From: Pelagerythrobacter aerophilus | GTDB lineage: Bacteria > Pseudomonadota > Alphaproteobacteria > Sphingomonadales > Sphingomonadaceae | NCBI RefSeq assembly: GCF_003581645.1 | Contig: NZ_QXFK01000018.1 | Span: 542,501-606,500 of the forward strand | Direction of reading: 5' to 3' | DNA length: 64,000 nt | Part shown: positions 1 through 64,000 of the stretch, piece after piece | Layout of the letters: every line of letters starts with the position of its first letter | How positions within the stretch are numbered: the first letter of the stretch is position 1 | Made by a program: the position numbers and the translations under genes | Notes under the pieces: model-generated | The model's input: only the letters and a program-made list of their open reading frames with translations | Database searches by the model: none | Told to the model about the DNA's origin: nothing

Positions 1-1013
1 GTGCCGAAGGCGATCGTCACCCCGGCATCGCGCGCCTTGCCCATGAAGACCTTGGCCGCCTCGGCCACGGCGCGGACTTTCTCTTCCACCACCGGCGTGT
101 AGGTCCCGGTGCCGAGCCGTTCGGAAATGCCCTGGAACGCCATCAGCGTAGGCACGAGCACGGTGCCATGTTCCTTCATCGCCTTGATCGCGCCGTCGTC
201 GAGGTAGGTGCCGTGCTCGATCGTATCGATCCCGGCCACGCTCGCCGCCTCGATCCCGCGCGCGCCGTGCGCGTGGGCCATGACCTTGAGGCCGAGCGAG
301 TGCGCGGTGTCGGCGATCGATTGCATCTCCTCGCTGGTGAAGTGCGCGCCGAGGCCGCGGCCCTGCTGGCTGAGCACCCCGCCGGTGGCGGTGATCTTGA
401 TCCAGTCGGCCCCGTTCTGGCTCGCGCGGCGGACCTTCTCGGCGCATTCGACCGCGCCGGTGCAGGTATAGCCGGACGTGAGGATCTGGTTGATTTCCGG
501 CCGGAAGCCGGAGACGTCGCCGTGCCCGCCGACGATCGCCAGCGGAGGGCCGGCAGCGATGATCCGCGGACCGGGGATCATGCCCTCCTCCGTCCCGCGG
601 CGCAGCGAGAAGCCGGACTGCTGGCTGCTCCCCGCCTCGCGCACGGTGGTGAAGCCGGCGAGCGCGGTCAGCCGCGCGTTCTTGGCGCCGACGACGACGC
701 CCCATTCCTCGGGCTCGACCGCTTCCTTCCAGAAGTCCCCGCCCGGGTCGCCGGTAAGATGGACGTGGAGGTCGATGAGGCCCGGCAGCACGGTCTTGTC
801 GGTCAGCTCGACCACTTCCGCGCCGGCGGGCCCCGGCTGGATGCCGTCGGCGATCGAGACGATGCGGCCGTCGGTCACCGTGATGGTGGACGGCCCGCGC
901 GGCTGGCTCGCGGCATCGGTGACGACGGAGCCGGCGTGGATCACCACGGTCTCGGCCAGCGCAGGCGTGGCGACCAGTGCGCCGGCGGCGGCAAGCAGGG
1001 CTTTGATTTTCAT
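1..1013 (-). CDS. Secreted amidohydrolase family protein (C-terminus off the window)
   Basis: A metal-dependent hydrolase of the amidohydrolase superfamily, in the imidazolonepropionase/Xaa-Pro dipeptidase-like branch, probably periplasmic. The ATG at 1013 opens a typical signal peptide (residues 1-20, ending TPALA). The metal-binding HxH is seen as GLIDLHVHLTG (His83, His85), and further metal or active-site histidines follow in the MAHAHG and IEHGT motifs. The reading frame is open to the left window edge (about 337 residues seen); it ends just after FGT, right before the expected catalytic Asp of the GTDAG motif, so the missing part is the last barrel strand and C-terminal beta-domain. The substrate cannot be told; family members act on dipeptides, organophosphates or cyclic amides. 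A second secreted amidohydrolase lies at 32881-34329 but is of a clearly different subgroup. Confidence 0.85.
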   Translation of the reverse strand, partial: MKIKALLAAAGALVATPALAETVVIHAGSVVTDAASQPRGPSTITVTDGRIVSIADGIQPGPAGAEVVELTDKTVLPGLIDLHVHLTGDPGGDFWKEAVEPEEWGVVVGAKNARLTALAGFTTVREAGSSQQSGFSLRRGTEEGMIPGPRIIAAGPPLAIVGGHGDVSGFRPEINQILTSGYTCTGAVECAEKVRRASQNGADWIKITATGGVLSQQGRGLGAHFTSEEMQSIADTAHSLGLKVMAHAHGARGIEAASVAGIDTIEHGTYLDDGAIKAMKEHGTVLVPTLMAFQGISERLGTGTYTPVVEEKVRAVAEAAKVFMGKARDAGVTIAFG

Positions 1014-1133
1014 ATGGCGTTTCTCTCCCTTTCCCGGCCTGATGCCCGCCCGCGCGCTCCGGCGCAAGAGCGGCACGGCCGGCCGGTTTCGGTCGAGAGG
1101 ATATTCACCGCGGGGCCTGCGCGGTGCGCGCCG

Positions 1134-1991
1134 TCAGAACGTGTAACCGACACCAAGGGCGGCGAAGAACTGGTCGGCGTCGCCGCGCAGGCTGGTGTAG
1201 GGCGTGCGCTTGGCATCGCCGAGCATGCGTGAATATCCGCCAGCGCCGAACAGCGAGATGCCGCCGTTTGCGAGATTGCCGTCGAGATCCACCGCCAGCA
1301 GCGCGGTCGCGCCCGCCTTGGTGAACCCGCCTTCGGCCTGATAGAGCGGCAGGCCGCTGGCGGCGCTCTGGGCCGGGCTGACCGAGTAGTAATAGTCGGC
1401 ATAGCTGTCGTCGACGTACTCGGCGTTGAGCGCGATCGCCCCGGCCAGTCCGCGGCTGAGCGGCGTGAAATACGAGATGCCGGGGTTCATCACCATGCCC
1501 TCGTGCGCGCCGGCCACGTCCCACTTGGCGTCGAGATTGAACGACAGCCGGTCGTAGGGATTGAGCACGCCCGGAATGCTGACCCCGGCGCTGGGCCCGA
1601 TCTCCACCGCGCGGTCGAGCTCGCCCGCGGCCTCGACCACCGGATCCTCGATCTTGTTCGCGCGGTTGGCGTTGAGGCCCACCGCCACGCCGAGATCGAA
1701 GGCGATGCCATCGTCCGGGTCCGGGATGAAATCGAGCGCCACGCCTGCACCGCGCGGACTGACGCCCACGGGCCCGATCTGCCCCATGACCATCGGCACC
1801 GGCGAGATCACGTAGTCGTCCGACCCGTCGTAGCTCGGCGAGTAGATCGCACCCGCGCCAATGGTGACCCAGTCGCCGTCGTAAACGGTGGTCTGCTCGG
1901 AGGGCGGCGGCGGCCCCTCGCTCTCCTGCGCCAGCGCCGGGCAGGCGAGCACCGCAAGCGCGCCGCCTGCGGCGACAAATGTCGTTCTCAT
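1134..1991 (-). CDS. MipA/OmpV family outer membrane protein
   Basis: An outer-membrane beta-barrel of the MipA/OmpV family (285 aa, usual length for the family). MipA in E. coli scaffolds murein synthesis enzymes, while OmpV-like members act as channels; the role here is not known. Residues 1-21 form a signal peptide ending ALAQ. The mature part starts with a Pro-rich stretch and the typical motif GAGAIYSPSYDGSDDY, continues with alternating amphipathic strands and ends in an aromatic residue (GVGYTF), as expected for BAM-assembled barrels. The ATG at 1991 has a GGGGA Shine-Dalgarno 7 bases upstream. A small inverted repeat, GTTGC-N5-GCAAC at 2016-2030, lies in the leader between this gene and its upstream neighbour. 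It follows the DUF2585 gene on the same strand with a 61-base gap. Confidence 0.85.
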   Translation of the reverse strand: MRTTFVAAGGALAVLACPALAQESEGPPPPSEQTTVYDGDWVTIGAGAIYSPSYDGSDDYVISPVPMVMGQIGPVGVSPRGAGVALDFIPDPDDGIAFDLGVAVGLNANRANKIEDPVVEAAGELDRAVEIGPSAGVSIPGVLNPYDRLSFNLDAKWDVAGAHEGMVMNPGISYFTPLSRGLAGAIALNAEYVDDSYADYYYSVSPAQSAASGLPLYQAEGGFTKAGATALLAVDLDGNLANGGISLFGAGGYSRMLGDAKRTPYTSLRGDADQFFAALGVGYTF

Positions 1992-2052
1992 GAAAAAATC
2001 CCCGCTATCGTTGAAGTTGCAACGTGCAACCTTGCGGCGCGTTCCTGCCCCC

Positions 2053-2642
2053 TCACCCCATGCCCTGCCACTGCCGCACCGCTTCGAGTGGCCAGAACAG
2101 CATCAGCACGTTGAGCGTCAGGTTGTCGCGGATGGCCCAGGCGGTGAAGGCTTCGAAGAACAGCGCGATCGCCAGGCTCGCCTGCCACGGAATGCGCGCG
2201 GCGACAAGAAAGCCGACGATCATCCAGCCGATATCGGCCAGCGAGTTGATCATGCTGTCGCCGGCATAGCCCCAGCTGATCGTCACCTCTCGGTAGCGGT
2301 CGATCACCATGGGGGTGTTCTCCATGATCTCCCACGCCGCCTCGATCACGACCGCGATCGGCAGTGCCCAACGCGCCGGCGCGCCGCCGAACAGGCGCCA
2401 CTTGTCCCACAGCAGCCAAGCGAGGAAGAACATGATCAGCCCATGGGTGAAATGGCTCGGGCTGTACCAGTCGGTCAGGTGCTGGCTGTTCTCGCTCGAC
2501 TGCACCACGCCGTGCCACAGCTTGACCGTGCCGCATTCGCAGATCGGCGGGCGATCCATCGCCAGGAGGATCGCTGCGCTCGCGAGAAGAGCACCGCCGT
2601 TGCGAGCACCGCCTTGCGATGCGGAAGGAGCGAAAGCTGCAT
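2053..2642 (-). pseudogene. DUF2585 (UPF0314) membrane protein, apparent single-base frameshift near the N-terminus
   Basis: The main frame encodes the diagnostic DUF2585 block (PPICECGTVKLWHGVVQSSE, then NSQHLTDWYSPSHFTHG) and several hydrophobic helices, ending at the TGA at 2055-2053. It has no good start: the only in-frame candidate near the expected N-terminus is a GTG at about 2660 giving a polar, unlikely leader. In another frame an ATG at 2642, with AAGG about 6 bases upstream, gives MQLSLLPHRKAVLATAVL, a perfect first half of a transmembrane helix whose second half (LLASAAILLAMDRPP) is in the main frame. Joining them needs one inserted base near 2583-2600, and would give about 196 aa, the usual family length. 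So the gene is either inactivated or carries a sequencing error. Function of the family is unknown. It is divergent from crtY with only 88 bases between. Confidence 0.7.
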
Positions 2643-2730
2643 GGCCGCCTTGTGCCACAGCGCGCGGCGCGCACAAGCGGCGGCGGACACGGCGATTGCC
2701 CGCCCTGCGAAAGCGCCCTAGGCCAAGGGC

Positions 2731-3912
2731 ATGAGCGGGCGCAGGGTGGATATTGCCGTCGTCGGCGGCGGGCTCGCGGGGGGACTGATCGCGCTGGCGC
2801 TCCATCGCCGCGCGCCGGGCACGCCCGTGGCCCTGATCGAGCAGGGCGACACGCTGGGCGGCAACCACCGGTGGAGCTGGTTCGCAAGCGATCTCGACGC
2901 GGAAGGCGCGGCGCTGCTGGCGCGGTTCCGCACGACCGCATGGGACGGCTACGAGGTGCGCTTTCCCGCCTATTTCCGCACGCTGCACACGCGTTACAAC
3001 TCGCTGTCCTCCGCCGAGTTCGACGCTGGGCTGCGGCGCGAACTGCCCGAGGAGACGGTGCTCGCCGGGCGCGCGGTCGCGGCGCTCGATGCCGAGGGTG
3101 TGACCTTGGCGGACGGCGAGCGGATCGCGGCGCGCGCGGTGATCGACTGCCGCGGGTTCGTGCCCAGCGCGCATCTGCAAGGCGGGTGGCAGGTCTTCAT
3201 GGGCCGCCATCTGCGCACCGCGCGGCCGCACGGGATCGCCCGCCCGATCGTGATGGATGCGACGGTCGAGCAGCGCGGCGGCTACCGCTTCGTCTACGTC
3301 CTCCCGCTCGGCGCCGACGAGCTGTTCGTCGAAGATACCTATTACCAGGACACGCCCGAGCTCGACCGCAGCGCGCTGTCCTCGCGGATCGACCGCTACT
3401 GCCTGCAGCACGGGTTCGACGGCGAGATCCTCGGCGGCGAGACGGGCGTGCTGCCGGTGATCACCGGGGGCGACTTCGCCGCCTGGCAGCGTGAGATGGC
3501 GGTGGCGGGCATCGCACGCGCCGGGGCGCGCGGCGGGTTCGTCCACCCCCTGACGAGCTACACCCTGCCCTTCGCAGTGGAGACGGCGCTCGCGGCGGCG
3601 GAGGAAGCGCGGCTGCCGGGCGACCAACTCGCCGCCCTGCTCGACGCGCGCGCCCGGCGGCTGTGGCGCCGCACACGCTTCTACCGCCGGCTTGGCGCAA
3701 TGCTGTTCGGCGCCGCCCGGCCGGAGGCGCGCTACCGCGTGTTCGAACACTTCTACCGCCTGCACGAAGGGCTGATCGAGCGCTTCTACGCCGCCCGTTC
3801 GACCGCCGGGGACAAGGCCCGCGTGCTCCTCGGCCGGCCGCCGGTTCCGGTGAGCCGTGCCATAGCCGCGCTTGCACGCAGGGGTGCGCCGCTGCAAGGT
3901 CCGCCTCGATGA
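2731..3912 (+). CDS. crtY: Lycopene beta-cyclase CrtY
   Basis: Converts lycopene to beta-carotene by cyclising both ends; a flavoprotein at the inner membrane. The 393-aa length fits bacterial CrtY. The N-terminal dinucleotide-binding fold is VDIAVVGGGLAGGLIALAL (residues 6-24), followed by an acidic strand end (ALIEQG) and the CrtY-typical GGNHRWSWF. The C-terminal part has the characteristic HPLTSYTLPFAVETA stretch. The ATG at 2731 follows a compact leader shared with the divergent DUF2585 gene. The stop overlaps the crtI start (ATGA at 3909-3912), so the two are translationally coupled. Together with crtI and the distant crtB they supply a complete route to beta-carotene; hydroxylase or ketolase genes are not in the window. 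Confidence 0.93.
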   Translation: MSGRRVDIAVVGGGLAGGLIALALHRRAPGTPVALIEQGDTLGGNHRWSWFASDLDAEGAALLARFRTTAWDGYEVRFPAYFRTLHTRYNSLSSAEFDAGLRRELPEETVLAGRAVAALDAEGVTLADGERIAARAVIDCRGFVPSAHLQGGWQVFMGRHLRTARPHGIARPIVMDATVEQRGGYRFVYVLPLGADELFVEDTYYQDTPELDRSALSSRIDRYCLQHGFDGEILGGETGVLPVITGGDFAAWQREMAVAGIARAGARGGFVHPLTSYTLPFAVETALAAAEEARLPGDQLAALLDARARRLWRRTRFYRRLGAMLFGAARPEARYRVFEHFYRLHEGLIERFYAARSTAGDKARVLLGRPPVPVSRAIAALARRGAPLQGPPR

Positions 3913-5471
3913 GCGAATCCGAAACCCAGCCCTCCTTCCTTCCGGAGCTTTCCGGGGAAGAGACGCGGGCCACGCCGGCCCCGATGGGAAACAAGCGCGT
4001 CTGCGTGATCGGCGCCGGCTTCGGCGGGCTGGCGCTGGCGATCCGGCTGCAGTCCGCGGGGATCCCGACCACGGTGGTCGAGGCGCGCGACAAGCCCGGC
4101 GGGCGCGCCTACGTGTGGGAGCGCGAGGGGTTCACGTTCGACGCCGGGCCGACCGTGATCACCGATCCGGCCAGCCTGCGCGAGCTCTGGTCGCTGTCGG
4201 GCCACGACATGGCCGACGACGTCGAATTGCTGAAGGTTTCGCCTTTCTACCGCCTCAACTGGCCCGACGGCGTGACCTTCGACTATTCGAACGACGAGGC
4301 GAGCCTCAATGCCGAGATCGCCAAGGTCAACGCCGCCGACGTCGCCGGCTATCAGGAATTCCTCGCTTATTCGGAAGGCGTCTATCGCGATGGCTACCAG
4401 CGGTTCGGCGCCGTGCCGTTCCTCGACTTCAAGTCGATGCTCAAGGCCGCGCCGACGCTGATCCAGCATCAGGCCTGGCGCTCGGTCTATTCGATGGTCT
4501 CGCGCTTTATCGAGGACGAGAAGCTGCGCGAGGCATTCAGCTTCCACACGCTGCTGGTGGGCGGCAATCCGATGACCGCGAGCGCGATCTACGCGCTGAT
4601 CCACAAGCTGGAGAAGGACGGCGGCGTGTGGTGGGCGCGCGGCGGCACCAACCGGCTCGTCGCCGGCATGGTGCGGCACTTCGAACGGCTCGGCGGGACC
4701 GTGCGGCTGGGCGAGGCGGTCACCCGCGTGCACACGATCGGCAACCGCGCGACCGAAGTCGAAACCGCCTGCGGCTGGCGCGAGAGCTTCGACGCGGTCG
4801 CCAGCAATGCCGACCTGATGCACACCTACCGCGACCTGCTGCGCGGCACCCGGCGCGGAGCGCACTATGCCCGCAAGCTCGCGCGCAAGCGGTTCTCGCC
4901 GAGCCTGTTCGTGGTCCATTTCGGGCTCGAGGGGACCTGGCCCGGCATTCCGCATCACACGATCCTGTTCGGCCCGCGCTATGAAGGTCTGCTGGCCGAC
5001 ATCTACCAGCACGGCGTGCTGCCGGCCGATTTCTCGATCTATCTCCACCACCCGACCGTGACCGATCCAGGCCTGGCGCCACCCGGCCGCTCGACCTTCT
5101 ACGCGCTGATCCCGGTGGCCCACATGGGCAAGCTGGCGATCGACTGGGAGCAGATGGGCCCGGTGCTGGAGAAGCGCGTGCTCGACGAAGTCGGGCGGCG
5201 GCTGATCCCCGACATCCACGACCGGATCGTGACCAAGTTCCACTACGCCCCGCGCGATTTCGCGCTCGATCTCAACGCGCACCTGGGCAGCGCCTTCAGC
5301 CTCGAGCCGATCCTGACCCAGAGCGCCTGGTTTCGCGCCCACAACCGCGACGACGAGATCGGCAACTTCTACCTCGTCGGCGCCGGCACGCACCCGGGTG
5401 CCGGCATCCCCGGCGTCGTCGCCAGCGCCAAGGCCACCGCCGGGCTGATGATCGGAGATCTGGCAGGATGA
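3909..5471 (+). CDS. crtI: Phytoene desaturase CrtI
   Basis: FAD-dependent desaturase that converts phytoene to lycopene in four steps. The FAD motif is VCVIGAGFGGLALAIRLQSAG (about residues 31-51, shown in part), followed by VVEARDKPGGRAYVWEREG and the family-typical FDAGPTVITDP. The C-terminal CrtI signature YLVGAGTHPGAGIPGVVASA is intact. The start used is the ATG at 3909 that overlaps the crtY stop (520 aa); an in-frame ATG at 3984 would give 495 aa, closer to the usual CrtI length, but it lacks a good ribosome-binding site, whereas AAGG lies about 10 bases before 3909. The 25-residue N-terminal extension is Glu/Ser/Pro-rich and may be unstructured. Ends 71 bases before the next gene. Confidence 0.94.
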   Translation: MSESETQPSFLPELSGEETRATPAPMGNKRVCVIGAGFGGLALAIRLQSAGIPTTVVEARDKPGGRAYVWEREGFTFDAGPTVITDPASLRELWSLSGHDMADDVELLKVSPFYRLNWPDGVTFDYSNDEASLNAEIAKVNAADVAGYQEFLAYSEGVYRDGYQRFGAVPFLDFKSMLKAAPTLIQHQAWRSVYSMVSRFIEDEKLREAFSFHTLLVGGNPMTASAIYALIHKLEKDGGVWWARGGTNRLVAGMVRHFERLGGTVRLGEAVTRVHTIGNRATEVETACGWRESFDAVASNADLMHTYRDLLRGTRRGAHYARKLARKRFSPSLFVVHFGLEGTWPGIPHHTILFGPRYEGLLADIYQHGVLPADFSIYLHHPTVTDPGLAPPGRSTFYALIPVAHMGKLAIDWEQMGPVLEKRVLDEVGRRLIPDIHDRIVTKFHYAPRDFALDLNAHLGSAFSLEPILTQSAWFRAHNRDDEIGNFYLVGAGTHPGAGIPGVVASAKATAGLMIGDLAG

Positions 5472-5542
5472 CCATGCGGCGGTCGCCTTCGATACCGAAA
5501 TAGGCTTGTCCCCGCGGCGCCGGGCCCGCATGATCCGGCGCG

Positions 5543-6106
5543 ATGCCTTCGCTGTTCTTCGCATTCGTCGCGGTGCTGCTGGGCACGATCGGCAGCAGGG
5601 ACCAGTTGATCGTCGCGCATTTCTCCAGCGCCTCCCGGCGGGGCGCGGGGGTCTTGGCCGCGGCGGTGGTCAGCGCGGCGCTTTCGGCCTTGGCGATGGC
5701 GCTCGCCGGGCAAGTGATCTCCGGACTGCTGCCCGAGGCGGCGAAGACCATGCTGGTCGCGATCGCGCTGCTCTTCGCCGCGATCGAACTCGCCTGGCCC
5801 GCGCGCTATGCCGCGCCGGAGGAGCCGACCCGCTCGCTCGCGGCGATCGTGATCGTGCTGGTGGCCAAGCAGTTCGGCGACGGCGCGCGCTTCCTCGTCT
5901 TCGCGATCGCCGCCGCCACCGGGGCGCCGTTCATGGCCGGAATCGGCGGCGCGCTCGGCGGGGCGCTGGCGCTCGCGGCGGCCTGGGCGGCAGGTGCGGC
6001 GCTGGTGCAGAGGACACCGCTGCGTGCTATCCGGCTGACGCTTGCGGCGGCGACCCTGGCGCTTGCGGTGTTCATCGGACTTTCCGCGCGCGGAATTATA
6101 TCGTGA
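5543..6106 (+). CDS. Small multi-pass membrane protein resembling GDT1/TMEM165 (UPF0016), with degenerate motifs
   Basis: A 187-aa very hydrophobic protein with about six predicted membrane helices in two similar halves, the layout of the GDT1/TMEM165 (UPF0016) cation transporter family. In that family each half has an E-x-G-D-(K/R)-(T/S) motif that binds the cation. Here the corresponding places read GTIGSRDQ (about residues 14-21) and KQFGDGARF (about residues 112-120), so the key Glu of the first motif and part of both motifs are missing or changed. It may be a diverged member with a different substrate, or an unrelated integral membrane protein with the same fold; I cannot settle this by eye. 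It follows crtI on the same strand after 71 bases and could be co-transcribed with it. Confidence 0.6.
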   Translation: MPSLFFAFVAVLLGTIGSRDQLIVAHFSSASRRGAGVLAAAVVSAALSALAMALAGQVISGLLPEAAKTMLVAIALLFAAIELAWPARYAAPEEPTRSLAAIVIVLVAKQFGDGARFLVFAIAAATGAPFMAGIGGALGGALALAAAWAAGAALVQRTPLRAIRLTLAAATLALAVFIGLSARGIIS

Positions 6107-6142
6107 TCGACGGAGGCGATCAGTGAAACCCCCGAAAGCGGT

Positions 6143-6167
6143 GAAACCGATCGGCATTCATCGCGTT
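6143..6167 (+). promoter_or_regulatory. Possible EcfG-type (general stress response) promoter of dps
   Basis: GAAAC (6143-6147), 16 bases, CGTT (6164-6167). The general stress sigma factor EcfG of alphaproteobacteria is known to use GGAAC, about 16-18 bases, CGTT; this site has one mismatch in the -35 part. It lies 43 bases before the dps ATG, and dps genes are common members of that regulon. The call is inference from a short motif. Confidence 0.35.
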
Positions 6168-6209
6168 CGATAGACGAACCATTCTCCGCAGAAAAAGAAG
6201 GGACGGACC

Positions 6210-6671
6210 ATGACTCAGAAGGGCGACAATTCGAAAAAGGCACTGGTCGATGCGCTGAACGGCGCGCTGGCGGATACGCTGGCGCTCTACGTCAAGACCA
6301 AGAACTTCCACTGGCACGTGGCCGGCCCGCGCTTCCGCGACCTCCATCTGCTGTTCGACGAACAGGCCGCGCAGCTCGTGGGCACGGTCGACCTGATCGG
6401 CGAGCGCGTGCGCAAGAACGGGGAGGTGACGCTGACCTCGATCGGTTCGATCGCCAAGGCGACCCAGGTGGCCGATCAGGACAACGCCGCGCTCGACGCC
6501 GACGCGATGGTCAAGGAACTGCGCGACGACAACCGCAAGCTCCACACGCGCCTCAATGAAGTGAAGGACGCAGCCGAGGAAGCCGGCGACAACGCCACCA
6601 GCGGGATCGTCGACGACTGGATCGACGAGGCGGAGGAGCGCATCTGGTTCCTCACCCAGACGCTCAAGTAA
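6210..6671 (+). CDS. dps: Dps-family DNA-binding ferritin
   Basis: Cytoplasmic dodecameric mini-ferritin that oxidises and stores iron using hydrogen peroxide and protects DNA during starvation or oxidative stress. The 153-aa length is typical. All residues of the intersubunit ferroxidase site can be placed by spacing against E. coli Dps: His34, His46, Asp50, Asp61 and Glu65, in KNFHWHVAG, LHLLFDEQ and VDLIGERV. The N-terminus (MTQKGDNSKKA) is short and Lys-rich, as in Dps proteins that bind DNA. The ATG has a purine-rich ribosome-binding site (AAGGGACGG) just upstream. The gene is monocistronic: a candidate stress promoter lies upstream and a strong intrinsic terminator follows. Confidence 0.95.
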   Translation: MTQKGDNSKKALVDALNGALADTLALYVKTKNFHWHVAGPRFRDLHLLFDEQAAQLVGTVDLIGERVRKNGEVTLTSIGSIAKATQVADQDNAALDADAMVKELRDDNRKLHTRLNEVKDAAEEAGDNATSGIVDDWIDEAEERIWFLTQTLK

Positions 6672-6692
6672 GCGCACTCGTATTCACAGCCG

Positions 6693-6730
6693 AAACCCGC
6701 GGCGATGCTTGGTCGCCGCGGGTTTCTTGC
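6693..6730 (+). terminator. Intrinsic terminator after dps
   Basis: A perfect 13-base-pair stem, AAACCCGCGGCGA (6693-6705) with its complement at 6713-6725, around a 7-base loop, followed by TCTTGCT. It sits 21 bases after the dps stop and just before pgl. Confidence 0.85.
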
Positions 6731-6742
6731 TATGCAGGGCCC

Positions 6743-7363
6743 ATGGCGGATGTGACCCTGATCGAAGGCGCGGACGACGCGCGGATTGCCGAGTGGCTGG
6801 GCGGGCGGATCGAGCGCGCACTGGCCGAGACCCACGGATCCGCGGCGATCACCATGCCCGGCGGATCGACCCCGTTTCCGATCCTCGAGCGGCTGGCCGA
6901 TGCGCCGATCGACTGGACCCGGCTGCTCGTCTGGCCGGGAGACGACCGGATCGTTCCCGAGGATCATCCGGCGAGCAACACAGGCCGGATTCGTGCCGCG
7001 CTCGAACCGCTCGGGGCCGAAGTGGTCACTCTGACCGAGATGGAGCAGGTGCCCCGTTTCGCGCTCGCCTGGCTCGGCATGGGGGCGGACGGGCACATCG
7101 CCTCGCTCTTCCCCAACACCGATCCGCAAGTGGACGACCCGGCTCCCATCCGCCGGCTGACGCCCGATCCGCTGCCGCCCGAGGCGCCGTTCGACCGGAT
7201 CACGCTGACCATCCCCTCGCTGCTCGCCAGCGACGAACTGCTGTTCGTGATCCGCGGGGCGGACAAGCGGGCGGTGTTCGAAGCGGCCATGCGCGGCGAG
7301 CACGACCTGCCGGTCGCCCGCCTGCTCGCGGCTGCGACCCAGCCGGTCACGTGCTTCGCCTGA
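6743..7363 (+). CDS. pgl: 6-phosphogluconolactonase
   Basis: Hydrolyses 6-phosphogluconolactone to 6-phosphogluconate, the second step of the pentose phosphate and Entner-Doudoroff routes. The family signature GMGADGHIASLFP is at residues 112-124, and the N-terminal phosphate-binding part TMPGGSTP at about 37-44. At 206 aa it is somewhat shorter than the usual 225-240 aa because one loop between the two motifs (around VVTLTEMEQVP) is compressed. The ATG at 6743 comes right after the dps terminator. The gene overlaps the start of the Nudix gene by 13 bases, so they are probably co-transcribed; no glucose-6-phosphate dehydrogenase gene is adjacent, unlike in many relatives. Confidence 0.9.
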   Translation: MADVTLIEGADDARIAEWLGGRIERALAETHGSAAITMPGGSTPFPILERLADAPIDWTRLLVWPGDDRIVPEDHPASNTGRIRAALEPLGAEVVTLTEMEQVPRFALAWLGMGADGHIASLFPNTDPQVDDPAPIRRLTPDPLPPEAPFDRITLTIPSLLASDELLFVIRGADKRAVFEAAMRGEHDLPVARLLAAATQPVTCFA

Positions 7364-7818
7364 TCCCGGCTTCGCTGCACCGCCGAGGCTATCGCCTGGC
7401 TCATGCGGTGCGGAAGGTCTGGTGGAGGCTGGCGCGACCGCGGCTGAATGGCTGCGCCATCGTCGCCAGCGACATCGAGGGACGGCTGCTGCTGGTTCGC
7501 CAGAGCTACGGCGCCGGGAGCTGGTGCTTTCCTACCGGCGGCATCCGGCGCGGCGAGGATCCTGAGGCCGCGGCGCGGCGCGAACTGCGCGAAGAAACCG
7601 GGTGCGAAGCCCATGCGATGACCTTGCTGGGCGTGCAGGACGACGTGCTTCACGGCGCGCTTCACCGGGTCCATGTCTTCGCCACCCGCATCTCCGATAC
7701 GCCGCGGCCCGACATGCGCGAGATCATTGAGGCGCGGCTGTTCCCGCCGCACTCGCTGCCCGAGCCACTGAGCGAACGCACGCGCCGGCGGCTCGCTCTC
7801 TGGCGCGAACGGTCATAG
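7351..7818 (+). CDS. Nudix hydrolase
   Basis: Hydrolyses a nucleoside diphosphate linked to another group; exact substrate unknown. The Nudix box GX5EX7REUXEEXGU is present and complete at about residues 64-86 (GIRRGE, then AARRELREETGCEA), with the metal-binding Glu residues intact. The start chosen is the GTG at 7351, overlapping the end of pgl by 13 bases and giving 155 aa (MLRLIPASLHRRGYRLA); no closer ATG fits. The N-terminus carries a short basic, Trp-containing helix (HAVRKVWWRLARP) ahead of the catalytic fold. Its last 6 bases overlap convergently with the end of dinB. Confidence 0.85.
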   Translation: MLRLIPASLHRRGYRLAHAVRKVWWRLARPRLNGCAIVASDIEGRLLLVRQSYGAGSWCFPTGGIRRGEDPEAAARRELREETGCEAHAMTLLGVQDDVLHGALHRVHVFATRISDTPRPDMREIIEARLFPPHSLPEPLSERTRRRLALWRERS

Positions 7819-8940
7819 CAGCAGCGAAAGCTGCGCCTCGTCGCGCGGCCGCTCCTGCGCGCCGCCGGCCTGCTCCAGATTGGACAGGGTGAGGCCCATC
7901 AACCGGATCGGTAGCGGCAGGGGCAGCAAGGCTTCGAGCAGCTCGTGCCCGAGCCGGGCGAACTCGGTCTTGTCGGCGACGCTGCGCGGCAGGCTCCGCG
8001 CCCGGGTGACGATCTGGAAATCGGTGTACTTCATCTTCAGCGTGACCGTGCGGCCCTTCGCGCCGGTGCGCTCGATGCTCTCCCACACGACGTCGACGAT
8101 ATTGTCGAGCGCTTCGCGCAGGGCATGGCCGCTCGATATATCCTCGCCGTAGGTCCGCTCGCCGCCGACCGACTTGCGGATGCGGTTGGCGCGCACGGGC
8201 CTCAGGTCGATCCCCCGCGCCGCGCGGTAGAGGTAGTCGGCGAAGCTGCCGAAGTTGGCGCGCAGGAAGGCGATGTCCCGGTCCGCGAGGTCGGCACCGG
8301 TCGCGATCCCGAGCCGCGCCATCTTCTCCGCGCCTTTCGGCCCGATCCCGTGGAACCGGCGCACCGGCAGCCCGGCGACGAAGGCCGCGCCCTCGCCGGG
8401 CCGGATCACGCACAATCCGTCGGGCTTGTTCTGGTCGCTTGCGAGCTTGGCCAGGAACTTGTTGTACGAGACGCCGGCGCTCGCGGTCAGCCCGGTCTCG
8501 TCGCGAATGCGCTGGCGGATGAGCTGGGCGATCCGCGTCGCCGAACCGATCCCGCGGATGTCATCGGTGACGTCGAGGTAGGCTTCATCGAGGCTCAGTG
8601 GTTCGACGTGCGGGGTGTAGTGGCGGAAGATCGCGCGAATCTGCTGGGACACGTCCTTGTAGACGTCGAACCGTGCGCGGACGAAGATCAGGTCCGGGCA
8701 CAGCCGCTTGGCGGTGACCGATGGCATCGCGCTGCGCACGCCGAACTCGCGCGACTCGTAACTCGCCGCGGCGACCACCCCGCGCCCGCCCGATCCTCCG
8801 ACCGCCACCGGCTTTCCGCGCAGCTCCGGATGATCGCGCTGCTCGACGCTGGCGAAGAAGGCATCCATGTCGACATGGATGATCTTGCGCAGGCCCTGCG
8901 CCTCGTCGGATTCTTCGTGGTCTGGCGCCGTGTCGTCCAT
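7813..8940 (-). CDS. dinB: DNA polymerase IV (Y-family)
   Basis: Error-prone translesion DNA polymerase. The N-terminal catalytic motif IIHVDMDAFFASVEQ contains Asp24, and the second catalytic motif LSLDEAYLDV contains Asp118-Glu119; GVSYNKFLAKLASDQNKP and the helix-hairpin-helix part (GIGPKGAEKMARLGI) follow in order. The protein ends in QLSLLL (residues 370-375), a beta-sliding-clamp binding motif exactly where Pol IV has it. At 375 aa it is a little longer than E. coli DinB (351 aa), the extra being an acidic N-terminal tail of about 18 residues. No LexA box was recognised upstream. It is divergent from the MFS gene. Confidence 0.94.
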   Translation of the reverse strand: MDDTAPDHEESDEAQGLRKIIHVDMDAFFASVEQRDHPELRGKPVAVGGSGGRGVVAAASYESREFGVRSAMPSVTAKRLCPDLIFVRARFDVYKDVSQQIRAIFRHYTPHVEPLSLDEAYLDVTDDIRGIGSATRIAQLIRQRIRDETGLTASAGVSYNKFLAKLASDQNKPDGLCVIRPGEGAAFVAGLPVRRFHGIGPKGAEKMARLGIATGADLADRDIAFLRANFGSFADYLYRAARGIDLRPVRANRIRKSVGGERTYGEDISSGHALREALDNIVDVVWESIERTGAKGRTVTLKMKYTDFQIVTRARSLPRSVADKTEFARLGHELLEALLPLPLPIRLMGLTLSNLEQAGGAQERPRDEAQLSLLL

Positions 8941-9006
8941 CGCGGATTACGATAATCCCGCCGGTTGCAAAGCGGAACCGTTCGTCGCAATGACGATATT
9001 GTGCAC

Positions 9007-10278
9007 ATGCGAAATGAAACCTGGTCCGACGGCGAAGACGTTCGCCCGCCATCCAGCCTCGCGAAACGCGCGCCGATCGGCGAGCGCGAGCTGATCTGGA
9101 TGATGGCGCTGCTGATGGCGCTCAACGCCTTCGGCATCGACGCGATTCTGCCTGCGCTGGACGATCTTGCGGCCGATCTCGGGGTCACGGGCAACAGCCG
9201 GCAGTTCGTGGTCGGGGCCTACCTGCTGGCGACCGGCCTCGGCACGCTCGTGCCGGGCAGCTTCGCCGACCGGTTCGGGCGCCGGCCGGTGCTGTTCGTC
9301 GCGCTCGGCGCCTATATCGTGTTCTCGATCGGCTGCGCGCTCGCGACGTCGTTCGAGGCGCTGGTGGCGCTGCGCGCGGTACAGGGCTTCTCCGCCGCCG
9401 GCATCGTCGCGCTGCCGCCTGCGATCATCCGCGACCGGGTGGGCGGCGACCGGATGGCGCGAATGATGAGCCTGATCTTCGTCATCTTCCTACTCGTGCC
9501 GGCGATCGCGCCGAGCATCGGACAGGGGGTGATCGAGCTGTTCGGCGACTGGCGCTGGATCTTCGTCGTGATGACCACCGCGGCCGTCGTCATGACCGCC
9601 TGGATCTACTGGCGCCTGCCCGAGACGCTCCATGCGCGCGACCGGCAGGAAATCCGCCTGCGCCCGATCCTGCGCAACATGGCGAGCGCGGTCACCTTGC
9701 GCGAGACGATCGGCTACACGCTCGGCAGCGCACTCGTTTTCGGCGGACTGTTCGGCTTCATCAATTCGAGCCAGCAGCTCATCGGCGAGGCTTTCGGCGC
9801 GGGCGACCGCTTCCCGCTGATCTTCGCCATCTGCGCGGCCTGCATGGCGGTGTCGAACTGGTCAAACTCGCGCATCGTCGAGCGGTTCGGCGCGCGCCGG
9901 GTGAGCCATGCCGCGCTGTTCGTGTTCATCGCGGTCGCGGCGGCGCAGCTCTGGTTCGCCAGCCAGCCGGACGAGAGCCTGTGGACGTTCGTGCCGCTGA
10001 TGGCCGCCAATATGAGCCTGCTCGGCTTCATAGGCGCGAACTTCGGCTCGATCGCGCTCCAGCCCTTCCGCCATATCGCCGGCGCGGCCTCCTCCGCCCA
10101 GGGCTTCCTGCGCATGAGCAGCGGCGCAGCGCTGGGGGCGATGATCGGCTTCGCCTACGACGGCACCGCGCGCCCGCTGGCCCTCGCCCTGCTGGTGACG
10201 GCGGTGCTGACGCTCGGCTTCGTGCTGTTCAGCGAGAAGGGCGAACTGTTCGGCCCGCCGGTGCAGGACGACGATTGA
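9007..10278 (+). CDS. MFS transporter, Bcr/CflA (drug:H+ antiporter) type
   Basis: Twelve-helix inner membrane exporter of the major facilitator superfamily. The order of motifs fits the Bcr/CflA drug-resistance branch: first helix with NAFGIDAILPALDDLAADLG, the MFS loop signature GSFADRFGRRPVL (motif A, between helices 2 and 3), then ALRAVQGFSAAGIVALPPAI and WRWIFVVM. The start used is the ATG at 9007 (423 aa); an upstream in-frame TTG at 8965 is unlikely because its leader is polar and it would crowd dinB. The first 28 or so residues are polar, before helix 1. The substrate is not known; related proteins export bicyclomycin, chloramphenicol, sulfonamides or small peptides. No local regulator gene is present. 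Confidence 0.85.
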   Translation: MRNETWSDGEDVRPPSSLAKRAPIGERELIWMMALLMALNAFGIDAILPALDDLAADLGVTGNSRQFVVGAYLLATGLGTLVPGSFADRFGRRPVLFVALGAYIVFSIGCALATSFEALVALRAVQGFSAAGIVALPPAIIRDRVGGDRMARMMSLIFVIFLLVPAIAPSIGQGVIELFGDWRWIFVVMTTAAVVMTAWIYWRLPETLHARDRQEIRLRPILRNMASAVTLRETIGYTLGSALVFGGLFGFINSSQQLIGEAFGAGDRFPLIFAICAACMAVSNWSNSRIVERFGARRVSHAALFVFIAVAAAQLWFASQPDESLWTFVPLMAANMSLLGFIGANFGSIALQPFRHIAGAASSAQGFLRMSSGAALGAMIGFAYDGTARPLALALLVTAVLTLGFVLFSEKGELFGPPVQDDD

Positions 10279-10300
10279 TCTGGTCTGTGAGTGAAGGAGC

Positions 10301-12220
10301 TTACTCTTCCGCCGGCTCCACCACGGCGAGCACCGCCTCGACCTGCACTTGCGCACCCGCGCTGGCGGCAAGCTCGGTAACGGTGCCGTCGAACGGTGCA
10401 GTAAGCGCGTGCTCCATCTTCATCGCCTCGAGCACCAGGAGCCGCTGTCCGGCGGTGACGGTATCGCCCTCCGCCACGTCGACCGCGATGACTTTGCCCG
10501 GCATGGGGGCGACGATCGCTCCGTCCGCGGCGGAGGCGTGGCCGGTGCCACGCGCCGCAAGCGAGAAGCGGTAGGCCGTGCCGGAGGCGAAGGCGACGAT
10601 CTCCTCGCCGTCGAGATAGCCCGTGACCACGGGGCCGTCGTCCGTCTCGGCTTCACCGAAGTCAGGCACAGCGTCCTCGATCGAGACCGTGCCGGCATGC
10701 GCGGCTTCCAGATCGACGAGGCGCGTTTCACCGCCGCTCGCGAGGGCGACCGAACGGCGGGGCGCGGCGTTGAGGCGGAAGCCGGCGAGCGGCTGGTCGA
10801 ACGCATCGTCGGTCGCAAGGCGTGTCGCGACATGCCACACGGCGTCGCTCGGCTCGGCCGAGGGGATGAGACTATCCCCCGCCGCTGCGATGAACCCGGT
10901 ATCGAGATCACCGGCGCGGAAGGCCTCGCTGTCGAGCGCCCGGCCGAGGAAGCCGGCATTGGTGCGCACGGGCCAGACTTCGGTCCCGTTTACGGCTTCC
11001 AGCAGGGCGTCGATCGCTTCCTCGCGGTCGGCGCCGTAGCAGACCAGCTTGGCGATCATCGGATCGTAGAACGGCGATACCGCACCGCCTTCCTCGACTC
11101 CGGTTTCCACGCGGTCCGCCGGACCGAAGTCGAGGTGCTCCAGCGGTCCGGTGCTGGGGAGGAAGCCGCTCGAAGGGTCCTCCGCATAGAGCCGCGCTTC
11201 GATCGCGTGCCCCTCGATGCGCAGCTCGTCCTGCTTGAGCGGCACCGGCTCCCCGCTCGCCACGCGTAGCTGCCACTCGACCAGATCGACGCCGGTGATT
11301 TCCTCGGTCACCGGGTGCTCGACCTGCAGGCGGGTGTTCATCTCCATGAAGAAAATGTGGGTAGCGCGCAGGCCTTCGCTGGCATCGGCGATGAACTCGA
11401 TCGTGCCCGCGCCTTCGTAGTCGACCGCCTGGGCGGCACGGACGGCGGCGGCGCAGATGTCCGCACGCGTCGCCTCGTCCATGCCGGGCGCCGGCGCTTC
11501 CTCGATCACTTTCTGGTGGCGACGCTGGAGCGAGCAGTCGCGCTCGAACAAGTGGACGACATTGCCGTGGCTGTCGCCGAACACCTGCACCTCGATATGG
11601 CGGGGCGAGGTGATCCACTTCTCCAGCAGGACTTGCGTGTTGCCGAAGCTCGCCTTCGCCTCGCGGCGGCAGGATTCGAGCGCGGCTTCGAACTCGCCCG
11701 CGGCATCGACCTTGCGCATGCCCTTGCCGCCGCCGCCCGCGACGGCCTTGATCAGCACCGGATAACCGATCGCATCGGCCTCGGCCTTGAGGCGCTCGGC
11801 CGACTGGTCCTCGCCCTCATAACCCGGGGTCACCGGAACGCCGGCGGCCCGCATCAGCTTCTTGGCCGCGTCCTTGAGGCCCATCGCGCGGATGCTCTGC
11901 GGCTTCGGGCCGACCCAGATCAGCCCGGCGTCGATCACCGCCTGCGCGAAATCGGCATTCTCGGAAAGGAAACCGTAGCCGGGATGGATCGCCTGCGCCC
12001 CGGTCTGCTGCGCGGCGGCGATGATCTTCTCGCCGACGAGGTAACTCTCGGCGGCGGGCGAGGGGCCGATATGCACCGCCTCGTCCGCCTGGCGGACATG
12101 CAGCGCCCGGGCATCGGCGTCCGAATAGACCGCCACCGTGGCGATTCCCATCTCGCGCGCGGTGCGGATGATGCGGCAGGCGATCTCGCCACGATTGGCG
12201 ATCAGAAGCTTGGTGATCAT
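10301..12220 (-). CDS. Biotin-dependent acyl-CoA carboxylase alpha subunit, probably 3-methylcrotonyl-CoA carboxylase (biotin carboxylase + biotin carrier)
   Basis: Carboxylates its own biotin using ATP and bicarbonate; the biotin is then used by a separate carboxyltransferase subunit. Domains in order: biotin carboxylase N-terminal fold (LLIANRGEIACRIIRTA), ATP-grasp with the Gly-rich loop KAVAGGGGKGMR, the conserved HLFERDCSLQRRHQKVIEEA and EMNTRLQVEHPVTE, then a linker domain, and a C-terminal biotinyl domain with EAMKMEH (biotin on Lys601). The 639-aa size and the sequence style best fit the leucine-degradation enzyme (MccA/LiuD) rather than propionyl-CoA carboxylase or the split AccB/AccC, but no carboxyltransferase gene is nearby to confirm it. 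It converges on the MFS gene with 22 bases between. Confidence 0.85.
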   Translation of the reverse strand: MITKLLIANRGEIACRIIRTAREMGIATVAVYSDADARALHVRQADEAVHIGPSPAAESYLVGEKIIAAAQQTGAQAIHPGYGFLSENADFAQAVIDAGLIWVGPKPQSIRAMGLKDAAKKLMRAAGVPVTPGYEGEDQSAERLKAEADAIGYPVLIKAVAGGGGKGMRKVDAAGEFEAALESCRREAKASFGNTQVLLEKWITSPRHIEVQVFGDSHGNVVHLFERDCSLQRRHQKVIEEAPAPGMDEATRADICAAAVRAAQAVDYEGAGTIEFIADASEGLRATHIFFMEMNTRLQVEHPVTEEITGVDLVEWQLRVASGEPVPLKQDELRIEGHAIEARLYAEDPSSGFLPSTGPLEHLDFGPADRVETGVEEGGAVSPFYDPMIAKLVCYGADREEAIDALLEAVNGTEVWPVRTNAGFLGRALDSEAFRAGDLDTGFIAAAGDSLIPSAEPSDAVWHVATRLATDDAFDQPLAGFRLNAAPRRSVALASGGETRLVDLEAAHAGTVSIEDAVPDFGEAETDDGPVVTGYLDGEEIVAFASGTAYRFSLAARGTGHASAADGAIVAPMPGKVIAVDVAEGDTVTAGQRLLVLEAMKMEHALTAPFDGTVTELAASAGAQVQVEAVLAVVEPAEE

Positions 12221-12302
12221 CGGCCCCGGATAGGGCGGATGGCGCGAAAAGGAAACGGGTCCCGCGAACGGCGCCGGCCAGGCGGCCGACCGGAGGTCGA
12301 GG

Positions 12303-13349
12303 TCATTCCTCGTCCGGCAGCGGATCCATCGGGGGCTTGGCGATCGGGCCGGCCATGCGGACGTCGATCAGGATGTCGCCGCGGGTCCATTCGGGCATCG
12401 TCTCGGGCGGCTGCGGGCGGTTGCGCAGAGCTTCCCAGAAGGCGCCGAGGACGTGCTTCGCCTTGTCCCAGCGCCCGATGACCACGCGGTGGTCCCAGGC
12501 CGCCTGGCCGCGCGCGCGAACCTCGCGCCCGATCGCGCCGTAGATGCGCGCCGCGGCGAGCACGGCCCAGCGGCTGCGGAATGGCAGGCGCGGGGTGCCG
12601 AGCTTCGCCGCCGCCTCGTGCCGCTCCATCAGCGTGACCAGCCGCGCGGCCATGTCCGTCAGTTCGCCGCGATGGTGCGGCTTCAGGTGCTGGCCCGGCT
12701 CGATATCCTCCTCGACCAGCCACTCGATCGGCAGGTAGCAGCGGTCCGCCGCATCGTCCTCGCCGATATCGCGCGCGATATTGGCGAGCTGGAACGCGAT
12801 GCCCATGTCGCAGGCGCGGTCGAGCATCTCCGAATCGTCCTTCGGCACGCCCATCACCACGGCCATCATCACGCCGACCGCGCCGGCGACGTGATAGCAG
12901 TAGCGCGCAAGATCGCGCTCGGTGCGCGGGCGCCAGCCGGCCGCATCGAGCTCGAAGCCCATGATCACGTCCTCGGCCATTTCGCGCGTCAGCCCGCACT
13001 CGCGCGCGACCAGGCCGAAGGCATCGAACGCAGGATCGGCGGTCGGCAGGCCTTCGAAGGCGCGTTCGGTCAGCAGACGGATCGCCCGCAGGCGCTTGTC
13101 GGCATCGGCATGTTCGGTCGGCTCGCCGCCGTGATCCTGCCCATCGGCGAGATCGTCGCACCGCCGGCACCAGGCGTAGAGCAGCCAGACGCGCTCGCGC
13201 GTGTCGCGGTCGAACAGCTCGCTCGCGGTGGCGAAGCTTTTCGATCCTTCCGCGATCGCGTCGTAGGCGTGCTCCACCAGCGACCAGCGTTCCCGCCCGC
13301 CGCCCGCCTGCGCCGGCGTCGTCCGCAGGATGCGCGAGGGCGCCAGCAT
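12303..13349 (-). CDS. crtB: Phytoene synthase CrtB
   Basis: Joins two geranylgeranyl diphosphates to phytoene, the first committed carotenoid step. Both Asp-rich Mg-binding motifs are intact: RRCDDLADGQD (Asp65-Asp69) and ANIARDIGEDDAADRCYLP (Asp194-Asp198). The start is uncertain: the ATG at 13349 gives 348 aa (MLAPSRILRTT), while a GTG at 13379 overlaps the TGA of the upstream LOG gene (GTGA) and would add 10 residues; neither has a clear ribosome-binding site. It lies in a leftward string with the LOG-family gene and PhoX, about 7 kb from crtY-crtI and on the opposite strand, whereas crtB is often next to crtI in relatives. Confidence 0.93.
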   Translation of the reverse strand: MLAPSRILRTTPAQAGGGRERWSLVEHAYDAIAEGSKSFATASELFDRDTRERVWLLYAWCRRCDDLADGQDHGGEPTEHADADKRLRAIRLLTERAFEGLPTADPAFDAFGLVARECGLTREMAEDVIMGFELDAAGWRPRTERDLARYCYHVAGAVGVMMAVVMGVPKDDSEMLDRACDMGIAFQLANIARDIGEDDAADRCYLPIEWLVEEDIEPGQHLKPHHRGELTDMAARLVTLMERHEAAAKLGTPRLPFRSRWAVLAAARIYGAIGREVRARGQAAWDHRVVIGRWDKAKHVLGAFWEALRNRPQPPETMPEWTRGDILIDVRMAGPIAKPPMDPLPDEE

Positions 13350-13375
13350 CCGCGGTACGACGCGCCGCGGCCGGC

Positions 13376-13957
13376 TCACAGGTCGCTGGCCTTCATCTGG
13401 AAGATCGGGGTGTGCGGTTGGTAAGCGGCCATCCGGTCCAGCAGTGCAGGCAGAGTCGGTTCGGCCACGACGATACCCTGATGCGCCGGCCGAACGAAAC
13501 CCACTTCCGCCATGTGTCGGTTGAACGCGATCAGATGATCGTAGAACCCGAAGGCGTTGAGCAGGCCCACGGGCTTGGTGTGATAGCCGAGCTGCGCCCA
13601 GCTCACCGCCTCCCACAGCTCGTCCATCGTCCCGACGCCGCCGGGGATGGTCACGAACCCGTCGCTGAGGTCGGTGAAGCGCTGCTTGCGCTCGTGCATG
13701 CCGGAGACGGTGTGGAGCTCGGTGCAATCGGTGTTGGCCACCTCGCTGCCGGCGAGCGCGTCGGGGATCACCCCGATCACCTCGCCCCCGGCATCGAGCG
13801 CCCCGCTCGCCACCGCGCCCATCAGCCCGAGCCGCCCGCCGCCATAGACGACCCCGATCCCGCGCTCGGCCAGCGTGCGCCCGACCTCGCGGGCCAGTTC
13901 GATGTAACGCGGATCGGCGGGCGTCGCGGACCCGCAATAGACGGCAAGGCGATTCAT
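13376..13957 (-). CDS. LOG family protein (nucleotide 5'-monophosphate phosphoribohydrolase-like)
   Basis: A small Rossmann-like enzyme of the LOG/lysine-decarboxylase-like family, most members of which cleave ribose 5-phosphate from AMP or cytokinin nucleotides. The family motif PGGVGTMDE is at residues 105-113 and the upstream MHERK at 87-91; GVVYGGGRLGLMGAVA binds the phosphate. The 193-aa length is normal. The ATG at 13957 opens a compact leader after the PhoX gene. Its stop is overlapped by an alternative GTG start of crtB, which suggests translational coupling, although no metabolic link with carotenoid synthesis is known. Confidence 0.88.
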   Translation of the reverse strand: MNRLAVYCGSATPADPRYIELAREVGRTLAERGIGVVYGGGRLGLMGAVASGALDAGGEVIGVIPDALAGSEVANTDCTELHTVSGMHERKQRFTDLSDGFVTIPGGVGTMDELWEAVSWAQLGYHTKPVGLLNAFGFYDHLIAFNRHMAEVGFVRPAHQGIVVAEPTLPALLDRMAAYQPHTPIFQMKASDL

Positions 13958-14034
13958 GCCGCGCTCTTTGGCCCGGCGGGGTGCATTGGGCAATGCTTCA
14001 ACGCGAAGGCGCTCCATCCATGCTCCGTTGATCG

Positions 14035-15357
14035 CTACGCCATCCACGGCCCCTGGATCGCGAAGGTCTTGGCCGGGCTGTAGGCGTTGACGAACAGCGT
14101 GCGGCCGTCGGGCGAGAAGCAGGCGCCGGCCCATTCGGTCTGCTCGTGCATGAAGGCGATCGGATAGGCCACGCCGTCCGGCGTGATGCCGCGCAGGTGG
14201 TTCTCGACCACTTCGGTGTACTGGTCCTCGCACACCACCAGATGCCCGTTCGGCCCGACCGTCAGGTTGTCGCCGTAGTTGAACTGGTCGCGGTTGGTCG
14301 ATTCGAAGAACAACTGCAGCCGATCGGCCCGCCCACCGCGGCCCGGGACGAGGCGGAAGATCTGGCCGAGCTTGGCCGCGCCGCCGCTGGTGCAGCAGAA
14401 GTAGAGCTCGCCCTCGCCCATGTGGATGCCCTCGCCGCGCGCGAACAGCGCCGCGCCCGCCGCCGCGCCGCGCTGGCGCAGGTCGTCCTCGGGCGCTTCG
14501 ACGTTGTCGAGATCGACCCAGCGCACCTCGGCCCAGGCCTGCGCCGGCATCGGCGCGCCCTGCCAGTTGCGCGTGTCCGCCGGCGCGTCGACGATCGCGA
14601 GCGCCTGGAGTTTGCCGCCCTCGGCCAGCTTGCCCGGCGTGTTCGGGATGAAGCGGTAGAGCAGGCTGTCGTCGCGGTCCTCGGTCTGGTAGACGATCCC
14701 GGTCGCCGGATCGACGCAGGCAGCCTCGTGGTTGAAGCGGCCCATGGCCTTCAGCGGCACCGGATCGATCAAACCCGGCGCGGCGGCCGGCACTTCGAAG
14801 GTCCAGCCGTGATCCTGATTGATCCGGCCGTCGGCACGCACCGGCGCCTCCTCGCAGGTCAGCCAGCTTCCCCACGGCGTGATCCCGCCCGCGCAGTTGC
14901 GGATCGTGCCCGCGAGCGAGCGGTACTGCTTCTCGACCGCCAGGGTCTCGGCATCGAGCACCAGCGTGGTCGTGCCGCCGGGCAGCGGGACGAGGCTGCG
15001 CGCCACGGTGTCGAACGCCGGGCCCGCGACGCCGCCGCCGTCCTTGCCGGGCATCAACTCGTGATTGCGGACCAGCGCGAGCTTGCCGCCGCCGAGATCA
15101 AAGCAGCCCATGCCGTCGGCCGCGTCGGGCACGGTGAAGCCGTCGCTCATCGTGTCGCCGAGCTTCGAGAGCACGCGGTAGGAGAACCCTTCGGGCAGGT
15201 CGATCAGGCCCGCGGGATCGGGTTGCAGCGGGCCGTAGCCGGCGCTGCGCGTTGCACCAGCCATGGTGGTCGAGCACCCGCTCGCCGCGAGCGCGGCAAA
15301 GGCGCTTCCGGTGGCGGCGAGGAATGTACGGCGGTCGGCGGTGAGCGATGCGGGCAT
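14035..15357 (-). CDS. PhoX-type (DUF839) alkaline phosphatase-like lipoprotein
   Basis: PhoX enzymes are Tat-exported, calcium/iron-dependent phosphomonoesterases. Here the N-terminus has a twin Arg (Arg9-Arg10, DRRTFLAATG) followed by a hydrophobic stretch and a lipobox (LAASGC, lipidated Cys28), so a Tat-exported lipoprotein is likely. The catalytic-core signatures are present: NCAGGITPWGSWLTCEEA (Cys154 and TCEEA at 167-171), FNHEAACVDPATGIVYQTED and YFCCTSGG. At 440 aa it is shorter than classic PhoX (about 600 aa) and fits the compact DUF839 subgroup. The ATG at 15357 was chosen because it begins the signal sequence. No Pho box was recognised. The physiological substrate is unknown. Confidence 0.85.
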   Translation of the reverse strand: MPASLTADRRTFLAATGSAFAALAASGCSTTMAGATRSAGYGPLQPDPAGLIDLPEGFSYRVLSKLGDTMSDGFTVPDAADGMGCFDLGGGKLALVRNHELMPGKDGGGVAGPAFDTVARSLVPLPGGTTTLVLDAETLAVEKQYRSLAGTIRNCAGGITPWGSWLTCEEAPVRADGRINQDHGWTFEVPAAAPGLIDPVPLKAMGRFNHEAACVDPATGIVYQTEDRDDSLLYRFIPNTPGKLAEGGKLQALAIVDAPADTRNWQGAPMPAQAWAEVRWVDLDNVEAPEDDLRQRGAAAGAALFARGEGIHMGEGELYFCCTSGGAAKLGQIFRLVPGRGGRADRLQLFFESTNRDQFNYGDNLTVGPNGHLVVCEDQYTEVVENHLRGITPDGVAYPIAFMHEQTEWAGACFSPDGRTLFVNAYSPAKTFAIQGPWMA

Positions 15358-15518
15358 GTCTTGCGGATCCCTGAAGAGTTGCGTGGCCCCGATGCGATAG
15401 CAGCGTGACGCGGGGATGACACCATTCTCCGCACGGGTTCGGAAGCCGAAAAAAGCAACATTCGGCCGGGCCAACCGCTCTTTACACCCGTTCGGACACT
15501 CGGTTTGCCGCGCAATAT

Positions 15519-15547
15519 TTCCGGTCTGGCGCTAAGAGGTGTATATT
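15519..15547 (+). promoter_or_regulatory. Possible promoter for the 142-aa unknown gene
   Basis: A good -10-like TATATT (15542-15547) with a weak -35-like TTCCGG (15519-15524), spaced 17 bases, about 30 bases before the start codon at 15577. The surrounding 219-base divergent region (15358-15576) is AT-richer than its neighbours, as expected of a promoter region. Only the -10 part is convincing. Confidence 0.35.
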
Positions 15548-15576
15548 AAGCGGCGAAACCCGGAGGGGCACCCTCT

Positions 15577-16005
15577 ATGGAGCTGCGCGACAATGCCTGC
15601 CTCGACGCATTGAGCTGGTTCGAGAGTCTCGCCAGGCTGTCCGCGTGGAGCGCGGCCGGGGCGCCGATCGAGAACCTCCTGCGTCTCTCGTATAACCTGA
15701 CCCTCCTTGCGCCGCCGCCGTTCTGCGCGGTCGCAGCATGCCCGCTGGACGAGACCTCGTTCGACGATCTGCTCCGGCGGCAGGCGTTCGAGGCGGCCGC
15801 CGCGTCCCTGATCGGAACCGCGCTTACTTACGAAATCGTCTCGCACGCAGAGACCGCTCCGGCAACGGTGCGCATCTGGCTCAATGGCGACACGGGGGAG
15901 ACGCTGGTGACTTCGGATACGTTGCCTACCGCGCTCGTGCGCGCCTGGATCACGTTCCTGCTGGGGATGGGTCAGGCGACCGGCAGTTCCCACAAGTCGG
16001 CATAG
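15577..16005 (+). CDS. Conserved-looking hypothetical protein (142 aa)
   Basis: Not recognised. It is probably a real gene: the ATG has a strong ribosome-binding site (GGAGGGG, 8 bases upstream), a plausible promoter precedes it, and the protein is not Arg/Pro-skewed as shadow frames here are. It has no signal peptide or membrane helix. The sequence is mainly helical (SWFESLARLSAW, RRQAFEAAAASLIGTALTYE), then a beta-like end (TVRIWLNGDTGETLVTS). It has two Cys residues near the N-terminus and middle. Its last 34 bases overlap convergently with the 3' end of the FixJ-like regulator gene, next to the flagellar operon; a regulatory partnership would be speculation. Confidence 0.6.
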   Translation: MELRDNACLDALSWFESLARLSAWSAAGAPIENLLRLSYNLTLLAPPPFCAVAACPLDETSFDDLLRRQAFEAAAASLIGTALTYEIVSHAETAPATVRIWLNGDTGETLVTSDTLPTALVRAWITFLLGMGQATGSSHKSA

Positions 16006-16610
16006 ATGCCGATCCGGACAGCCTCCGAGGTGGACTTGGCGTCGAGTTTGCGCATTACGTTCTTGCGGTAGATCTCGACCGTTCGCGGGCTGAGATCGAG
16101 CTCGGCGGCGATCTGTTTGTTCGAATTGCCATTGAGGAGCGAGACGAGCACGTCGTGCTCGCGCCCGGTAAGCTGCTCGACCGAGGCCTTCGCCCGGGCC
16201 CGCGCGAGTTCGATCTTGCGCCGGCGGTGGCCTTCCTCGGCTAACCGGCGCAGCGCATCGTCCAGCAGCGCCGGCTCGAACGGCCAGCGCAAATAGTCGA
16301 GCGCGCCTTCGCGCATGGCATGCACGACCTGTTCCGGCTCCGGCGCCTCGCAATATATCGAAATCGGGTAGTACCGTCCCTTGCCGCGCAAGTTGTCGAG
16401 GAAATACGAAAGCGTGTCGCTCCCGGTGCGTTCGACCATCAGCACTGCCCCCTGCGCCGGCAGTATGCGCAGGAATTCGTCGATATCCTCGTAAATCTCG
16501 GCATGCACCCGCCGCGCCATCAGATCGCGCGAGATCTCTGCACGCCGGCGCGAATCGAAGTCGATCACATGCACGGGCCCGCTGCCCCCGATCACGTCCA
16601 TCGCCTGCAC
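15972..16610 (-). CDS. FixJ/NarL-type response regulator with a degenerate receiver domain
   Basis: Transcription factor of 212 aa. The C-terminal LuxR/FixJ helix-turn-helix is intact (about residues 145-205: LTGREHDVLVSLLNGNSNKQ, then IAAELDLSPRTVEIYRKNVM). The N-terminal receiver keeps the fold and part of the acidic pocket (Asp17, Asp19), but the phospho-accepting Asp is replaced by Glu60 (VLMVERTG) and the conserved Lys of the KPF motif is changed (RWPF, 108-111). Such receivers usually do not take up phosphate; Glu can mimic the active state. The start is GTG 16610 or the ATG at 16601. It lies downstream of fliS on the same strand after 167 bases, so it may belong to the flagellar programme. 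A palindrome lies in its leader. Confidence 0.85.
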   Translation of the reverse strand: MQAMDVIGGSGPVHVIDFDSRRRAEISRDLMARRVHAEIYEDIDEFLRILPAQGAVLMVERTGSDTLSYFLDNLRGKGRYYPISIYCEAPEPEQVVHAMREGALDYLRWPFEPALLDDALRRLAEEGHRRRKIELARARAKASVEQLTGREHDVLVSLLNGNSNKQIAAELDLSPRTVEIYRKNVMRKLDAKSTSEAVRIGIYADLWELPVA

Positions 16611-16720
16611 CCGTTTGGACCGCTCGGTCTCATGCTCGTCGAGAGGCGGCTCGTCGGCACGAGGCCTCTGCGGCTATTGTGCGCCCACAACGTCAATCGA
16701 ACCCCCCGGTCAGCGGCGCG

Positions 16721-16735
16721 GCGTTAACTTAACGC
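16721..16735. repeat. 15-base palindrome upstream of the FixJ-like regulator
   Basis: GCGTTAA-C-TTAACGC, seven-base perfect arms, in the 167-base leader between fliS and the FixJ-like gene. It could be an operator for a dimeric regulator. TTAAC-containing repeats also occur upstream of the sigma-54 activator gene (31596-31655). Confidence 0.5.
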
Positions 16736-16777
16736 GAAGGGTTCTGCAAACGTTAAAAATTGCAAACCGGGGATCGC

Positions 16778-17170
16778 TCACTCCGTCGCAGGCGAGCGCT
16801 CGGCGCCCCGCAACGCTGCCTCGATCTCGAGGAAATCCTGCCGCACCGAAGCGAGCAGATCGGCGTGGAAATCGATCACGCTGCCGAGCACCGCCTGGCG
16901 CGCCGCGCCGTAGACCTGCAGCAGCGCCTCCGCCAGCGGAGCCTCGCGGTCAACGCCCATTTCCAGCGCGGTGATCGCGGTCAGCGCGCGGGTCAGCGCC
17001 TTGCTCCGCAGCATGGGATCGCCGCGTTCCTGCGCGAACAGCGCGGAGCCGAGGCTCGCGATCGCCTGTTCGAGGCAGAGCTGCACCAGCGCGGCGGAAT
17101 CGCCGCCCTGCACCCGCGCGTCGAGCGAGCTGCGGCGATAGGCCTCATGCGGATCGGTCAACGCCAGCAT
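16778..17170 (-). CDS. fliS: Flagellar export chaperone FliS
   Basis: Cytoplasmic chaperone that binds the C-terminal end of flagellin and keeps it from polymerising before export. The 130-aa helical protein starts with the family hallmark AYRRSSLDARVQGGDSAALV (Tyr near residue 11) and carries the FliS four-helix pattern (LCLEQAIASLGSAL, MLRSKALTRALTAITALE). It is the last gene of the leftward fli operon, 9 bases after fliD, the usual fliD-fliS pairing. No fliT gene follows. Confidence 0.88.
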   Translation of the reverse strand: MLALTDPHEAYRRSSLDARVQGGDSAALVQLCLEQAIASLGSALFAQERGDPMLRSKALTRALTAITALEMGVDREAPLAEALLQVYGAARQAVLGSVIDFHADLLASVRQDFLEIEAALRGAERSPATE

Positions 17171-17179
17171 CGTCAGACC

Positions 17180-18601
17180 CTAGTCCTTACTCGCGTTCCA
17201 GGCGTCGATCTGCGACTGGAGGAACGACAGCGTCGATTGCGACGCGGCGATGCGCGAGTCCGCCTTGGCGAACCGCGCGACCATGTTCGCACGCAGAGTT
17301 TCCTGCTGGTCGGCCAGCTTCGCGGCCTCGTCAGACAGTTCGGACGACTGCGACTGATACCGCGCGATCGACCCGGCGAGCGAGCCGGGATCGCCGGTGC
17401 GCGAGGCCTGGCGCGAGATCCGGTCGACCGTCGCATAGATGCCGTAGAGCCCGGTGGTGAACATCGCGGCCACGCCGCCCGGGTCGCGGGCCAGCGTCGC
17501 GTCGAGGCGCGCGGTATCGAGCCGGAACGTGCCGTCGCGCTGGATCGCCAGGCCGAGATCGGCCAGCGTGCGCGGCGCGCCTTCGGGCGCGTTGGGCATG
17601 ATCTCCATGCCCGAGAGCTCCGACAGCGTGCGCTTGAGCGCGCGGGCGCCCGGATCGCGCGCCAGATCGCCGCTCATCGGATCGGTCGCGGTATAGAGCT
17701 CGCTCACGACTTCGTTGAGAGCGTTGACGATGTCCTGCATCGCCGTGGAGATCGTGCCGACCGGGCTGGGAAAGCCGATCGTGGTCGGCGCACCGGCATT
17801 GGTGCCGGTCAGCTTGAGCGCCAGCCCCGGCGCCACCGTGCCGACATCGTTGCTCGCGCTGGTCATGGCGATGCCGTCGAGCTTGAACTGGGCGTCGGCA
17901 GACGCGGCCAGCAGCCGGGCCGGATCGCCGCCGGCGGCGGGATTCCACGCCAGCGCCGCCAGCCCTTCCTCGCCCACCGTCTCGGTCGCCTCGACGACGA
18001 AGCCGCTCTTCGCACCCTCCGCCCCCTTGAGCACGAGCTGCGCGCCCTGCGGCGTCTGCGCGACATAGGCGTTGATGCCGGCCTTCTTGGCGTTGATCGC
18101 GTTGGCGATGTCGGACAGCGTCGAGCCACTGGCGATGTCGACCGTCACGGCCGTCTGTCCGGTGTCGGCCGTGAAGCCCGTGCCGTCGGTCGTGCCGAAG
18201 CGGAAGGTCAGCGACCCCGCGCCGACCGCCGCGGCCGGATCGGCCATGGCGGGGCCCGTCAGCGTCTGCCCCCGTGCAAGCGAAAGCACCTCGAGGCTGT
18301 AGGAGCCGGAGCCGCTCGTGCCGATCGGGCTCGATACCGTGGCGACGGCGGAATTGCCGATCTGCGGCTTGACCGCGAGGTCGCCCGCACGGACCCGGTC
18401 GCCGAGCGCACTCGCGAGCATCGACAAGGTGTTCTTGAGCGAAGACGCGGCAGAGATCTGCTGTTCGAGCTTCTCGGTCTTTGCGGTCAGCCGGTCGTTG
18501 CGCAGCGCAAACTGCGCATCGGCGAGGTCGCTCGCCAACTTGACCATATCGATCCCGCTACCTGCTCCGAGACCGGCGATGATGGACGACATTTCGCTCA
18601 T
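17180..18601 (-). CDS. fliD: Flagellar filament cap protein FliD
   Basis: Forms the pentameric cap at the filament tip that folds incoming flagellin. At 473 aa it has normal length. The N-terminal FliD motif GLGAGSGIDMVKLASDLADA (about residues 10-29) is followed by a coiled-coil (LTAKTEKLEQQISAASSLKN), the variable central domains with the D2-D3 repeats, and the conserved C-terminal coiled-coil (ATVDRISRQASRT, then QQETLRANMVARF) ending in SFLQSQIDAWN. It starts 30 bases after flhB, and those 30 bases are the widest gap in this part of the operon. Confidence 0.93.
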   Translation of the reverse strand: MSEMSSIIAGLGAGSGIDMVKLASDLADAQFALRNDRLTAKTEKLEQQISAASSLKNTLSMLASALGDRVRAGDLAVKPQIGNSAVATVSSPIGTSGSGSYSLEVLSLARGQTLTGPAMADPAAAVGAGSLTFRFGTTDGTGFTADTGQTAVTVDIASGSTLSDIANAINAKKAGINAYVAQTPQGAQLVLKGAEGAKSGFVVEATETVGEEGLAALAWNPAAGGDPARLLAASADAQFKLDGIAMTSASNDVGTVAPGLALKLTGTNAGAPTTIGFPSPVGTISTAMQDIVNALNEVVSELYTATDPMSGDLARDPGARALKRTLSELSGMEIMPNAPEGAPRTLADLGLAIQRDGTFRLDTARLDATLARDPGGVAAMFTTGLYGIYATVDRISRQASRTGDPGSLAGSIARYQSQSSELSDEAAKLADQQETLRANMVARFAKADSRIAASQSTLSFLQSQIDAWNASKD

Positions 18602-18631
18602 GACGCTGAGAACGGCTCCTGCTGGCGAGGG

Positions 18632-19762
18632 TTAAGAGGGGACGCGGCCGTCGGCGTCGAAGCGCAGTTCCACCGGAACTTCGATCGCCGGTGCCGGCCG
18701 CGCTTCGCCGCGCTTGAGCGAGAGGACGAAGGCCAGCACCGAGGCAACCGCGGCGTAGAGCTCCTCGCGGATCGTCTGGTTCTCGCGCGTGGTGTAGTAG
18801 ACCGAGCGGGCGAGCTGCGGATATTCAAGCAAGGGCACGCCGTATTCGCGCGCCAGCTCCTTCATCGCCGCCGCCTTGTCGCCGCGCCCCTTGGCGAGCA
18901 CGATCGGCGCTGCGGCCTTGTCGGGATCATAGATCATCGCGACCGCGAAGTGGGTCGGGTTGGTGAGCACGAACTGCGCCTCGCGCATGGCATGCGCGAC
19001 GCCGCCCGCCGCGATCTCGCGCTGGCGCTGGCGGCGGTGGGCGCGCGCCTCGGGCGAGCCTTCGGCCTGCTTGTGCTCGTCGCGCATTTCCTGATGGCTC
19101 ATCTTGAGCCGTTGGTTGCGGCGCAGCCACTGGATCGGCGCGTCGATCAGCGCGATCACGATCAGCCCCCCGGCGAGCGCGAGCAGGAGCGAGGTCACCG
19201 CACCCCATGCGGCCGTGAGTTGCTGCGACAGGTTGCCGCTGCCGAGCCCCATGATCGTCTCCAGCCAGCTCCGCCCCCAGGCCCAGGCGATCGCGCCGAG
19301 CAGCGCGACCTTGAGGATGCCTTTGCCCATCTCGATCCAGCCGGTTGGGCCGAACATGCGCTTGAGGCCGGACAGCGGATTGATGCGCGAGCCCTTGAAC
19401 GCGAGGTTCTCGTTCACCCAGCGCCCTTCCCCGCCGAAACCGAGCTGGGTGATCAGCGCCAGCGCGATCATCGGCACCGCGATCGTGAGGATCGGCGGCA
19501 GGGCGACGAACAGGCTGACCGTCATCATTCGGCCGGGCTGGAAATCGAGCATGTCGCGGCGGTCGAACACCAGGCTCTCGCGCACGATCTGGCTCATCTC
19601 CTCGAGCAGCCAGGGCCCGGCGAAGATCAGCCAGGCGGCGCCGAACAGGATTCCGGCGGCGGTGGTCGCCTCGCGCGAGCGCAGGACGTCGCCCTTGCGG
19701 GCCGCGTCGCGCTTGCGCTTCTCGGTCGGCGCAAAGGTCTTTTCGCCGGCGGTCTCGCTCAT
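18632..19762 (-). CDS. flhB: Flagellar export gate and substrate-switch protein FlhB
   Basis: Membrane component of the type III export gate; its cytoplasmic domain cleaves itself to switch export from rod/hook to filament proteins. The protein has 376 aa with four membrane helices in the first 210 residues, the hinge QRLKMSHQEMRDEHKQAEGS, and the autocleavage site NPTH at residues 268-271 with the proper context (FVLTNPTHFAVAM). The N-terminus shows the usual EKTFAPTEKRKRDAARKGDV. Its start overlaps the fliR stop by 4 bases (ATGA). FlhB here follows fliR rather than sitting with flhA, an arrangement common in alphaproteobacteria. Confidence 0.96.
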   Translation of the reverse strand: MSETAGEKTFAPTEKRKRDAARKGDVLRSREATTAAGILFGAAWLIFAGPWLLEEMSQIVRESLVFDRRDMLDFQPGRMMTVSLFVALPPILTIAVPMIALALITQLGFGGEGRWVNENLAFKGSRINPLSGLKRMFGPTGWIEMGKGILKVALLGAIAWAWGRSWLETIMGLGSGNLSQQLTAAWGAVTSLLLALAGGLIVIALIDAPIQWLRRNQRLKMSHQEMRDEHKQAEGSPEARAHRRQRQREIAAGGVAHAMREAQFVLTNPTHFAVAMIYDPDKAAAPIVLAKGRGDKAAAMKELAREYGVPLLEYPQLARSVYYTTRENQTIREELYAAVASVLAFVLSLKRGEARPAPAIEVPVELRFDADGRVPS

Positions 19763-20544
19763 TGCACCAGCACCCGTTCGGTCTGGCCGAGGGCCATTTC
19801 GGCGATGTCGCCGAACTGTTCGTAGATCATCGGCGCGGCAATGATCAGCGCCGCGATCCCTGCCAGCACGCCCGCCGGCAGGCCGAGCGCAAACAGGTTG
19901 AGCGAGGGCGCCGAGCGGCTGAGCACGCCGGTCAGCATCTGCACCAGCAGCAGCACCAGCGTGATCGGCAGCGCGATGCGCACCGCGGTCTCGAACATGG
20001 CGCCGGCAAAGCTCGCCACTTGCGCGAAGCCGTCGCCGCCCAACCAGGTCTGGCCCGGCGGGAGCGCGCGGTAGCTTTCGACCAGAAGCGCGATCCAGTG
20101 CAGATGCGCGCCAAGCGCGAGGAAGATCAGGATCAGCACGATGCTGAAGTACTGGCCGAAAGCGGTCGTCTGCCCGCCTCCGTTCGGATCGGCCGCCATG
20201 GCCATGCTCATGCCCATGGCCCCGCCGATCACTTCCGCCGCGATGACCGGCGCGGCGAAGGCAATCTGGAGCACGAAGCCGAGCGTGAGCCCGACCGCCA
20301 CTTCGCCCGCCACGGCCAGCAGACCGGCGGCGGAGAACAGCGCCTCGGGCGGAGTCACCGCCGGTAGCCAGACCGCGACGAAGATTGCCAGCGCCCCGGT
20401 CACGCTCACCCGCACCGTCATCGGAACCGAAGCGGCGCCGAAGATCGGAGCCGCGAGCAGCGCGGCGCCGATGCGGGTCATCAGGAACACCACCCGCCAG
20501 AAATCCTGCTCGATCGCGCCAAGGCCGAAGTCGAGCGCGATCAC
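19759..20544 (-). CDS. fliR: Flagellar export gate protein FliR
   Basis: One subunit of the FliP5-FliQ4-FliR1 export gate in the membrane. The protein has 261 aa with about six membrane helices (for example FWRVVFLMTRIGAALLAAPI and IFLALGAHLHWIALLVESY). The conserved sequence GASSVPMTVRV-like region reads FGAASVPMTVRVSVTGAL. The start is the GTG at 20544, which overlaps the fliQ stop (GTGA), giving MIALDFGLGAIEQDFWRV; no usable ATG is near. It overlaps flhB by 4 bases, so translation is coupled through the whole gate cluster. Confidence 0.93.
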   Translation of the reverse strand: MIALDFGLGAIEQDFWRVVFLMTRIGAALLAAPIFGAASVPMTVRVSVTGALAIFVAVWLPAVTPPEALFSAAGLLAVAGEVAVGLTLGFVLQIAFAAPVIAAEVIGGAMGMSMAMAADPNGGGQTTAFGQYFSIVLILIFLALGAHLHWIALLVESYRALPPGQTWLGGDGFAQVASFAGAMFETAVRIALPITLVLLLVQMLTGVLSRSAPSLNLFALGLPAGVLAGIAALIIAAPMIYEQFGDIAEMALGQTERVLVQ

Positions 20545-20813
20545 TCGCCGATCCTGGCGATTTCCATGAAGATTTCCTGCGTGAAGTCGCCCAGCAGCGC
20601 CATCATCGAGGCGCCGAAGAGGACCAGCACGAGCGCCACCGCAGCGAGCTTGGGCACGAAAGTCAGTGTCTGCTCGTTGACCGAGGTGGCAGCCTGGATC
20701 AGGCCGACGACGAGGCCGATGGCGAGGCTGGCGAGCAGCACGGGCGCGGCGACCAGCGCGGTGATCCACAGCATGCGGTCCGCCAGGGCGAGGAGGATCG
20801 GAAGTTCATCCAT
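20541..20813 (-). CDS. fliQ: Flagellar export gate protein FliQ
   Basis: Small gate subunit with two membrane helices (90 aa, normal). The helices are about residues 12-40 (ITALVAAPVLLASLAIGLVV) and 52-78 (KLAAVALVLVLFGASMMALL), separated by the conserved loop GLIQAATSVNEQTLTFVPK. The ATG at 20813 lies 2 bases after the fliP stop, and its stop is overlapped by the fliR GTG start. Confidence 0.95.
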   Translation of the reverse strand: MDELPILLALADRMLWITALVAAPVLLASLAIGLVVGLIQAATSVNEQTLTFVPKLAAVALVLVLFGASMMALLGDFTQEIFMEIARIGE

Positions 20814-20815
20814 GG

Positions 20816-21571
20816 TCAGGCGAAGCTCGAGGCGAGCGAGCCCATCAGCAGCGCCCATCCGTCGACGAGGACGAACAGCAGCAGCTTGAACGGCAAAGAG
20901 ACGAGCATCGGGCTCATCATCATCATGCCGAGGCTCATCAGCACGCTGGAGACGACGAGGTCGATCACCAGGAACGGCAGGAACAGCATGAAGCCGATCT
21001 GGAACGCGGTCTTGAGCTCGCTGGTGACGAAGGCCGGCAGCAGGATCGAGAACGGCACCTCGGCCGTGCTGGCGAACTTCGGCGCATTGGCGATATCGGC
21101 GAACATCTGCAGGTCGCGCTCGCGCGTCTGGCGGATCATGAAGGCGTGGAACTGGTCGCCGGCGACCTCGATCGCCTGTTCCGCATTCATCTGCCCGGCC
21201 GCGTAAGGCGCGATCGCGGCGTCGTTCACCCGCTCCAGCGTGGGCGCCATGACGAACAGCGAGAGGAACAGCGACAGGCCGATCAGCACCTGATTGGGCG
21301 GCGACTGCTGCAGGCCGAGCGCCTGGCGCAGGATCGCGAGCACGACGATGATCCGCGTGAAGCTGGTCATCATCAGCACGAGCGCCGGCAGGATCGTCAG
21401 CAGCCCCATGACGAGGAGCAGCTGGAGCGACATGCTCAGCGGCTCTCCGCCCGCGCCGCCGAGCTCGCCGAACGCGCGGTCGAGCGCGCCGGGCACGGCG
21501 GCCTGCGCCTTGGCCGCCGCGGGAATGGCGAGCGCGGCCAGCGCGCCCAGAATGGCCGTCAGCCGCTTCAC
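20816..21571 (-). CDS. fliP: Flagellar export gate protein FliP
   Basis: Core of the export gate (five copies). The 251-aa protein begins with a cleavable signal peptide (about residues 1-22, ending AAAKA), as known for FliP. Four further hydrophobic segments follow, with the family signatures MMTSFTRIIVVLAILRQALG, PPNQVLIGLSLFLSLFVM and SELKTAFQIGFMLFLPFLVI. Its start overlaps the fliO stop by 4 bases. Confidence 0.96.
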   Translation of the reverse strand: MKRLTAILGALAALAIPAAAKAQAAVPGALDRAFGELGGAGGEPLSMSLQLLLVMGLLTILPALVLMMTSFTRIIVVLAILRQALGLQQSPPNQVLIGLSLFLSLFVMAPTLERVNDAAIAPYAAGQMNAEQAIEVAGDQFHAFMIRQTRERDLQMFADIANAPKFASTAEVPFSILLPAFVTSELKTAFQIGFMLFLPFLVIDLVVSSVLMSLGMMMMSPMLVSLPFKLLLFVLVDGWALLMGSLASSFA

Positions 21572-21846
21572 GCCGCGTCCTCCGCCGCCGGGCGGGCCGG
21601 CGCTTCGGCAAGACGGGTCAGGCCCGCGCGCGAGGTCGAAACGAGGATCTCGCGCCCGTGGAATTCGATCACGGCGAGGCGCATGGTCGGCGAGAGCATG
21701 GTCGTCTCGACGATCCGCACCGCCTTGGTCCCGCCCTGCGGCGCGCCGAACTTGCCCTGCATGCGCTGGGCGAGCTTGAGGCTGCCCCAGATCATCAGGC
21801 CGATCAGCGGCAGCAGGACCAGCAGCTTGACGACGTACCAGAACAT
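21568..21846 (-). CDS. fliO: Flagellar biosynthesis protein FliO
   Basis: Short membrane protein that helps assemble the FliP ring. It has 92 aa with one N-terminal membrane helix (WYVVKLLVLLPLIGLMIWG, about residues 3-21) and a cytoplasmic domain with the pattern IVETTMLSPTMRLAVIEFHG and LVSTSRAGLTRL, as in FliO/FliZ-family proteins. The ATG overlaps the fliN stop (TGATG). Position between fliN and fliP supports the call. Confidence 0.88.
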   Translation of the reverse strand: MFWYVVKLLVLLPLIGLMIWGSLKLAQRMQGKFGAPQGGTKAVRIVETTMLSPTMRLAVIEFHGREILVSTSRAGLTRLAEAPARPAAEDAA

Positions 21847-22184
21847 CAGGCGGCGCTTTCCGTCTGCTTGGCGCCGGCCTTCGGGCTCACCTCGATCGGC
21901 GGCGCGCGGCGTTCGCGGGGTGCGGCGGCGGGCTGGTTGGCGCCGACGAGTTCGAGGATGCGCAGGCCGAAGCGGTTGCCCTCGGCGACGACTTCGCCCT
22001 TGGCGATCAGCTTGCCGTTGACCAGCACGTCGAGCGGCTCGTCGGTCAGGCGGTCGAGCATGACCACGCTCTCCTCCGCCAGGTCGAGCACTTCGCGCAG
22101 GTTCATCTGCGCGCGGCCGAGCTCGACCGTGAGACGGACGTCGATGTCCTGAATCAGGCCGAAGCCGGGAGTTGCATCGGTCAT
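21846..22184 (-). CDS. fliN: Flagellar motor switch protein FliN
   Basis: C-ring protein that binds CheY-P and export cargo through FliH. The 112-aa protein consists mainly of the SpoA/SurE-like domain: DIDVRLTVELGRAQMNLREV, LDRLTDEPLDVLVNGKLIAK and the end GEVVAEGNRFGLRILEL. A Pro/Ala-rich C-terminal tail of about 27 residues follows the domain, which is unusual since FliN extensions are more often N-terminal. The start at 22184 overlaps the fliM stop. Confidence 0.93.
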   Translation of the reverse strand: MTDATPGFGLIQDIDVRLTVELGRAQMNLREVLDLAEESVVMLDRLTDEPLDVLVNGKLIAKGEVVAEGNRFGLRILELVGANQPAAAPRERRAPPIEVSPKAGAKQTESAA

Positions 22185-23080
22185 CGGATTTCCTTTCCAG
22201 TGAAAGTCTGGGTGATCTGGAGCGCGACCTGGTCGTCGACTTCGCCGACGGTGCCGCGGGCGATGACGATCTCGCCCACTTGCAGCGGCACGTTGCGCGC
22301 GACCATGATCGGAAGAACGGTGCCCGGCTGGATCGCAGCCAGGCGGTGAAGCGGCATTTCCATGTCGACCAGCCGCGCGCTGGCGGCGAGCGGCAGGTCG
22401 GCAAACGGCGCCTCGTCGATGCCCGGCTTGCGGCGCGAAACCGGCGCGCGTGGCGCCGAGGCGCGCTTGGGCAGGAGCGAGGACAGCGCCGCGGTTTCGA
22501 GCGCGAGCACCACGTGCCAAGCACGCCCGCCAGCCGTAACTTCAAGCGTCAGCGCGGACAGTTCGGCGTCGGGCGCGAACGGCGCGCGAAGCTCCGCCGG
22601 CGAGGCGTCGTCGGTGCGAAATTCGAGGCCGCCGAGTTCCCCCGCCATGGCCGCGAGAACCTGCTTCTCGAACCGCTGCGACAAGAGGCGGGCGGTGTGC
22701 GGCAGCTCGGCGGGAAGGCGCTCTCCGATCTCGCCGGTGCCGCCGAAAGTGCGGTCGAGCTGTTCGAGGATCGCGCGCCCGTCGAGCGCGAGGAACAAGG
22801 CATGGCCGGCCATGCCGAACCGGTGGCGGCTGGGGGCGATCAGCGGCGCGCAGTGGCCCGTCAGCTCCGCCCCCGCGAGCGCCTGCGCGCCGAGCGAGGC
22901 GACGCGCGCCTCGGCATCGTTGGCCACGCCCGCGACGCTGGCGCGCAGCGCGCCGCACAGGCGGGCGCCGAACCGCTCGAATTCGGGACCGAGCTCGACC
23001 GGCGCCTCGAGCCCGCGCAGCAGCACGTCGGCGTGGCTCGCCGGACGGCCCGGCGCCTTCGGTGAAGCTCGGCGGGTCAT
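22181..23080 (-). CDS. fliM: Flagellar motor switch protein FliM
   Basis: C-ring protein that links FliG to FliN. The 299-aa protein (start ATG at 23080, overlapping the fliL stop) has the middle CheC-like domain and the C-terminal SpoA domain (ASARLVDMEMPLHRLAAIQP and VGEIVIARGTVGEVDDQVAL). The N-terminal CheY-binding peptide of classic FliM (LSQ.EID.L) is not evident: the sequence starts MTRRASPKAPGRPASHAD. The middle domain lacks an obvious GGXG motif. It is therefore a diverged, somewhat short FliM, though position and C-terminus leave little doubt about identity. Confidence 0.85.
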   Translation of the reverse strand: MTRRASPKAPGRPASHADVLLRGLEAPVELGPEFERFGARLCGALRASVAGVANDAEARVASLGAQALAGAELTGHCAPLIAPSRHRFGMAGHALFLALDGRAILEQLDRTFGGTGEIGERLPAELPHTARLLSQRFEKQVLAAMAGELGGLEFRTDDASPAELRAPFAPDAELSALTLEVTAGGRAWHVVLALETAALSSLLPKRASAPRAPVSRRKPGIDEAPFADLPLAASARLVDMEMPLHRLAAIQPGTVLPIMVARNVPLQVGEIVIARGTVGEVDDQVALQITQTFTGKEIR

Positions 23081-23661
23081 TGGACGATGAAAGTCCGGAA
23101 GTAGACGTTGTCGACCCCGCCGAAGCCTTCCTGCTCGACGAGCACGGCGTTGACCGCGTCGGTCAGGCGCTTCTGCAGGTCCTTCTTGCCGGCGCTGGTC
23201 ATCACCTTCTCCTCCGGCGTGTCGGCGAGCTCGACGAGGATGCGCGAGCGGATCGCGAGCTGGTGCTCGTCGAGCCACATCAGCACGCGTCCGTCGCGGC
23301 GGGTCGAGGCGGCGAGACTCACCTGGATGAGGCCGTCGCTGTTCCGGAGGTTCGAGGTGAAGTCCTCGGCGAAGCTGAAATAGGCGGTGCGGTACTTGGT
23401 GCCACCTTCGCCGTAGACGACGTTGTCCTTGCTCTCACCGCCCTTCGGTGCGGCGGGAGCGTAGGGATCCTCCTCCCCCTTGAGCACGAATTGCGGTCCG
23501 GCTTCGGCGGCATTCGCGCCTGCCAGCTGGATCACCCCTGCCGTCATCAGGCCGAACACGGTGCCCCCGGCGGCGCCGGCGACGAGCACGCCAACCGCCA
23601 GCAGCTTGAGCAGACCCTTGCCCTTGGCGGGCTTGTCCTGCTTGTCCTTCTTGTCACTCAT
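23077..23661 (-). CDS. fliL: Flagellar basal body-associated protein FliL
   Basis: Single-pass inner membrane protein that surrounds the stator units and supports torque. The 194-aa protein has a Lys-rich cytoplasmic N-terminus (MSDKKDKQDKPAKGKG), a membrane helix at about residues 20-46, and a periplasmic domain with the family ending DAVNAVLVEQEGFGGVDNVY, FRTFIVQ. Its stop overlaps the fliM start by 4 bases. It is separated from fliK by 33 bases. Confidence 0.9.
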   Translation of the reverse strand: MSDKKDKQDKPAKGKGLLKLLAVGVLVAGAAGGTVFGLMTAGVIQLAGANAAEAGPQFVLKGEEDPYAPAAPKGGESKDNVVYGEGGTKYRTAYFSFAEDFTSNLRNSDGLIQVSLAASTRRDGRVLMWLDEHQLAIRSRILVELADTPEEKVMTSAGKKDLQKRLTDAVNAVLVEQEGFGGVDNVYFRTFIVQ

Positions 23662-23694
23662 TCCTTGGTCCTCGAATTGCGTGCGTTGGGCCGG

Positions 23695-24948
23695 TCAGGC
23701 GTAGACCGCGGAGCTGTCGCCGCCGCGAGTGCGCTGACCGGAGGTATCGGTGTCGGAACGGCGGCGGCCTTCGTGCCGCTCCTGCCGCGAAGCGTTGCCT
23801 TCGGACGCGCTGCCGTCACGCTCGGCGAGCGATCCGCCGCGCGCCGAGGCACTGCCGCCGCTCTGCGCGTTTTGATGGCCGCCCGGCGCGCTTCCGTCGC
23901 CCTGCCCGAAGGCCGGACGGTCGGCCACGGCGGCGGCGACGGCGCGGTGCGCATCGGGATCAGCCGCGGCGATCTGGACGCCGAGCTGCCCGTCGCGCCG
24001 CTGGTCGAAGCGGAGCGAGAGCTCGCCGAATTCGGCATGGTCGAGCGCTAGCGTGGCGCCCTTGCCGGTCATCGCCTCGCGCGCCGAGGCGAGGCTGTCG
24101 ACGATCCGGCTGAGCTCGCGCGCGATGCCGGTCTCGACCGCTGGCTTGTCGGCGGCGAGGGACGGCGCGGAATCGCTCGCGGCGGCAGAAGTAACCGCGG
24201 CAACGGCCGTGGGCTGCACCGGTGCGGGCGCCTGAATCGACGCGGGTTCGGCGGCGATCTTGCCCGGCGCCTTCGCAGCGGGTTCGGCCGCAGCGCGATC
24301 GCCGGCAGCCGGATCGCGCCCGCGCTCGGCCGAAGCGCCGGCAGGCTGGAGCTTGGCGGCGAATTCAGCCGCGGGCTTGTCGGCGGCGAGCGCCGGATCG
24401 CGTGGGTTGGCGGCAGCCGTATCGTCTGAAGTGGGCAGCGGTGCGACCTGGATCGCAACGGCGGGCGGCGGCGCGGGCTTGGCGCCCTCGCCCTCCGGCT
24501 GCGCGGCGAGCGGAAGACCTGCGGGAAGCTGCGGTGTGGGTGCGGATGCCGGTGCCTGCGAGGTCTTGGCCGCCGCTTCGCTGGCGCTTGCCGGGACGAG
24601 CTGCAGCGGCGTCAGCACCAAAGCCGCCAGCACAGCCTCTGCGCCATCAGCGGCATCGGCGTTCTCCGCGGTTTCCGGCAAAGCCTCGGCATCGGCCGGC
24701 AATATCTTGCCGGTTCCGGCAAGGTCCGGCAGCGCGATGACCGGAAGAATTTCCCCCTCGGCTTCGGAGGTTGTCTCGGGCGCCTCGGACACCGTCTCCT
24801 CGCCCTGCACGCCCTGCGTAGCGGCGCCGAGGGCGGAGAGGAGGCGCGAGAACGTGCCCTGCACGCCCGCTTCGCCCTTGGCCGGCGTCGCGCCGCCCAG
24901 GTCGAGAACCGAGGGTGCCTTGGATTGGGAAAGAAGCTGAGAGATCAT
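23695..24948 (-). CDS. fliK: Flagellar hook-length control protein FliK
   Basis: Secreted ruler that measures the hook and triggers the FlhB switch. It has 417 aa (start ATG 24948). The first 300 residues are Ala/Pro/Glu-rich and low in complexity, typical of FliK rulers, and the C-terminal switch domain is recognisable at about residues 300-360 (LALDHAEFGELSLRFDQRRD, GQLGVQIAAADPDAHRA). The tail is very Gly/Ser/Arg-rich. Identification rests on the C-terminal domain and on position between fliJ and fliL. An 18-base palindrome (24696-24713) of the type seen near the sigma-54 promoters falls inside the gene. Confidence 0.82.
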   Translation of the reverse strand: MISQLLSQSKAPSVLDLGGATPAKGEAGVQGTFSRLLSALGAATQGVQGEETVSEAPETTSEAEGEILPVIALPDLAGTGKILPADAEALPETAENADAADGAEAVLAALVLTPLQLVPASASEAAAKTSQAPASAPTPQLPAGLPLAAQPEGEGAKPAPPPAVAIQVAPLPTSDDTAAANPRDPALAADKPAAEFAAKLQPAGASAERGRDPAAGDRAAAEPAAKAPGKIAAEPASIQAPAPVQPTAVAAVTSAAASDSAPSLAADKPAVETGIARELSRIVDSLASAREAMTGKGATLALDHAEFGELSLRFDQRRDGQLGVQIAAADPDAHRAVAAAVADRPAFGQGDGSAPGGHQNAQSGGSASARGGSLAERDGSASEGNASRQERHEGRRRSDTDTSGQRTRGGDSSAVYA

Positions 24949-24980
24949 CGGCCTGCCGTGTGCGATTTGAACACACACGT

Positions 24981-25406
24981 TTATTCAAGATGCGTGCCAG
25001 TTTTCCTGGCGGCGACGGGATCGAGCTTCGCAGCTTTCCCCTCGATCGCACGGGCGAGATCGCGGCGCCCTTCCTCCGCTTTCTGCAAGCGACGCTCGGC
25101 AACCGCGAGGTCGGCCAGGCGATCGTCCGCCTCGCGCCGGGCATGCTCGGCCTGCTTCGCGGCGGTCGCGCCGAGATCGCGGAGATGGCTGCCGAGCACG
25201 GTGGCGCTGCGCAAGTCGGCACCGTCGCGCGAGGTATCACGCAGGGCATAGACTTGCGCGAGCGTGCGCGTGCGTTCGGAAAGCTGTTCCAGCTTTTGCC
25301 GGACCGCTTCCGCCCGGTGCGCTTCGGCCGCGGCCTGGCGCTGCTCGGCCGAGCGCAGCCGTTCGATCAGCCGCGCACGGCGCAGGCGCGAGGTGTCACT
25401 GGTCAT
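24981..25406 (-). CDS. fliJ: Flagellar export protein FliJ (coiled coil)
   Basis: Central stalk and chaperone escort of the FliI ATPase. The 141-aa protein is almost entirely a charged antiparallel coiled coil, with heptads in RRARLIERLRSAEQRQAAAE and in ADDRLADLAVAERRLQKAEE. Sequence conservation in FliJ is low, so the call rests on this structure, the length (FliJ is about 147 aa in Salmonella) and the position right after fliI, which it overlaps by 11 bases. Confidence 0.82.
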   Translation of the reverse strand: MTSDTSRLRRARLIERLRSAEQRQAAAEAHRAEAVRQKLEQLSERTRTLAQVYALRDTSRDGADLRSATVLGSHLRDLGATAAKQAEHARREADDRLADLAVAERRLQKAEEGRRDLARAIEGKAAKLDPVAARKTGTHLE

Positions 25407-26721
25407 TGCCGATCAATTGCTGAAGCTGCCCGACCGCAAGATCCAGCGAGACGCGCTCGGCCACGTCCTGCTTGAGGAATTCGGCGATCTGCGGATGGAG
25501 TGCGATGCCGCGGTCGACCAGCGGATCGGCGCCGGGGCGATAGGCGCCCATCAGCAACAGGTCGCGATTGCTCTCGTACGCCGAAACGAGCGCGCGCAGA
25601 TTGCGGGCGAGCAGGTTCTGCTGCGGGCTCGCAACGTCGCTCATCACCCGGCTGAGCGAGGCGCCGACGTCGATCGCCGGATATTGCCCGCGCTGCGCGA
25701 GATCGCGCGAGAGCACGATATGGCCGTCGAGGATGGAGCGGGCCGTGTCGACCACCGGATCGTTCTGGTCGTCGCCGTCGGCAAGCACCGTATAGATCCC
25801 GGTGATCGAGCCGCCGCTCTCCACCGAATTGCCCGCGCGTTCGACCAGCTTGGTGATCGTCGACAGCGCCGACGGCGGATAACCGCGCGCCGCGCCGGGT
25901 TCGCCGAGCAGGATGCCGATCTCGCGCGCCGCGTGGGCGATGCGGGTCAGGCTGTCCTGGATCAGCAGCACGCGCAGGCCCTGCGCGCGGAAATATTCGG
26001 CGAGCGACGTCGCCAGCAGCGCCCCGCGCAGCCGCAGGTTCGCGGCATGGTCGGCAGGCACTGCGACGACCGCGGTGCGCGCGGCCGCTTCACCCTGCAT
26101 ATGCCGTTCGACGAAGTCGGAGACCTCGCGCGCGCGCTCGCCGATCAGGCCGACCACGTCGGCTTCGGCGCCATGCGCGATCATGTCGATCAGCACCGAC
26201 TTGCCCACGCCCGAGCCGGCCATGATGCCGACGCGCTGGCCGATACCGAAAGTGGTCAGCGCGTTGATCGCGCGAATGCCGGTGTCGAACGGTTCGCGCA
26301 CGCTCGCGCGGTCGAGCGCGCCGGTGCGCTTGCCGCCCGCGGGCCATTCGGCGCGCGAGCGGAGCGGCGGGCCGCCGTCGATCGGGCGGCCGAGGCCGTC
26401 GACCGCGCGGCCGAGGAAGGCCGGGCCGACCGGCAACATGCCGGGCCGCCCCTCGGGCCGCACGGGTACGCCCGGCCGCAGCAGTACGCTGTCGCCGAGC
26501 ATCATCATCATCGTGCGCCCGTTGCGGAAGCCGATCACTTCGGCGGTAAGCGTCGCGCCCTTGCCGTCGTCGATCCGGCACAGGCCTCCGATCGGGACCG
26601 AAAGGCCGCTGACCTCGATCAGTCCGCCGTCGCAGGCTGCGACCCGGCCGAAGCGGCGCGGGTGCAGGTCGACCGGCGGCATGGCAAGTTCACCGAGCAC
26701 CGTCTCCAGCTCGCTCAGCAC
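25396..26721 (-). CDS. fliI: Flagellum-specific ATPase FliI
   Basis: Hexameric ATPase of the flagellar export apparatus, related to F1 beta. The Walker A motif AGSGVGKS is at residues 168-175 and the ATPase signature appears in PPSALSTITKLVERAGN; ADGDDQNDPVVDTARSILDG is the conserved nucleotide-site region. The start chosen is the GTG at 26721, overlapping the fliH stop (441 aa, MLSELETVLGELAMPP); an ATG at 26754 would add 11 residues but has no ribosome-binding site. It overlaps fliJ at its end by 11 bases. Confidence 0.94.
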   Translation of the reverse strand: MLSELETVLGELAMPPVDLHPRRFGRVAACDGGLIEVSGLSVPIGGLCRIDDGKGATLTAEVIGFRNGRTMMMMLGDSVLLRPGVPVRPEGRPGMLPVGPAFLGRAVDGLGRPIDGGPPLRSRAEWPAGGKRTGALDRASVREPFDTGIRAINALTTFGIGQRVGIMAGSGVGKSVLIDMIAHGAEADVVGLIGERAREVSDFVERHMQGEAAARTAVVAVPADHAANLRLRGALLATSLAEYFRAQGLRVLLIQDSLTRIAHAAREIGILLGEPGAARGYPPSALSTITKLVERAGNSVESGGSITGIYTVLADGDDQNDPVVDTARSILDGHIVLSRDLAQRGQYPAIDVGASLSRVMSDVASPQQNLLARNLRALVSAYESNRDLLLMGAYRPGADPLVDRGIALHPQIAEFLKQDVAERVSLDLAVGQLQQLIGNDQ

Positions 26722-27302
26722 TCGCGGAAGGCCTCTTCGAGAATGCGGCGCCATTGCGAGGGGCCATCCTCGATCCCGCCGTCCTCGGTCTCGATCCGCA
26801 GACCGCCGCGCTCGACCGAGGGGTCGGCCACGGCGACGAGATCGGCCGGCAGCCGGCCTTCGACCAGCGCCAGATCGTCAGGGTGAAGCAACACGCGGCG
26901 TTCGTCCTGCGCGCGCTGGAGCATGGCAGTGGCCTTGCCGATCCGTGCGACGAGACCGTCCTGGTCGAGCGCGAGCGGCAGGATTGCGTCTTCACACAAC
27001 GTCAGCACCGTCAGCCGCAGACGCTCGCGCAGGGCGGCGGCGCTTTCGGCGTCGAAGCGGGCGAAGGCGAGTTCGATCGCATTGCGCCGGGCGTCGCGTT
27101 CGCGTTCCTGTTCTTGCGCGCGCGCTTCCGCCTGCGCGGCGCCTTCGGCAAATCCGCGCTCGTGGGCGTCGGCGACGGGATCGCGCTCCGGCTCCGCCAC
27201 AGTTTCTTCGGCCGCGACGACGTAGAGCGAGGAGAACCGCGGGTCGCGCGAGAATCCGCCGCTGCCGCGCAGCCGCTCGAGCGGGAGGCAGGCCCTAGAC
27301 AT
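26715..27302 (-). CDS. fliH: Flagellar assembly protein FliH
   Basis: Peripheral stator and negative regulator of FliI. The 195-aa protein starts at the ATG at 27302, overlapping the fliG stop by 8 bases. The middle is the characteristic helical region with Gly spacing and many Ala/Glu (ERGFAEGAAQAEARAQEQER), followed by the ATP-synthase-delta-like domain (VLLHPDDLALVEGRLPADL and GGLRIETEDGGIEDGPSQWR). Identification is from this layout and operon position. Confidence 0.86.
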   Translation of the reverse strand: MSRACLPLERLRGSGGFSRDPRFSSLYVVAAEETVAEPERDPVADAHERGFAEGAAQAEARAQEQERERDARRNAIELAFARFDAESAAALRERLRLTVLTLCEDAILPLALDQDGLVARIGKATAMLQRAQDERRVLLHPDDLALVEGRLPADLVAVADPSVERGGLRIETEDGGIEDGPSQWRRILEEAFREC

Positions 27303-28308
27303 AGTCGTCGTCCGCCCCGCCAACGACGATCGTGCCATCTGCGGCGAGTTTCTTCGCGGTTGCGATGATCGCCTTCTGCGCCGCTTCCACGTCGGCGCGC
27401 TTGATCCGGCCGCGTTCCTCGATCTCGTCGCGCAGGCCGTCCGCGGCGCGGCTCGACATGGCGCCGAAGAAGACCTCGCGCTGCGCTTCCTCGAGGCCCT
27501 TGAGCGCGTCGATCAGCACTTCGCTCTCGATCTCGCGCAGGAGCTGGCCGATCGTCTGGGTGTCGAGGTCGAGCAGGTGCTCGAACTTGAACATCTCGCT
27601 CTCGATGTCGCGGGCGAGCTGCTTGTCGAGCTTGTTGAGGCCCGGGATCACCCGCTTCTCCATGCTGCGCGCGGCGCTGTTCATGATCTCCGCCGCCTCG
27701 CGCACGCCGCCCATGGTCAGCTTCCTGATCCCGTGGGTACCGGCGATCTTCGTAGCGAGCGTTTCTTCCAGAATCGCGATCGCCTCCGGCGAAACCGGGC
27801 CCAGGCTGGCGATCCGGTGGACGACCGGCGTGTGAAGGTCCTCCGGCAGACCGGCGAGCACGGCCGCGGCGGTCGCGGGTTCGAGCTGGACCAGCAGCAC
27901 GGCGATCGCCTGCGGATGCTCGTCCTGGATCAGCGGGATCAGCACGTCGGGCTCTAGCCACTGCGCGATCTCGAGCGCGGGATTGCGCGGCGCGTTCTCG
28001 GGCGGCGCGACGCGGCGCATGATGCTGTCCGCCTTCACCTCGCCGAGCGCGCCGGTCATGATCCGCCGCACGTCGGCGATCCGTCCATGCGCGGTGATGC
28101 CCGACTGGCTGGCGGAATCGGCGAAGCTGGCAATGGCGTCGGCGATCGCCGTCGGCCCGATGTCGCCCAGCTCGCACATCTTGGCGCCGAGCCTGCGCAG
28201 TTCCTCGGGCGAGAGGCCGGCGAGCAGCCTTGCCGCCTCCTCTTCGCCGAGCAGCATGACCATGACCGCAGCGCGGTCGGCGCCATCGAATTCGATCGGG
28301 GCGGCCAT
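27295..28308 (-). CDS. fliG: Flagellar motor switch protein FliG
   Basis: Rotor protein of the C-ring that contacts the stator. It has 337 aa, normal. The N-terminal domain binds FliF (AAVMVMLLGEEEAARLLAGL), the middle domain carries the conserved EHPQAIAVLLVQLEPATAA, and the C-terminal torque helix has alternating charges in IKRADVEAAQKAII with the preceding REVFFGAMSSRAADGLRDEI. The ATG at 28308 overlaps the fliF stop by one base. Confidence 0.95.
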   Translation of the reverse strand: MAAPIEFDGADRAAVMVMLLGEEEAARLLAGLSPEELRRLGAKMCELGDIGPTAIADAIASFADSASQSGITAHGRIADVRRIMTGALGEVKADSIMRRVAPPENAPRNPALEIAQWLEPDVLIPLIQDEHPQAIAVLLVQLEPATAAAVLAGLPEDLHTPVVHRIASLGPVSPEAIAILEETLATKIAGTHGIRKLTMGGVREAAEIMNSAARSMEKRVIPGLNKLDKQLARDIESEMFKFEHLLDLDTQTIGQLLREIESEVLIDALKGLEEAQREVFFGAMSSRAADGLRDEIEERGRIKRADVEAAQKAIIATAKKLAADGTIVVGGADDDYV

Positions 28309-29939
28309 CACGCCACGCCTTCGGTGCTGCGGGTTTCGCTGAGCATCCGGCGCAACGCCTGGAGCGCGTCGTCGGGCTGCTCGCGCGCGATTCGCTGGGC
28401 GAGCTCGATCTGGGCGGAAAGTTCCTCGCGGTCGGGCTCGTCGTTCATCGCGATCAGCGCGGGCCGGCGGCCGGCCGGGAGGACCGTCAATTCGCCCTCC
28501 GCTTCCTCGCCATCCTCGTCCTTGCGGCCGGTCAGCGCGCGGACGATCGGCCGGGCGACGAACAGCAGCACGAGCACGACGCAGATCAGCGCGACCAGAT
28601 TGCGCACGACCATCGCGAACCAGGACGTTTCCCAGAAGGGCGCTTCCTCGGCCACAGGCGCATCGAACGGGCGGACGATCACCGCCACGGTATCGCCCCG
28701 CGCCGTATCGGCACCGACGGCCGCGGCGACCAGATCCTCGAACTTCTTGATGTCGGCAGGCTTGGCGCCCTTGAGCACCTCCTGGTTGATCGCGACCGCG
28801 ACCGACAGGCGTTTCACGCTGCCCGGCGCCATGTTCGACACCGCAACCTCGCGGCCGAGTTCGTAGGTACGCGTGGCGCTGCTTTCGCCCATTTCGGGCG
28901 TAGCGGCCTCCGCCGGCCCGCCTTCGGGCGCGCCTTCGACGGCTTCGGGCGTCGGCGGCGGCGTGTTCGAGAGTACGCCGGGCACGCCGACGGCGGCACC
29001 GGGGCCGGCCATGGTCGAGGTCTGGGTCGTCTCGCGGCGCACCGCGCCGTCCTTGTCGTAGCTTTCGCGAGCCGAGGTCACCTCGTTCATGTCGAGCGCA
29101 ACCTGGATTTCGCTGGAGAAATTCTCCGCTCCGATCATGGGGGAAAGCAACTGGTCGACCTGCGAGCGCAGCTTCGCCTCCATCCGCGTCTGCAGTTCGA
29201 GGCGATCGGATTCCCCGCCGGCCGGGCTCGACAGCAGGCGGCCGTGCTGGTCGACGATGCGCACCGCGTCGATCGACAGCCCCGGCACCGAGGCGGCGAC
29301 GAGGTTGGCGATCGCGGTGACCTGCGATTCGGAAAGCTGGCGCCCGCGCGCGAGGCGCAGCATGACCGAGGCGGTCGGCGGCAGATTGTCGCGCACGAAC
29401 ACCGAGCGTTCGGCCCGCGCGAGATGGACGCGGACCGATTCGACTCCGTCGATCTCGCGGATCGTCAGCATCAGGTCGCGTTCCTGCGCGGCGCGCAGCC
29501 GGTCGCCTTCGAGCGTGCGGCTGGCGCCCATCGGCAGCGCATCGATCATGTCCTGCCCGGTCTCGGGCGTCGCGAGCGCGCCATCGGAGGCGACCACCAT
29601 GCGCGCGCGGTAGAGATCGTCTGCCCCGACGGTGAGCGCGCCGGTGGTGTTGTCGATCGTGTAGTCGATCGATGCAGCCTCCAGCGCGCTGACCACACCG
29701 GCGCGGTCGGCATCGCCGAGCGAGCTGTAAAGCATGCGCTGCGGCGCAGGCGCGAGCGCGGCCCACAGCAGCGCGGCCATGCCCACGGCGGCGAGCCCGG
29801 CGAACCAGGGCAGCGCCTTTCGCACCGCAGGCTGCGCCGCGAAGGCAGCGGCGCGGTCCTTGAACGAACCGGCGCCCCCTGCGCGCAGCGGCGCAAGGAG
29901 CGATCCGGAGGAACCGCCCGTGGGCACGAGGTCGCTCAT
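28308..29939 (-). CDS. fliF: Flagellar MS-ring protein FliF
   Basis: Builds the MS ring in the inner membrane, the base for the rotor and export gate. It has 543 aa. There are two membrane helices, near residues 43-62 (LPWFAGLAAVGMAALLWAAL) and 440-463. Between them lie the ring-building motifs, including MLYSSLGDADRAGVVSALEA, the conserved RVHLARAERSVFVRDNLPPT and TASVMLRLARGRQLSESQV. The C-terminal cytoplasmic end is the FliG-binding helix (ALQALRRMLSETR). It begins 4 bases after fliE. Confidence 0.96.
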   Translation of the reverse strand: MSDLVPTGGSSGSLLAPLRAGGAGSFKDRAAAFAAQPAVRKALPWFAGLAAVGMAALLWAALAPAPQRMLYSSLGDADRAGVVSALEAASIDYTIDNTTGALTVGADDLYRARMVVASDGALATPETGQDMIDALPMGASRTLEGDRLRAAQERDLMLTIREIDGVESVRVHLARAERSVFVRDNLPPTASVMLRLARGRQLSESQVTAIANLVAASVPGLSIDAVRIVDQHGRLLSSPAGGESDRLELQTRMEAKLRSQVDQLLSPMIGAENFSSEIQVALDMNEVTSARESYDKDGAVRRETTQTSTMAGPGAAVGVPGVLSNTPPPTPEAVEGAPEGGPAEAATPEMGESSATRTYELGREVAVSNMAPGSVKRLSVAVAINQEVLKGAKPADIKKFEDLVAAAVGADTARGDTVAVIVRPFDAPVAEEAPFWETSWFAMVVRNLVALICVVLVLLFVARPIVRALTGRKDEDGEEAEGELTVLPAGRRPALIAMNDEPDREELSAQIELAQRIAREQPDDALQALRRMLSETRSTEGVA

Positions 29940-29943
29940 CTAA

Positions 29944-30314
29944 TCAAACCCCCATCCGCATGATGTCCTGGTAGGCGGACAACAGCTTGTTCCTGACCTG
30001 CAGCGTGGCTTCGAAAGCGATCCCCGCTTCCTGGCGCGCGAGCATGACTTTGGCGATGTCGGTCACTTCGCCGCGCTCGTAACCGGCGGCGAGCTCGGAC
30101 GACTTGGTCTGTGCCGCGTTGACGCCGTCGAGTGCCGTTCTGAGCGTGTCGGCAAAGCCGCCGCCCGCCGGTTCGCTCGGTGCCGCCGCACCCGTGCCTG
30201 CGGCGCCTTTCGCCTGCTGGAGTTCCTGCAGAACGCTCGAGCGTTCCAGGATCTGCTGGCGCAATGCCATGATCTGCTGGACCGAGCCCGCGCCGCCGAT
30301 GCCGCCCACGCCGC

Positions 30315-30318
<4 letters not shown>
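29944..30318 (-). CDS. fliE: Flagellar hook-basal body complex protein FliE
   Basis: Joins the MS ring to the proximal rod. The 124-aa protein has the FliE core in its second half: GGGFADTLRTALDGVNAAQT, MLARQEAGIAFEATLQVRNK and the ending LLSAYQDIMRMGV, which is the family hallmark (Y-x-D-I-M-R-M). The ATG overlaps the stop of the upstream sigma-54 activator gene by 4 bases, so fliE is the first structural gene of the operon. Confidence 0.95.
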
Positions 30319-31577
<1,259 letters not shown>

Positions 31578-31595
31578 TTTTCAGCCCCCTGCTGA

Positions 31596-31655
31596 TTAAC
31601 CATCCGTCCGCAGCCGTATTGGCGCCAGTAAGGGGAAATTTCGCTTAATGGTTAA
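31596..31655. repeat. Inverted repeat TTAACCAT / ATGGTTAA upstream of the sigma-54 activator gene
   Basis: TTAACCAT at 31596-31603 and ATGGTTAA at 31648-31655, eight-base perfect arms with centres 52 bases apart, about five DNA turns, so both face the same side of the helix. It may be a paired operator site. The palindrome GCGTTAACTTAACGC upstream of the FixJ-like gene shares the TTAAC core. Confidence 0.45.
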
Positions 31656-31866
31656 CGGTGGAACGCACTTAAGTATAAATACCTAGATCACGGGAGTGGC
31701 CGAGGTGAGCGAGGCGCGCGCATCGTCGCGTCGCTGTCCAAAATCCCAGCAAGGCTGGGATCGCGTGCAGAAACGTCCGACCTGGCGGGAGGGGAATCGC
31801 GGCGGTCTGCCGGACGACGGGAGCTTCCCCAACCCGCGCACAGCCATGAAAATCTGCCGAGCCCCC

Positions 31867-31893
31867 TAAAAGTTCCCGCACCATTGCCGGTCT
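31867..31893 (+). promoter_or_regulatory. Sigma-28 (FliA) type promoter of flagellin
   Basis: TAAA (31867-31870), exactly 15 bases, then GCCGGTCT (31886-31893). The known FliA consensus is TAAA-N15-GCCGATAA; the -35 core and GCCG match fully, the last four bases poorly. The predicted start of transcription lies about 60 bases before the flagellin ATG, and fliA itself is in the same locus (49586-50305). Confidence 0.6.
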
Positions 31894-31961
31894 GGGTTTC
31901 AGCTGCCGCCCAAGACGGGGTCTCGGGGCAGCCCTTGAAGAGCATTGTGGGAGTTTGAACA

Positions 31962-32774
31962 ATGTCCGTTATCAATACGAATATCAGCGCGCTCAAGGCT
32001 GCCAACGCCTCGGCCGCTGCCAACAAGGCCCTCGGCACCGCCATGGAGCGTCTGTCGACCGGCAACCGCATCAACAGCGCGAAGGACGATGCCGCTGGCC
32101 TCGCCATCGCCACGTCGATGACTTCGCAGATCCGTGGCATGAGCCAGGGCATCCGCAACGCGAACGACGGGATTTCGCTGGCGCAGACGGCGGAAGGTGG
32201 CCTCAACGAAGTCACCAACATGCTGCAGCGCGTTCGTGAGCTGGCCGTGCAGTCGTCTTCGGGCACTTATCAGACCAGCGACCGCGCCAACCTGCAGGCG
32301 GAAGTCACCGAGCTCAAGTCGCAGATCGACGCCGTCGTCGCGAACAGCGAGTTCAACGGCGTCAAGCTGTTCGACGCCAGCACCGCGACGGTCACCATCC
32401 AGGCCGGCGCCGAAAGCACCGACACGATCGACCTGACGATGGCCGATCTTTCGGGTCTCACGGCAGCCACCTTCGACGTCGGCACCGATGCCGCATCGGC
32501 GACCACGGCGATCGCCACGGCCGACGCGCAGCTCGAGGCAATCTCGACCGCCCGCGCCACGCTGGGTGCCGGCCAGAGCCGTCTCGAATCGGCGGTCAAC
32601 ACGCTGACCAACAACGTCACCAACCTGTCCGACGCGCGCTCGCGCATTCAGGACACCGACTACTCGGCCGAAACGACTGCGCTCGCGAAGGCGCAGATCC
32701 TCAGCCAGGCTTCGACCGCGATGCTGTCGCAGGCGAACCAGAGCCAGCAGAACGTTATGTCGCTGCTGCGTTAA
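31962..32774 (+). CDS. fliC: Flagellin
   Basis: Filament subunit. At 270 aa it is a minimal flagellin consisting of the D0/D1 coiled coils with almost no variable D2/D3 domain. The N-terminal half starts SVINTNISALKAANASAAAN and carries LSTGNRINSAKDDAAGLAIA; the C-terminal half has LGAGQSRLESAVNTLTNNVT, then RIQDTDYSAETTALAKAQIL and the end SQQNVMSLLR. The only variable part is about residues 130-185. It stands alone, with its own promoter and terminator, facing away from the fli operon. RBS GGGAG 11 bases before the ATG. No second flagellin copy is in the window. Confidence 0.97.
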   Translation: MSVINTNISALKAANASAAANKALGTAMERLSTGNRINSAKDDAAGLAIATSMTSQIRGMSQGIRNANDGISLAQTAEGGLNEVTNMLQRVRELAVQSSSGTYQTSDRANLQAEVTELKSQIDAVVANSEFNGVKLFDASTATVTIQAGAESTDTIDLTMADLSGLTAATFDVGTDAASATTAIATADAQLEAISTARATLGAGQSRLESAVNTLTNNVTNLSDARSRIQDTDYSAETTALAKAQILSQASTAMLSQANQSQQNVMSLLR

Positions 32775-32800
32775 TCGTCAGAGCCTCTCTGGCTTTTAGA

Positions 32801-32839
32801 GGGCCCGGCGCTGGTAACAGCGCCGGGCCTTTTTCTTTG
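32801..32839 (+). terminator. Intrinsic terminator after flagellin
   Basis: Perfect 12-base-pair stem GGCCCGGCGCTG (32802-32813) with loop GTAA and complement at 32818-32829, followed by TTTTTCTTT. It lies 27 bases after the flagellin stop. Confidence 0.93.
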
Positions 32840-32880
32840 GTTGCGGGTATTTTCCGGCCCAGCCCATCGCCCCGGCCGGC

Positions 32881-34329
32881 TCATTGCGCGGCCTGCGCAT
32901 TCCATGCTGCAACCTCGGCGCGGGTGTCGGCCAGCATCGCGTCGAGCGCAGCGCGGTCGTAGACCGAGCCGCGCAGGACAACGGCGTGAATGGCACGCGT
33001 TGCGTTGATGTCCTCCAGCGGGTTGCGGTCGAGCAACGCGAGATCGGCCGCCTTGCCCACCTCGATCGAACCGTACCGATCGAGCTGGCCGAACCAGGCG
33101 GGACCGGCGCGTGTCGCTGCGGCAAGCGCCTGGGCGGGCGTCAGGCCTTTTTCGACGAACAGCGCCAGCTCTTCATGCAGGGCGATGCCCGGATAATTGA
33201 ACGAGTTGAGAAAGCCCGCGTCGGTCCCGGCCATGATCGTCACACCCGCCGTCTGCAGCATCGGCAGCAATGCGGCCTCCCTTTCGAACGCAGCATGGCG
33301 GGCGGCGACCGCCGCGGCATCGGCCTTGGCTGCGCGCTCGACGCGCCAGGCATAGGTGTCGCGCAGGCCGGGGCCGATGAGGTTGAGATAATCGTCGTCG
33401 TTGTGATCGTCGCGATCGAGGTATGCGATGATGCGGCTGCCGTTCAGAGTGGGGGTGACGAACACACTCTCGGCGGCCAGCTTGCGATAGGCAGCCATCG
33501 CCACTTCATGATCGAAACCGGCCTCGATCCGCCGGTTGGCCTCCGCACGGTCGATCCGGCCCGCGGCGAAGTCCGCGGCGATGGCGGCCTCGTCCCTGAC
33601 GCCGGCCTTGAATGCATAGTCGATGTGCTCGATCGAGCTGATCCCGGCATCGACCGCCTGCTCCACCGTCAGCGCCATCGGAATATGGCCCGACACACGC
33701 AGTCCCGCTGCCCGCGCCTGGCGCACGGCGTAGAGGAACAGCTCCGGTTTCAGCGTGCTGTCGGTGATCTTCACGAAATCGACGCCAAGCTGCTGGAGCC
33801 GCGCCACGGCGGCATCGACATCGGCGTCCGTCCCGGTCTCGATCGTCCCTTTCCACACGGGATCGATCCCTTCGATCTTCGGGCCGGAACTGAGCAAAGT
33901 CGGGCCGAACAGGGTCCCGGCGGCGATCTCGCGGCGCCACGCCAGTACCTCGTTGGGAAGATCGCCGGACGCATCGCGTATCGTCGTGATGCCGTGCGCG
34001 ACATAGAGCGGCAGAAGCGCTTTGTTCTCCTCGATCAACTCCGGTCCGCCGCCGAAGTGGACATGCATGTCCCACAGGCCCGGGATAAGGAAACGGTCGC
34101 CGCCATCCACAGTACGGTCGGCAGTCCAGGTCTCCGCGACCTGTGCCTCGTCGCCCACGGCCACGATAGTACCGTCTTTCGTGACGACAGCCTGATCCGG
34201 GGTCAGCCGTGCATTCTCGACATCGACGATGGTGGCGTTGCGGATCAACACGTCCGCCCGATCCTTGGCGATCGCCGGAAGCGGGAGGAGCGCGAGCCCC
34301 GCGAGGAGAACTGAAACGAGCTTCTTCAT
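32881..34329 (-). CDS. Secreted amidohydrolase family protein
   Basis: Periplasmic metal-dependent hydrolase, 482 aa, starting at the ATG at 34329 with a signal peptide (residues 1-21, LLPLPAIA). Metal-site motifs in order: LWDMHVHFGGG (HxH), a conserved Lys region (VDFVKITDSTLK), RVSGHIPMA, SSIEHIDY and IMAGTDAGF with the catalytic Asp, and then the beta-domain typical of dipeptidase-like amidohydrolases (YGSIEVGKAADLALLDRNP). Substrate unknown. It interrupts the flagellar locus between flagellin and motB but points the same way as motB, 211 bases after it; a hairpin TGCCGC-N5-GCGGCA at 34394-34410 in that gap might separate them. It has no obvious role in motility and is more likely a passenger. 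Confidence 0.88.
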   Translation of the reverse strand: MKKLVSVLLAGLALLPLPAIAKDRADVLIRNATIVDVENARLTPDQAVVTKDGTIVAVGDEAQVAETWTADRTVDGGDRFLIPGLWDMHVHFGGGPELIEENKALLPLYVAHGITTIRDASGDLPNEVLAWRREIAAGTLFGPTLLSSGPKIEGIDPVWKGTIETGTDADVDAAVARLQQLGVDFVKITDSTLKPELFLYAVRQARAAGLRVSGHIPMALTVEQAVDAGISSIEHIDYAFKAGVRDEAAIAADFAAGRIDRAEANRRIEAGFDHEVAMAAYRKLAAESVFVTPTLNGSRIIAYLDRDDHNDDDYLNLIGPGLRDTYAWRVERAAKADAAAVAARHAAFEREAALLPMLQTAGVTIMAGTDAGFLNSFNYPGIALHEELALFVEKGLTPAQALAAATRAGPAWFGQLDRYGSIEVGKAADLALLDRNPLEDINATRAIHAVVLRGSVYDRAALDAMLADTRAEVAAWNAQAAQ

Positions 34330-34540
34330 GTGGCAAATCCTGATCCTGGGCTTCACGCCGGATAGGACATCGCCGAGCCATTTTCCAACAAGATGCCGCT
34401 GTACGCGGCAGAAGAAGCGGAATGCGGGCAATCCCGGTTCCGTACGTCACCGGGGTTGCAAGAAGGAGGTAGGCTTGAACCATCGCCGACGGCGCGCGAG
34501 CCGCTGCTTGCGCTGAGACGGCAGTGGACACCGAGAAACC

Positions 34541-35371
34541 CTAGTCCATCAGCAGGATCGACATCCGCCGGTTGCGGGGGTCCTGCGGGTTGTCGGTGAC
34601 CAGCGGTTCGCGGTCGGCGACGCCCTCGATGCGGCGGAAGCGGGTTTCGCCGATCCCGCCGCGCATCAGGGCCTGGCGCGTGGCTTCGGCGCGGCCGGCG
34701 GACAGCGACCAGTTGTTGGCCGCCGCGCCGCTCTTCCACGGCAGGGCATCGGTATGTCCGCGAATGGTCAGGGCGCCCGGCTCGGGGCGCACCGCTTCGG
34801 CGATCACCTTCATCAGCTTCGCCGCATCGGGCGTGAGCACGGTCGTGCCGAGCACGAACATCGAGAAGTCGGCGTCGTCGACCAGATCGATCCGCACGCC
34901 CTCGATCGTGTCGACCATGCGCACCTGGCGCATCAGGCGGCGCAGGCGCCGGTCGTCGGCGATATCCTCTTGCACGCGCTCGCGCATGCGCTTGACCCGG
35001 TCGATGCTTTCCTTCGGCCCGCCCGAAACGTCGCGCGGGACGGTGATCGGCCGGCTGCCGGTCTGCGCGGCGCGGTGCGGATAGCTGTCGGGATCGACCA
35101 GCGAAGCGCCGCCCAGCAGCCCGTCGGAGCCGGCGCTCTTCTCCTTCAGCTTGACGAGCGTCGGGGTGAAGTAGTCGGCGATCCCCTTGCGCTGCGCCTC
35201 GGTCGTCGAGCCGAGCAGCCACAGCAGCAGGAAGAATGCCATCATCGCGGTCACGAAGTCGGCATAGGCGACTTTCCATGCGCCGCCGTGGTGGCCGGCG
35301 TCCTGGACGACGGTGACTTTCTTGACGATGATCGGCGGCGGCGGATCGTTGCGCCCTGCGCGCGAAGCCAT
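34541..35371 (-). CDS. motB: Flagellar stator protein MotB
   Basis: Stator subunit anchored to peptidoglycan. The 276-aa protein has the N-terminal basic segment, then the single membrane helix with the proton-binding Asp38 in WKVAYADFVTAMMAFFLLLW, the plug/linker, and a C-terminal OmpA-like domain (LTIRGHTDALPWKSG and the SLSAGRAEATRQAL helix). The ATG at 35371 lies one base after the motA stop. It is the last gene of the long leftward flg-mot operon; 211 bases without a gene follow (34330-34540). Confidence 0.95.
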   Translation of the reverse strand: MASRAGRNDPPPPIIVKKVTVVQDAGHHGGAWKVAYADFVTAMMAFFLLLWLLGSTTEAQRKGIADYFTPTLVKLKEKSAGSDGLLGGASLVDPDSYPHRAAQTGSRPITVPRDVSGGPKESIDRVKRMRERVQEDIADDRRLRRLMRQVRMVDTIEGVRIDLVDDADFSMFVLGTTVLTPDAAKLMKVIAEAVRPEPGALTIRGHTDALPWKSGAAANNWSLSAGRAEATRQALMRGGIGETRFRRIEGVADREPLVTDNPQDPRNRRMSILLMD

Positions 35372-35372
35372 C

Positions 35373-36236
35373 CTACCGCCCCCGCAGGCTGTCGAGCAGC
35401 TCCGAGAGGCCGGGGCGGAACGCATGGCCGAGGCCCGAGCGCGCGCTTTCGACCACCAGCGGCTGCGGATAGCCGTTGAGCGAAGCGATGATCACCTGCT
35501 TGACCGCGTGGAAGATCTGCTCGTCCTGGTCGATGATCTGCTTGAGCCGCGAGGCGAGCGGGCCGACCACGCCGTAGGCGAGCAGCACGCCGAGGAAAGT
35601 GCCGACCAGCGCCGAGCCGATCATCCCGCCGAGCACCGCCGGCGGCTGGTCGATCGAGCCCATCGTCTTCACCACGCCGAGCACCGCGGCGACGATGCCG
35701 AGCGCCGGCAGCGCGTCGGCCAGCGACTGCAGCGCATGCTGCGGCTCGCGCATGTCGTGGAAATGCGTCTTCATCGCATTGTCCATCACCTCCTCCACCG
35801 CATGCGTTTCGAGCGTGCCGGAGGAGACGACGAGCAGCGTGAGCGTATCGCAGATCAGTGCGGTCAGCGGCTGGTTGGCGAGCAGGTTCGGATACTCGGC
35901 GAAGAGTTCGGATTCGGCCGGAGTCTCGACATGGCTCTCGAGCGCGACCGGCCCTTCGGTGCGCAGCAGCTTCATCAGCTTGGTGGTCAGCGCGATGGCG
36001 TCGATGTGGTCCTGCCGCGAATGGCGCGGGCCCTTGAAGATCTTCCCGAACGACCGGCCGATCGCCTTCAGCTCGTGCATCGAGTTGCCGGCGATCATCG
36101 CCCCGACCGCCGCACCGCCGATAATCAGCATCTCGTGCGGGACGGCCTCCATCACGGGGCCAAGCGCGCCGCCGGTGAAGGCGAAGCCGCCAAACACCAT
36201 GACGAGCAGGACGACGATACCGATTGCAGCGTACAT
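35373..36236 (-). CDS. motA: Flagellar stator protein MotA
   Basis: Forms the proton channel with MotB. The 287-aa protein has four membrane helices: two near the N-terminus (IGIVVLLVMVFGGFAFTGGA and MLIIGGAAVGAMIAGNS) and two in the second half (ADALPALGIVAAVLGVVKTM and GSALVGTFLGVLLAYGVVGP). The long cytoplasmic loop with KLMKLLRTEGPVALESHVE is of the E. coli MotA type (not PomA). It pairs with motB one base downstream and starts 25 bases after flgL. Confidence 0.95.
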   Translation of the reverse strand: MYAAIGIVVLLVMVFGGFAFTGGALGPVMEAVPHEMLIIGGAAVGAMIAGNSMHELKAIGRSFGKIFKGPRHSRQDHIDAIALTTKLMKLLRTEGPVALESHVETPAESELFAEYPNLLANQPLTALICDTLTLLVVSSGTLETHAVEEVMDNAMKTHFHDMREPQHALQSLADALPALGIVAAVLGVVKTMGSIDQPPAVLGGMIGSALVGTFLGVLLAYGVVGPLASRLKQIIDQDEQIFHAVKQVIIASLNGYPQPLVVESARSGLGHAFRPGLSELLDSLRGR

Positions 36237-36261
36237 GTCTTTGAAGCCCTTGTTCTCTTTA

Positions 36262-37170
36262 TCAGCGCATCATGTCGAACAGCGACAGGCCGGCGAGCCG
36301 CACGAAGCTCGCCTGGCTCGCCTCGAGCACGGTCGTCACTTCCTGCAGACGGGTCATGGTGACCGCGAGGTCGGCCTCGCCGATCGCCTTCCGCTCGTCG
36401 GCAACCAGTTCGGAATTGGCCACCCGGCGCTCGTCCATCACTTCGATCCAGCCGAGCCTCGCGCCGACCACGGTCTGTGCGGTGGCGATCTTGTCGAGGC
36501 CCGCGGACAGCCCGTCGAGCGCCACACCGGTCGGCCCGGTCGGGTCGCCCCCGCTCTTGAGCGCGGTGGCGAGATCGCCCAGCACCGTGAACAGATCGGT
36601 CGGCACACCGCCGGCGTCGAACGCGAACACTTCGGGTCCGGTCAGCGAGGGGACGACCGACTGCCCGTCGCCGAGGTCGACCGCGTCCTTCGTCGCGGTA
36701 CCGACGTAGGCGGCCGCCCCGCCGCTTTCCTGATAGGCTGCCCCCGCCGCCTGCCCGCCGAACAGCGCGTGCCCGGCGCTGTTGCGGCTGTTCGCGATCT
36801 GCAGCACGGCCTGGCGCAGGCTTTCGATCTCCCCGCCGATCGCCGCGCGCTGCTCGCTGCCCAGCGTCTCGGTCGCGGCCTTGGTCGCGAGCTCCTTGGC
36901 GCGGATCACCAGCGTGGCGAGCGAGCCGAGCGCATCGTCGGTCATCTTGAGGTCGGTGGAGGCGAGGTCGGAACCGCGCTGATCGATCTCGGCCAGCCGC
37001 TCGCCGCGCGCCAGCGTGCGCAACCGCGCCGCCGCGACCGGGTCGTCGGACGAGCGCGACAGGCGCTCGCCGGTGCCCATCTGCTGCTGCAGCTTCTCGG
37101 CCTCGGAGCGCAGCGTGCCGACCTGGCGGGTCGCGCGCTCGTAGAAGGCGGATGTGCTGAGATTGATCAT
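36262..37170 (-). CDS. flgL: Flagellar hook-filament junction protein FlgL
   Basis: Second junction protein between hook and filament, a flagellin relative. It has 302 aa. The N-terminal coiled coil (STSAFYERATRQVGTLRSEA, LQQQMGTGERLSRSSDDPVA) and the C-terminal coiled coil (RLGWIEVMDERRVANSELVA, then LQEVTTVLEASQASFVRLAG) match the family, with a short middle domain. It follows flgK by 7 bases in the usual order. Confidence 0.93.
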   Translation of the reverse strand: MINLSTSAFYERATRQVGTLRSEAEKLQQQMGTGERLSRSSDDPVAAARLRTLARGERLAEIDQRGSDLASTDLKMTDDALGSLATLVIRAKELATKAATETLGSEQRAAIGGEIESLRQAVLQIANSRNSAGHALFGGQAAGAAYQESGGAAAYVGTATKDAVDLGDGQSVVPSLTGPEVFAFDAGGVPTDLFTVLGDLATALKSGGDPTGPTGVALDGLSAGLDKIATAQTVVGARLGWIEVMDERRVANSELVADERKAIGEADLAVTMTRLQEVTTVLEASQASFVRLAGLSLFDMMR

Positions 37171-37177
37171 CGCGGCC

Positions 37178-38506
37178 TCACCTCAGTTGCAACAGGGATT
37201 GGAAGATGTCGCTCGCGACCTGCATCGCCCGGCCCGAGGCCTGGAACGCCTGCTGGAAGCGCATCAGGTTCGCAGCCTCGGTGTCGAGATCGACCCCCGC
37301 CTGCTGCTCGAGCGAAATCCGCGCCGAAGAGGCGATCGCGTCGAGCGCGTCGCGCGTCACCCTCTTGCCCGCGACCGCGCTCGACACGTCGAACAGCAGC
37401 GCGTTGGCCGAACCGGCGACGCCGCCGTTTTCCAGCGCCTGCCGCAGGGCGGCGAGATTCGATCCGTCGTTGCTGTTCGCCGGCGCGCCGGCCGGAGCGG
37501 TGGCGATGCCGTCGCTACCCGTCATCACGACCTTGATTCCGGCAGCGCCGGTGCCGCCGAAGATCGGCTGACCGGCCGTGCCGTCGAGCCCGACGCCGCT
37601 CGCCTGCGCGGCGTTGACCGCGCTCGCGATCCCGTCGGCCAGCGTATCGAGCCGGCCGCGCACCTGGGCCACCGATTCGAGCGCCAGCGCGGCACCCGCC
37701 AGCGCGCCGCCCGAAGGCTGCACGACCGTGCCGCCGACGGCGAAGGAGATCGTGCCGTCGGTCGCGGTCGCCATCGACATCGGGGTGAAGTTGCCGCCCT
37801 GAACCAGAGTCGCACCGCCGGTGGTCACGGTGACCGCGCCGTCGGGCGCGAAGCTGGTCGCAATGTCGGTGATGCCGCTCATCCGTTCGAGCAGCGAATC
37901 GCGCTGGTCGAGCAGCGTCGCGCGGTCGCTGCTGCCCTCGCCCGCACGCGACAGGCGCAGGTTCACGCGGGCGATTTCCTGGCCCAGCACGTTGGCTTCG
38001 TCGGTCGCGGCATTGGCGTCGAAGCGCAATCCATCGCCCGCCGCGCCGAGCGAATCGACCGCGATGTTGAACTTGTTCGCCAGCGTGTCCGCGCCCGCGA
38101 GGACGGCGGACCGGAGCGAGGAATTGGTCGGGTCGGAGGCGAGCTGCTGCAGTGCCGCCTCGAACTCGACGATCGAATCGTAGAGGCCCGACTGCTCGAC
38201 CGCGGACTCGATGTTCTCCAGCCCGCCGAGCTCGGCATCGGCGCGTGCGAGATCGCTGCCGGTGCGCCGCACTTCGGCCTGGCGGAACATGTCGGCATTC
38301 CGATGGATGCCCGAGACGCGCGCACCCGACAGCGAGATGTCGCCGATGCGGCCCTGCCCGCCCGCGGCGGAGACTTCTTCCATGCGCGCGCTGCGCCGGA
38401 CGTAGCCGTCGCTCGAGGCGTTGGCGATGTTCTGCGCCGTCACGTCGAGCGCGGCCCGTGCCGCGCGTGCGCCGCTGGCGGCGATCGAGAGGAGATCGGA
38501 TGCCAT
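37178..38506 (-). CDS. flgK: Flagellar hook-filament junction protein FlgK
   Basis: First junction protein (HAP1). It has 442 aa, shorter than the 547 aa of Salmonella FlgK. The N-terminus has the rod/hook signature region SIAASGARAARAALDVTAQN followed by IANASSDGYVRRSARMEEV; the C-terminus ends in the coil LEQQAGVDLDTEAANLMRFQ, QAFQASGRAMQVAS. The middle is reduced. It sits 3 bases after flgJ. Confidence 0.94.
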   Translation of the reverse strand: MASDLLSIAASGARAARAALDVTAQNIANASSDGYVRRSARMEEVSAAGGQGRIGDISLSGARVSGIHRNADMFRQAEVRRTGSDLARADAELGGLENIESAVEQSGLYDSIVEFEAALQQLASDPTNSSLRSAVLAGADTLANKFNIAVDSLGAAGDGLRFDANAATDEANVLGQEIARVNLRLSRAGEGSSDRATLLDQRDSLLERMSGITDIATSFAPDGAVTVTTGGATLVQGGNFTPMSMATATDGTISFAVGGTVVQPSGGALAGAALALESVAQVRGRLDTLADGIASAVNAAQASGVGLDGTAGQPIFGGTGAAGIKVVMTGSDGIATAPAGAPANSNDGSNLAALRQALENGGVAGSANALLFDVSSAVAGKRVTRDALDAIASSARISLEQQAGVDLDTEAANLMRFQQAFQASGRAMQVASDIFQSLLQLR

Positions 38507-38509
38507 GCG

Positions 38510-38821
38510 TCAATTCCCGCCCGGCTCGACGAAGCGGGCAAGCTGCGCTTCGATCGAAGTCGCCAGGCCCAGTGCGCCGGTGCTCGCGGCAAGCTCCGCG
38601 AAGCGCGCGTCGCGCATCTCGTGGAAGGTCTCGTCGCCCTTGCCGCCGAACAGCTCGTCGCCGCCGAAGTCGGCGTTGCGTGCGGCGGAGAGCATCTGGC
38701 GCACGAAGATCGCCTCGAACTGCCGGGCTGCTTCGGCCAGGCGCTCGCGCTCGCTACCGCCGGGGGCGGTGGCCGACACGATCGCCGGGTTGGCGCCGGA
38801 AAGCGTGATCGGGCCCGTCAT
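38510..38821 (-). CDS. flgJ: Rod-binding protein FlgJ, rod-cap domain only
   Basis: The 103-aa protein corresponds to just the N-terminal rod-cap domain of FlgJ (AARQFEAIFVRQMLSAARNA, GKGDETFHEMRDARFAELAA). The muramidase domain found in gammaproteobacterial FlgJ is missing; that activity is probably supplied by the separate transglycosylase gene at 46636-47487. This split is known in other alphaproteobacteria. It overlaps flgI by 4 bases. Confidence 0.92.
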   Translation of the reverse strand: MTGPITLSGANPAIVSATAPGGSERERLAEAARQFEAIFVRQMLSAARNADFGGDELFGGKGDETFHEMRDARFAELAASTGALGLATSIEAQLARFVEPGGN

Positions 38822-39915
38822 ATCACCACCATCTCGGCCTTGAGCGAGCCGGCCTGCTTGAGCGCCTCGAGAATCGCGACCAGATCGGACGGCGAGAGGC
38901 CGAGCATGTTGAGGCCGTCGACCAGCTCGGCCAGCGATGCGCCGGGTTCGAGCAGGGCGACGCGGTTGCCCTCTTCATAGACGTCGATGTCGCTGTCCTG
39001 CTCGAGCGCGGTTTCGCCGTCGCTGAACGGGGCCGGCTGGACCACCGTCGGGTTCTCGTCGATCCGCACGACCAGGCTGCCGTGGCTGATCGCCGCGGGC
39101 GCGAGCCTTACCGCGCTGGAGATAACGACCGTGCCGGTGCGGCTGTTGACGATCACTTTCGCCGAGGCCTCGGCCGGGTCGATGTCGAGCATGCCGATCT
39201 CGGCCATGATCCCGGCGCGGGCATTGGCGCCGTAGGGCAGCCGCAGCGCCAGGGTCACACCGTCCTCCACCTGGGCCATGCCCGGATAGCGCGCATTGAT
39301 CGCGTCGCGCACGCGGGTGGCGGTGAGGAAGTCGGCCTGGTTGAGATTCCAACGCAGAACGTCGGCGTTCTCGAACCCGGTCGCGACTGCGCGTTCCACG
39401 CTGGCCCCGTCGGGAATGCGGCCCACGGTCGGCACGTTGACGGTGAGCTTCGATCCGTCGCGGCCCGATACACCGAGCCCGCCGACGGCCAGGTTGCCCT
39501 GCGCCATGGCGTAGATCTGCCCGTCCGCGCCGTGCAGCGCGGTCAGGATCAGCGCGCCGCCGCGCAGCGACTTGGCCTTGCCGATGGTCGACACGGTCAC
39601 GTCGATCCGCTGGCCCGGCTTGGAGAAGGCGGGCAGCTCCGCCGTCACGATCACCGCGGCAGCGTTCTTGAGCGCCGGGTTGACGCCGGGCGGCAGTTGC
39701 AGCCCGAACCGGTCGGACACGCCGCGCATGGCCTGCGTGACATAAGCGAAGTTGTCGTCGCCCGTCCCGTCGAGCCCGACGACGATGCCGTAGCCGGTGA
39801 GCTGGTTGGAGCGGACCGACTGGAAGGTGCCGAGATCGCGCACGCGCTCCGCGTGGGCGGGCGAGGCGAGACCGGCGACGAGGGCCGCAAGGCCGAGGAT
39901 CAGGGTTCTGAACAT
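38818..39915 (-). CDS. flgI: Flagellar P-ring protein FlgI
   Basis: Forms the P ring in the peptidoglycan layer. It has 365 aa with a cleaved Sec signal peptide (residues 1-22, ASPAHA). Conserved stretches include VRDLGTFQSVRSNQLTGYGI, VGLDGTGDDNFAYVTQAMRG and NSRTGTVVISSAVRLAPAAI, with ISHGSLVVRIDENPTVVQPA near the end. Next to flgH, as usual. Confidence 0.97.
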   Translation of the reverse strand: MFRTLILGLAALVAGLASPAHAERVRDLGTFQSVRSNQLTGYGIVVGLDGTGDDNFAYVTQAMRGVSDRFGLQLPPGVNPALKNAAAVIVTAELPAFSKPGQRIDVTVSTIGKAKSLRGGALILTALHGADGQIYAMAQGNLAVGGLGVSGRDGSKLTVNVPTVGRIPDGASVERAVATGFENADVLRWNLNQADFLTATRVRDAINARYPGMAQVEDGVTLALRLPYGANARAGIMAEIGMLDIDPAEASAKVIVNSRTGTVVISSAVRLAPAAISHGSLVVRIDENPTVVQPAPFSDGETALEQDSDIDVYEEGNRVALLEPGASLAELVDGLNMLGLSPSDLVAILEALKQAGSLKAEMVVI

Positions 39916-39928
39916 CGCAGCGCTCCCC

Positions 39929-40594
39929 CTAGAATGGCGTCACGAGGTTGAAGAACTTCGACAGCCAGCCTTCGCGGCTGGCACGCTGCACCGCGCCCTT
40001 GCCCGCGTACGTGATGCGCGCATCGGCGATCCGGGGCGAGGCGATGGTGTTGTTCTGGTCGACGTCCGACAAGCGGATGATGCCCGAAAGCTGAATCCAT
40101 TCCTCGCCCTGGCTGAGCTGCATGAGCTTCTCGCCGCGGACGAATGCCGTTCCGTTGGGGCGCACTTCGGCGATGGTCACGGTGATGTCCCCCCTGAACG
40201 TGTTGGTCTGGGAAGCATCCCCCTGCCCCTTGAACGACGATTGGCCGCCGGAATTAAGGACGCCGGGGTCGAACGAGAACGGTCCGGCGCTCGGCGGCGA
40301 GAGCGAGATGCCCCCATCGCGCTGGGTGTTCGAGCTCGCCGACTTCGAAGTCCGCGTCCGCTCGGTCAGGATAACGGTCACCAGATCGCCGACGCGGCTG
40401 GCCCGCAGGCCGTTGTAGAGCGGTGTGAAGCCGCTCGTCGGCTGGAAGATCGCGCCGTCCGCCGGCGCTGCGGCCATCGCTGGAGGCGGCGGCGGGAGCG
40501 CGGCCTGAAAGCCGGTCGCCCGCTCGCCGCCGCACGCGGCAAGGGCGAGCGCGGATCCGGCGACGAGCGCCGTGCGAAAGAAGATGCGTTTCAT
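39929..40594 (-). CDS. flgH: Flagellar L-ring protein FlgH
   Basis: Outer-membrane lipoprotein that forms the L ring. It has 221 aa; the lipobox ALAACGG puts the lipidated residue at Cys21. The C-terminal half has the family signature GDLVTVILTERTRTSKSASS and the ending region LSDVDQNNTIASPRIADARI. It follows flgG by 7 bases and precedes flgI by 13. Confidence 0.95.
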   Translation of the reverse strand: MKRIFFRTALVAGSALALAACGGERATGFQAALPPPPPAMAAAPADGAIFQPTSGFTPLYNGLRASRVGDLVTVILTERTRTSKSASSNTQRDGGISLSPPSAGPFSFDPGVLNSGGQSSFKGQGDASQTNTFRGDITVTIAEVRPNGTAFVRGEKLMQLSQGEEWIQLSGIIRLSDVDQNNTIASPRIADARITYAGKGAVQRASREGWLSKFFNLVTPF

Positions 40595-40601
40595 GAGTTG
40601 C

Positions 40602-41390
40602 TCACAATGTCTGGTTGGCGTTGCGGAGCATCTCGTCGACGGCGGAAACCATCTTCGAGCTGATCTCGTAGGCGCGCTGGCATTCGATCATGTCGACCAG
40701 CTCCTCCACGATGTTGACGTTCGAGGCCTCGAGCATGCCCTGGCGCACGTTGCCGCGGCCCAGTTCGCCGCCCGGCCCGAGTTGGACGGCCCCGCTGGCG
40801 GCGGTTTCGACCAGGAAGTTGTCGCCGATCGCCCGCAGCCCGCCGGGGTTGGCGAAACTCGCCACCTGGAGCTGGCCGAGTTCGGCCGGTTCCGCGTCGC
40901 CGGGAATGACCGCGGTGACGATCCCGTCGGGCGAGACCGCGATCGAGGTCGCGCCTTCCGGAATGGTGATCGCCGGCTGGACGATATAGCCCTGCTGGGT
41001 GACGAGCTGCCCTTCGGCCGAGCGGGTGAAATTGCCCGCGCGGGTATAGCCGAGTTCCCCGCCCGGCATCTCGACCTGAAAGTAGCCATCGCCGTCGAGC
41101 GCGAGATCGAGCGCGTTGCCGGTCGTGTTGAGCGCGCCCTGCGACACGATCTGGCTGGTCGACTGGACGGCAACGCCGGTGCCGAGGTTGAGCCCGGTGG
41201 CATAGGCCGTCTCGCCCGAGGAGCGCTGCCCCGCCACCCGTGCGTCCTGGTAGGCGAGCGTGGCGAAGTTGGCGCGGTCCTTCTTGAAGCCGGTGGTGCC
41301 GACGTTCGCGAGGTTGTTGGCGATCACGCGCATGCGCGAGTCCTGCGCCTCGAGCCCGGTACGGGCTACCTGGAGAGCGGAAGTTGGCAT
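40602..41390 (-). CDS. flgG: Flagellar distal rod protein FlgG
   Basis: Builds the distal rod. Length 262 aa matches the near-constant size of FlgG, which sets rod length. The N-terminus (ALQVARTGLEAQDSRMRVIA, NNLANVGTTGFKKDRANFA) and the C-terminal coil (EASNVNIVEELVDMIECQRA, YEISSKMVSAVDEMLR) are typical. A 42-base gap separates it from flgF. Confidence 0.97.
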   Translation of the reverse strand: MPTSALQVARTGLEAQDSRMRVIANNLANVGTTGFKKDRANFATLAYQDARVAGQRSSGETAYATGLNLGTGVAVQSTSQIVSQGALNTTGNALDLALDGDGYFQVEMPGGELGYTRAGNFTRSAEGQLVTQQGYIVQPAITIPEGATSIAVSPDGIVTAVIPGDAEPAELGQLQVASFANPGGLRAIGDNFLVETAASGAVQLGPGGELGRGNVRQGMLEASNVNIVEELVDMIECQRAYEISSKMVSAVDEMLRNANQTL

Positions 41391-41432
41391 TGTGACGTTC
41401 CTTTCGTCAGCGATTCGTCAGCGTGTTTGGTC

Positions 41433-42176
41433 TCAGCTCAGGCGCATGAGCTGCGCGCCGCCTTCGTCGCACTCGCGTGCGGTGGCGATCAGCTTGCTGC
41501 GCATGTCGAAGAGGCGCTGTGCCTGGATCATGTCGACCAGCACCTCGGTCGGCTTCACGTTGGATTGCTCGAGCGCACCGGTGATCACGGTCGCCTGGGC
41601 GTCGGCGGGAAGGATGCCGCCGCCCTCGACCCGGAAAAGACCGTCAAGGCCCTTGGAGATCGGGCTGCCCTGCCACCCGGCGAGCTTGATCCGGCCGACT
41701 TCCACCGGCGGCTGATCGGGCGGCGCGGCGGGATCGGTCACGCTGACCACCCCGTCGGGCGCGATCGTCGGATTGGTGCCGAGCGGCACCGTGATCGGCC
41801 CGGCCTCGCCGAGCACCGGCAGACCTTCGCCGTTCACGATCACGCCGGTCGGCGAGATCGAGAGATCGCCGCGCCGGGTATAGGCCTCGGTCCCGTCGTT
41901 CGCCTGAACCGCCATCAGCGCCTCGCCCTCGATATAGATGTCGAGGCCGTTGCCGGTCCGCGTCATTTCGCCCGCTTCCATCACCGCGCCGCGGACCGCG
42001 GCACGCTGCATGGCGCGCACGTCGAGGGTCTCGCCGTCGACGGTGACCGGGCGCTGGTCGAGCAGTTCCGCGCGAAAGCCCACCGTGTTGGCGTTCGCCA
42101 TGTTGCTGGCGATCACCCGCTGGCGGTCCATCGAGGCGTTCATGCCCGACAGAGCGGTGTAGATCAGGCGGTCCAT
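41433..42176 (-). CDS. flgF: Flagellar proximal rod protein FlgF
   Basis: Proximal rod component, 247 aa. Start MDRLIYTALSGMNASMDRQR and MANANTVGFRAELLDQRPV are typical of FlgF; the C-terminal helix has LEQSNVKPTEVLVDMIQAQR. It precedes flgG, the normal order, and begins 4 bases after flgE. Confidence 0.95.
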   Translation of the reverse strand: MDRLIYTALSGMNASMDRQRVIASNMANANTVGFRAELLDQRPVTVDGETLDVRAMQRAAVRGAVMEAGEMTRTGNGLDIYIEGEALMAVQANDGTEAYTRRGDLSISPTGVIVNGEGLPVLGEAGPITVPLGTNPTIAPDGVVSVTDPAAPPDQPPVEVGRIKLAGWQGSPISKGLDGLFRVEGGGILPADAQATVITGALEQSNVKPTEVLVDMIQAQRLFDMRSKLIATARECDEGGAQLMRLS

Positions 42177-42180
42177 CGGA

Positions 42181-42993
42181 TCAGGTCCTCAGGTTGATGA
42201 CCGTCTGCGAGATCTGGGTCGCGGTATCGATCGCCTTGGCATTCGCCTGGAAGTTGCGCTGCGCGGTGATCAGGCCGACCAGCTCCTCCGCGATGTCGAC
42301 GTTCGACCGCTCGATCGAACCCGACATCAGCGAGCCGTACTGGCCGGTGCCGGGCGAACCGTACTTGGCCTGGCCCGAGATCCCGGTCGCCGCCCAGTTG
42401 GACGAGCCGATCTGCTTGAGACCGGTCGGCGTGATGAACGAGGCGAGCGCGATGCTGCCGACCGCTTCGGTCGAGCCATCGGCATAGGATGCCGAGACCA
42501 GGCCGTCCTGACCGACCACGACGCCGACATATTCGGCGCCGGCCGCATTGGTCGGCGCGATCTGCGCGTCCGCCGGCGTGGTCGAGGTGACGGTGCCGCT
42601 GGCGTCGGTCGGGAACACCTGCAGGCGGTTGACGCCGCCATCGGTGATGAACCCAGCCTCATCGACACCGAAAGCGCCGTTGCGGGTGAAGACGGTGTTG
42701 CCGCTGTCGGCCGAGCGCATCGCGAAGAAGCCATCGCCGGTGATTGCAAGGTCGAGCGCGCCGCCGGTCTGCTCGATCGGACCGAGGCCGAAGTTCTGGG
42801 TGATCGCCTCGACGGTAGCGCCGATGCCCTTGATCATCCGCGGGTCGGACTGCGCCGACCCGGCGACGATGTCGGCGAACTGCGTGTTGCCCTTCTTGAA
42901 ACCGTTGGTTTCGACGTTGGCGATGTTGTGGGCGATGACGCCCAGCTCGGTCTGCGAGTTCTTCAGACCGTTCAGCGAAGTGTAGAAAGACAT
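42181..42993 (-). CDS. flgE: Flagellar hook protein FlgE, short form
   Basis: Hook subunit. It has only 270 aa (Salmonella FlgE 403 aa), so the outer D2 domain is nearly absent and the protein is about the size of FlgG. The N-terminus (MSFYTSLNGLKNSQTELGVI, ANVETNGFKKGNTQFADIVA) and the C-terminus (RSNVDIAEELVGLITAQRNF, QANAKAIDTATQISQTVIN) are canonical for the axial family. FlgE rather than FlgG/FlgF is assigned because flgF and flgG follow and flgD precedes it. The ATG at 42993 is 19 bases after the flgD stop. Confidence 0.88.
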   Translation of the reverse strand: MSFYTSLNGLKNSQTELGVIAHNIANVETNGFKKGNTQFADIVAGSAQSDPRMIKGIGATVEAITQNFGLGPIEQTGGALDLAITGDGFFAMRSADSGNTVFTRNGAFGVDEAGFITDGGVNRLQVFPTDASGTVTSTTPADAQIAPTNAAGAEYVGVVVGQDGLVSASYADGSTEAVGSIALASFITPTGLKQIGSSNWAATGISGQAKYGSPGTGQYGSLMSGSIERSNVDIAEELVGLITAQRNFQANAKAIDTATQISQTVINLRT

Positions 42994-43012
42994 TGCCTGG
43001 TACTCCTGTGCG

Positions 43013-43291
43013 TCATTCGGTGGGGGTCGCGGCCGTCTGCGCGGCGGCGAGAGCATCGAGCTTGTCCGAGATGTCCTGCAGCGTCGCATTCATCTCGGTG
43101 ATCCCGGAGAGCGAGGAGAACTGGGCCATCTGCGCCAGCATCTCCTTGTTATCGACCGGGTCGAACGGGTCCTGCTGCTGCACCTGCACGGTCAGCAGCC
43201 GAAGGAAGTCGGCCTGGCCGAGCGACGCATAGTCGCGCCCGGTGGCCGCCCCGGCATTCGCGCCGGTGCCTGTGATCGCTGCTACGGTCAT
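43013..43291 (-). CDS. flgD: Hook-cap protein FlgD, N-terminal part only
   Basis: Hook-cap scaffold. The 92-aa protein covers just the N-terminal cap segment, with the family motif QADFLRLLTVQVQQQDPFDP and DNKEMLAQMAQFSSLSGITE. The C-terminal tudor/fibronectin domains of FlgD (232 aa in Salmonella) are missing; the frame closes with a normal stop after a short Ala/Thr tail, and no leftover coding sequence follows before flgE, so this is not a recent truncation. The N-terminal segment is known to be the part essential for hook assembly. Confidence 0.9.
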   Translation of the reverse strand: MTVAAITGTGANAGAATGRDYASLGQADFLRLLTVQVQQQDPFDPVDNKEMLAQMAQFSSLSGITEMNATLQDISDKLDALAAAQTAATPTE

Positions 43292-43698
43292 TTCATCCTC
43301 ATCGTTTCGAGCATCAGCTGCTTGGCGGTGGAGAGCGCCTCGACCATGTTCTGGTACTGGCGTGAAGCTTCGAGCATCTCGACCATCTCGGCGTTCTCAT
43401 CGACCGGGCTGGCCCAGACGTCGCCGTTCTCGTCGGCGAGCGGGTGGCCCGGTTCGTGCCGGCGGACCGGCGCGACGTCGGCGCGATAGACGCCGTCGAC
43501 CCGCACCGTGCTCATGCCGGTCGCGGTATCGAGATGTTCGGCAAAGACCGGGCGCAGCGGGCGATAGGCCTCGCCCTCGCTGGCAGCGACGCTGCCCGCG
43601 TTGGCAAGGTTGGAGGCCGCGGCGTTCATCCGCACGAGCTGCGCAGACATGGCGCGCTGGCCGAGGTCGAAGAGGGTCATCGGGCCGGGCATCGTCAT
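43288..43698 (-). CDS. flgC: Flagellar proximal rod protein FlgC
   Basis: Rod component of 136 aa (family about 134). The N-terminal helix reads LGQRAMSAQLVRMNAAASNL and is followed by ANAGSVAASEGEAYRP; the C-terminus has VDENAEMVEMLEASRQYQN and the helix MVEALSTAKQLMLETMRMK. Overlaps flgB and flgD by 4 bases each. Confidence 0.95.
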   Translation of the reverse strand: MTMPGPMTLFDLGQRAMSAQLVRMNAAASNLANAGSVAASEGEAYRPLRPVFAEHLDTATGMSTVRVDGVYRADVAPVRRHEPGHPLADENGDVWASPVDENAEMVEMLEASRQYQNMVEALSTAKQLMLETMRMK

Positions 43699-44042
43699 TC
43701 GCCCCTGATCGCGCGCGTGACGGTCTCGACCCGGCCGCGCAGGAAGCCCAGCGTCGCGGTATAGGCGACGGCGTTCTCGGCGAAGGCCGACTGTTCGGTC
43801 GCCATCTCGACGGTGTTGCCGTCGAGGCTGGGCATCGTCGGGACGCGGTAGCGGGTGGCCGAACCGACCGCCTGCTCGCTTCCGGCGCCGCCCATCTTCG
43901 CTTCCAGCGCTGCGGCGAAATCGATGTCGCGCGCCTTGTACCCGGGCGTCGCCGCATTGGCGATGTTCGATCCGAGCATGCCCATGCGCTGCGCCCTGAT
44001 CTCCAGCGCCGCGCCGTGAATGCCGAAAAGGCCGTTGCTCAT
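43695..44042 (-). CDS. flgB: Flagellar proximal rod protein FlgB
   Basis: First gene of the long flg-mot operon; rod component of 115 aa. The signature is IRAQRMGMLGSNIANAATPG followed by YKARDIDFAAALE, with the C-terminal helix TEQSAFAENAVAYTATLGFL. The ATG at 44042 lies 24 bases downstream of the predicted start of transcription from the sigma-54 promoter at 44076-44092. Confidence 0.95.
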   Translation of the reverse strand: MSNGLFGIHGAALEIRAQRMGMLGSNIANAATPGYKARDIDFAAALEAKMGGAGSEQAVGSATRYRVPTMPSLDGNTVEMATEQSAFAENAVAYTATLGFLRGRVETVTRAIRGE

Positions 44043-44075
44043 GACAGTCCTCCAGACGTGTTCGCCCAGATGTTC

Positions 44076-44092
44076 AGCAAAGAGCGTGCCAA
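44076..44092 (-). promoter_or_regulatory. Sigma-54 promoter of the flgB-motB operon
   Basis: Read on the minus strand: TTGGCACGCTCTTTGCT, a full match to the known sigma-54 consensus (YTGGCACG-N4-TTGCW), with GG and GC exactly ten bases apart. It faces flgB, with predicted transcription start near 44066. An array of TTGCC/GGCAA half-sites lies 45-95 bases upstream of that start, the usual place for an enhancer. Confidence 0.9.
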
Positions 44093-44110
44093 TTCTCCGC
44101 AGCCGGTGGA

Positions 44111-44162
44111 TTTGCCGGAAAACGCAGACGGGTGGCGGCAAGCGCTTGCCGGAAGCGGCAAA
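44111..44162. repeat. Array of TTGCC/GGCAA half-sites upstream of the sigma-54 promoter (probable enhancer)
   Basis: Half-sites at 44112 (TTTGCCGGAA), 44137-44150 (perfect 14-base palindrome GGCAAGCGCTTGCC) and 44146-44161 (TTGCC-N6-GGCAA), with CGGCAAA at 44156-44162. TTGCCGGAA occurs twice directly, 34 bases apart. The position relative to the flgB promoter fits a binding site of the sigma-54 activator encoded at 30315-31577. As I recall, Caulobacter FlbD sites have a similar CGGCAAA core; that comparison is from memory. Confidence 0.6.
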
Positions 44163-44222
44163 TGTCCGCCGCGGGCTAAATCCCGCACCGGCAGCGGCGT
44201 TCTTCGTGACAAGGAGAACCAC

Positions 44223-44876
44223 GTGGACATCATGCAATTGCTCGATCCGCTTTCGGCGGCGATCGTATTGGGAGGAACCCTGGCCGCGACCCTGCTGCGC
44301 TGCGGCTGGCGTGACGCACGCGCGGCTTTGCGCACGCTCGCGCGGCTCGCGGCCCGCCCGTTCGACAGCACGCACGTCCGCGCCGAGCTCGCCGCTCAGG
44401 TGCAGGAGATCGGCGAGGACGGCATTCTGCGCGCGGAGCCGCACCATTTCGGCGACGGCGAATTTGACGACCTGAGCGAGGCATTGATCCGCCACCGTTC
44501 GATCAAGGCGCTGCACGAGGAGCATGCCCGCCATCGCGAGCGGCGGCAGGCGGCGGCGGAAAGCGCCGCGCGCGTGCTGGGCGAGGCGGCGGAACTGGCA
44601 CCAGTGCTCGGCCTGGCCGGAACGCTCGTTGCCCTCGGCGGCTTCGCGGCGGCGGCGGACGCGGACTACGCCCGCTCGATCGGCACGGCCGTCATCACCA
44701 CGCTCTACGGCCTCGTGTTCGCGAACTTCGTCTTCGCGCCGCTGGCCGCCGGACTCGCACGACGCGCACGCGCGGAAGAGCGCGAACGGCAGGAGCTCAT
44801 CGACTGGCTGGCCGCCGCGGTCGAGCGGTCGATCCCCCGCGAACCCACGGATGCGGTCGAAAAGGCCGCGGCATGA
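44223..44876 (+). CDS. MotA/TolQ/ExbB-family protein, second stator-like subunit lacking the first helix
   Basis: A 217-aa MotA relative. The start is the GTG at 44223, with AAGGAG 6 bases upstream. It begins directly at the second MotA helix (DPLSAAIVLGGTLAATLLRC), then a charged cytoplasmic loop (residues about 30-115), and the two channel helices APVLGLAGTLVALGGF and GTAVITTLYGLVFANFVFAP, which match MotA/PomA helices 3 and 4 well, including the TTLYGL motif. The first MotA helix is absent. Its stop overlaps the start of a MotB-like gene. It is distinct from motA at 35373-36236 and lies in the flgA-fliA unit, divergent from flgB. It may form an auxiliary proton channel or energise flagellar assembly; this is inference. 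Confidence 0.8.
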   Translation: MDIMQLLDPLSAAIVLGGTLAATLLRCGWRDARAALRTLARLAARPFDSTHVRAELAAQVQEIGEDGILRAEPHHFGDGEFDDLSEALIRHRSIKALHEEHARHRERRQAAAESAARVLGEAAELAPVLGLAGTLVALGGFAAAADADYARSIGTAVITTLYGLVFANFVFAPLAAGLARRARAEERERQELIDWLAAAVERSIPREPTDAVEKAAA

Positions 44877-45346
44877 TCCTCTCGACCGCCCGCGCGGGCT
44901 GGCAGACCACGCTCGCCGATCTCGCGCTGATCCTGTTCATGGTCACCGCCGCGGCAATGGCCGAACGGCCCGAGACGGCCGATCCGGTAGAAGTCGGCAG
45001 CCCCGTCCCCGCGCGCGGCGAACCCCTCGCCATCTACCGTGCGGCGCCGAACGCACCGCCGCTGGCGGACTGGCTCGCCGAGCAGCCGCGCGACGCGCGC
45101 CAGAACCTGACCATCATCGCCCACTATGTCGCCGGCGGCAACGCCGAAGCCGCCGCTGCGGCGGTCGCTCTCGCCAGCGAGGCAGGGGCGGCCGGACACA
45201 GCGCCCGGATCGTGGTCGAACCCGGACCGGCGAGCGAGCTGGTCGCCGTGCTCGACTTCGACGGCCGCGCATCTGGCACGGGGATTGCAGAGACGCCCGT
45301 ACGCACGGCGCCGCGCGCGCCGCAGGAAAGCGACATCGGAAGGTGA
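44873..45346 (+). CDS. MotB/ExbD-like protein paired with the second MotA homologue
   Basis: A 157-aa protein with a short cytoplasmic N-terminus and one membrane helix, GWQTTLADLALILFMVTAAA. Trp10 and Asp16 have the same six-residue spacing as the Trp and proton-binding Asp of MotB (WKVAYAD), so Asp16 is the likely proton site. The periplasmic part has LTIIAHYVAGGNAEAAAAAV and VALASEAGAAGHSARIVVEP, which recalls the beta-alpha-beta start of an OmpA-like domain, but the peptidoglycan-binding residues (GHTD, NxxLSxxRA) are absent. It overlaps the MotA-like gene by 4 bases and is followed 4 bases later by flgA. I know no named family for it. Confidence 0.7.
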   Translation: MILSTARAGWQTTLADLALILFMVTAAAMAERPETADPVEVGSPVPARGEPLAIYRAAPNAPPLADWLAEQPRDARQNLTIIAHYVAGGNAEAAAAAVALASEAGAAGHSARIVVEPGPASELVAVLDFDGRASGTGIAETPVRTAPRAPQESDIGR

Positions 45347-45350
45347 CATC

Positions 45351-45851
45351 ATGCGACTGATCCCAGCAGCAATTCTCGCCGGCGCGCTCGGCACTGCGGT
45401 TCCGGCGCTCGCCGCCGGCTTCCACGATCTCGCCAGCATCGACCGTGCGGTCGCGCAGTTCACCGGCGCCCCGCAAGGCACCGAGGGCGGCGCGCGCCTG
45501 CCGGTCGACCGGCGGCTCAAGCTGACGCAGTGCCCTATGCCGCTCGCGCTCGAATGGTACGGCAACGCCAACAGCACGGTGCTCGTGCGCTGCCCGGTGG
45601 CGGGCGGCTGGCGGCTGTTCGTACCGGTCGCGGCCGGGCGGGCAGCGGCCAGGGCCGAACCGGTGATCGCCCGGGGCGAGGCGGTCTCGATCGCCGTCCA
45701 GGGCAGCGGCTTCACCGTTTCCCGCCAGGGCGAGGCGCTCGAAGGCGGCGCGGTCGGAGAATGGATCCGCGTCCGCCCCGCGGGCGACAAGCGCAACACG
45801 ATCCGCGCGCGGGTGATCCAGCCCGGCCGGGTCGGCGTCGAATTGCCGTAA
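45351..45851 (+). CDS. flgA: Flagellar P-ring assembly chaperone FlgA
   Basis: Periplasmic chaperone needed to assemble the P ring from FlgI. The 166-aa protein starts at the ATG at 45351 with a signal peptide (residues 1-20, PALAAG). The SAF-like C-terminal domain shows ARAEPVIARGEAVSIAVQGS, GFTVSRQGEALEGGAVGEWI and the end RVIQPGRVGVELP, the FlgA hallmark. It is shorter than E. coli FlgA (219 aa). It follows the MotB-like gene by 4 bases. Confidence 0.88.
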   Translation: MRLIPAAILAGALGTAVPALAAGFHDLASIDRAVAQFTGAPQGTEGGARLPVDRRLKLTQCPMPLALEWYGNANSTVLVRCPVAGGWRLFVPVAAGRAAARAEPVIARGEAVSIAVQGSGFTVSRQGEALEGGAVGEWIRVRPAGDKRNTIRARVIQPGRVGVELP

Positions 45852-45886
45852 GCTCGCCCCGAGCGGCAAATTCCCGGCGGACCCCT

Positions 45887-45912
45887 TAAACGCCCACGCC
45901 CCCCGCCGTCCT
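45887..45912 (+). promoter_or_regulatory. Possible sigma-28 promoter of flgM
   Basis: TAAA (45887-45890), 14 bases, GCCGTCCT (45905-45912), 30 bases before the flgM ATG. The spacing is one base short of the consensus 15. A FliA-dependent flgM promoter is known in enterobacteria. Low confidence. Confidence 0.3.
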
Positions 45913-45941
45913 AGGTTCCGGTACACGAACGGAGCGAACCG

Positions 45942-46232
45942 ATGGACCGGATCGACATGCACGGGCCGAACGGCATCCTGCGCAGCCTGCGGGCGAAGGG
46001 CACTGCGCCCGTTTCGCACGGCGAGCGCGCGCGGCCCGCCGGCACCGATGCCGATCGGGCGGCCGGGGTCGCCCTCAACGGCGTCGGCCTCGCCGGAACC
46101 GAAGCGCCCGTCGACCGCGAGCGCGTGACCGAACTCCGCCAGGCGATCGAGCAGGGCCGCTACCGGCTCGATCCGCGCAAGACCGCCGATGCGATGATCG
46201 CCGCGGGCTTCATGCCGAGGAACGAGCGATGA
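45942..46232 (+). CDS. flgM: Anti-sigma-28 factor FlgM
   Basis: Binds FliA and blocks late flagellar transcription until the hook is complete, when FlgM is exported. The 96-aa protein is disordered-looking in the first half and ends with the FliA-binding helices: VDRERVTELRQAIEQGRYRL, then DPRKTADAMIAAGF. The ATG at 45942 has GGAG 10 bases upstream. It overlaps flgN by 4 bases. Confidence 0.92.
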   Translation: MDRIDMHGPNGILRSLRAKGTAPVSHGERARPAGTDADRAAGVALNGVGLAGTEAPVDRERVTELRQAIEQGRYRLDPRKTADAMIAAGFMPRNER

Positions 46233-46582
46233 CCGAGAACCAGCCCCTGCGCCCCTCCCTTCGCGATGCGCTCCGGCAAATGCTTGCCCTTCTCGAAAGC
46301 GAGCGGCAGGCGCTTGCCGCCCTCGACCTCGATTCCATCCTCGACTGCTCCGACGGCAAGCTGGAGCTGTGCGAGGCGATCGAAAGTCAGGCGCAAGACG
46401 CGCTGGACGAGGAATGCCGCGGCCTGCTCGACGCCGTTGCGCGCCTCAACGAGATCAACCGCAAGATCCGCAACCTGATCGCCGCCAACGTCGACGCCCG
46501 CCTGGGCTCGCTCACGGGCCGCATCAGCCTCTACGGCACAGGCCGCCCCTCGGTGGCACGGGAGATGCCCTACTACGCCTGA
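46229..46582 (+). CDS. flgN: Flagellar export chaperone FlgN
   Basis: Chaperone for the junction proteins FlgK and FlgL. The 117-aa helical protein has the long coiled coil (LRQMLALLESERQALAALDL, DSILDCSDGKLELCEAIESQ and LLDAVARLNEINRKIRNLIA) and ends in SLYGTGRPSVAREM, typical of FlgN. Placement right after flgM is the standard arrangement. Two GGCAR-N4-TTGCC repeats fall inside the gene (46275-46319). Confidence 0.87.
   Translation: MTENQPLRPSLRDALRQMLALLESERQALAALDLDSILDCSDGKLELCEAIESQAQDALDEECRGLLDAVARLNEINRKIRNLIAANVDARLGSLTGRISLYGTGRPSVAREMPYYA
46275..46319. repeat. Two GGCAR-N4-TTGCC inverted repeats inside flgN
   Basis: GGCAA-ATGC-TTGCC at 46275-46288 and GGCAG-GCGC-TTGCC at 46305-46318, 30 bases apart (about three turns). 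They share the arm sequence and 4-base spacing of the palindrome upstream of the flgB sigma-54 promoter, and lie about 270-310 bases before the second sigma-54 promoter at 46584. Both also encode similar peptides (RQMLA, RQALA), so codon use could explain part of the likeness. Confidence 0.45.
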
Positions 46583-46583
46583 T

Positions 46584-46599
46584 TGGCACACCTCTTGCT
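46584..46599 (+). promoter_or_regulatory. Sigma-54 promoter of sltF-flhA-fliA
   Basis: TGGCAC (46584-46589), five bases, TTGC (46595-46598), T: the full -24/-12 consensus (TTGGCACACCTCTTGCT) in the 53-base gap between flgN and the transglycosylase gene. Predicted transcription start near 46610. It would put fliA, and hence the late genes, under sigma-54 control. Confidence 0.85.
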
Positions 46600-46635
46600 T
46601 GAACCCCGGCGAGTACAACCAAGCCGGGGATTACC

Positions 46636-47487
46636 TTGTCAGGGGTCACATCAGTCCAGCGCAGCGCAGCGCCGCCCGACAACGTGCAGGCATCGATCGC
46701 CCGCGCGTCGGCCGCGACCGGGGTCGATTTCGACTACCTGCTGGCGCAGGCGAAGATCGAGTCCAACCTCGACAGCAATGCCCGCGCGCGCACCTCGAGC
46801 GCATCGGGGCTCTACCAGTTCATTTCCTCGACCTGGCTCGAAACGCTCGACCGCCACGGCAAGTCGCACGGGCTCGACTGGGCCGAAGCTGCCATCGTTC
46901 AGGAAGGCGGCCGCGCGAAAGTCGGTGACGCCGGGGCGCGGGCGCAGATCATGGCGCTGCGCTTCGATCCCGAAGTCTCATCCCTGATGGCGGCCGAGCT
47001 TGCGCGCGACAATGCGGGCGAACTGCGCGGCTTCCTCGGGCGCGAACCCGACCACGCCGAGCTCTATCTCGCGCATTTCCTGGGGGCAGGCGGCGCCAAG
47101 GGTTTCCTCGGCGCCTTGCAGGACAATCCGCTGTCGCCCGCCGCGGCGCTGTTTCCCAAGCCCGCGCAGGCCAACCCAGCGATCTTCTACCAGGGCGGGC
47201 GCTCGCGCTCGGTCGGCGAGGTCATGGACCTGGTGCGCGGCAAGGTCGAAGCCGCCAAGCAGGGCGATGGCGCGCCACCGGCGACCGGCACTTATCTGCC
47301 GTCGACGCCATCGGCCGCTTTCACCCAGGCGCGCCGCACGTTCGCCGCCGAGCCCGCCGGGCCCGCGCCGCGCCCCTCGATGGCCGAAACCCTGCAGACG
47401 ACCTTCGGCGGCTCCAACGGCCTCGATAGCCGCGCCGCGCGGCACGTGGGCGAAGCCTACGGCAAGTTCCGAGCGTTCGGGCTGTGA
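46636..47487 (+). CDS. Flagellar lytic transglycosylase (SltF-like)
   Basis: Opens the peptidoglycan for rod penetration. The 283-aa protein has an SLT domain in its N-terminal half: catalytic Glu in LLAQAKIESNLDSNARARTS (Glu of KIES), then ASGLYQFISSTWLETLDRHG and AELYLAHFLGAGGAKGFLGA. The C-terminal 110 residues are Pro/Ala-rich and could carry the FlgJ contact known for SltF of Rhodobacter. No obvious signal peptide is present, so export through the flagellar system is possible. The start is the TTG at 46636 with GGGGA 5 bases upstream. Its stop overlaps the flhA start. It complements FlgJ, which lacks a muramidase domain here. Confidence 0.85.
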   Translation: MSGVTSVQRSAAPPDNVQASIARASAATGVDFDYLLAQAKIESNLDSNARARTSSASGLYQFISSTWLETLDRHGKSHGLDWAEAAIVQEGGRAKVGDAGARAQIMALRFDPEVSSLMAAELARDNAGELRGFLGREPDHAELYLAHFLGAGGAKGFLGALQDNPLSPAAALFPKPAQANPAIFYQGGRSRSVGEVMDLVRGKVEAAKQGDGAPPATGTYLPSTPSAAFTQARRTFAAEPAGPAPRPSMAETLQTTFGGSNGLDSRAARHVGEAYGKFRAFGL

Positions 47488-49589
47488 CCTGGCGCTCGTT
47501 CCTCGCGCCCTCGATGGCGCTGCCGGTCGGCATCCTGACGATCATCGTGTTGATGGTCGTGCCGATCCCGCCGGCTATGCTCGACTTGTTTTTCGTGCTC
47601 AACATCGCGCTCTCGGTCGCGGTGCTGATGGCGGCGATGAACGCGGAAAAGCCGCTCGACTTCTCGTCGTTCCCCTCGGTCCTGCTGTTCGCGACGCTGC
47701 TGCGCCTGGCGCTCAACGTCGCTTCCACGCGCGTCGTGCTGATGAACGGACACGAGGGCGAGGCCGCGGCCGGCAAAGTGATCGAGGCCTTCGGCGCCTT
47801 CCTGATCGGCGGCAGCTTCGCCGTCGGTCTGTTCGTCTTCATGATCCTGATGATCATCAACCTGGTCGTCGTGACCAAGGGCGCAGGCCGCGTGTCGGAA
47901 GTCTCCGCACGCTTCACGCTCGATGCCCTCCCCGGCAAGCAGATGGCGATCGACGCCGACCTCGCCGCCGGCCTGATGACGGCCGACGAAGCCAAGGCCC
48001 GCCGCCGCGAGATCGCGACCGAGGCGGATTTCTACGGCTCGATGGACGGTGCCAGCAAGTTCGTGAAGGGCGACGCGATCGCGGCGCTGCTGATCCTGTT
48101 CGTCAACATCGTGGCGGGGTTCGTGCTCGGCATGGCGACGCATGGCCTGTCGGCGAACGAAGCGGGCGAGCTCTACGTTACCCTGGCCGTCGGCGACGCG
48201 CTCGTCGCTTCGGTTCCCGCCCTGCTGCTCTCGATCGCCGCGGCGGTCATCGTGACCCGCGTTTCGGACAACCGCGACCTCACCGGGCAGATCGGCGGCC
48301 AGCTTGCCGAGCCCGGCATCTGGCTTCCGGTCGGCTGCATCCTCGCGGCCATGGGCATGATCCCGGCCATGCCGCAGTCGGTCTTCCTGCCGCTGGCTGC
48401 CGGCGCTTTCGCACTGTGGCGCACGCTCAAGCGGCGCAAGGCCTTCGTGCCGGTCGCCGAAGCCGAGCCCGCCCCCGACCCGACGCGGATCGCGATCGGC
48501 GACATTTCCGAACAGGCGCTGGTGACGATCGAGCTCGGCTTCGGGCTGGTCCATCTCGCCGACGACCGGCGCGGCGCCCCGCTCGTCTCGCGCCTCACTG
48601 GATTGCGGCGGCAACTGTGCCAGTCGTTCGGCTTCATCGTGCCGCAGTTCCGCATCAAGGACAGCTTCGACCTGGCGCCCGATCGCTACCGCGTGACGCT
48701 GGGCGGTGCGCCGCTCGGCTCGGGCCAGCTTCGCCCCGACCGCATGCTGGCGATCGACACCGGCGAGGCGGGCCAACTGGCCCAGCTTCCCGGCGAAGCG
48801 ACCCGCGATCCCAGCTTTGGCTGCCCCGCCGTGTGGATCGATGCCGCGACGCGCGATCTCGCGGTGGCCGAGGGCTATCTCGTGGTCGACCCGGAAAGCG
48901 TGGTCGCGACCCATGTGAACCAGCTCCTTTCCGCCCGGCCACAAGACCTGCTCGGCCCCGACCAGGTGCGCGAGCTGCTCGACATGGTGCGCGAGCGAAA
49001 TGCGCAGATGGTCGAGACGATCACGCCGCAGCCGCTCTCGCTCGCCGCGGTCACCCGCCTGCTGCGCGCGCTGCTCGCCGACGGCATCTCGCTCGCGCAT
49101 CCGCTGCCGATTCTCGGCAGCCTGTCGCAGGCGGCGCAGCAGACGACCGATCACGACCGCCTGGTCGACATGCTCCGCGCCGATCTCGGCCCGATGCTGG
49201 TCGGCAGCCTGTGCGCGCCGGACGAACGCCTGCCGGTCATCACCCTCGCCGCCGAGCTGGAGGAGATGGTCGTCGGCGGGCTGCAGGACCCGGCAAGCGG
49301 AAACGTCGTCATCGAGCCCGATCTCGCCCGCTCGATCGGCGAGCGGATCGCCGCGATCGTCGCGAGCCGCCCGGCCGGCGCGGGCAAACCCGCGCTGATC
49401 GTCCAGCCGCGCGCCCGCCGCCCGCTGGCCGGCCTGCTGCGCCTGCGCGCACCGGGCTGCGCGGTCCTTTCGATCAACGAACTGCCCGTCGCCCAGCCGA
49501 TCGAAGTGATCGGCGTCGTCGGCGGCGATGAGCAGGCGCAGGCCCCGCAGCCGGCGCCGGATATGGACAGGGAGCCCTTGGCCGCATGA
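47484..49589 (+). CDS. flhA: Flagellar export gate protein FlhA
   Basis: Major export-gate protein, binds chaperone-cargo complexes and conducts protons. It has 701 aa. The N-terminal 320 residues contain about eight membrane helices with signature stretches FSSFPSVLLFATLLRLALNV and the FHIPEP loop region VSEVSARFTLDALPGKQMAI, DADLAAGLMTADEAKARRRE. The C-terminal cytoplasmic domain includes VTHVNQL-like VATHVNQLLSARPQDLLGPD. The start is the GTG at 47484 overlapping the sltF stop (GTGA). It overlaps fliA by 4 bases. Confidence 0.97.
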   Translation: MTWRSFLAPSMALPVGILTIIVLMVVPIPPAMLDLFFVLNIALSVAVLMAAMNAEKPLDFSSFPSVLLFATLLRLALNVASTRVVLMNGHEGEAAAGKVIEAFGAFLIGGSFAVGLFVFMILMIINLVVVTKGAGRVSEVSARFTLDALPGKQMAIDADLAAGLMTADEAKARRREIATEADFYGSMDGASKFVKGDAIAALLILFVNIVAGFVLGMATHGLSANEAGELYVTLAVGDALVASVPALLLSIAAAVIVTRVSDNRDLTGQIGGQLAEPGIWLPVGCILAAMGMIPAMPQSVFLPLAAGAFALWRTLKRRKAFVPVAEAEPAPDPTRIAIGDISEQALVTIELGFGLVHLADDRRGAPLVSRLTGLRRQLCQSFGFIVPQFRIKDSFDLAPDRYRVTLGGAPLGSGQLRPDRMLAIDTGEAGQLAQLPGEATRDPSFGCPAVWIDAATRDLAVAEGYLVVDPESVVATHVNQLLSARPQDLLGPDQVRELLDMVRERNAQMVETITPQPLSLAAVTRLLRALLADGISLAHPLPILGSLSQAAQQTTDHDRLVDMLRADLGPMLVGSLCAPDERLPVITLAAELEEMVVGGLQDPASGNVVIEPDLARSIGERIAAIVASRPAGAGKPALIVQPRARRPLAGLLRLRAPGCAVLSINELPVAQPIEVIGVVGGDEQAQAPQPAPDMDREPLAA

Positions 49590-50305
49590 GGTACGACCAT
49601 TCCGAATTTGCCGTGGCGGAGGCCTATTGCGGCAATGTCGGCGACCGGGTCACCCGGTTCCTGCCGATGGTCCGCAAGCTTGCCTGGCACCTGTCGGGCA
49701 GCGGCGGCCCGACCGTCGATGTCGAGGACCTGATGCAGGCCGGCCTCGTCGCGCTGACCGAATGCGCGCAGAAACACGATTCGCCGAGCGAGGACGGCTT
49801 CGCCGCCTATGCCAAGCTGCGCGTACGGGGCGCGATGGTCGACCTCTTGCGCAGCGCCTCGCCCGATCCGCGCGGCGCGCGCGCCAAGCGGCGCATGATC
49901 GAGAGCGCCCGGGCGAAGCTCCACACTGCGCTGGGGCGCGAACCTTCTTCCGCCGAACTCGCCGACACGCTCGGGATGGCGGTCGAAGACTTCCGCCGGC
50001 TCGAAAGCGATCTGGTCGAGACACGGCTCAACTCGCTCGACGAGTGCTATTCGGAAAGCGACACGGCCTTCGCCTCGCACGAACCCGATGCGGAGCGGCA
50101 GGTTCTCCAGCAGGAGGACCGCGAGATCCTGATCGCCGCGCTCGGCTCGCTCGGCGAGCGGCACCAGCTCGTGATCCAGCTCTACTTCGTCGAGGAACTG
50201 AACCTGTCGGAAATCGCCGACGTGCTCGGCGTCAGCGTGCCGCGCGTGCACCAGCTCAAGGCCGCCGCCCTCGCGCAGATGCGCAAGGCGATGGCGGAGG
50301 ATTGA
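49586..50305 (+). CDS. fliA: Flagellar sigma factor FliA (sigma-28)
   Basis: Directs RNA polymerase to late flagellar genes such as flagellin. The 239-aa protein contains region 2 (FLPMVRKLAWHLSG, VDVEDLMQAGLVALTECAQK and AAYAKLRVRGAMVDLLRSAS), region 3 and region 4 (LGERHQLVIQLYFVEELNLS, EIADVLGVSVPRVHQLKAAA). Last gene of the rightward flagellar unit. FliA is absent from Caulobacter but present in Sphingomonadales, and the sigma-28 site at flagellin agrees with its presence. Confidence 0.95.
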   Translation: MRYDHSEFAVAEAYCGNVGDRVTRFLPMVRKLAWHLSGSGGPTVDVEDLMQAGLVALTECAQKHDSPSEDGFAAYAKLRVRGAMVDLLRSASPDPRGARAKRRMIESARAKLHTALGREPSSAELADTLGMAVEDFRRLESDLVETRLNSLDECYSESDTAFASHEPDAERQVLQQEDREILIAALGSLGERHQLVIQLYFVEELNLSEIADVLGVSVPRVHQLKAAALAQMRKAMAED

Positions 50306-50358
50306 TCCGCTCCGGCATTGACAATCGGCGCTCGCGCGCCGCAAGTGCCGCGCCAGAC

Positions 50359-50545
50359 GGTGCCGCACGCGCTTCACGCACGGGCGGCTAAGAGGGAAGC
50401 CGGTGCGATGCCGGCGCTGTGCCCGCAACTGTAGGCGGGGAGCCCCGGGCCATCACGTCACTGGAAATCGTTCCGAAAACGGAATGATTTTCCGGGAAGA
50501 CGGCCCAGGGGCGCCGATCCGCAAGCCAGGAGACCTGCCGTCGCG
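50359..50545 (+). ncRNA. Cobalamin (adenosylcobalamin-type) riboswitch
   Basis: The conserved core elements occur in order: AAGAGGGAAGCCGGTG at about 50390-50405, ATGCCGGCGCTG, CCCGCAACTGTAGGCGGGGAG, CATCACGTCACTG, and the B12 box AGCCAGGAGACCTGCC at 50524-50539. It lies in the 412-base leader of btuF and would lower btuFCD expression when B12 is plentiful. A TTGACA at 50318-50323 could be the -35 of the promoter, but no good -10 was found. Confidence 0.95.
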
Positions 50546-50630
50546 TCGTTCGTCCGGGGAGCCGGGTAAGCTCGATCGGACGGGAAACGCGTTTTCCCGC
50601 AGAAGCGACAGCCATCGGCCGGGCTACCGG

Positions 50631-50655
50631 CGCCGGGGGTGAGCAGCCCCCGGCG
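50631..50655 (+). promoter_or_regulatory. GC hairpin in the btuF leader, possible riboswitch expression platform
   Basis: CGCCGGGGG (50631-50639), loop TGAGCAG, CCCCCGGCG (50647-50655). No T-run follows, so it is not a classic terminator. It sits between the riboswitch core and the btuF start at 50718; a role in the on/off decision is inference. The rest of 50546-50717 shows nothing else I recognise. Confidence 0.4.
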
Positions 50656-50717
50656 GGCCAAGACTGTCCAGGCGATGCGGGGTTCCGAGCCTCCCCGCGC
50701 GCGATCGGGGTTCCGCC

Positions 50718-51596
50718 ATGCGCGATGCAGCGGAAGGCATATTGCGAAGGAGCCGGCTGGCGGCAGGCCTTGCCGCGCTTGCGGTGCTCGTCCTCAGCGG
50801 CTGCGCTTCGGCGCCTGAACCGTCCGCCGCGCCCGGCGCCGCGCCGCAGCGCATCGTCAGCCTCGATTATTGCGCCGACCAGTACGTGCTCCGCTTCGCC
50901 GAGCGCGATGCGATCCTCGCGCTGTCGCCCTACGCGGCGGAGCGCTTTTCCTACATGCGCGCCGAGGCGGAGGGACTGCCGACAGTGCGGCCGCGCACCG
51001 CCGATATTCTCGCGCTCCAGCCCGATCTCGTGGTTCGCTCCTTCGGCGGAGGCGCCGACGTGGTGCCGTTCCTTGAGGAACTCGGCGTGCCGGTGGTCCA
51101 GATCGGCTTTCCGCAGACGATCGCCGAGGTGCGCGACGAGGTCCTGCGCGTCGGCAGCGCGCTCGGGGCGGGGGATGAGGCACGGCAGGTTGCGGCCGAC
51201 ATGGACCGCCGCCTCGCCGCCCTGCCCGCGCCGCCCGAGAAGCGCCGCACCGCGCTCTACATGACGCCGGGAGGCATGACCTCGGGCGAGGGAACGCTGG
51301 TTCACGAGATCCTGCGCACCGCGGGCCTCGCCAATTTCCAGGATCGCCCCGGCTGGAATACCCTCCCGCTCGAACGGCTCGCCTACGAACACCCGGACGT
51401 GGTCGCCGCGGCGTTCTACGAGGGAGTCGAAAGCCAGGCTGAAATCTGGAGCGCCGCGCGCCATCCGGTCGCCCGCGCGCAGCTCGAGAACCGGCCCGTC
51501 GTGCCGCTCGAAGGCGCCTGGACGAGCTGCGGCGGCTGGTTCCTGATCGACGCGATCGAAGCCCTGTCGCACGCGGCGCAGGGGGAAGCGCAATGA
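50718..51596 (+). CDS. btuF: Cobalamin ABC transporter substrate-binding lipoprotein BtuF
   Basis: Binds vitamin B12 and delivers it to BtuCD. The 292-aa protein is a lipoprotein (lipobox VLVLSGC, Cys29) with the class III periplasmic binding fold: RIVSLDYCADQYVLRF, LPTVRPRTADILALQPDLVV and PVVQIGFPQTIAEVRDEV. The B12 role, rather than iron-siderophore, is inferred from the riboswitch directly upstream. It overlaps btuC by 4 bases. Confidence 0.88.
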   Translation: MRDAAEGILRRSRLAAGLAALAVLVLSGCASAPEPSAAPGAAPQRIVSLDYCADQYVLRFAERDAILALSPYAAERFSYMRAEAEGLPTVRPRTADILALQPDLVVRSFGGGADVVPFLEELGVPVVQIGFPQTIAEVRDEVLRVGSALGAGDEARQVAADMDRRLAALPAPPEKRRTALYMTPGGMTSGEGTLVHEILRTAGLANFQDRPGWNTLPLERLAYEHPDVVAAAFYEGVESQAEIWSAARHPVARAQLENRPVVPLEGAWTSCGGWFLIDAIEALSHAAQGEAQ

Positions 51597-52576
51597 CAGC
51601 CCGCGCCAACGCCCTGCTCGTGCTCGCGCTGGTCGGCGCGGTTCTGCTCGCCCTGCTGCTCGGCTCGGTGCCGCTGTCGCCCGTGCGGGTGCTGAGCGCC
51701 TTGGGCCTGCAAGGGAATCCGGGGGATACGCTGGTCGTCTGGCAGATCCGCCTGCCCCGCGCGCTCGCCGCCGCCGTGGTGGGCGCGGCGCTGGGCATGA
51801 GCGGCGCGGCGCTGCAGGGCCTGCTGCGCAATCCGCTCGCCGAGCCGGGCATTCTCGGCGTCTCCGCCACCGCCGCGCTGTTCGCGACGTTCGTGCTGTT
51901 CTTCGGCCTCGCCGGGGCCGGACCGCTGGTCCTGCCCCTCGCCGCGATCGCGGGGGCGCTGGCGGCGACGCTGGTGGTGGCGGTCGCGGCGCTGCGGACC
52001 CGCTCGGCCGTGACACTGATCCTCGTCGGCATCGGCCTGTCGAGCTTCTCCGCCGCGCTGATGGCGCTGCTGATGAACCTCGCGCCGAATCCCTTCACGC
52101 TGGCCGACATGATCAACTGGACGCTGGGCACGGTCGCCAATCGCAGCTTCGCCGATCTCGCCTATGCCGCGCCGTTCCTTGCGATCGGCGGCGCGATCCT
52201 GCTTACGACCCGCCGGGGCCTCGCGGCACTGGCATTGGGGGAGGAGGCCGCCGAGGGGGTCGGGCTAGATCTCAGGCGGCAGCGGCTCGCGGTGATCCTC
52301 GGCGCGGGGCTGGCGACCGGCGCAGCGGTCTCACTCGCGGGCGCGATCGGCTTCGTGGGCATCGTCGCGCCGCATCTCGTCCGGCCGTTCGTCGGCTACG
52401 ATCCGGCGCGCCTGCTGGCGCCTTCGGCCCTGCTCGGCGCACTGGTGCTGGTTCTCGCCGATATCGGCGTGCGGCTTCTGTCGACCGACTCCGAGCTGCG
52501 GCTGGGCGTGGTCGCCGCGCTGATCGGGGCGCCGATCTTCGTCTGGATCGCCGCGCGCGGGAGGCTCGTGCGATGA
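51593..52576 (+). CDS. btuC: Cobalamin ABC transporter permease BtuC
   Basis: FecCD-family permease, 327 aa with about ten membrane helices. The signatures are RLPRALAAAVVGAALGMSGA, LQGLLRNPLAEPGILGVSAT and the C-terminal GFVGIVAPHLVRPFVGYDPA, which holds the ATPase coupling helix. The operon is headed by a cobalamin riboswitch. Stop overlaps btuD start. Confidence 0.92.
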   Translation: MTARANALLVLALVGAVLLALLLGSVPLSPVRVLSALGLQGNPGDTLVVWQIRLPRALAAAVVGAALGMSGAALQGLLRNPLAEPGILGVSATAALFATFVLFFGLAGAGPLVLPLAAIAGALAATLVVAVAALRTRSAVTLILVGIGLSSFSAALMALLMNLAPNPFTLADMINWTLGTVANRSFADLAYAAPFLAIGGAILLTTRRGLAALALGEEAAEGVGLDLRRQRLAVILGAGLATGAAVSLAGAIGFVGIVAPHLVRPFVGYDPARLLAPSALLGALVLVLADIGVRLLSTDSELRLGVVAALIGAPIFVWIAARGRLVR

Positions 52577-53349
52577 GCGTACTCGAAGCCCGCGGGCTCG
52601 CCTACCGCGCCGAGGGGCGGCCGCTGGTCGAAGACGCGAGCTTCCGGCTCGAACCGGGCGAGCTGACCATGCTGATCGGCCCCAACGGCTCGGGCAAGTC
52701 GACCCTGCTGCGGCTCGCGCTCGGCCTCCTCGCCCCAGCTGCGGGCGAAGCGCTGATCGACGGCGCCAGCGTCCGCAGTCTTTCGCCGATGGCCCGCGCG
52801 CGCAAGGCGGCCTACCTGCCGCAGACCCGCCCGCTCGCCTGGCCCATGCCGGTGCGCGACGTGATCGCCCTCGGCCGCTTCGCCTACGGCGCGGCGCCTG
52901 GTCGGCTCGCGGCAGAGGACGCCGCGGCGGTCGCGCGCGCGATCGCGGCCTGCCGCCTCGCCGGGTTCGAAGACCGCGCTGCCGACACGCTCTCCGGCGG
53001 CGAGCTGGCGCGGGTCCACCTCGCGCGGGCGCTGGCGGCGGAAGCGCCGCTGCTGGTGGCGGACGAGCCGGTCGCCGCGCTCGACCCGCGCTACCAGCAC
53101 GAGGTCGCGCAGCTCTTCGCCGCCGCCGCGCACGAGGGGCGCGGGGTGCTCACCGTGGTCCACGACCTCACGCTCGCCGCGCGCTACGCCGACCGGCTTA
53201 TCTGGATGAAGAACGGCCGGATCGTCGCCGACGGCAGCGTCGCCGAGACGATGACGGCAGAGCGACTCGCCCATGTGTTCGGGATCGAAGCCGAAATCGC
53301 GCACAGCGGATCGCGGATGTCGCTGACCGTCGCCGGCCCGGCCCGCTGA
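52573..53349 (+). CDS. btuD: Cobalamin ABC transporter ATP-binding protein BtuD
   Basis: ATPase subunit of 258 aa. The Walker A motif GPNGSGKST is at residues 36-44, the signature LSGGE at 140-144 and Walker B with DEP at 164-166, followed by the D-loop (ALDPRYQHE) and the switch His in VVHDLTLAARY. It closes the btuFCD operon and converges on purD with 7 bases between, with no obvious terminator there. Confidence 0.93.
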   Translation: MSVLEARGLAYRAEGRPLVEDASFRLEPGELTMLIGPNGSGKSTLLRLALGLLAPAAGEALIDGASVRSLSPMARARKAAYLPQTRPLAWPMPVRDVIALGRFAYGAAPGRLAAEDAAAVARAIAACRLAGFEDRAADTLSGGELARVHLARALAAEAPLLVADEPVAALDPRYQHEVAQLFAAAAHEGRGVLTVVHDLTLAARYADRLIWMKNGRIVADGSVAETMTAERLAHVFGIEAEIAHSGSRMSLTVAGPAR

Positions 53350-53356
53350 CCGCGCG

Positions 53357-54646
53357 TTACTGGCCCGCTTCGCGCTCGACCTCGCGCCAGCCGATATCGC
53401 GGCGGCAGAACCCGCTCGGGAAGTCGATCGCGTCGACTGCCCGGTAGGCCACCGCCTGCGCGGCGGTGACATCGGCGCCGCACGCCGTCACGTTGAGCAC
53501 CCGCCCGCCGCTGGCGACGAGCGTGTCCCCCTCCAGCCGGGTGCCGGCGTGGAAGACCTTGGCGCCTTCCGCTTCCGCCTGGCCGAGCTCGATCGCGCCG
53601 CCCTTCTCGGGCGCGCCGGGATAGCCGTTGGCGGCCACGACGACCGTCAGCGCCGCCTTCTCCGAACGCTTGACCGGCGGCTGCGTGGCAAGGCTGCTGG
53701 TGGCGCAGGCGAGCATCAGTTCGCCCAGATCGCTCTCCAGCCGCATCATCAGGACCTGGCACTCGGGATCGCCGAAGCGGCAGTTGTATTCGATCAGCTT
53801 GGGCCCGTCGTCGGTCAGCATCAGCCCGGCGTAGAGCACGCCCGAGTAGGGCATGCCTTCGTCGGCCATGGTCTTCACCGTCGGCACGATGATGCGCTTG
53901 AGCACCTCGCCGTGCATCGCAGGCGTCAGCACCTTGGCCGGGCTGTAGGCGCCCATGCCGCCCGTGTTCGGGCCCGTGTCCCCGTCGCCGACGCGCTTGT
54001 GATCCTGCGCCGTGCCGAACGGCAGGATCGTAGCGCCGTCGGTGAGGGCAAAGAAGCTCGCTTCCTCGCCTTCCATGAATTCCTCGATCACGACTTCGGC
54101 GCCGGCTTCTCCGAACTGGCCGCCGAACATGTCGGCCAGCGCGGCTTCGGCCTCGGCGCGGTCCTGCGCGATCACCACGCCCTTGCCCGCGGCGAGCCCA
54201 TCGGCCTTGAGCACATAGGGCGCCTCGAACCGGCCGAGCGCAGCCTTGGCTTCGTCGAGCGATGTGGTGCGGACGTAGCCGGCGGTCGGAATGCCCGCTC
54301 GTTCGCACAGATCCTTGGTGAACCCCTTGCTCCCCTCGAGCTGCGCGGCGGCCTTTGAAGGGCCGAACACCGCGACTCCCTCGCCGCGCAGCGAATCGGC
54401 CAGCCCGTCGACCAGCGGCGCCTCCGGCCCGATCACGACCAGGCCGATGCGCTTGTCCTCGCAGAAGGCGATCACAGCGGCGTGATCGGTGGCATCGAGC
54501 GCGACGCATTCGGCATGGTCGGCGATCCCGGGGTTGCCGGGCGCGGCGTAGAACTTATCCTCGGGTCGCGACAGCAGGCGGGATTGCGCCAGCTTCCACG
54601 CCAGCGCATGTTCGCGCCCGCCCGAGCCCAGCAGAAGGATGTTCAT
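53357..54646 (-). CDS. purD: Phosphoribosylamine-glycine ligase PurD
   Basis: Second step of purine biosynthesis. It has 429 aa, the usual length. The N-terminus ([20 protein letters not shown]), the PGNPGIA motif, the [12 protein letters not shown] stretch, the ATP-grasp loop ([15 protein letters not shown]) and the family signature [13 protein letters not shown] are all present. The ATG occupies 54646-54644. The xseA start codon (54645-54647) on the other strand overlaps it, so the promoter of purD must lie inside xseA. Confidence 0.97.
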
Positions 54647-56126
54647 GGCCGCTCCAGATTTCGACGATGGTGGCAGTAACGGCGGGCTCGTAGCGCGCTC
54701 GGCCAAAGGGGACAACGCCGCGCCGCTCTCGATCACGGAAATATCGAACCTGCTCAAGCGAACGGTCGAGGACCGGTTCGGCTTCGTGCGGCTGCGCGGC
54801 GAGCTTTCCGGGGTGAAGCGCGCCGCCTCGGGCCACGTCTATTGCTGCCTCAAGGACGAAGGCGCGGTGATCGACGGGGTCATGTGGCGCACGACGGCGC
54901 AGCGGCTCACCTTCGTGCCGGAGGACGGGCTGGAAGTCGTCGCCAGCGGCAAGCTGACGACTTATCCCGGCCGCTCGAAATACCAGATCGTCATCGACAG
55001 CCTGGAGATCGCCGGTGAAGGCGCGCTGCTCGCGCTGCTGGAGAAGACGCGCCAGCGGCTTGCAGCGGAGGGCCTCTTCGCTCCCGAGCGCAAGCGGCCG
55101 CTGCCGTTCCTGCCGCGCACGATCGGCGTCGTCACCAGCCCGACCGGCGCGGTGATCCGCGATATCCTGCACCGCCTGGCAGACCGGTTTCCAAGCCATG
55201 TCGTCGTCTGGCCGGTGCTGGTGCAGGGGCAAGGTTCGGCCGAGCAGGTCGCCGCCGCGGTGCGCGGGTTCGGCGCCCTGGCGGCGGACGGCCCGGTGCC
55301 GCGCCCCGACCTGCTGATCGTCGCGCGCGGCGGCGGATCGATCGAGGACTTGTGGAGCTTCAACGAGGAGATCGTGGTCCGCGCGATCGCCGAAAGCCCG
55401 ATTCCTGTGATCTCCGCGGTCGGGCACGAGACCGACACGACGCTCGCCGATCATGCCGCCGACCGCCGCGCGCCGACCCCTACGGCGGCAGCAGAGATAG
55501 CGGTGCCGGTGCGCGGCGAGCTCGCGGCAACCGTCGCCGACTTCGCCGCGCGCAAGCGCCGCGCAATCCTGCGCCCGGTGGCGATCGGACGCGAGCGGCT
55601 GGAAGCGCGCGTCCAGCGCCTACCTAAGCCCGAGGCGCTGCTCCAGCCGCAGGCGCAGAAGCTCGACGAGCTGGCAGAGCGCCTGCGCCGCGGGCTCAAG
55701 GACCGCGCAGCGCAGGCGCGCGAGCGGCTGCAGGCCGATGCGGCGCGGCTCTCACCGGCCAGCCTCCGCCACCGGATCGACCGCGCGCAGGATCGGCTGG
55801 ACGCCGCGCGCCTCACGCCCCTGCTCGCCACCGCCCGCCTCCAGCGCGAGCGCGAGCGTTTCGCGGCGCTCGAACGCCTGCACGCCTCGCTCAACCCCAA
55901 GGCGCCGCTCGCGCGCGGGTTCGTGCTGGTGAAGGATGCGGGCGGGGAGCTCGTGCGTTCGCGCAGCGCCGCAGCCGTGCAGGCCCGACTCGAGATCGAG
56001 TTTGCCGACGGCCTTCTCCCCGTCGTGCCCGCCGGTTCAGCGCTCGGCAACCCGCCGCCGCGCAAAGTGCCCAAACGCCCTGCCGGCGCACCGCCGCGGC
56101 AGGACGATTTGTTCGATCTCGAATGA
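54645..56126 (+). CDS. xseA: Exodeoxyribonuclease VII large subunit
   Basis: Large subunit of exonuclease VII. It has 493 aa. Domains: OB-fold ([20 protein letters not shown]), the catalytic domain ([40 protein letters not shown] and [20 protein letters not shown]), a long coiled coil (about 300-410), and a C-terminal segment with [16 protein letters not shown]. The ATG at 54645 is chosen over one at 54639 because AGAAGG lies 6 bases before it. The small subunit gene xseB is not in the window. The start codon overlaps that of purD in the opposite direction. Confidence 0.94.
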
Positions 56127-56138
56127 CTTGCTAGGGCG

Positions 56139-56363
56139 ATGGCCATGTTGATGAATTCCGGCAGCAACGGCGAAGCGAAGCTCGCTTACGGCCCCAATGG
56201 CTTTCGCGTGATGCGCCCCGGTCAGCACGTGTTCTGCGCCGTCACGGGCGAGGCCATCCCGCTGGAGGAGCTGCGCTACTGGAGCGTCGACCGGCAGGAA
56301 CCTTATGCCAGTGCCGAGATCGCCACGCGGCGCCTGACGCACGACTCGTCCTCGGGCGAATGA
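56139..56363 (+). CDS. DUF2093 family protein
   Basis: Small conserved alphaproteobacterial protein of unknown function, 74 aa. The whole DUF2093 pattern is visible: AKLAYGPNGFRVMRPGQHVF, CAVTGEAIPLEELRYWSVDR, then QEPYASAE. The start could be the ATG at 56139 or one of two following in-frame ATGs (56145, 56151). It sits 12 bases after xseA, its usual partner, and overlaps the next gene by 4 bases. Confidence 0.9.
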   Translation: MAMLMNSGSNGEAKLAYGPNGFRVMRPGQHVFCAVTGEAIPLEELRYWSVDRQEPYASAEIATRRLTHDSSSGE

Positions 56364-57298
56364 GCCGCGCGGCCTTTTCCCTTCGCGCGCTGACCGGCCT
56401 TGCAGCCACCGCCGCGCTCGCGAGCTGCATTCCATCGCCCGAGGTTCCGGACGCCGTGGTCCAGCCGATCCCGGCACCCGTGCCGAGCCCGACGCCAAGT
56501 CCCATGCCCAGCCCCACCCCCACTCCGCTGCCCGGCCCGACGACCTTTCTCTTCCAGGGCGAGGCGACGCAGGGCGGCTGGATCCGTGGGCAGGCCCCGG
56601 CCGGAACGGTCTCCGCGCGCCTCGGCGAGCAGGAGCTTGCGCTCGACGCCGAGGGCCGCTTCTTCGCCGCCTTCGACCGCGATGCTGAACCGTCGGCCAG
56701 GCTCGTCGCCACCCTCTCCAACGGACGCACGATCGAGAGCCCGATCACCGTCAGCCCGCGTGACTGGAACATCGAGCACGTGAACGTCGCACGCCGGTCC
56801 GGCGGGGCGAGCGAGGCGTTCATGAAGATCCGGCGGCCGGAGCTGGAGCAGATCTACGCCGCGCGCGAGATCGAATCGGATATCGACGGCTGGCGGCAGG
56901 ATTTCATCTGGCCGGTGACCGGACGAATTTCCGGCCGCTTCGGCTCGCAGCGCGTCTACCGCGGCGAACCGGGCGCCTATCACTCGGGCCTCGACATCGC
57001 GACGGGCGAGAGCGGCACGCCGTTCGTCGCGCCCGCCGACGGTGTGGTGGTGCTCGCGACCGACCAGCCCTTCAGTCTCGAGGGCAACCTGCTGATTATC
57101 GACCATGGGCAGGGGCTCAATAGCGCCTTCCTCCACCTCTCGCGGATCGCCGTGAAGGAAGGCCAGGTCGTGCGCCGGGGGCAGTACATCGGCAACATCG
57201 GCTCCAGCGGCCGCGCGACCGGGCCACATCTGCACTGGAGCCTCAAGTGGCGCGACGCGCGTCTCGACCCGCTGCTTTTCCTCGGCCCGATGCCGTGA
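56360..57298 (+). CDS. M23-family metallopeptidase lipoprotein
   Basis: Probable peptidoglycan endopeptidase or LytM-type regulator. The 312-aa protein has a lipobox (TAALASC, Cys23), then a Pro-rich linker (residues 35-60, repeats of PSPTPSPMPS), a beta-rich middle domain, and the C-terminal M23 domain. The Zn-binding motifs HSGLD (His208, Asp212) and HLHW (His290, His292) are intact, so it is likely catalytic. The ATG overlaps the DUF2093 stop. Confidence 0.92.
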   Translation: MSRAAFSLRALTGLAATAALASCIPSPEVPDAVVQPIPAPVPSPTPSPMPSPTPTPLPGPTTFLFQGEATQGGWIRGQAPAGTVSARLGEQELALDAEGRFFAAFDRDAEPSARLVATLSNGRTIESPITVSPRDWNIEHVNVARRSGGASEAFMKIRRPELEQIYAAREIESDIDGWRQDFIWPVTGRISGRFGSQRVYRGEPGAYHSGLDIATGESGTPFVAPADGVVVLATDQPFSLEGNLLIIDHGQGLNSAFLHLSRIAVKEGQVVRRGQYIGNIGSSGRATGPHLHWSLKWRDARLDPLLFLGPMP

Positions 57299-57338
57299 CC
57301 GCTTGACCGGCCGGCGAGGAACGGCGACCCGCACGGCC

Positions 57339-58310
57339 ATGCGCCGCCCCACGCGAATCCGGCTCCTCGCGATCCTCGCGGTCGTGGTGCTCGCAGCGCC
57401 CGGTACGTGGCTGCGCACGGTGCCGGTGCAGGACTTGCGGCCCATCCTCGAAATCACGCCTGTCGAGGTCGACCAATCCCGCATCGGCGAATTCGCGATC
57501 GAAGGGGTGTGGGAACTGCGCAGCGCGAACAGCCACTTCGGCGGTTATTCCGCCCTGCTCGCCCTGCCGGACGGGCGCCTTCTCGCCGCCAGCGACCGCG
57601 GGCGTTTCCTGCGCTTCGCCCCGCCCGGCGCCGCCCCGCAGCCGCCCGAATTCGGGGCGATCGGCGGTGAGGCTACCGAGAACAAGCACGCCGTGGACGC
57701 CGAAGCGCTGGCCAGCGACCCGGCGGCGGACCACATCTGGGTCGCATACGAAGGGCGCAATTCGATCGTCCGCTTCGGCCGGGAGCTGGTCGAGGGCGAG
57801 TCGATCTCTCCGCCGGCGATGGAAGGCTGGTCGAGCAACAGCGGCCCCGAGGCGCTGGCGCGGCTATCGGACGGGCGCTTCCTCGTTCTGCAGGAGGGGC
57901 GTTCCGACTGGTCGGAGCGGAGCCATGAGGGGCTGCTGTTTCCCGGCGATCCCGTTGAAGGCGCCGCTCCGGTCGAATTCCGCTACGCGCCCCCGGCAGG
58001 CTACCGCCCGGTGGATGCCACGCCGCTGCCTGACGGCCGGGTGCTGATCCTCCACCGGGCGGTCACGCTAGGGTTGCCCTATGCCTTCGCCGTGCGCATC
58101 GCGGTGGCGGATCCGGACGAGATCCGCGCCGACAAGGTCTGGCGCGGGCGCGACATCGGCGCGATCGCGGCCCCGCTGCCGGCCGATAACTTCGAAGGAA
58201 TCGCCGCCGTCCCTCGCCCCGACGGATCGGTGACCGTGTGGCTCATCAGCGACGACAACACCGCCGTGCTCCAGCGCACGCTTCTCTATCGGCTGCGCTG
58301 GACGCCCTGA
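57339..58310 (+). CDS. Esterase-like activity of phytase family protein
   Basis: Beta-propeller-like secreted or membrane-anchored protein of the phytase-like esterase family (PF13449). It has 323 aa from the ATG at 57339; a TTG at 57303 is possible but unlikely. Residues 5-25 form an N-terminal hydrophobic helix (LLAILAVVVLAAPGTWLRTV). The family features are HFGGYSALLALPDGRLLAAS with DRGRFLRF, HAVDAEALASDP, NSGPEALARLSDGRFLVLQE and the final DNFEGIAAVPRPDG, LISDDN. Substrate unknown. A terminator-like hairpin follows. Confidence 0.8.
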   Translation: MRRPTRIRLLAILAVVVLAAPGTWLRTVPVQDLRPILEITPVEVDQSRIGEFAIEGVWELRSANSHFGGYSALLALPDGRLLAASDRGRFLRFAPPGAAPQPPEFGAIGGEATENKHAVDAEALASDPAADHIWVAYEGRNSIVRFGRELVEGESISPPAMEGWSSNSGPEALARLSDGRFLVLQEGRSDWSERSHEGLLFPGDPVEGAAPVEFRYAPPAGYRPVDATPLPDGRVLILHRAVTLGLPYAFAVRIAVADPDEIRADKVWRGRDIGAIAAPLPADNFEGIAAVPRPDGSVTVWLISDDNTAVLQRTLLYRLRWTP

Positions 58311-58322
58311 CGCCGGACACAG

Positions 58323-58360
58323 CGAAAGGGCGCGCGAATCACTTCGCACGCCCTTTTCGA
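58323..58360 (+). terminator. Hairpin between convergent genes, probable bidirectional terminator
   Basis: CGAAAGGGCGCGCGAA (58323-58338) pairs with TTCGCACGCCCTTT-TCG with one mismatch around a 4-base loop. It lies between the stops of the phytase-like gene (58310) and rpmB (58399). T-runs on both sides are short. Confidence 0.65.
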
Positions 58361-58398
58361 AATCCTGCTCGCGAGGGTGCCCGCAGGCGCCGCGCGGA

Positions 58399-58686
58399 TC
58401 AGGCGGCGGTCTGCGCCTTCTTGAGCTCGCGCTTCACCTTAAGCGCGCGCGCGCTGAGCTTCTCATCGCCGGTCTTGAGCAGCCAGTTGTCGAGGCCGCC
58501 GTTGTGCTCCACCGAGCGCAGACCGTGGGTCGAGACGCGGAACTTGAAGCTGCGGTCCAGCTTCTCGCTCATCAGCGTGACGTGCTGCAGGTTCGGCAGG
58601 AAGACACGCTTGGTCTTGTTGTTGGCGTGGCTCACGTTGTGGCCGACCTGGCGGCCCTTGCCGGTCAGTTCGCAGATGCGCGACAT
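58399..58686 (-). CDS. rpmB: 50S ribosomal protein L28
   Basis: Structural protein of the large ribosomal subunit. It has 95 aa, normal for alphaproteobacteria. The N-terminus [20 protein letters not shown] and [13 protein letters not shown] is diagnostic; the C-terminus is basic ([11 protein letters not shown]). The ATG at 58686 was chosen because mature L28 begins SRxCELTGK. A candidate promoter lies 60-90 bases upstream. Confidence 0.97.
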
Positions 58687-58748
58687 GGGAAAATCTCTCG
58701 TTCGTGATCTGATGGGACTGTAGGCCATGCCCGTCCCGGAAAGCGGCG

Positions 58749-58777
58749 CGCTTAGCGGGGCCTATGCGAATCGTCAA
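58749..58777 (-). promoter_or_regulatory. Candidate housekeeping promoter of rpmB
   Basis: On the minus strand: TTGACG (58772-58777), 17 bases, TAAGCG (58749-58754). It gives a leader of about 55 bases before the rpmB ATG. The -35 matches well, the -10 only in part, as is common in GC-rich alphaproteobacteria. Confidence 0.4.
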
Positions 58778-58818
58778 GCGCGTTGCGCCCGGTGCGGGGT
58801 GCGGCTAGCCCCCATGCC

Positions 58819-59274
58819 ATGAGCCGCTGGCCGATCCCCGACCCCATGCAACGCGCGCTGGCCCTCGCGCAAGAGGCCGCAGATGCCGGCGAAGTGCCGA
58901 TCGGGGCGGTCGTGGTGCGGGATGGCGCGATCGTCGGCGAGGGCCGCAACGCCCCGCGCGCGGCGCACGACCCGACCGCCCATGCCGAGATCGCCGCGAT
59001 CCGCGCCGCCGCCTCAGCCCTGGGCGACGAACGCCTGGCCGGCTGCGAACTGTGGGTCACGCTCGAGCCCTGTGCGATGTGCGCCGGTGCGATCGTCCAC
59101 GCCCGCATTGCCCGCCTTTACTACGCCGCGCCCGATCCCAAGGGAGGCGCGGTCGAACATGGCGCGCGCGTGTTCGACCACCCGCAGAGCCTGCACCGGC
59201 CGGAGGTCTATTCGGGCATGGGCGAAGCCGAGGCGGCCAACCTGCTGCGCGCCTTCTTCCGCGAGCGGCGGTAG
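58819..59274 (+). CDS. tadA: tRNA adenosine(34) deaminase TadA
   Basis: Converts A34 to inosine in tRNA-Arg(ACG). It has 151 aa. The zinc site is complete: HAE (His55, Glu57 catalytic) in TAHAEIAAIR and PCAMC (Cys85, Cys88) in TLEPCAMCAGA. The conserved RLYYAAPDPKGGAVEHG follows. The ATG at 58819 was chosen (MSRWPIPDPMQ). It is divergent from rpmB and converges on the RNase T2 gene with 8 bases between. Confidence 0.95.
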   Translation: MSRWPIPDPMQRALALAQEAADAGEVPIGAVVVRDGAIVGEGRNAPRAAHDPTAHAEIAAIRAAASALGDERLAGCELWVTLEPCAMCAGAIVHARIARLYYAAPDPKGGAVEHGARVFDHPQSLHRPEVYSGMGEAEAANLLRAFFRERR

Positions 59275-59282
59275 CCGCCGCC

Positions 59283-59993
59283 CTACAATCCCCGCCAGAT
59301 CTTCACCGGCGCCGAATCCCTCGCGCCATATCGCCGGGCGTCGCACTTCGTTGGCCGGAAGTCCCTGCCGTAGCAGAGCCGCAACTCCTCCAGCCAACCC
59401 CGCCGGTCGAGATGCACTCCCACCGCATCCGCCCGCCAGCCGCGGTTGGCGAGCAGGAACCGTTCGCGGATCGCACCTGCCGTCAGCCCCTCCTGCCGCG
59501 AGAGCCGGTCCATGTCGGGAAAGCGCAGGCTGTTCCACAGGATGCGGGTGACCTTGAAGTAGGTCTCGGGCTTCGCGACCATGCAACTGCCGTGCTTGGT
59601 CCACTGCCGCGCCGCGAGCGCGGCGGAGGGCATCATGCACAAGTTCCGCCGCACCTCTGCCGGCGACACGCGCCGCGCGGTTGGGCACCACTGCGGCCAG
59701 GTGCCGCGCCCCTCCGGCCACAACCCGTGAACCACGAACCCGAAGCGTCCGTTACGGCCCGAGCACTGCATTCGCTGCGCCGCCTGCCCTTCGCGCCCCT
59801 TGCAGAACTCGGGCGACCACGACAGCGCCAGCGTATATCCCCGCACCGGCACCTGCCGCACCGGCCCCTCCCGCGCGACCTCGGGCACCGAAACGCTGCG
59901 CGGCACCTGACATTGATAGGCCTGCGCATACGCCGGCGCGGCGATGGCCGTGGCCAGAAACCCGGCGACGGCGGCGACCCGACGCGAACTCAC
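59283..59993 (-). CDS. Ribonuclease T2 family protein
   Basis: Secreted RNase of the T2 family, 236 aa, with a signal peptide (residues 1-23, APAYAQ). The CAS-1 block FVVHGLWPE (His89) is normal. The CAS-2 block reads ARQWTKHGSC: His134 is kept but the usual Glu of EWxKHG is Gln130. Several Cys suggest disulfides. The start is the GTG at 59993, overlapping the stop of the upstream gene (GTGA). The role is probably nutrient scavenging from periplasmic or external RNA; activity may be altered by the Gln. Confidence 0.88.
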   Translation of the reverse strand: MSSRRVAAVAGFLATAIAAPAYAQAYQCQVPRSVSVPEVAREGPVRQVPVRGYTLALSWSPEFCKGREGQAAQRMQCSGRNGRFGFVVHGLWPEGRGTWPQWCPTARRVSPAEVRRNLCMMPSAALAARQWTKHGSCMVAKPETYFKVTRILWNSLRFPDMDRLSRQEGLTAGAIRERFLLANRGWRADAVGVHLDRRGWLEELRLCYGRDFRPTKCDARRYGARDSAPVKIWRGL

Positions 59994-60415
59994 TCGAACG
60001 TGGAGGAGTCGACTTCCTTTCGGTCGAGCCAGGCTTTCGCGTCCGGCCGGAAAAGGAAGTAGATCGCAGCCACCTGCATCACTGTGATCACGACTGATGC
60101 GATCATCGTGGCGCTCGGCATCTGGGCAAGCGATCCGGGGAGCATGATGATTCCCAGGACGGTGAATGCGATGAGGATCCACTTCGCGATCTTGCTGCGC
60201 ATGCGAGAGATGAAGAACCACAGCAGCAGGGTGATGAGCATACCGACGGCAAAAGTGCCGATGGCGAAACCCGCACCCAGCCCGACCTCGGCCACGGCCG
60301 GGTCGGATTGGAGAACTTCCATGGTATCGCCGAAACTGAAGGCGAAATTCACCGTCCCCAGAACGAGTGAGCCGAGCAGCAGGTAGTCGAACATCTTGAT
60401 AGATTGCGGCCGCAT
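59990..60415 (-). CDS. Membrane protein of unknown function (four helices)
   Basis: Not recognised as a named family. The 141-aa protein has four predicted membrane helices: about residues 10-28 (DYLLLGSLVLGTVNFAFSF), 50-70, 78-97 (KWILIAFTVLGIIMLPG) and 103-122 (TMIASVVITVMQVAAIYFLF), and a charged C-terminal tail (FRPDAKAWLDRKEV). The layout resembles small inner membrane proteins seen in sphingomonads. The tail's stop overlaps the RNase T2 GTG start, suggesting coupling, although no functional link is clear. Confidence 0.7.
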   Translation of the reverse strand: MRPQSIKMFDYLLLGSLVLGTVNFAFSFGDTMEVLQSDPAVAEVGLGAGFAIGTFAVGMLITLLLWFFISRMRSKIAKWILIAFTVLGIIMLPGSLAQMPSATMIASVVITVMQVAAIYFLFRPDAKAWLDRKEVDSSTFE

Positions 60416-60471
60416 ATTATCCCCCCTTGCGTCTTGCAGCGGCATCATACGCATGGAAGCGCGAGGCGCAA

Positions 60472-61332
60472 TCAGATCGGAGTGAAATCGAGCCCGATGT
60501 CCGCCGCGGGCGCGCTCTGGGTCAGGCGGCCGACGGAGACGTAGTCGACGCCCGTTGCAGCCTTGGCAGCGATGGTCGTCAGGTCGATGCCGCCGCTTGC
60601 CTCGGTCGGGACGCGGCCGGCGACAACGGCGACCGCCTCGCGCAGGGTCGCGGGGTCCATGTTGTCGAGCAGCAGGTGGTGCGCGCCTGCCTCCAGAGCG
60701 GGCTCGATCTGGTCGAGCCGGTCGACCTCGCAGATGATGGTCGCGACCCCGGCCTCGCGCGCGCGGCACACCGCCTCGGCGACGCCGCCGGCGACGAGGA
60801 CGTGGTTGTCCTTGATCATCGCCGCGTCCCACAGCCCCATGCGGTGGTTCTGCGCACCGCCCGCGCGGGTGGCGTATTTCTCCAGATGGCGCAGGCCGGG
60901 GATCGTCTTGCGGGTGTCGAGCAGCACGCAGCGTGCATCGCCCATCGCATCGACATAGGCGTGCGTCATCGTCGCGATGCCCGAGAGGTGCTGCACGGTA
61001 TTGAGCGCGCTGCGCTCCGCCGTGAGCATGGCCCGCGCCTTGCCCGAAAGGCGCATGAGGTCGGTGCCCGCGGGCACCCGCGCGCCCTCTTCCGCCAGCA
61101 CCTCGATCTCGATCTCCGGATCGAGCGCGCGGAAGAAAGCCGCGGCGATCGGCAAGCCCGCCACCACGATCGCGTCGCGCGTATCCATCACCCCGGAAAA
61201 GCGCGCCGCGGCGGGGATCACGCTCTCGCTCGTGACGTCGCGTCCGCCGCCGGGCAAGCCCTCGCCCAGATCCTCCGCCAGCGTGTCGCGCACGAAGCGC
61301 CCCAAGTCGAAACCTTCGATCCGGAACGTCAT
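60472..61332 (-). CDS. nadC: Nicotinate-nucleotide pyrophosphorylase (carboxylating) NadC
   Basis: Makes nicotinate mononucleotide from quinolinate and PRPP in NAD synthesis. It has 286 aa. The conserved residues are seen in AEDLGEGLPGGGRDVTSES, ERSALNTVQHLSGIAT, LLDTRKTIPGLRHLEKYAT and NHRMGLWDAAMIKDNHV; EASGGIDLTTI and VDYVSVGRLTQSA near the C-terminus complete the barrel. nadA and nadB are not nearby. Confidence 0.96.
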   Translation of the reverse strand: MTFRIEGFDLGRFVRDTLAEDLGEGLPGGGRDVTSESVIPAAARFSGVMDTRDAIVVAGLPIAAAFFRALDPEIEIEVLAEEGARVPAGTDLMRLSGKARAMLTAERSALNTVQHLSGIATMTHAYVDAMGDARCVLLDTRKTIPGLRHLEKYATRAGGAQNHRMGLWDAAMIKDNHVLVAGGVAEAVCRAREAGVATIICEVDRLDQIEPALEAGAHHLLLDNMDPATLREAVAVVAGRVPTEASGGIDLTTIAAKAATGVDYVSVGRLTQSAPAADIGLDFTPI

Positions 61333-61373
61333 GCCTTCTCCGTCGTAGCTCGCCCGCTCGTTACGAACCGACG

Positions 61374-61399
61374 CCGCGGAATGCCAGGACATTCCGCGG
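61374..61399 (-). terminator. Perfect hairpin between the S9 peptidase and nadC
   Basis: CCGCGGAATG (61374-61383), loop of 6, CATTCCGCGG (61390-61399): a perfect 10-base-pair stem 22 bases after the S9 peptidase stop. There is no T-run, so it may be a Rho-assisted or weak terminator, or only stabilise the transcript end. Confidence 0.5.
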
Positions 61400-61420
61400 C
61401 CGAAATATCCGCCCGCGCCG

Positions 61421-63598
61421 TCAGTTCGCCGCCGCGGCGGGCCGCTCCCAGCCCTCGCGATAGCGGGCGAACCAGGCGAGGATGGCCGAGGCCTTGGCGG
61501 CCGATTGCGAGGGGCGCGCGGCGATGCCGCCGTGGCTGGCGCCGGGCACCTTGACCAGCGCCGTCGGTACGCCGCGCAGGCGCAGCGCCGTGTAGTACTG
61601 CTCGGATTCACTGACCGGCGTGCGGTAGTCCTCGCTACCGACCACGACCAGCGTCGGCGTCTCGACGTTGCCGACCAGCGACAGTGGCGAGAGCTTCCAA
61701 TAGGTGTCCGGATCTTCCCACGGCTGGGCGCCGAGCCAGTAGCGGCCGAAGAACGCCGGGCCATCGGCGGTGAGCGCCTGCGTCGTCCAGTTGATCACCG
61801 GCTTCTGCGTGACCGCCGCCTTGAAGCGGTCGGTCTTGCCGACGATCCAGCTCGTCAGCACGCCGCCGCCCGAGCCCCCGGTGACGAACAATGCGTCGGG
61901 ATCGGCGATGCCCAGCGCTATCGCCTGGTCGACGATGCTCATCAGGTCGAAGTAGTCGTTGCCGGGATAGGCCTTGTCGATCTGGTTGGCGAAGGCTTCT
62001 CCGTAGCTGGTCGAGCCGCGCGGGTTGGCCGAAAGCACGGCATAGCCGGCGGCGGCATAGAGCTGGTTGTCGGTCGAGAAATGCGGGCCGTAAGCGGCGA
62101 AGGGGCCGCCGTGGATTTCCAGGATCAGCGGCACGCGCTGCCCTTCGACATAGCCGGGCGGCAGAGTCAGCCAGCCGTCGATCTCAAGCCCGTCGTGGCT
62201 CGATGCGGCGGTGATCTTGCGCACTTCGCCGAGCGCCTTCACTGCGCGCAGCGAACGGTTGAGGTCGGTCAGCATGCGCCCCTTGCCGCCGCGGGCGATC
62301 TGCACTTCCGCGGGGCGTGTCGGGGTTCCGCCGGTGAAGGCGATGCTGTCGTCCGCGGCGACCGAGAAGCTGCCGCCGGTGTAGGGGCGGTCGAACCCGC
62401 CGCCCGACAGCCCCTCGGCCACGTCGCGAACCGATCCGTCGAGACCCACGCGCGTGACCTTGGTCTCGCCCCGCTCGTCGTACTGAACGTAGATGCCGCG
62501 GCCGTCGGCGTCCCAGGCGATGCTGGCGGCGCTGAAGTCCCAGTCGGCGGTCAGGTTGCGGCGGCCCGAACCGTCGCGGTTCATGACGTAGAGGTTGCTG
62601 TTCTCATAGGCGCGTAGCGCGTCGTCGAAGCCGAGGTAGGCGATCAGCTTCCCGTCGGGCGAGGCGAGCGGGCTGCCGTCGGGACCGTCGCGATCGGTCA
62701 GCCGGGTGAGGCCGCCGGTCGCCACGTCGAGCGCGTAGATCTCGCCTTCCAGCGGATCGGTCTGCCAGGCGGCATTGCGGTTGGCGCCGAAGTAGAGCGT
62801 GCTGCCGTCGGGCGACCAGCTCAGCGGTCCGCCGTCGTGGTAACGGCCGAAAGTGAGCTGGCGCGGCGCGCCGCCGGTGGCGGGGACGACGAAGACTTTC
62901 TCGAAGCCCGGCTCGATATAGCCCTGCCCGTCGGCACGGTAGGTCAGAAGGTCGTGGACCTCGAGCGGTTCGGCCCATTCGGCGCCTTCGGGCTTGTCCA
63001 CCGGCGCCGCGCCGAGCTTCGGCCCCTCCTGCTTGACCAGCATGGTGTAGGCGATCGAGCGGCCGTCGGGCGACCAGGTCAGGTTCGACGGGCTCGTGGG
63101 CAGACCGGTGAGGCGCACCGCCTCCCCGCCCTGCATCCAGCGCACCCAGAGCTGCGGACTGCCGCCTTCGGTCGATGCATAGGCGAGGCGGTCCCCGTCG
63201 GGCGACCAGCGGGGCGAAAAGGCATCGCCTCCGCGGCCGGCGATCGGCACTTCCTCCCCGGTGCGGGTGTCGATCAGCCAGATCGTGCTCACCGTCCGGT
63301 CGGACATGATGTCGTTCGAGCGGCGGACATAGGCGATGTGGCGCCCGTCGGGGCTGATCTGCGGATCGGCGGCGATGGCGAGGTCGAACAGGTCCGCGCC
63401 GGTGAAGCGCCGCTCGGGCCCGCTGCGGTCGGTGCCCACGGCGGAACCCGACATGGCCGCGTCAGGGCGCTGCTCCGCCGAGCTCTCGGAAGCGGAGGCT
63501 TCCTGCGGTTCCTGCGGCTCCTGCGGCTCCTGCGCCAATCCGGCTTGCGCCTGAAACACCAGAAGGCTCGCGCCCAGAACCGCCAGTTTGCGCATCAT
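61421..63598 (-). CDS. S9-family (prolyl oligopeptidase type) serine peptidase
   Basis: Periplasmic acylaminoacyl-peptidase/DPP-like enzyme, 725 aa. The first 22 residues are a signal peptide (QAQAGLAQ). An EPQ repeat (encoded at 63500-63535) and a Ser/Ala linker follow. Next comes the WD/beta-propeller part, with repeated xxSPDGxxIAY motifs (ISPDGRHIAYVRRS, WSPDGDRLAYAS, WSPDGRSIAYTM), and the C-terminal alpha/beta-hydrolase domain. The catalytic triad is Ser576 (GGSGGG), Asp657 (GSEDY) and His689 (GASHGG). The start ATG at 63598 has GAGGGG 7 bases upstream. Confidence 0.92.
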   Translation of the reverse strand: MMRKLAVLGASLLVFQAQAGLAQEPQEPQEPQEASASESSAEQRPDAAMSGSAVGTDRSGPERRFTGADLFDLAIAADPQISPDGRHIAYVRRSNDIMSDRTVSTIWLIDTRTGEEVPIAGRGGDAFSPRWSPDGDRLAYASTEGGSPQLWVRWMQGGEAVRLTGLPTSPSNLTWSPDGRSIAYTMLVKQEGPKLGAAPVDKPEGAEWAEPLEVHDLLTYRADGQGYIEPGFEKVFVVPATGGAPRQLTFGRYHDGGPLSWSPDGSTLYFGANRNAAWQTDPLEGEIYALDVATGGLTRLTDRDGPDGSPLASPDGKLIAYLGFDDALRAYENSNLYVMNRDGSGRRNLTADWDFSAASIAWDADGRGIYVQYDERGETKVTRVGLDGSVRDVAEGLSGGGFDRPYTGGSFSVAADDSIAFTGGTPTRPAEVQIARGGKGRMLTDLNRSLRAVKALGEVRKITAASSHDGLEIDGWLTLPPGYVEGQRVPLILEIHGGPFAAYGPHFSTDNQLYAAAGYAVLSANPRGSTSYGEAFANQIDKAYPGNDYFDLMSIVDQAIALGIADPDALFVTGGSGGGVLTSWIVGKTDRFKAAVTQKPVINWTTQALTADGPAFFGRYWLGAQPWEDPDTYWKLSPLSLVGNVETPTLVVVGSEDYRTPVSESEQYYTALRLRGVPTALVKVPGASHGGIAARPSQSAAKASAILAWFARYREGWERPAAAAN
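63500..63535 (-). repeat. Four tandem 9-base units encoding EPQ
   Basis: Four copies of a TCCTGCGGc-like 9-mer on the + strand (63500-63508, 63509-63517, 63518-63526, 63527-63535), with small changes. It encodes QEPQEPQEPQE right after the signal peptide of the S9 peptidase. Since units are 9 bases, copy-number change would keep the frame. Confidence 0.8.
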
Positions 63599-63655
63599 AG
63601 AAGTCCCCTCGTCCAATCTCTGAACGCGGGACCCTAGCGGCACCGAAGCGGCTTG

Positions 63656-64000
63656 TCAGCGCACCAACAGCACCGGCGCCTTCACTGTGCGGATCATCGC
63701 TGTCGTCGTGCTGCCGACGATCATCGTCCTGATCGGCGAATGGCCGTAGGCGCCCATCATCAGCAGCGCGCCCTCGATGCCGGCGACGATCTCCCCGATC
63801 GCCTGCTCGGCCTTGCCGCGTTCGACCAACGTTTCCACGGACCGTCCGCCGGCGATCGACGCGGCCGCGCGTTCGAGCTGGTCCCGGTCGCCTTCTCCGC
63901 GCGCCTCGGCCATGACCATGGTCACCGGCAGCGCGGCGAACAGCGGCGAGTTCGCCAGACGCTCCAGCGCGCGCCCGGCGGCGGGGCTGCCGTCGTAGGC
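63656..64000 (-). CDS. Universal stress protein (UspA family), N-terminus off the window
   Basis: The visible 114 residues form the C-terminal part of a UspA-type domain. The nucleotide-binding motif GAYGHSPIRTMIVGSTTTAMI (G-x2-G-x9-G-S/T, shown in part) is present and the end PVLLVR is typical. YDGSPAAGRALERL at the edge matches the start of a Usp domain, so this is probably the second domain of a two-domain protein or the single domain cut short. Promoter and start are outside the window. ATP-binding type Usp proteins act in stress tolerance. Confidence 0.85.
   Translation of the reverse strand, partial: AYDGSPAAGRALERLANSPLFAALPVTMVMAEARGEGDRDQLERAAASIAGGRSVETLVERGKAEQAIGEIVAGIEGALLMMGAYGHSPIRTMIVGSTTTAMIRTVKAPVLLVR

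Follow-up and report, generated by a model that had tools for sequence, protein, structure and literature searches.

In the ExbB/ExbD and TolQ/TolR systems, the A subunit has three membrane helices and the B subunit consists of one helix, a short linker and a small head. Another stator-like pair, SiiA/SiiB, belongs to a type I secretion system and works outside plain torque generation. For flagellar ion transporters, four features have been set out in the main text of PMC12505986, namely a four-helix membrane domain, a plug plus linker, a wall-binding domain and a cytoplasmic interface, with PomAB as the example of the class TGI4. Within PomA, the charged residues 88, 89, 96, 97 and 99 have been reported to be important in part of another paper (PMC9093738). 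Stator units can also have accessory factors, as in the case of FlgX, the stator chaperone of Campylobacter jejuni according to a portion of PMC6686046. In Sphingopyxis granuli TFA, repression without oxygen has been reported for the whole set of 39 flagellar genes, SGRAN_4088-4126 (PMC6472365).

The window (the whole stretch of 64,000 nucleotides of Pelagerythrobacter aerophilus DNA analyzed here) carries, apart from its regular motA and motB genes, a second and cut-down stator pair beside the genes for flagellar assembly. This was the claim of a previous reading made from the DNA letters (hereafter the sequence-only reading), and both open reading frames were confirmed. The genes referred to below are:

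34541-35425, minus strand: regular motB (limits of the open reading frame; the true start is probably internal)
35373-36236, minus strand: regular motA, E. coli type with MotA_N domain (Pfam MotA_N 6e-30, MotA_ExbB 1e-13)
43695-44042, minus strand: flgB, divergent from the pair (Pfam Flg_bb_rod 7.5e-6)
44223-44876, plus strand: short A subunit of the MotA/PomA type, with three predicted membrane helices and PomA helix 1 missing (Pfam MotA_ExbB 3.1e-11)
44873-45346, plus strand: short B subunit, a MotB/PomB-type helix with Trp10 and Asp16 followed by a small periplasmic head
45351-45851, plus strand: flgA, 4 bp past the B gene (Pfam ChapFlgA 7e-11)
45942-46232, plus strand: flgM (Pfam FlgM 6e-10)
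46229-46582, plus strand: flgN-like gene (Pfam FlgN 2.8e-4, under the cut-off)
46636-47487, plus strand: lytic transglycosylase-like gene, slt (Pfam SLT 4.8e-4, slightly under the cut-off)
47484-49589, plus strand: flhA (Pfam FHIPEP 3e-218)
49586-50305, plus strand: sigma factor, probably fliA (sigma-28), with Sigma-70 regions 2, 3 and 4 and named by its position

The A frame opens with GTG and encodes 217 amino acids, the B frame encodes 157, and the two overlap by 4 bp. The translation of the regular motB contains, as read by eye, a MotB-type helix (WKVAYADF) and an OmpA-type stretch (NNWSLSAGRA). The sequence-only reading had placed the pair inside the flagellar assembly operon; its position between flgB and flgA holds, but there is not one operon, since flgB is divergent and the pair heads a plus-strand run, flgA-flgM-flgN-slt-flhA-fliA, with a promoter-like site of its own. 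The best NCBIfam match is PRK09109, which we take to be MotC, whereas the B protein has no Pfam or NCBIfam match up to E 10. In one annotated record the A gene appears as "MotA/TolQ/ExbB proton channel family protein" and its partner as "hypothetical protein". Among named relatives, Pelagerythrobacter rhizovicinus is the closest, with 87% in the A protein. Membership of the Zorya defense systems (ZorA/ZorB) was discarded, as neither protein has a PADLOC match up to E 1. Searches of the open full-text literature listed no description of such a pair, although one may exist elsewhere; the main text of PMC12505986 makes no mention of sphingomonads or truncation, and the pair is not described in the parts of PMC9389320 and PMC12363192 that were consulted.

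The A protein is, by profile and predicted fold, a flagellar stator subunit and not a member of ExbB/TolQ. Its family profile matches PomA at 1.8e-46, with an alignment that runs from PomA residue 26 on, and matches TolQ at 0.003. Three membrane helices are predicted in the AlphaFold2 (AF2) model (pLDDT 90.9), together with a cytoplasmic domain as large as that of PomA; the helices of this domain span approximately residues 29-42, 49-66 and 79-91 and the start of 94-143 (hand-counted), and the alignment of the model to PomA covers 215 columns. When this model was searched with Foldseek, all 23 matches with E<=0.001 were flagellar MotA/PomA chains (top match 8brd_A, E 3.2e-8), ExbB/TolQ chains beginning at about 7e-3 (the best at 7.3e-3, others weaker). 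Membership of the ExbBD/TolQR type, which the sequence-only reading had put forward as one option, was rejected on these two comparisons. The proposal that the A protein starts at helix 2 has been borne out. Instead of the four-helix "square fold" membrane domain, the A protein has three membrane helices, PomA helix 1 being absent, and an in-frame hydrophobic segment upstream was seen in only one of 39 pair relatives (L044, borderline and before its chosen start), compared with a hydrophobic first helix in 39 of 40 PomA-type homologues from outside the family (the exception, L242, is out of register). A missed upstream start that would restore helix 1 was ruled out, 38 of the 39 rows lacking any such segment. 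The profile score alone fails to tell the pair from PomA, as a genuine in-family copy of the pair (G240) scored 160.8 bits and PomA-type proteins outside reached 171.6; because of this overlap, helix 1 and gene context were used as discriminators, a test that covered 40 of the PomA-type matches outside the family. In the tree of A proteins, from which L061 (contig end) and L063 (degenerate) were omitted, the pair forms a single group with weak support (71).

The B protein is more divergent. It has the MotB-type helix with Trp10 and Asp16 in MotB spacing, in agreement with the sequence-only reading. Its AF2 model (pLDDT 82.6) comprises a helix at residues 7-30, a low-confidence loop of about 22 residues (31-52) and a compact beta-alpha-beta-alpha-beta-beta head. 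Foldseek returned zero matches with E<=0.001 for this model, and those of the head are weak (SiiA 0.05, MotB 0.22, PAL 0.29) and interspersed with unrelated folds. A B profile that includes divergent relatives matches PomB over the whole sequence at 1.4e-8. The match falls into a helix stretch (14-48) and an OmpA-domain stretch (183-278) that lie some 8 profile positions apart in the pair; taken singly, each stretch is weak (helix 1.1, head 4e-4). A profile of the window's close relatives alone gives no PomB match, and the OmpA ancestry of the head is undetectable from it. This ancestry is proposed because intermediate relatives bridge to it. Of the 10 B proteins in one sister lineage, nine have a Pfam OmpA match at E<=1, which in the first lies above the cut-off, and six match MotB_plug. 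Four intermediate B proteins match both models, with MotB_plug above the cut-off in L060 and OmpA above the cut-off in L062; MotB_plug is matched to the model end in two of these four, a plug-like part thus being kept in some relatives. The window-lineage B profile in turn matches the sister lineage (E 2e-5, 82 columns) and L060 (E 9e-7, 102 columns including much of the head). A WE...AR stretch was found in 10 of 10 rows of this sister lineage and in none of the other 19 rows of the divergent B alignment. In the window B protein itself there is no Pfam match to an OmpA-type peptidoglycan-binding domain and no MotB_plug match, and the PomB helix and OmpA stretches nearly adjoin in the profile; the plug plus linker of flagellar ion transporters is absent. 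The sequence-only reading had stated that the partner has no peptidoglycan-binding motif; this is true of the window copy, but its head probably represents an OmpA-like domain that has become worn, and relatives still match Pfam OmpA. The B subunit is a PomB-type protein without the long linker. Its length is 123-192 residues in the pair and 251-330 in the outside controls with an adjacent B gene (15 of 40). Taken together, the ancestry of the pair from a PomA/PomB-type flagellar stator is well supported by the profiles and predicted folds.

The conservation of the pore is strong. All 79 close rows (the window plus 78 of the 80 named loci, L195 and L201 being left out for contig ends) have the B-subunit Asp16, as do all 29 divergent rows, where it is the sole invariant column. 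The close A alignment has 69 rows (A5: the window and 68 of the 80 named loci, with L151, which has an in-frame stop, and ten others left out) and the divergent A set has 30 (A1). With PomA residue numbers hand-counted on the profile-PomA alignment, Pro127 (equivalent to Pro151) and Thr134 (Thr158) are found in 69 of 69 and 30 of 30 rows, and Thr159 and Thr160 (Thr185 and Thr186) in 68 and 69 of 69 close rows and in 25 and 26 of 30 divergent rows. Thus the protonatable Asp and the pore Thr/Pro residues of a PomAB-type stator are all present in the pair. The dN/dS values against five relatives are 0.10-0.28 for A and 0.19-0.36 for B, within a range comparable with flgA (0.10-0.27) and flgB (0.15-0.33). 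The channel is probably live, with an ion pathway kept under conservation.

Individual copies show decay. In L063 (genome G019) the A gene is degenerate, the partner is gone and the pore TT is also lost; in L130 (G105), of the same genus, flgB and flgA adjoin each other without the pair. Judged by their genes, these two loci are the loss of the pair seen in progress. An in-frame stop was observed in the A gene of L151 (4001-4660, a MAG) and of G084 (G084:C4:684613-685269), and an internal deletion in that of L058 (8365-8958).

A different picture is found at the cytoplasmic face. R88, K89 and E96 are each conserved in 15 of 15 beta/gamma-type PomA controls; at the same positions the pair (A5, 69 rows) has R in 18, K or R in 19 and E in 35, and the divergent set has R in 10 of 30, K or R in 9 of 30 and an acidic residue in 21 of 30. 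The alignment of 20 order-level controls was unreliable in the FliG-contact region. The charged FliG-contact residues of a regular PomAB-type stator are therefore mostly not conserved. Next to K89, a K or R is found in 12 of the 30 divergent rows; together with the acidic residues at the E96 position, this would be compatible with a shifted FliG contact. The cytoplasmic face nevertheless appears to be under constraint, because another set of residues (Gly67, Arg70, Asp78 and Arg108) is conserved in the window's lineage. On this pattern of residues, the pair would not be a normal torque unit.

Expression signals were also compared. Sites were classed by what we take to be the sigma-28 and sigma-54 consensus sequences, and those of the locus are:

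44076-44091, minus strand: sigma-54-like site TGGCACG-N4-TTGCT on the flgB side (exact match)
44156-44168, plus strand: CGGCAAATGTCCG box
44177-44203, plus strand: promoter-like site TAAA-N15-GGCGTTCT of the pair, putatively sigma-28-like
45274-45289, plus strand: sigma-54-like site 77 bp ahead of flgA, within the 3' end of the B gene (exact match)
45887-45912, plus strand: site TAAA-N14-GCCGTCCT upstream of flgM, of the same type as the pair's

The strict form of the pair's site occurs in the window only before the A gene and flgM, and the sole other exact match to CGGCAAATNNCCG also lies upstream of flgM (45864). Only exact matches to CGGCAAATNNCCG and to the sigma-54 pattern were used in the window, where neither CGGCAAATNNCCG with up to one mismatch (5 found, 2.4 expected) nor the sigma-54 pattern with up to two (12 found, 9 expected) is enriched. 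A near-consensus sigma-54-like site with one mismatch was seen at 46584-46599, ahead of the transglycosylase-like gene and flhA. Among relatives, 60 of 79 loci carry T[AG]AA-N13..17-G[CG]CGT[TC]CT in the 220 bp ahead of the A gene, where the background rate is 0.019 per 220 bp, and in 54 of the 60 it begins 31-60 bp ahead of the chosen A start. Of the 79 relatives, 59 have a sigma-54-like site on the flgB side and none has one on the pair's strand; in the 700 bp that follow the A gene in the direction of flgA, such a site was found in 55 of 76. In the complete cluster of Qipengyuania citrea E4, TAAA-N14/15-GCCGTTCT stands ahead of just two genes, the A gene and flgM, and sites of the sigma-54-like type are found before flgB, flgA and slt; flagellin and the regular motA of this cluster have no match to the scanned TAAA pattern, the flagellin showing TTAA-N15-GCCGGTCT by eye. 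The pair would therefore be expressed late, from a sigma-28-type promoter like that of flgM, and such timing speaks against a role in early assembly.

The distribution of the pair follows the flagellum. A search with the A protein gave matches in 53 of 119 family genomes: the window itself, 40 fetched for context and 12 not, with G028, G034, G052 and G056 following later. The A gene lies beside a divergent flgB in 39 of the 40 fetched contexts and has flgA downstream in 38 (L061 reaches its contig end), and the same placement was seen in 20 of 20 further contexts chosen from the order-level search; L071, which belongs to another flagellar cluster, was removed from the pair set. The partner is visible in 37 of 38 assessable rows (36 by pattern and L058 by eye), L063 being without it and L061 cut by the contig end. 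Among the named loci (the best 80 of 224 were fetched), the partner is encoded in 80 of 80, although two partners run off the contig; the 4-bp A/B overlap is kept in 79, flgB was found in 79 and flgA in 77. As the partner is encoded in all 80 and dN/dS is low, the pair is no local accident and stands far above chance. Profile A1 likewise detected the pair's A gene in 53 of the 119 genomes, 51 of them at E<1e-50; the remaining two are the copy of G079, with an internal deletion, and the degenerate copy of G019. Three other A matches of 1e-41 to 1e-34 (G007, G052 and G056) were rejected as the pair, being PomA-type proteins with helix 1 beside a distant FlhA.

In the co-occurrence survey that the sequence-only reading had proposed, all 53 A-gene genomes carry a family-type FlhA (best match at least 47% identical). 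This FlhA is present in 70 of the 119 genomes, another 14, with G007, G052 and G056 among them, have only a distant FlhA and 35 are without an FlhA match (E<=1e-20); in none of these 35 was a pair-type A gene detected, so that the wide occurrence in non-flagellated strains which would have spoken against a flagellar link is not seen in the family. Conversely, 17 of the 70 genomes with family-type FlhA show no A gene (one is not assessable), and the pair must therefore be accessory, the motor being able to do without it. In eight of the 17, flgB and flgA lie side by side with 215-416 bp between match ends and no pair; two (L132 and L133) have other flagellar genes in the slot or near flgA; flgA was not found in L143; five rest on the genome search, the fetched stretch falling short of flgB/flgA; and the contig of L131 (G082, 66% complete) ends just beyond flgA, for which reason its mark as "absent" in the FlhA tree is to be read as a contig end. 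In this tree, built by a short search and with some long branches, the pair is missing from the deepest family lineages, and a single clade (support 95) contains all 58 bearers together with several losses. A single gain with later losses would explain this most simply. The order, class and phylum searches (296, 385 and 398 genomes) yielded many PomA-type genes elsewhere, and, because of the controls on helix 1 and B length, the shortened pair is placed only in this family, as far as these samples and the 40 matches examined go.

Several other observations were made in these loci. In L132 (10279-11738, G085) and L133 (6074-7464, G017), which are basal relatives without the pair, LPP20 (FlgP-like) and FlgT_N genes are present, those of L132 lying exactly where the pair would be, between flgB and flgA; a tblastn search with these genes found nothing significant, either in the window or in the other loci covered. 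A stretch of about 1 kb or more separates the B gene from flgA, by eye, in L046, L047, L048 and L056, and an opposite-strand gene is found there in L046 (about 7630-8740), L048 (9875-10798) and L056 (9468-10568), with a GGDEF-type look, also by eye, in part of them. In Q. citrea E4 the whole flagellar set, including the pair, the regular motAB, fliL and fliG, is located on the 270-kb plasmid plas1 (NZ_CP098495.1, about 57.5-90.4 kb; L248). The plasmid search yielded a single record. Finally, a second, distant FlhA (36-39% identity) exists beside the family type in G006, G021, G043, G071, G088, G096 and G098; these seven genomes may have two flagellar systems or an additional type III secretion apparatus.

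The best reading of these data, held tentatively and at somewhat less than an even chance, is that of a late-made, flagellum-dedicated, anchor-less and ion-driven unit that assists or modulates the finished motor. Sequence and prediction support its first part: starting from a PomA/PomB-type ancestor, the A subunit lost its first membrane helix and the B subunit most of the approximately 135 residues between helix and OmpA-like head, the wall-binding motif of the head being lost afterwards in the window's lineage. The ion pathway (the equivalents of PomA Pro151, Thr158, Thr185 and Thr186 and the B-subunit Asp) was kept, and the pair is tied to one flagellum type. Made late from a sigma-28-like promoter like flgM's, the two proteins may form a 5:2 ion-driven rotary unit with no plug and no usual anchor; this form is assumed from homology, the AF2 models being of single chains. 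The altered cytoplasmic domain would dock on the rotor or on a regulator, whatever might hold the periplasmic head would not be the usual wall anchor, and the pair would tune or support the regular MotAB motor without replacing it. An auxiliary or regulatory role is likely because the pair is linked to the flagellum, has no usual anchor and has mostly lost the FliG-contact residues, and its function as an auxiliary motor unit is what we infer. Against this reading, the sigma-28 class is taken from the shape of the site, with flagellin and the regular motA of Q. citrea E4 not matching the scanned pattern; 17 of the 70 genomes with this flagellum type show no A gene; a shifted FliG contact is possible; and a short linker is compatible with wall contact, as in TolR and ExbD, the head of one sister lineage still having its WE...AR stretch. 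A further picture, an anchor-less stator-derived machine of ExbBD-like layout at the motor beside normal stators, so that one flagellum has two different ion-driven rotary units, only one of them making torque against the cell wall, is doubtful.

The strongest rival is an ExbBD/TolQR-like energizer of a periplasmic basal-body step, whose head would work on the P-ring or on a wall-modifying protein, the loss of helix 1 and linker having converged on the ExbB-ExbD layout. That layout is indeed seen in the models, the pair lies directly before flgA and near a transglycosylase-like gene, and neither the anchor motif (in the window's lineage) nor most FliG-contact residues are left. However, fold and sequence are flagellar and not those of ExbB/TolQ, a PomA-sized cytoplasmic domain is retained, flgB, flgA and slt have promoter-like sites of a different type, and the eight relatives with adjoining flgB and flgA lack the pair, all of which makes the energizer unlikely. 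The same promoter type, shared with flgM, and the same eight relatives leave the export or rod/ring assembly roles of the sequence-only reading less supported. Next in order is an accessory torque-generating stator of the Na+ type that would exchange with the regular MotAB and be anchored via another motor protein. It would fit the PomA-type ancestry, the retained cytoplasmic domain and the equivalents of Thr158, Thr185 and Thr186, the threonines of the Na+ site, but FliG-contact charges that are mostly not conserved, the missing linker and a head without wall-binding motif in the window's lineage render it quite improbable.

Flagellar export is required before the late genes switch on. For this reason a channel that provides or monitors the ion flow for the export of flagellar proteins, as might be suggested by the conserved channel residues and by flhA five genes past the B gene, is very unlikely: the promoter-like site is of the flgM type and not of the flgB/flgA type, and the flagellum type exists without the pair. 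The least probable account is that the pair is what remains of an older stator, now decaying and without a function. The degenerate L063 without partner, the pair-less L130 of its genus and the A genes of individual genomes that are interrupted by a stop (G084, L151) or shortened by an internal deletion (L058) would agree with it, although the conserved pore and low dN/dS disfavor a remnant, as do the invariant Asp, the 4-bp overlap kept in 79 of 80 loci and the conserved promoter-like site.

The auxiliary unit proposed here is of biological significance because, of the four stator features in the main text of PMC12505986, three have been removed in one family while the pore is strongly conserved and the pair is kept in the cluster. 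The pair is thus a natural test of an unanchored stator, bearing on which features serve torque and which serve ion flow, and it may reveal a new mode of motor tuning in widespread sphingomonads. Compared with known systems, SiiA/SiiB is likewise stator-like, and its SiiA head is a fold match of the B model (E 0.05) that is not significant; unlike the pair, it is not flagellar. FlgX, compared by its description in part of PMC6686046, is an accessory factor of stator units, whereas the pair is itself stator-derived. The pair resembles ExbB/ExbD and TolQ/TolR in its three-helix A subunit and in a B subunit with one helix, a short linker and a small head, but matches them weakly in fold and sequence and has a cytoplasmic domain of flagellar type. 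Finally, it is like PomA/PomB and MotC/MotD in sequence, fold, ion-pathway residues, two-gene layout and location in a flagellar cluster, and differs from them in the absence of helix 1 and of the long linker, in its worn head and in the loss of most FliG-contact residues; of the four features in the main text of PMC12505986, the one that it keeps is the cytoplasmic interface.
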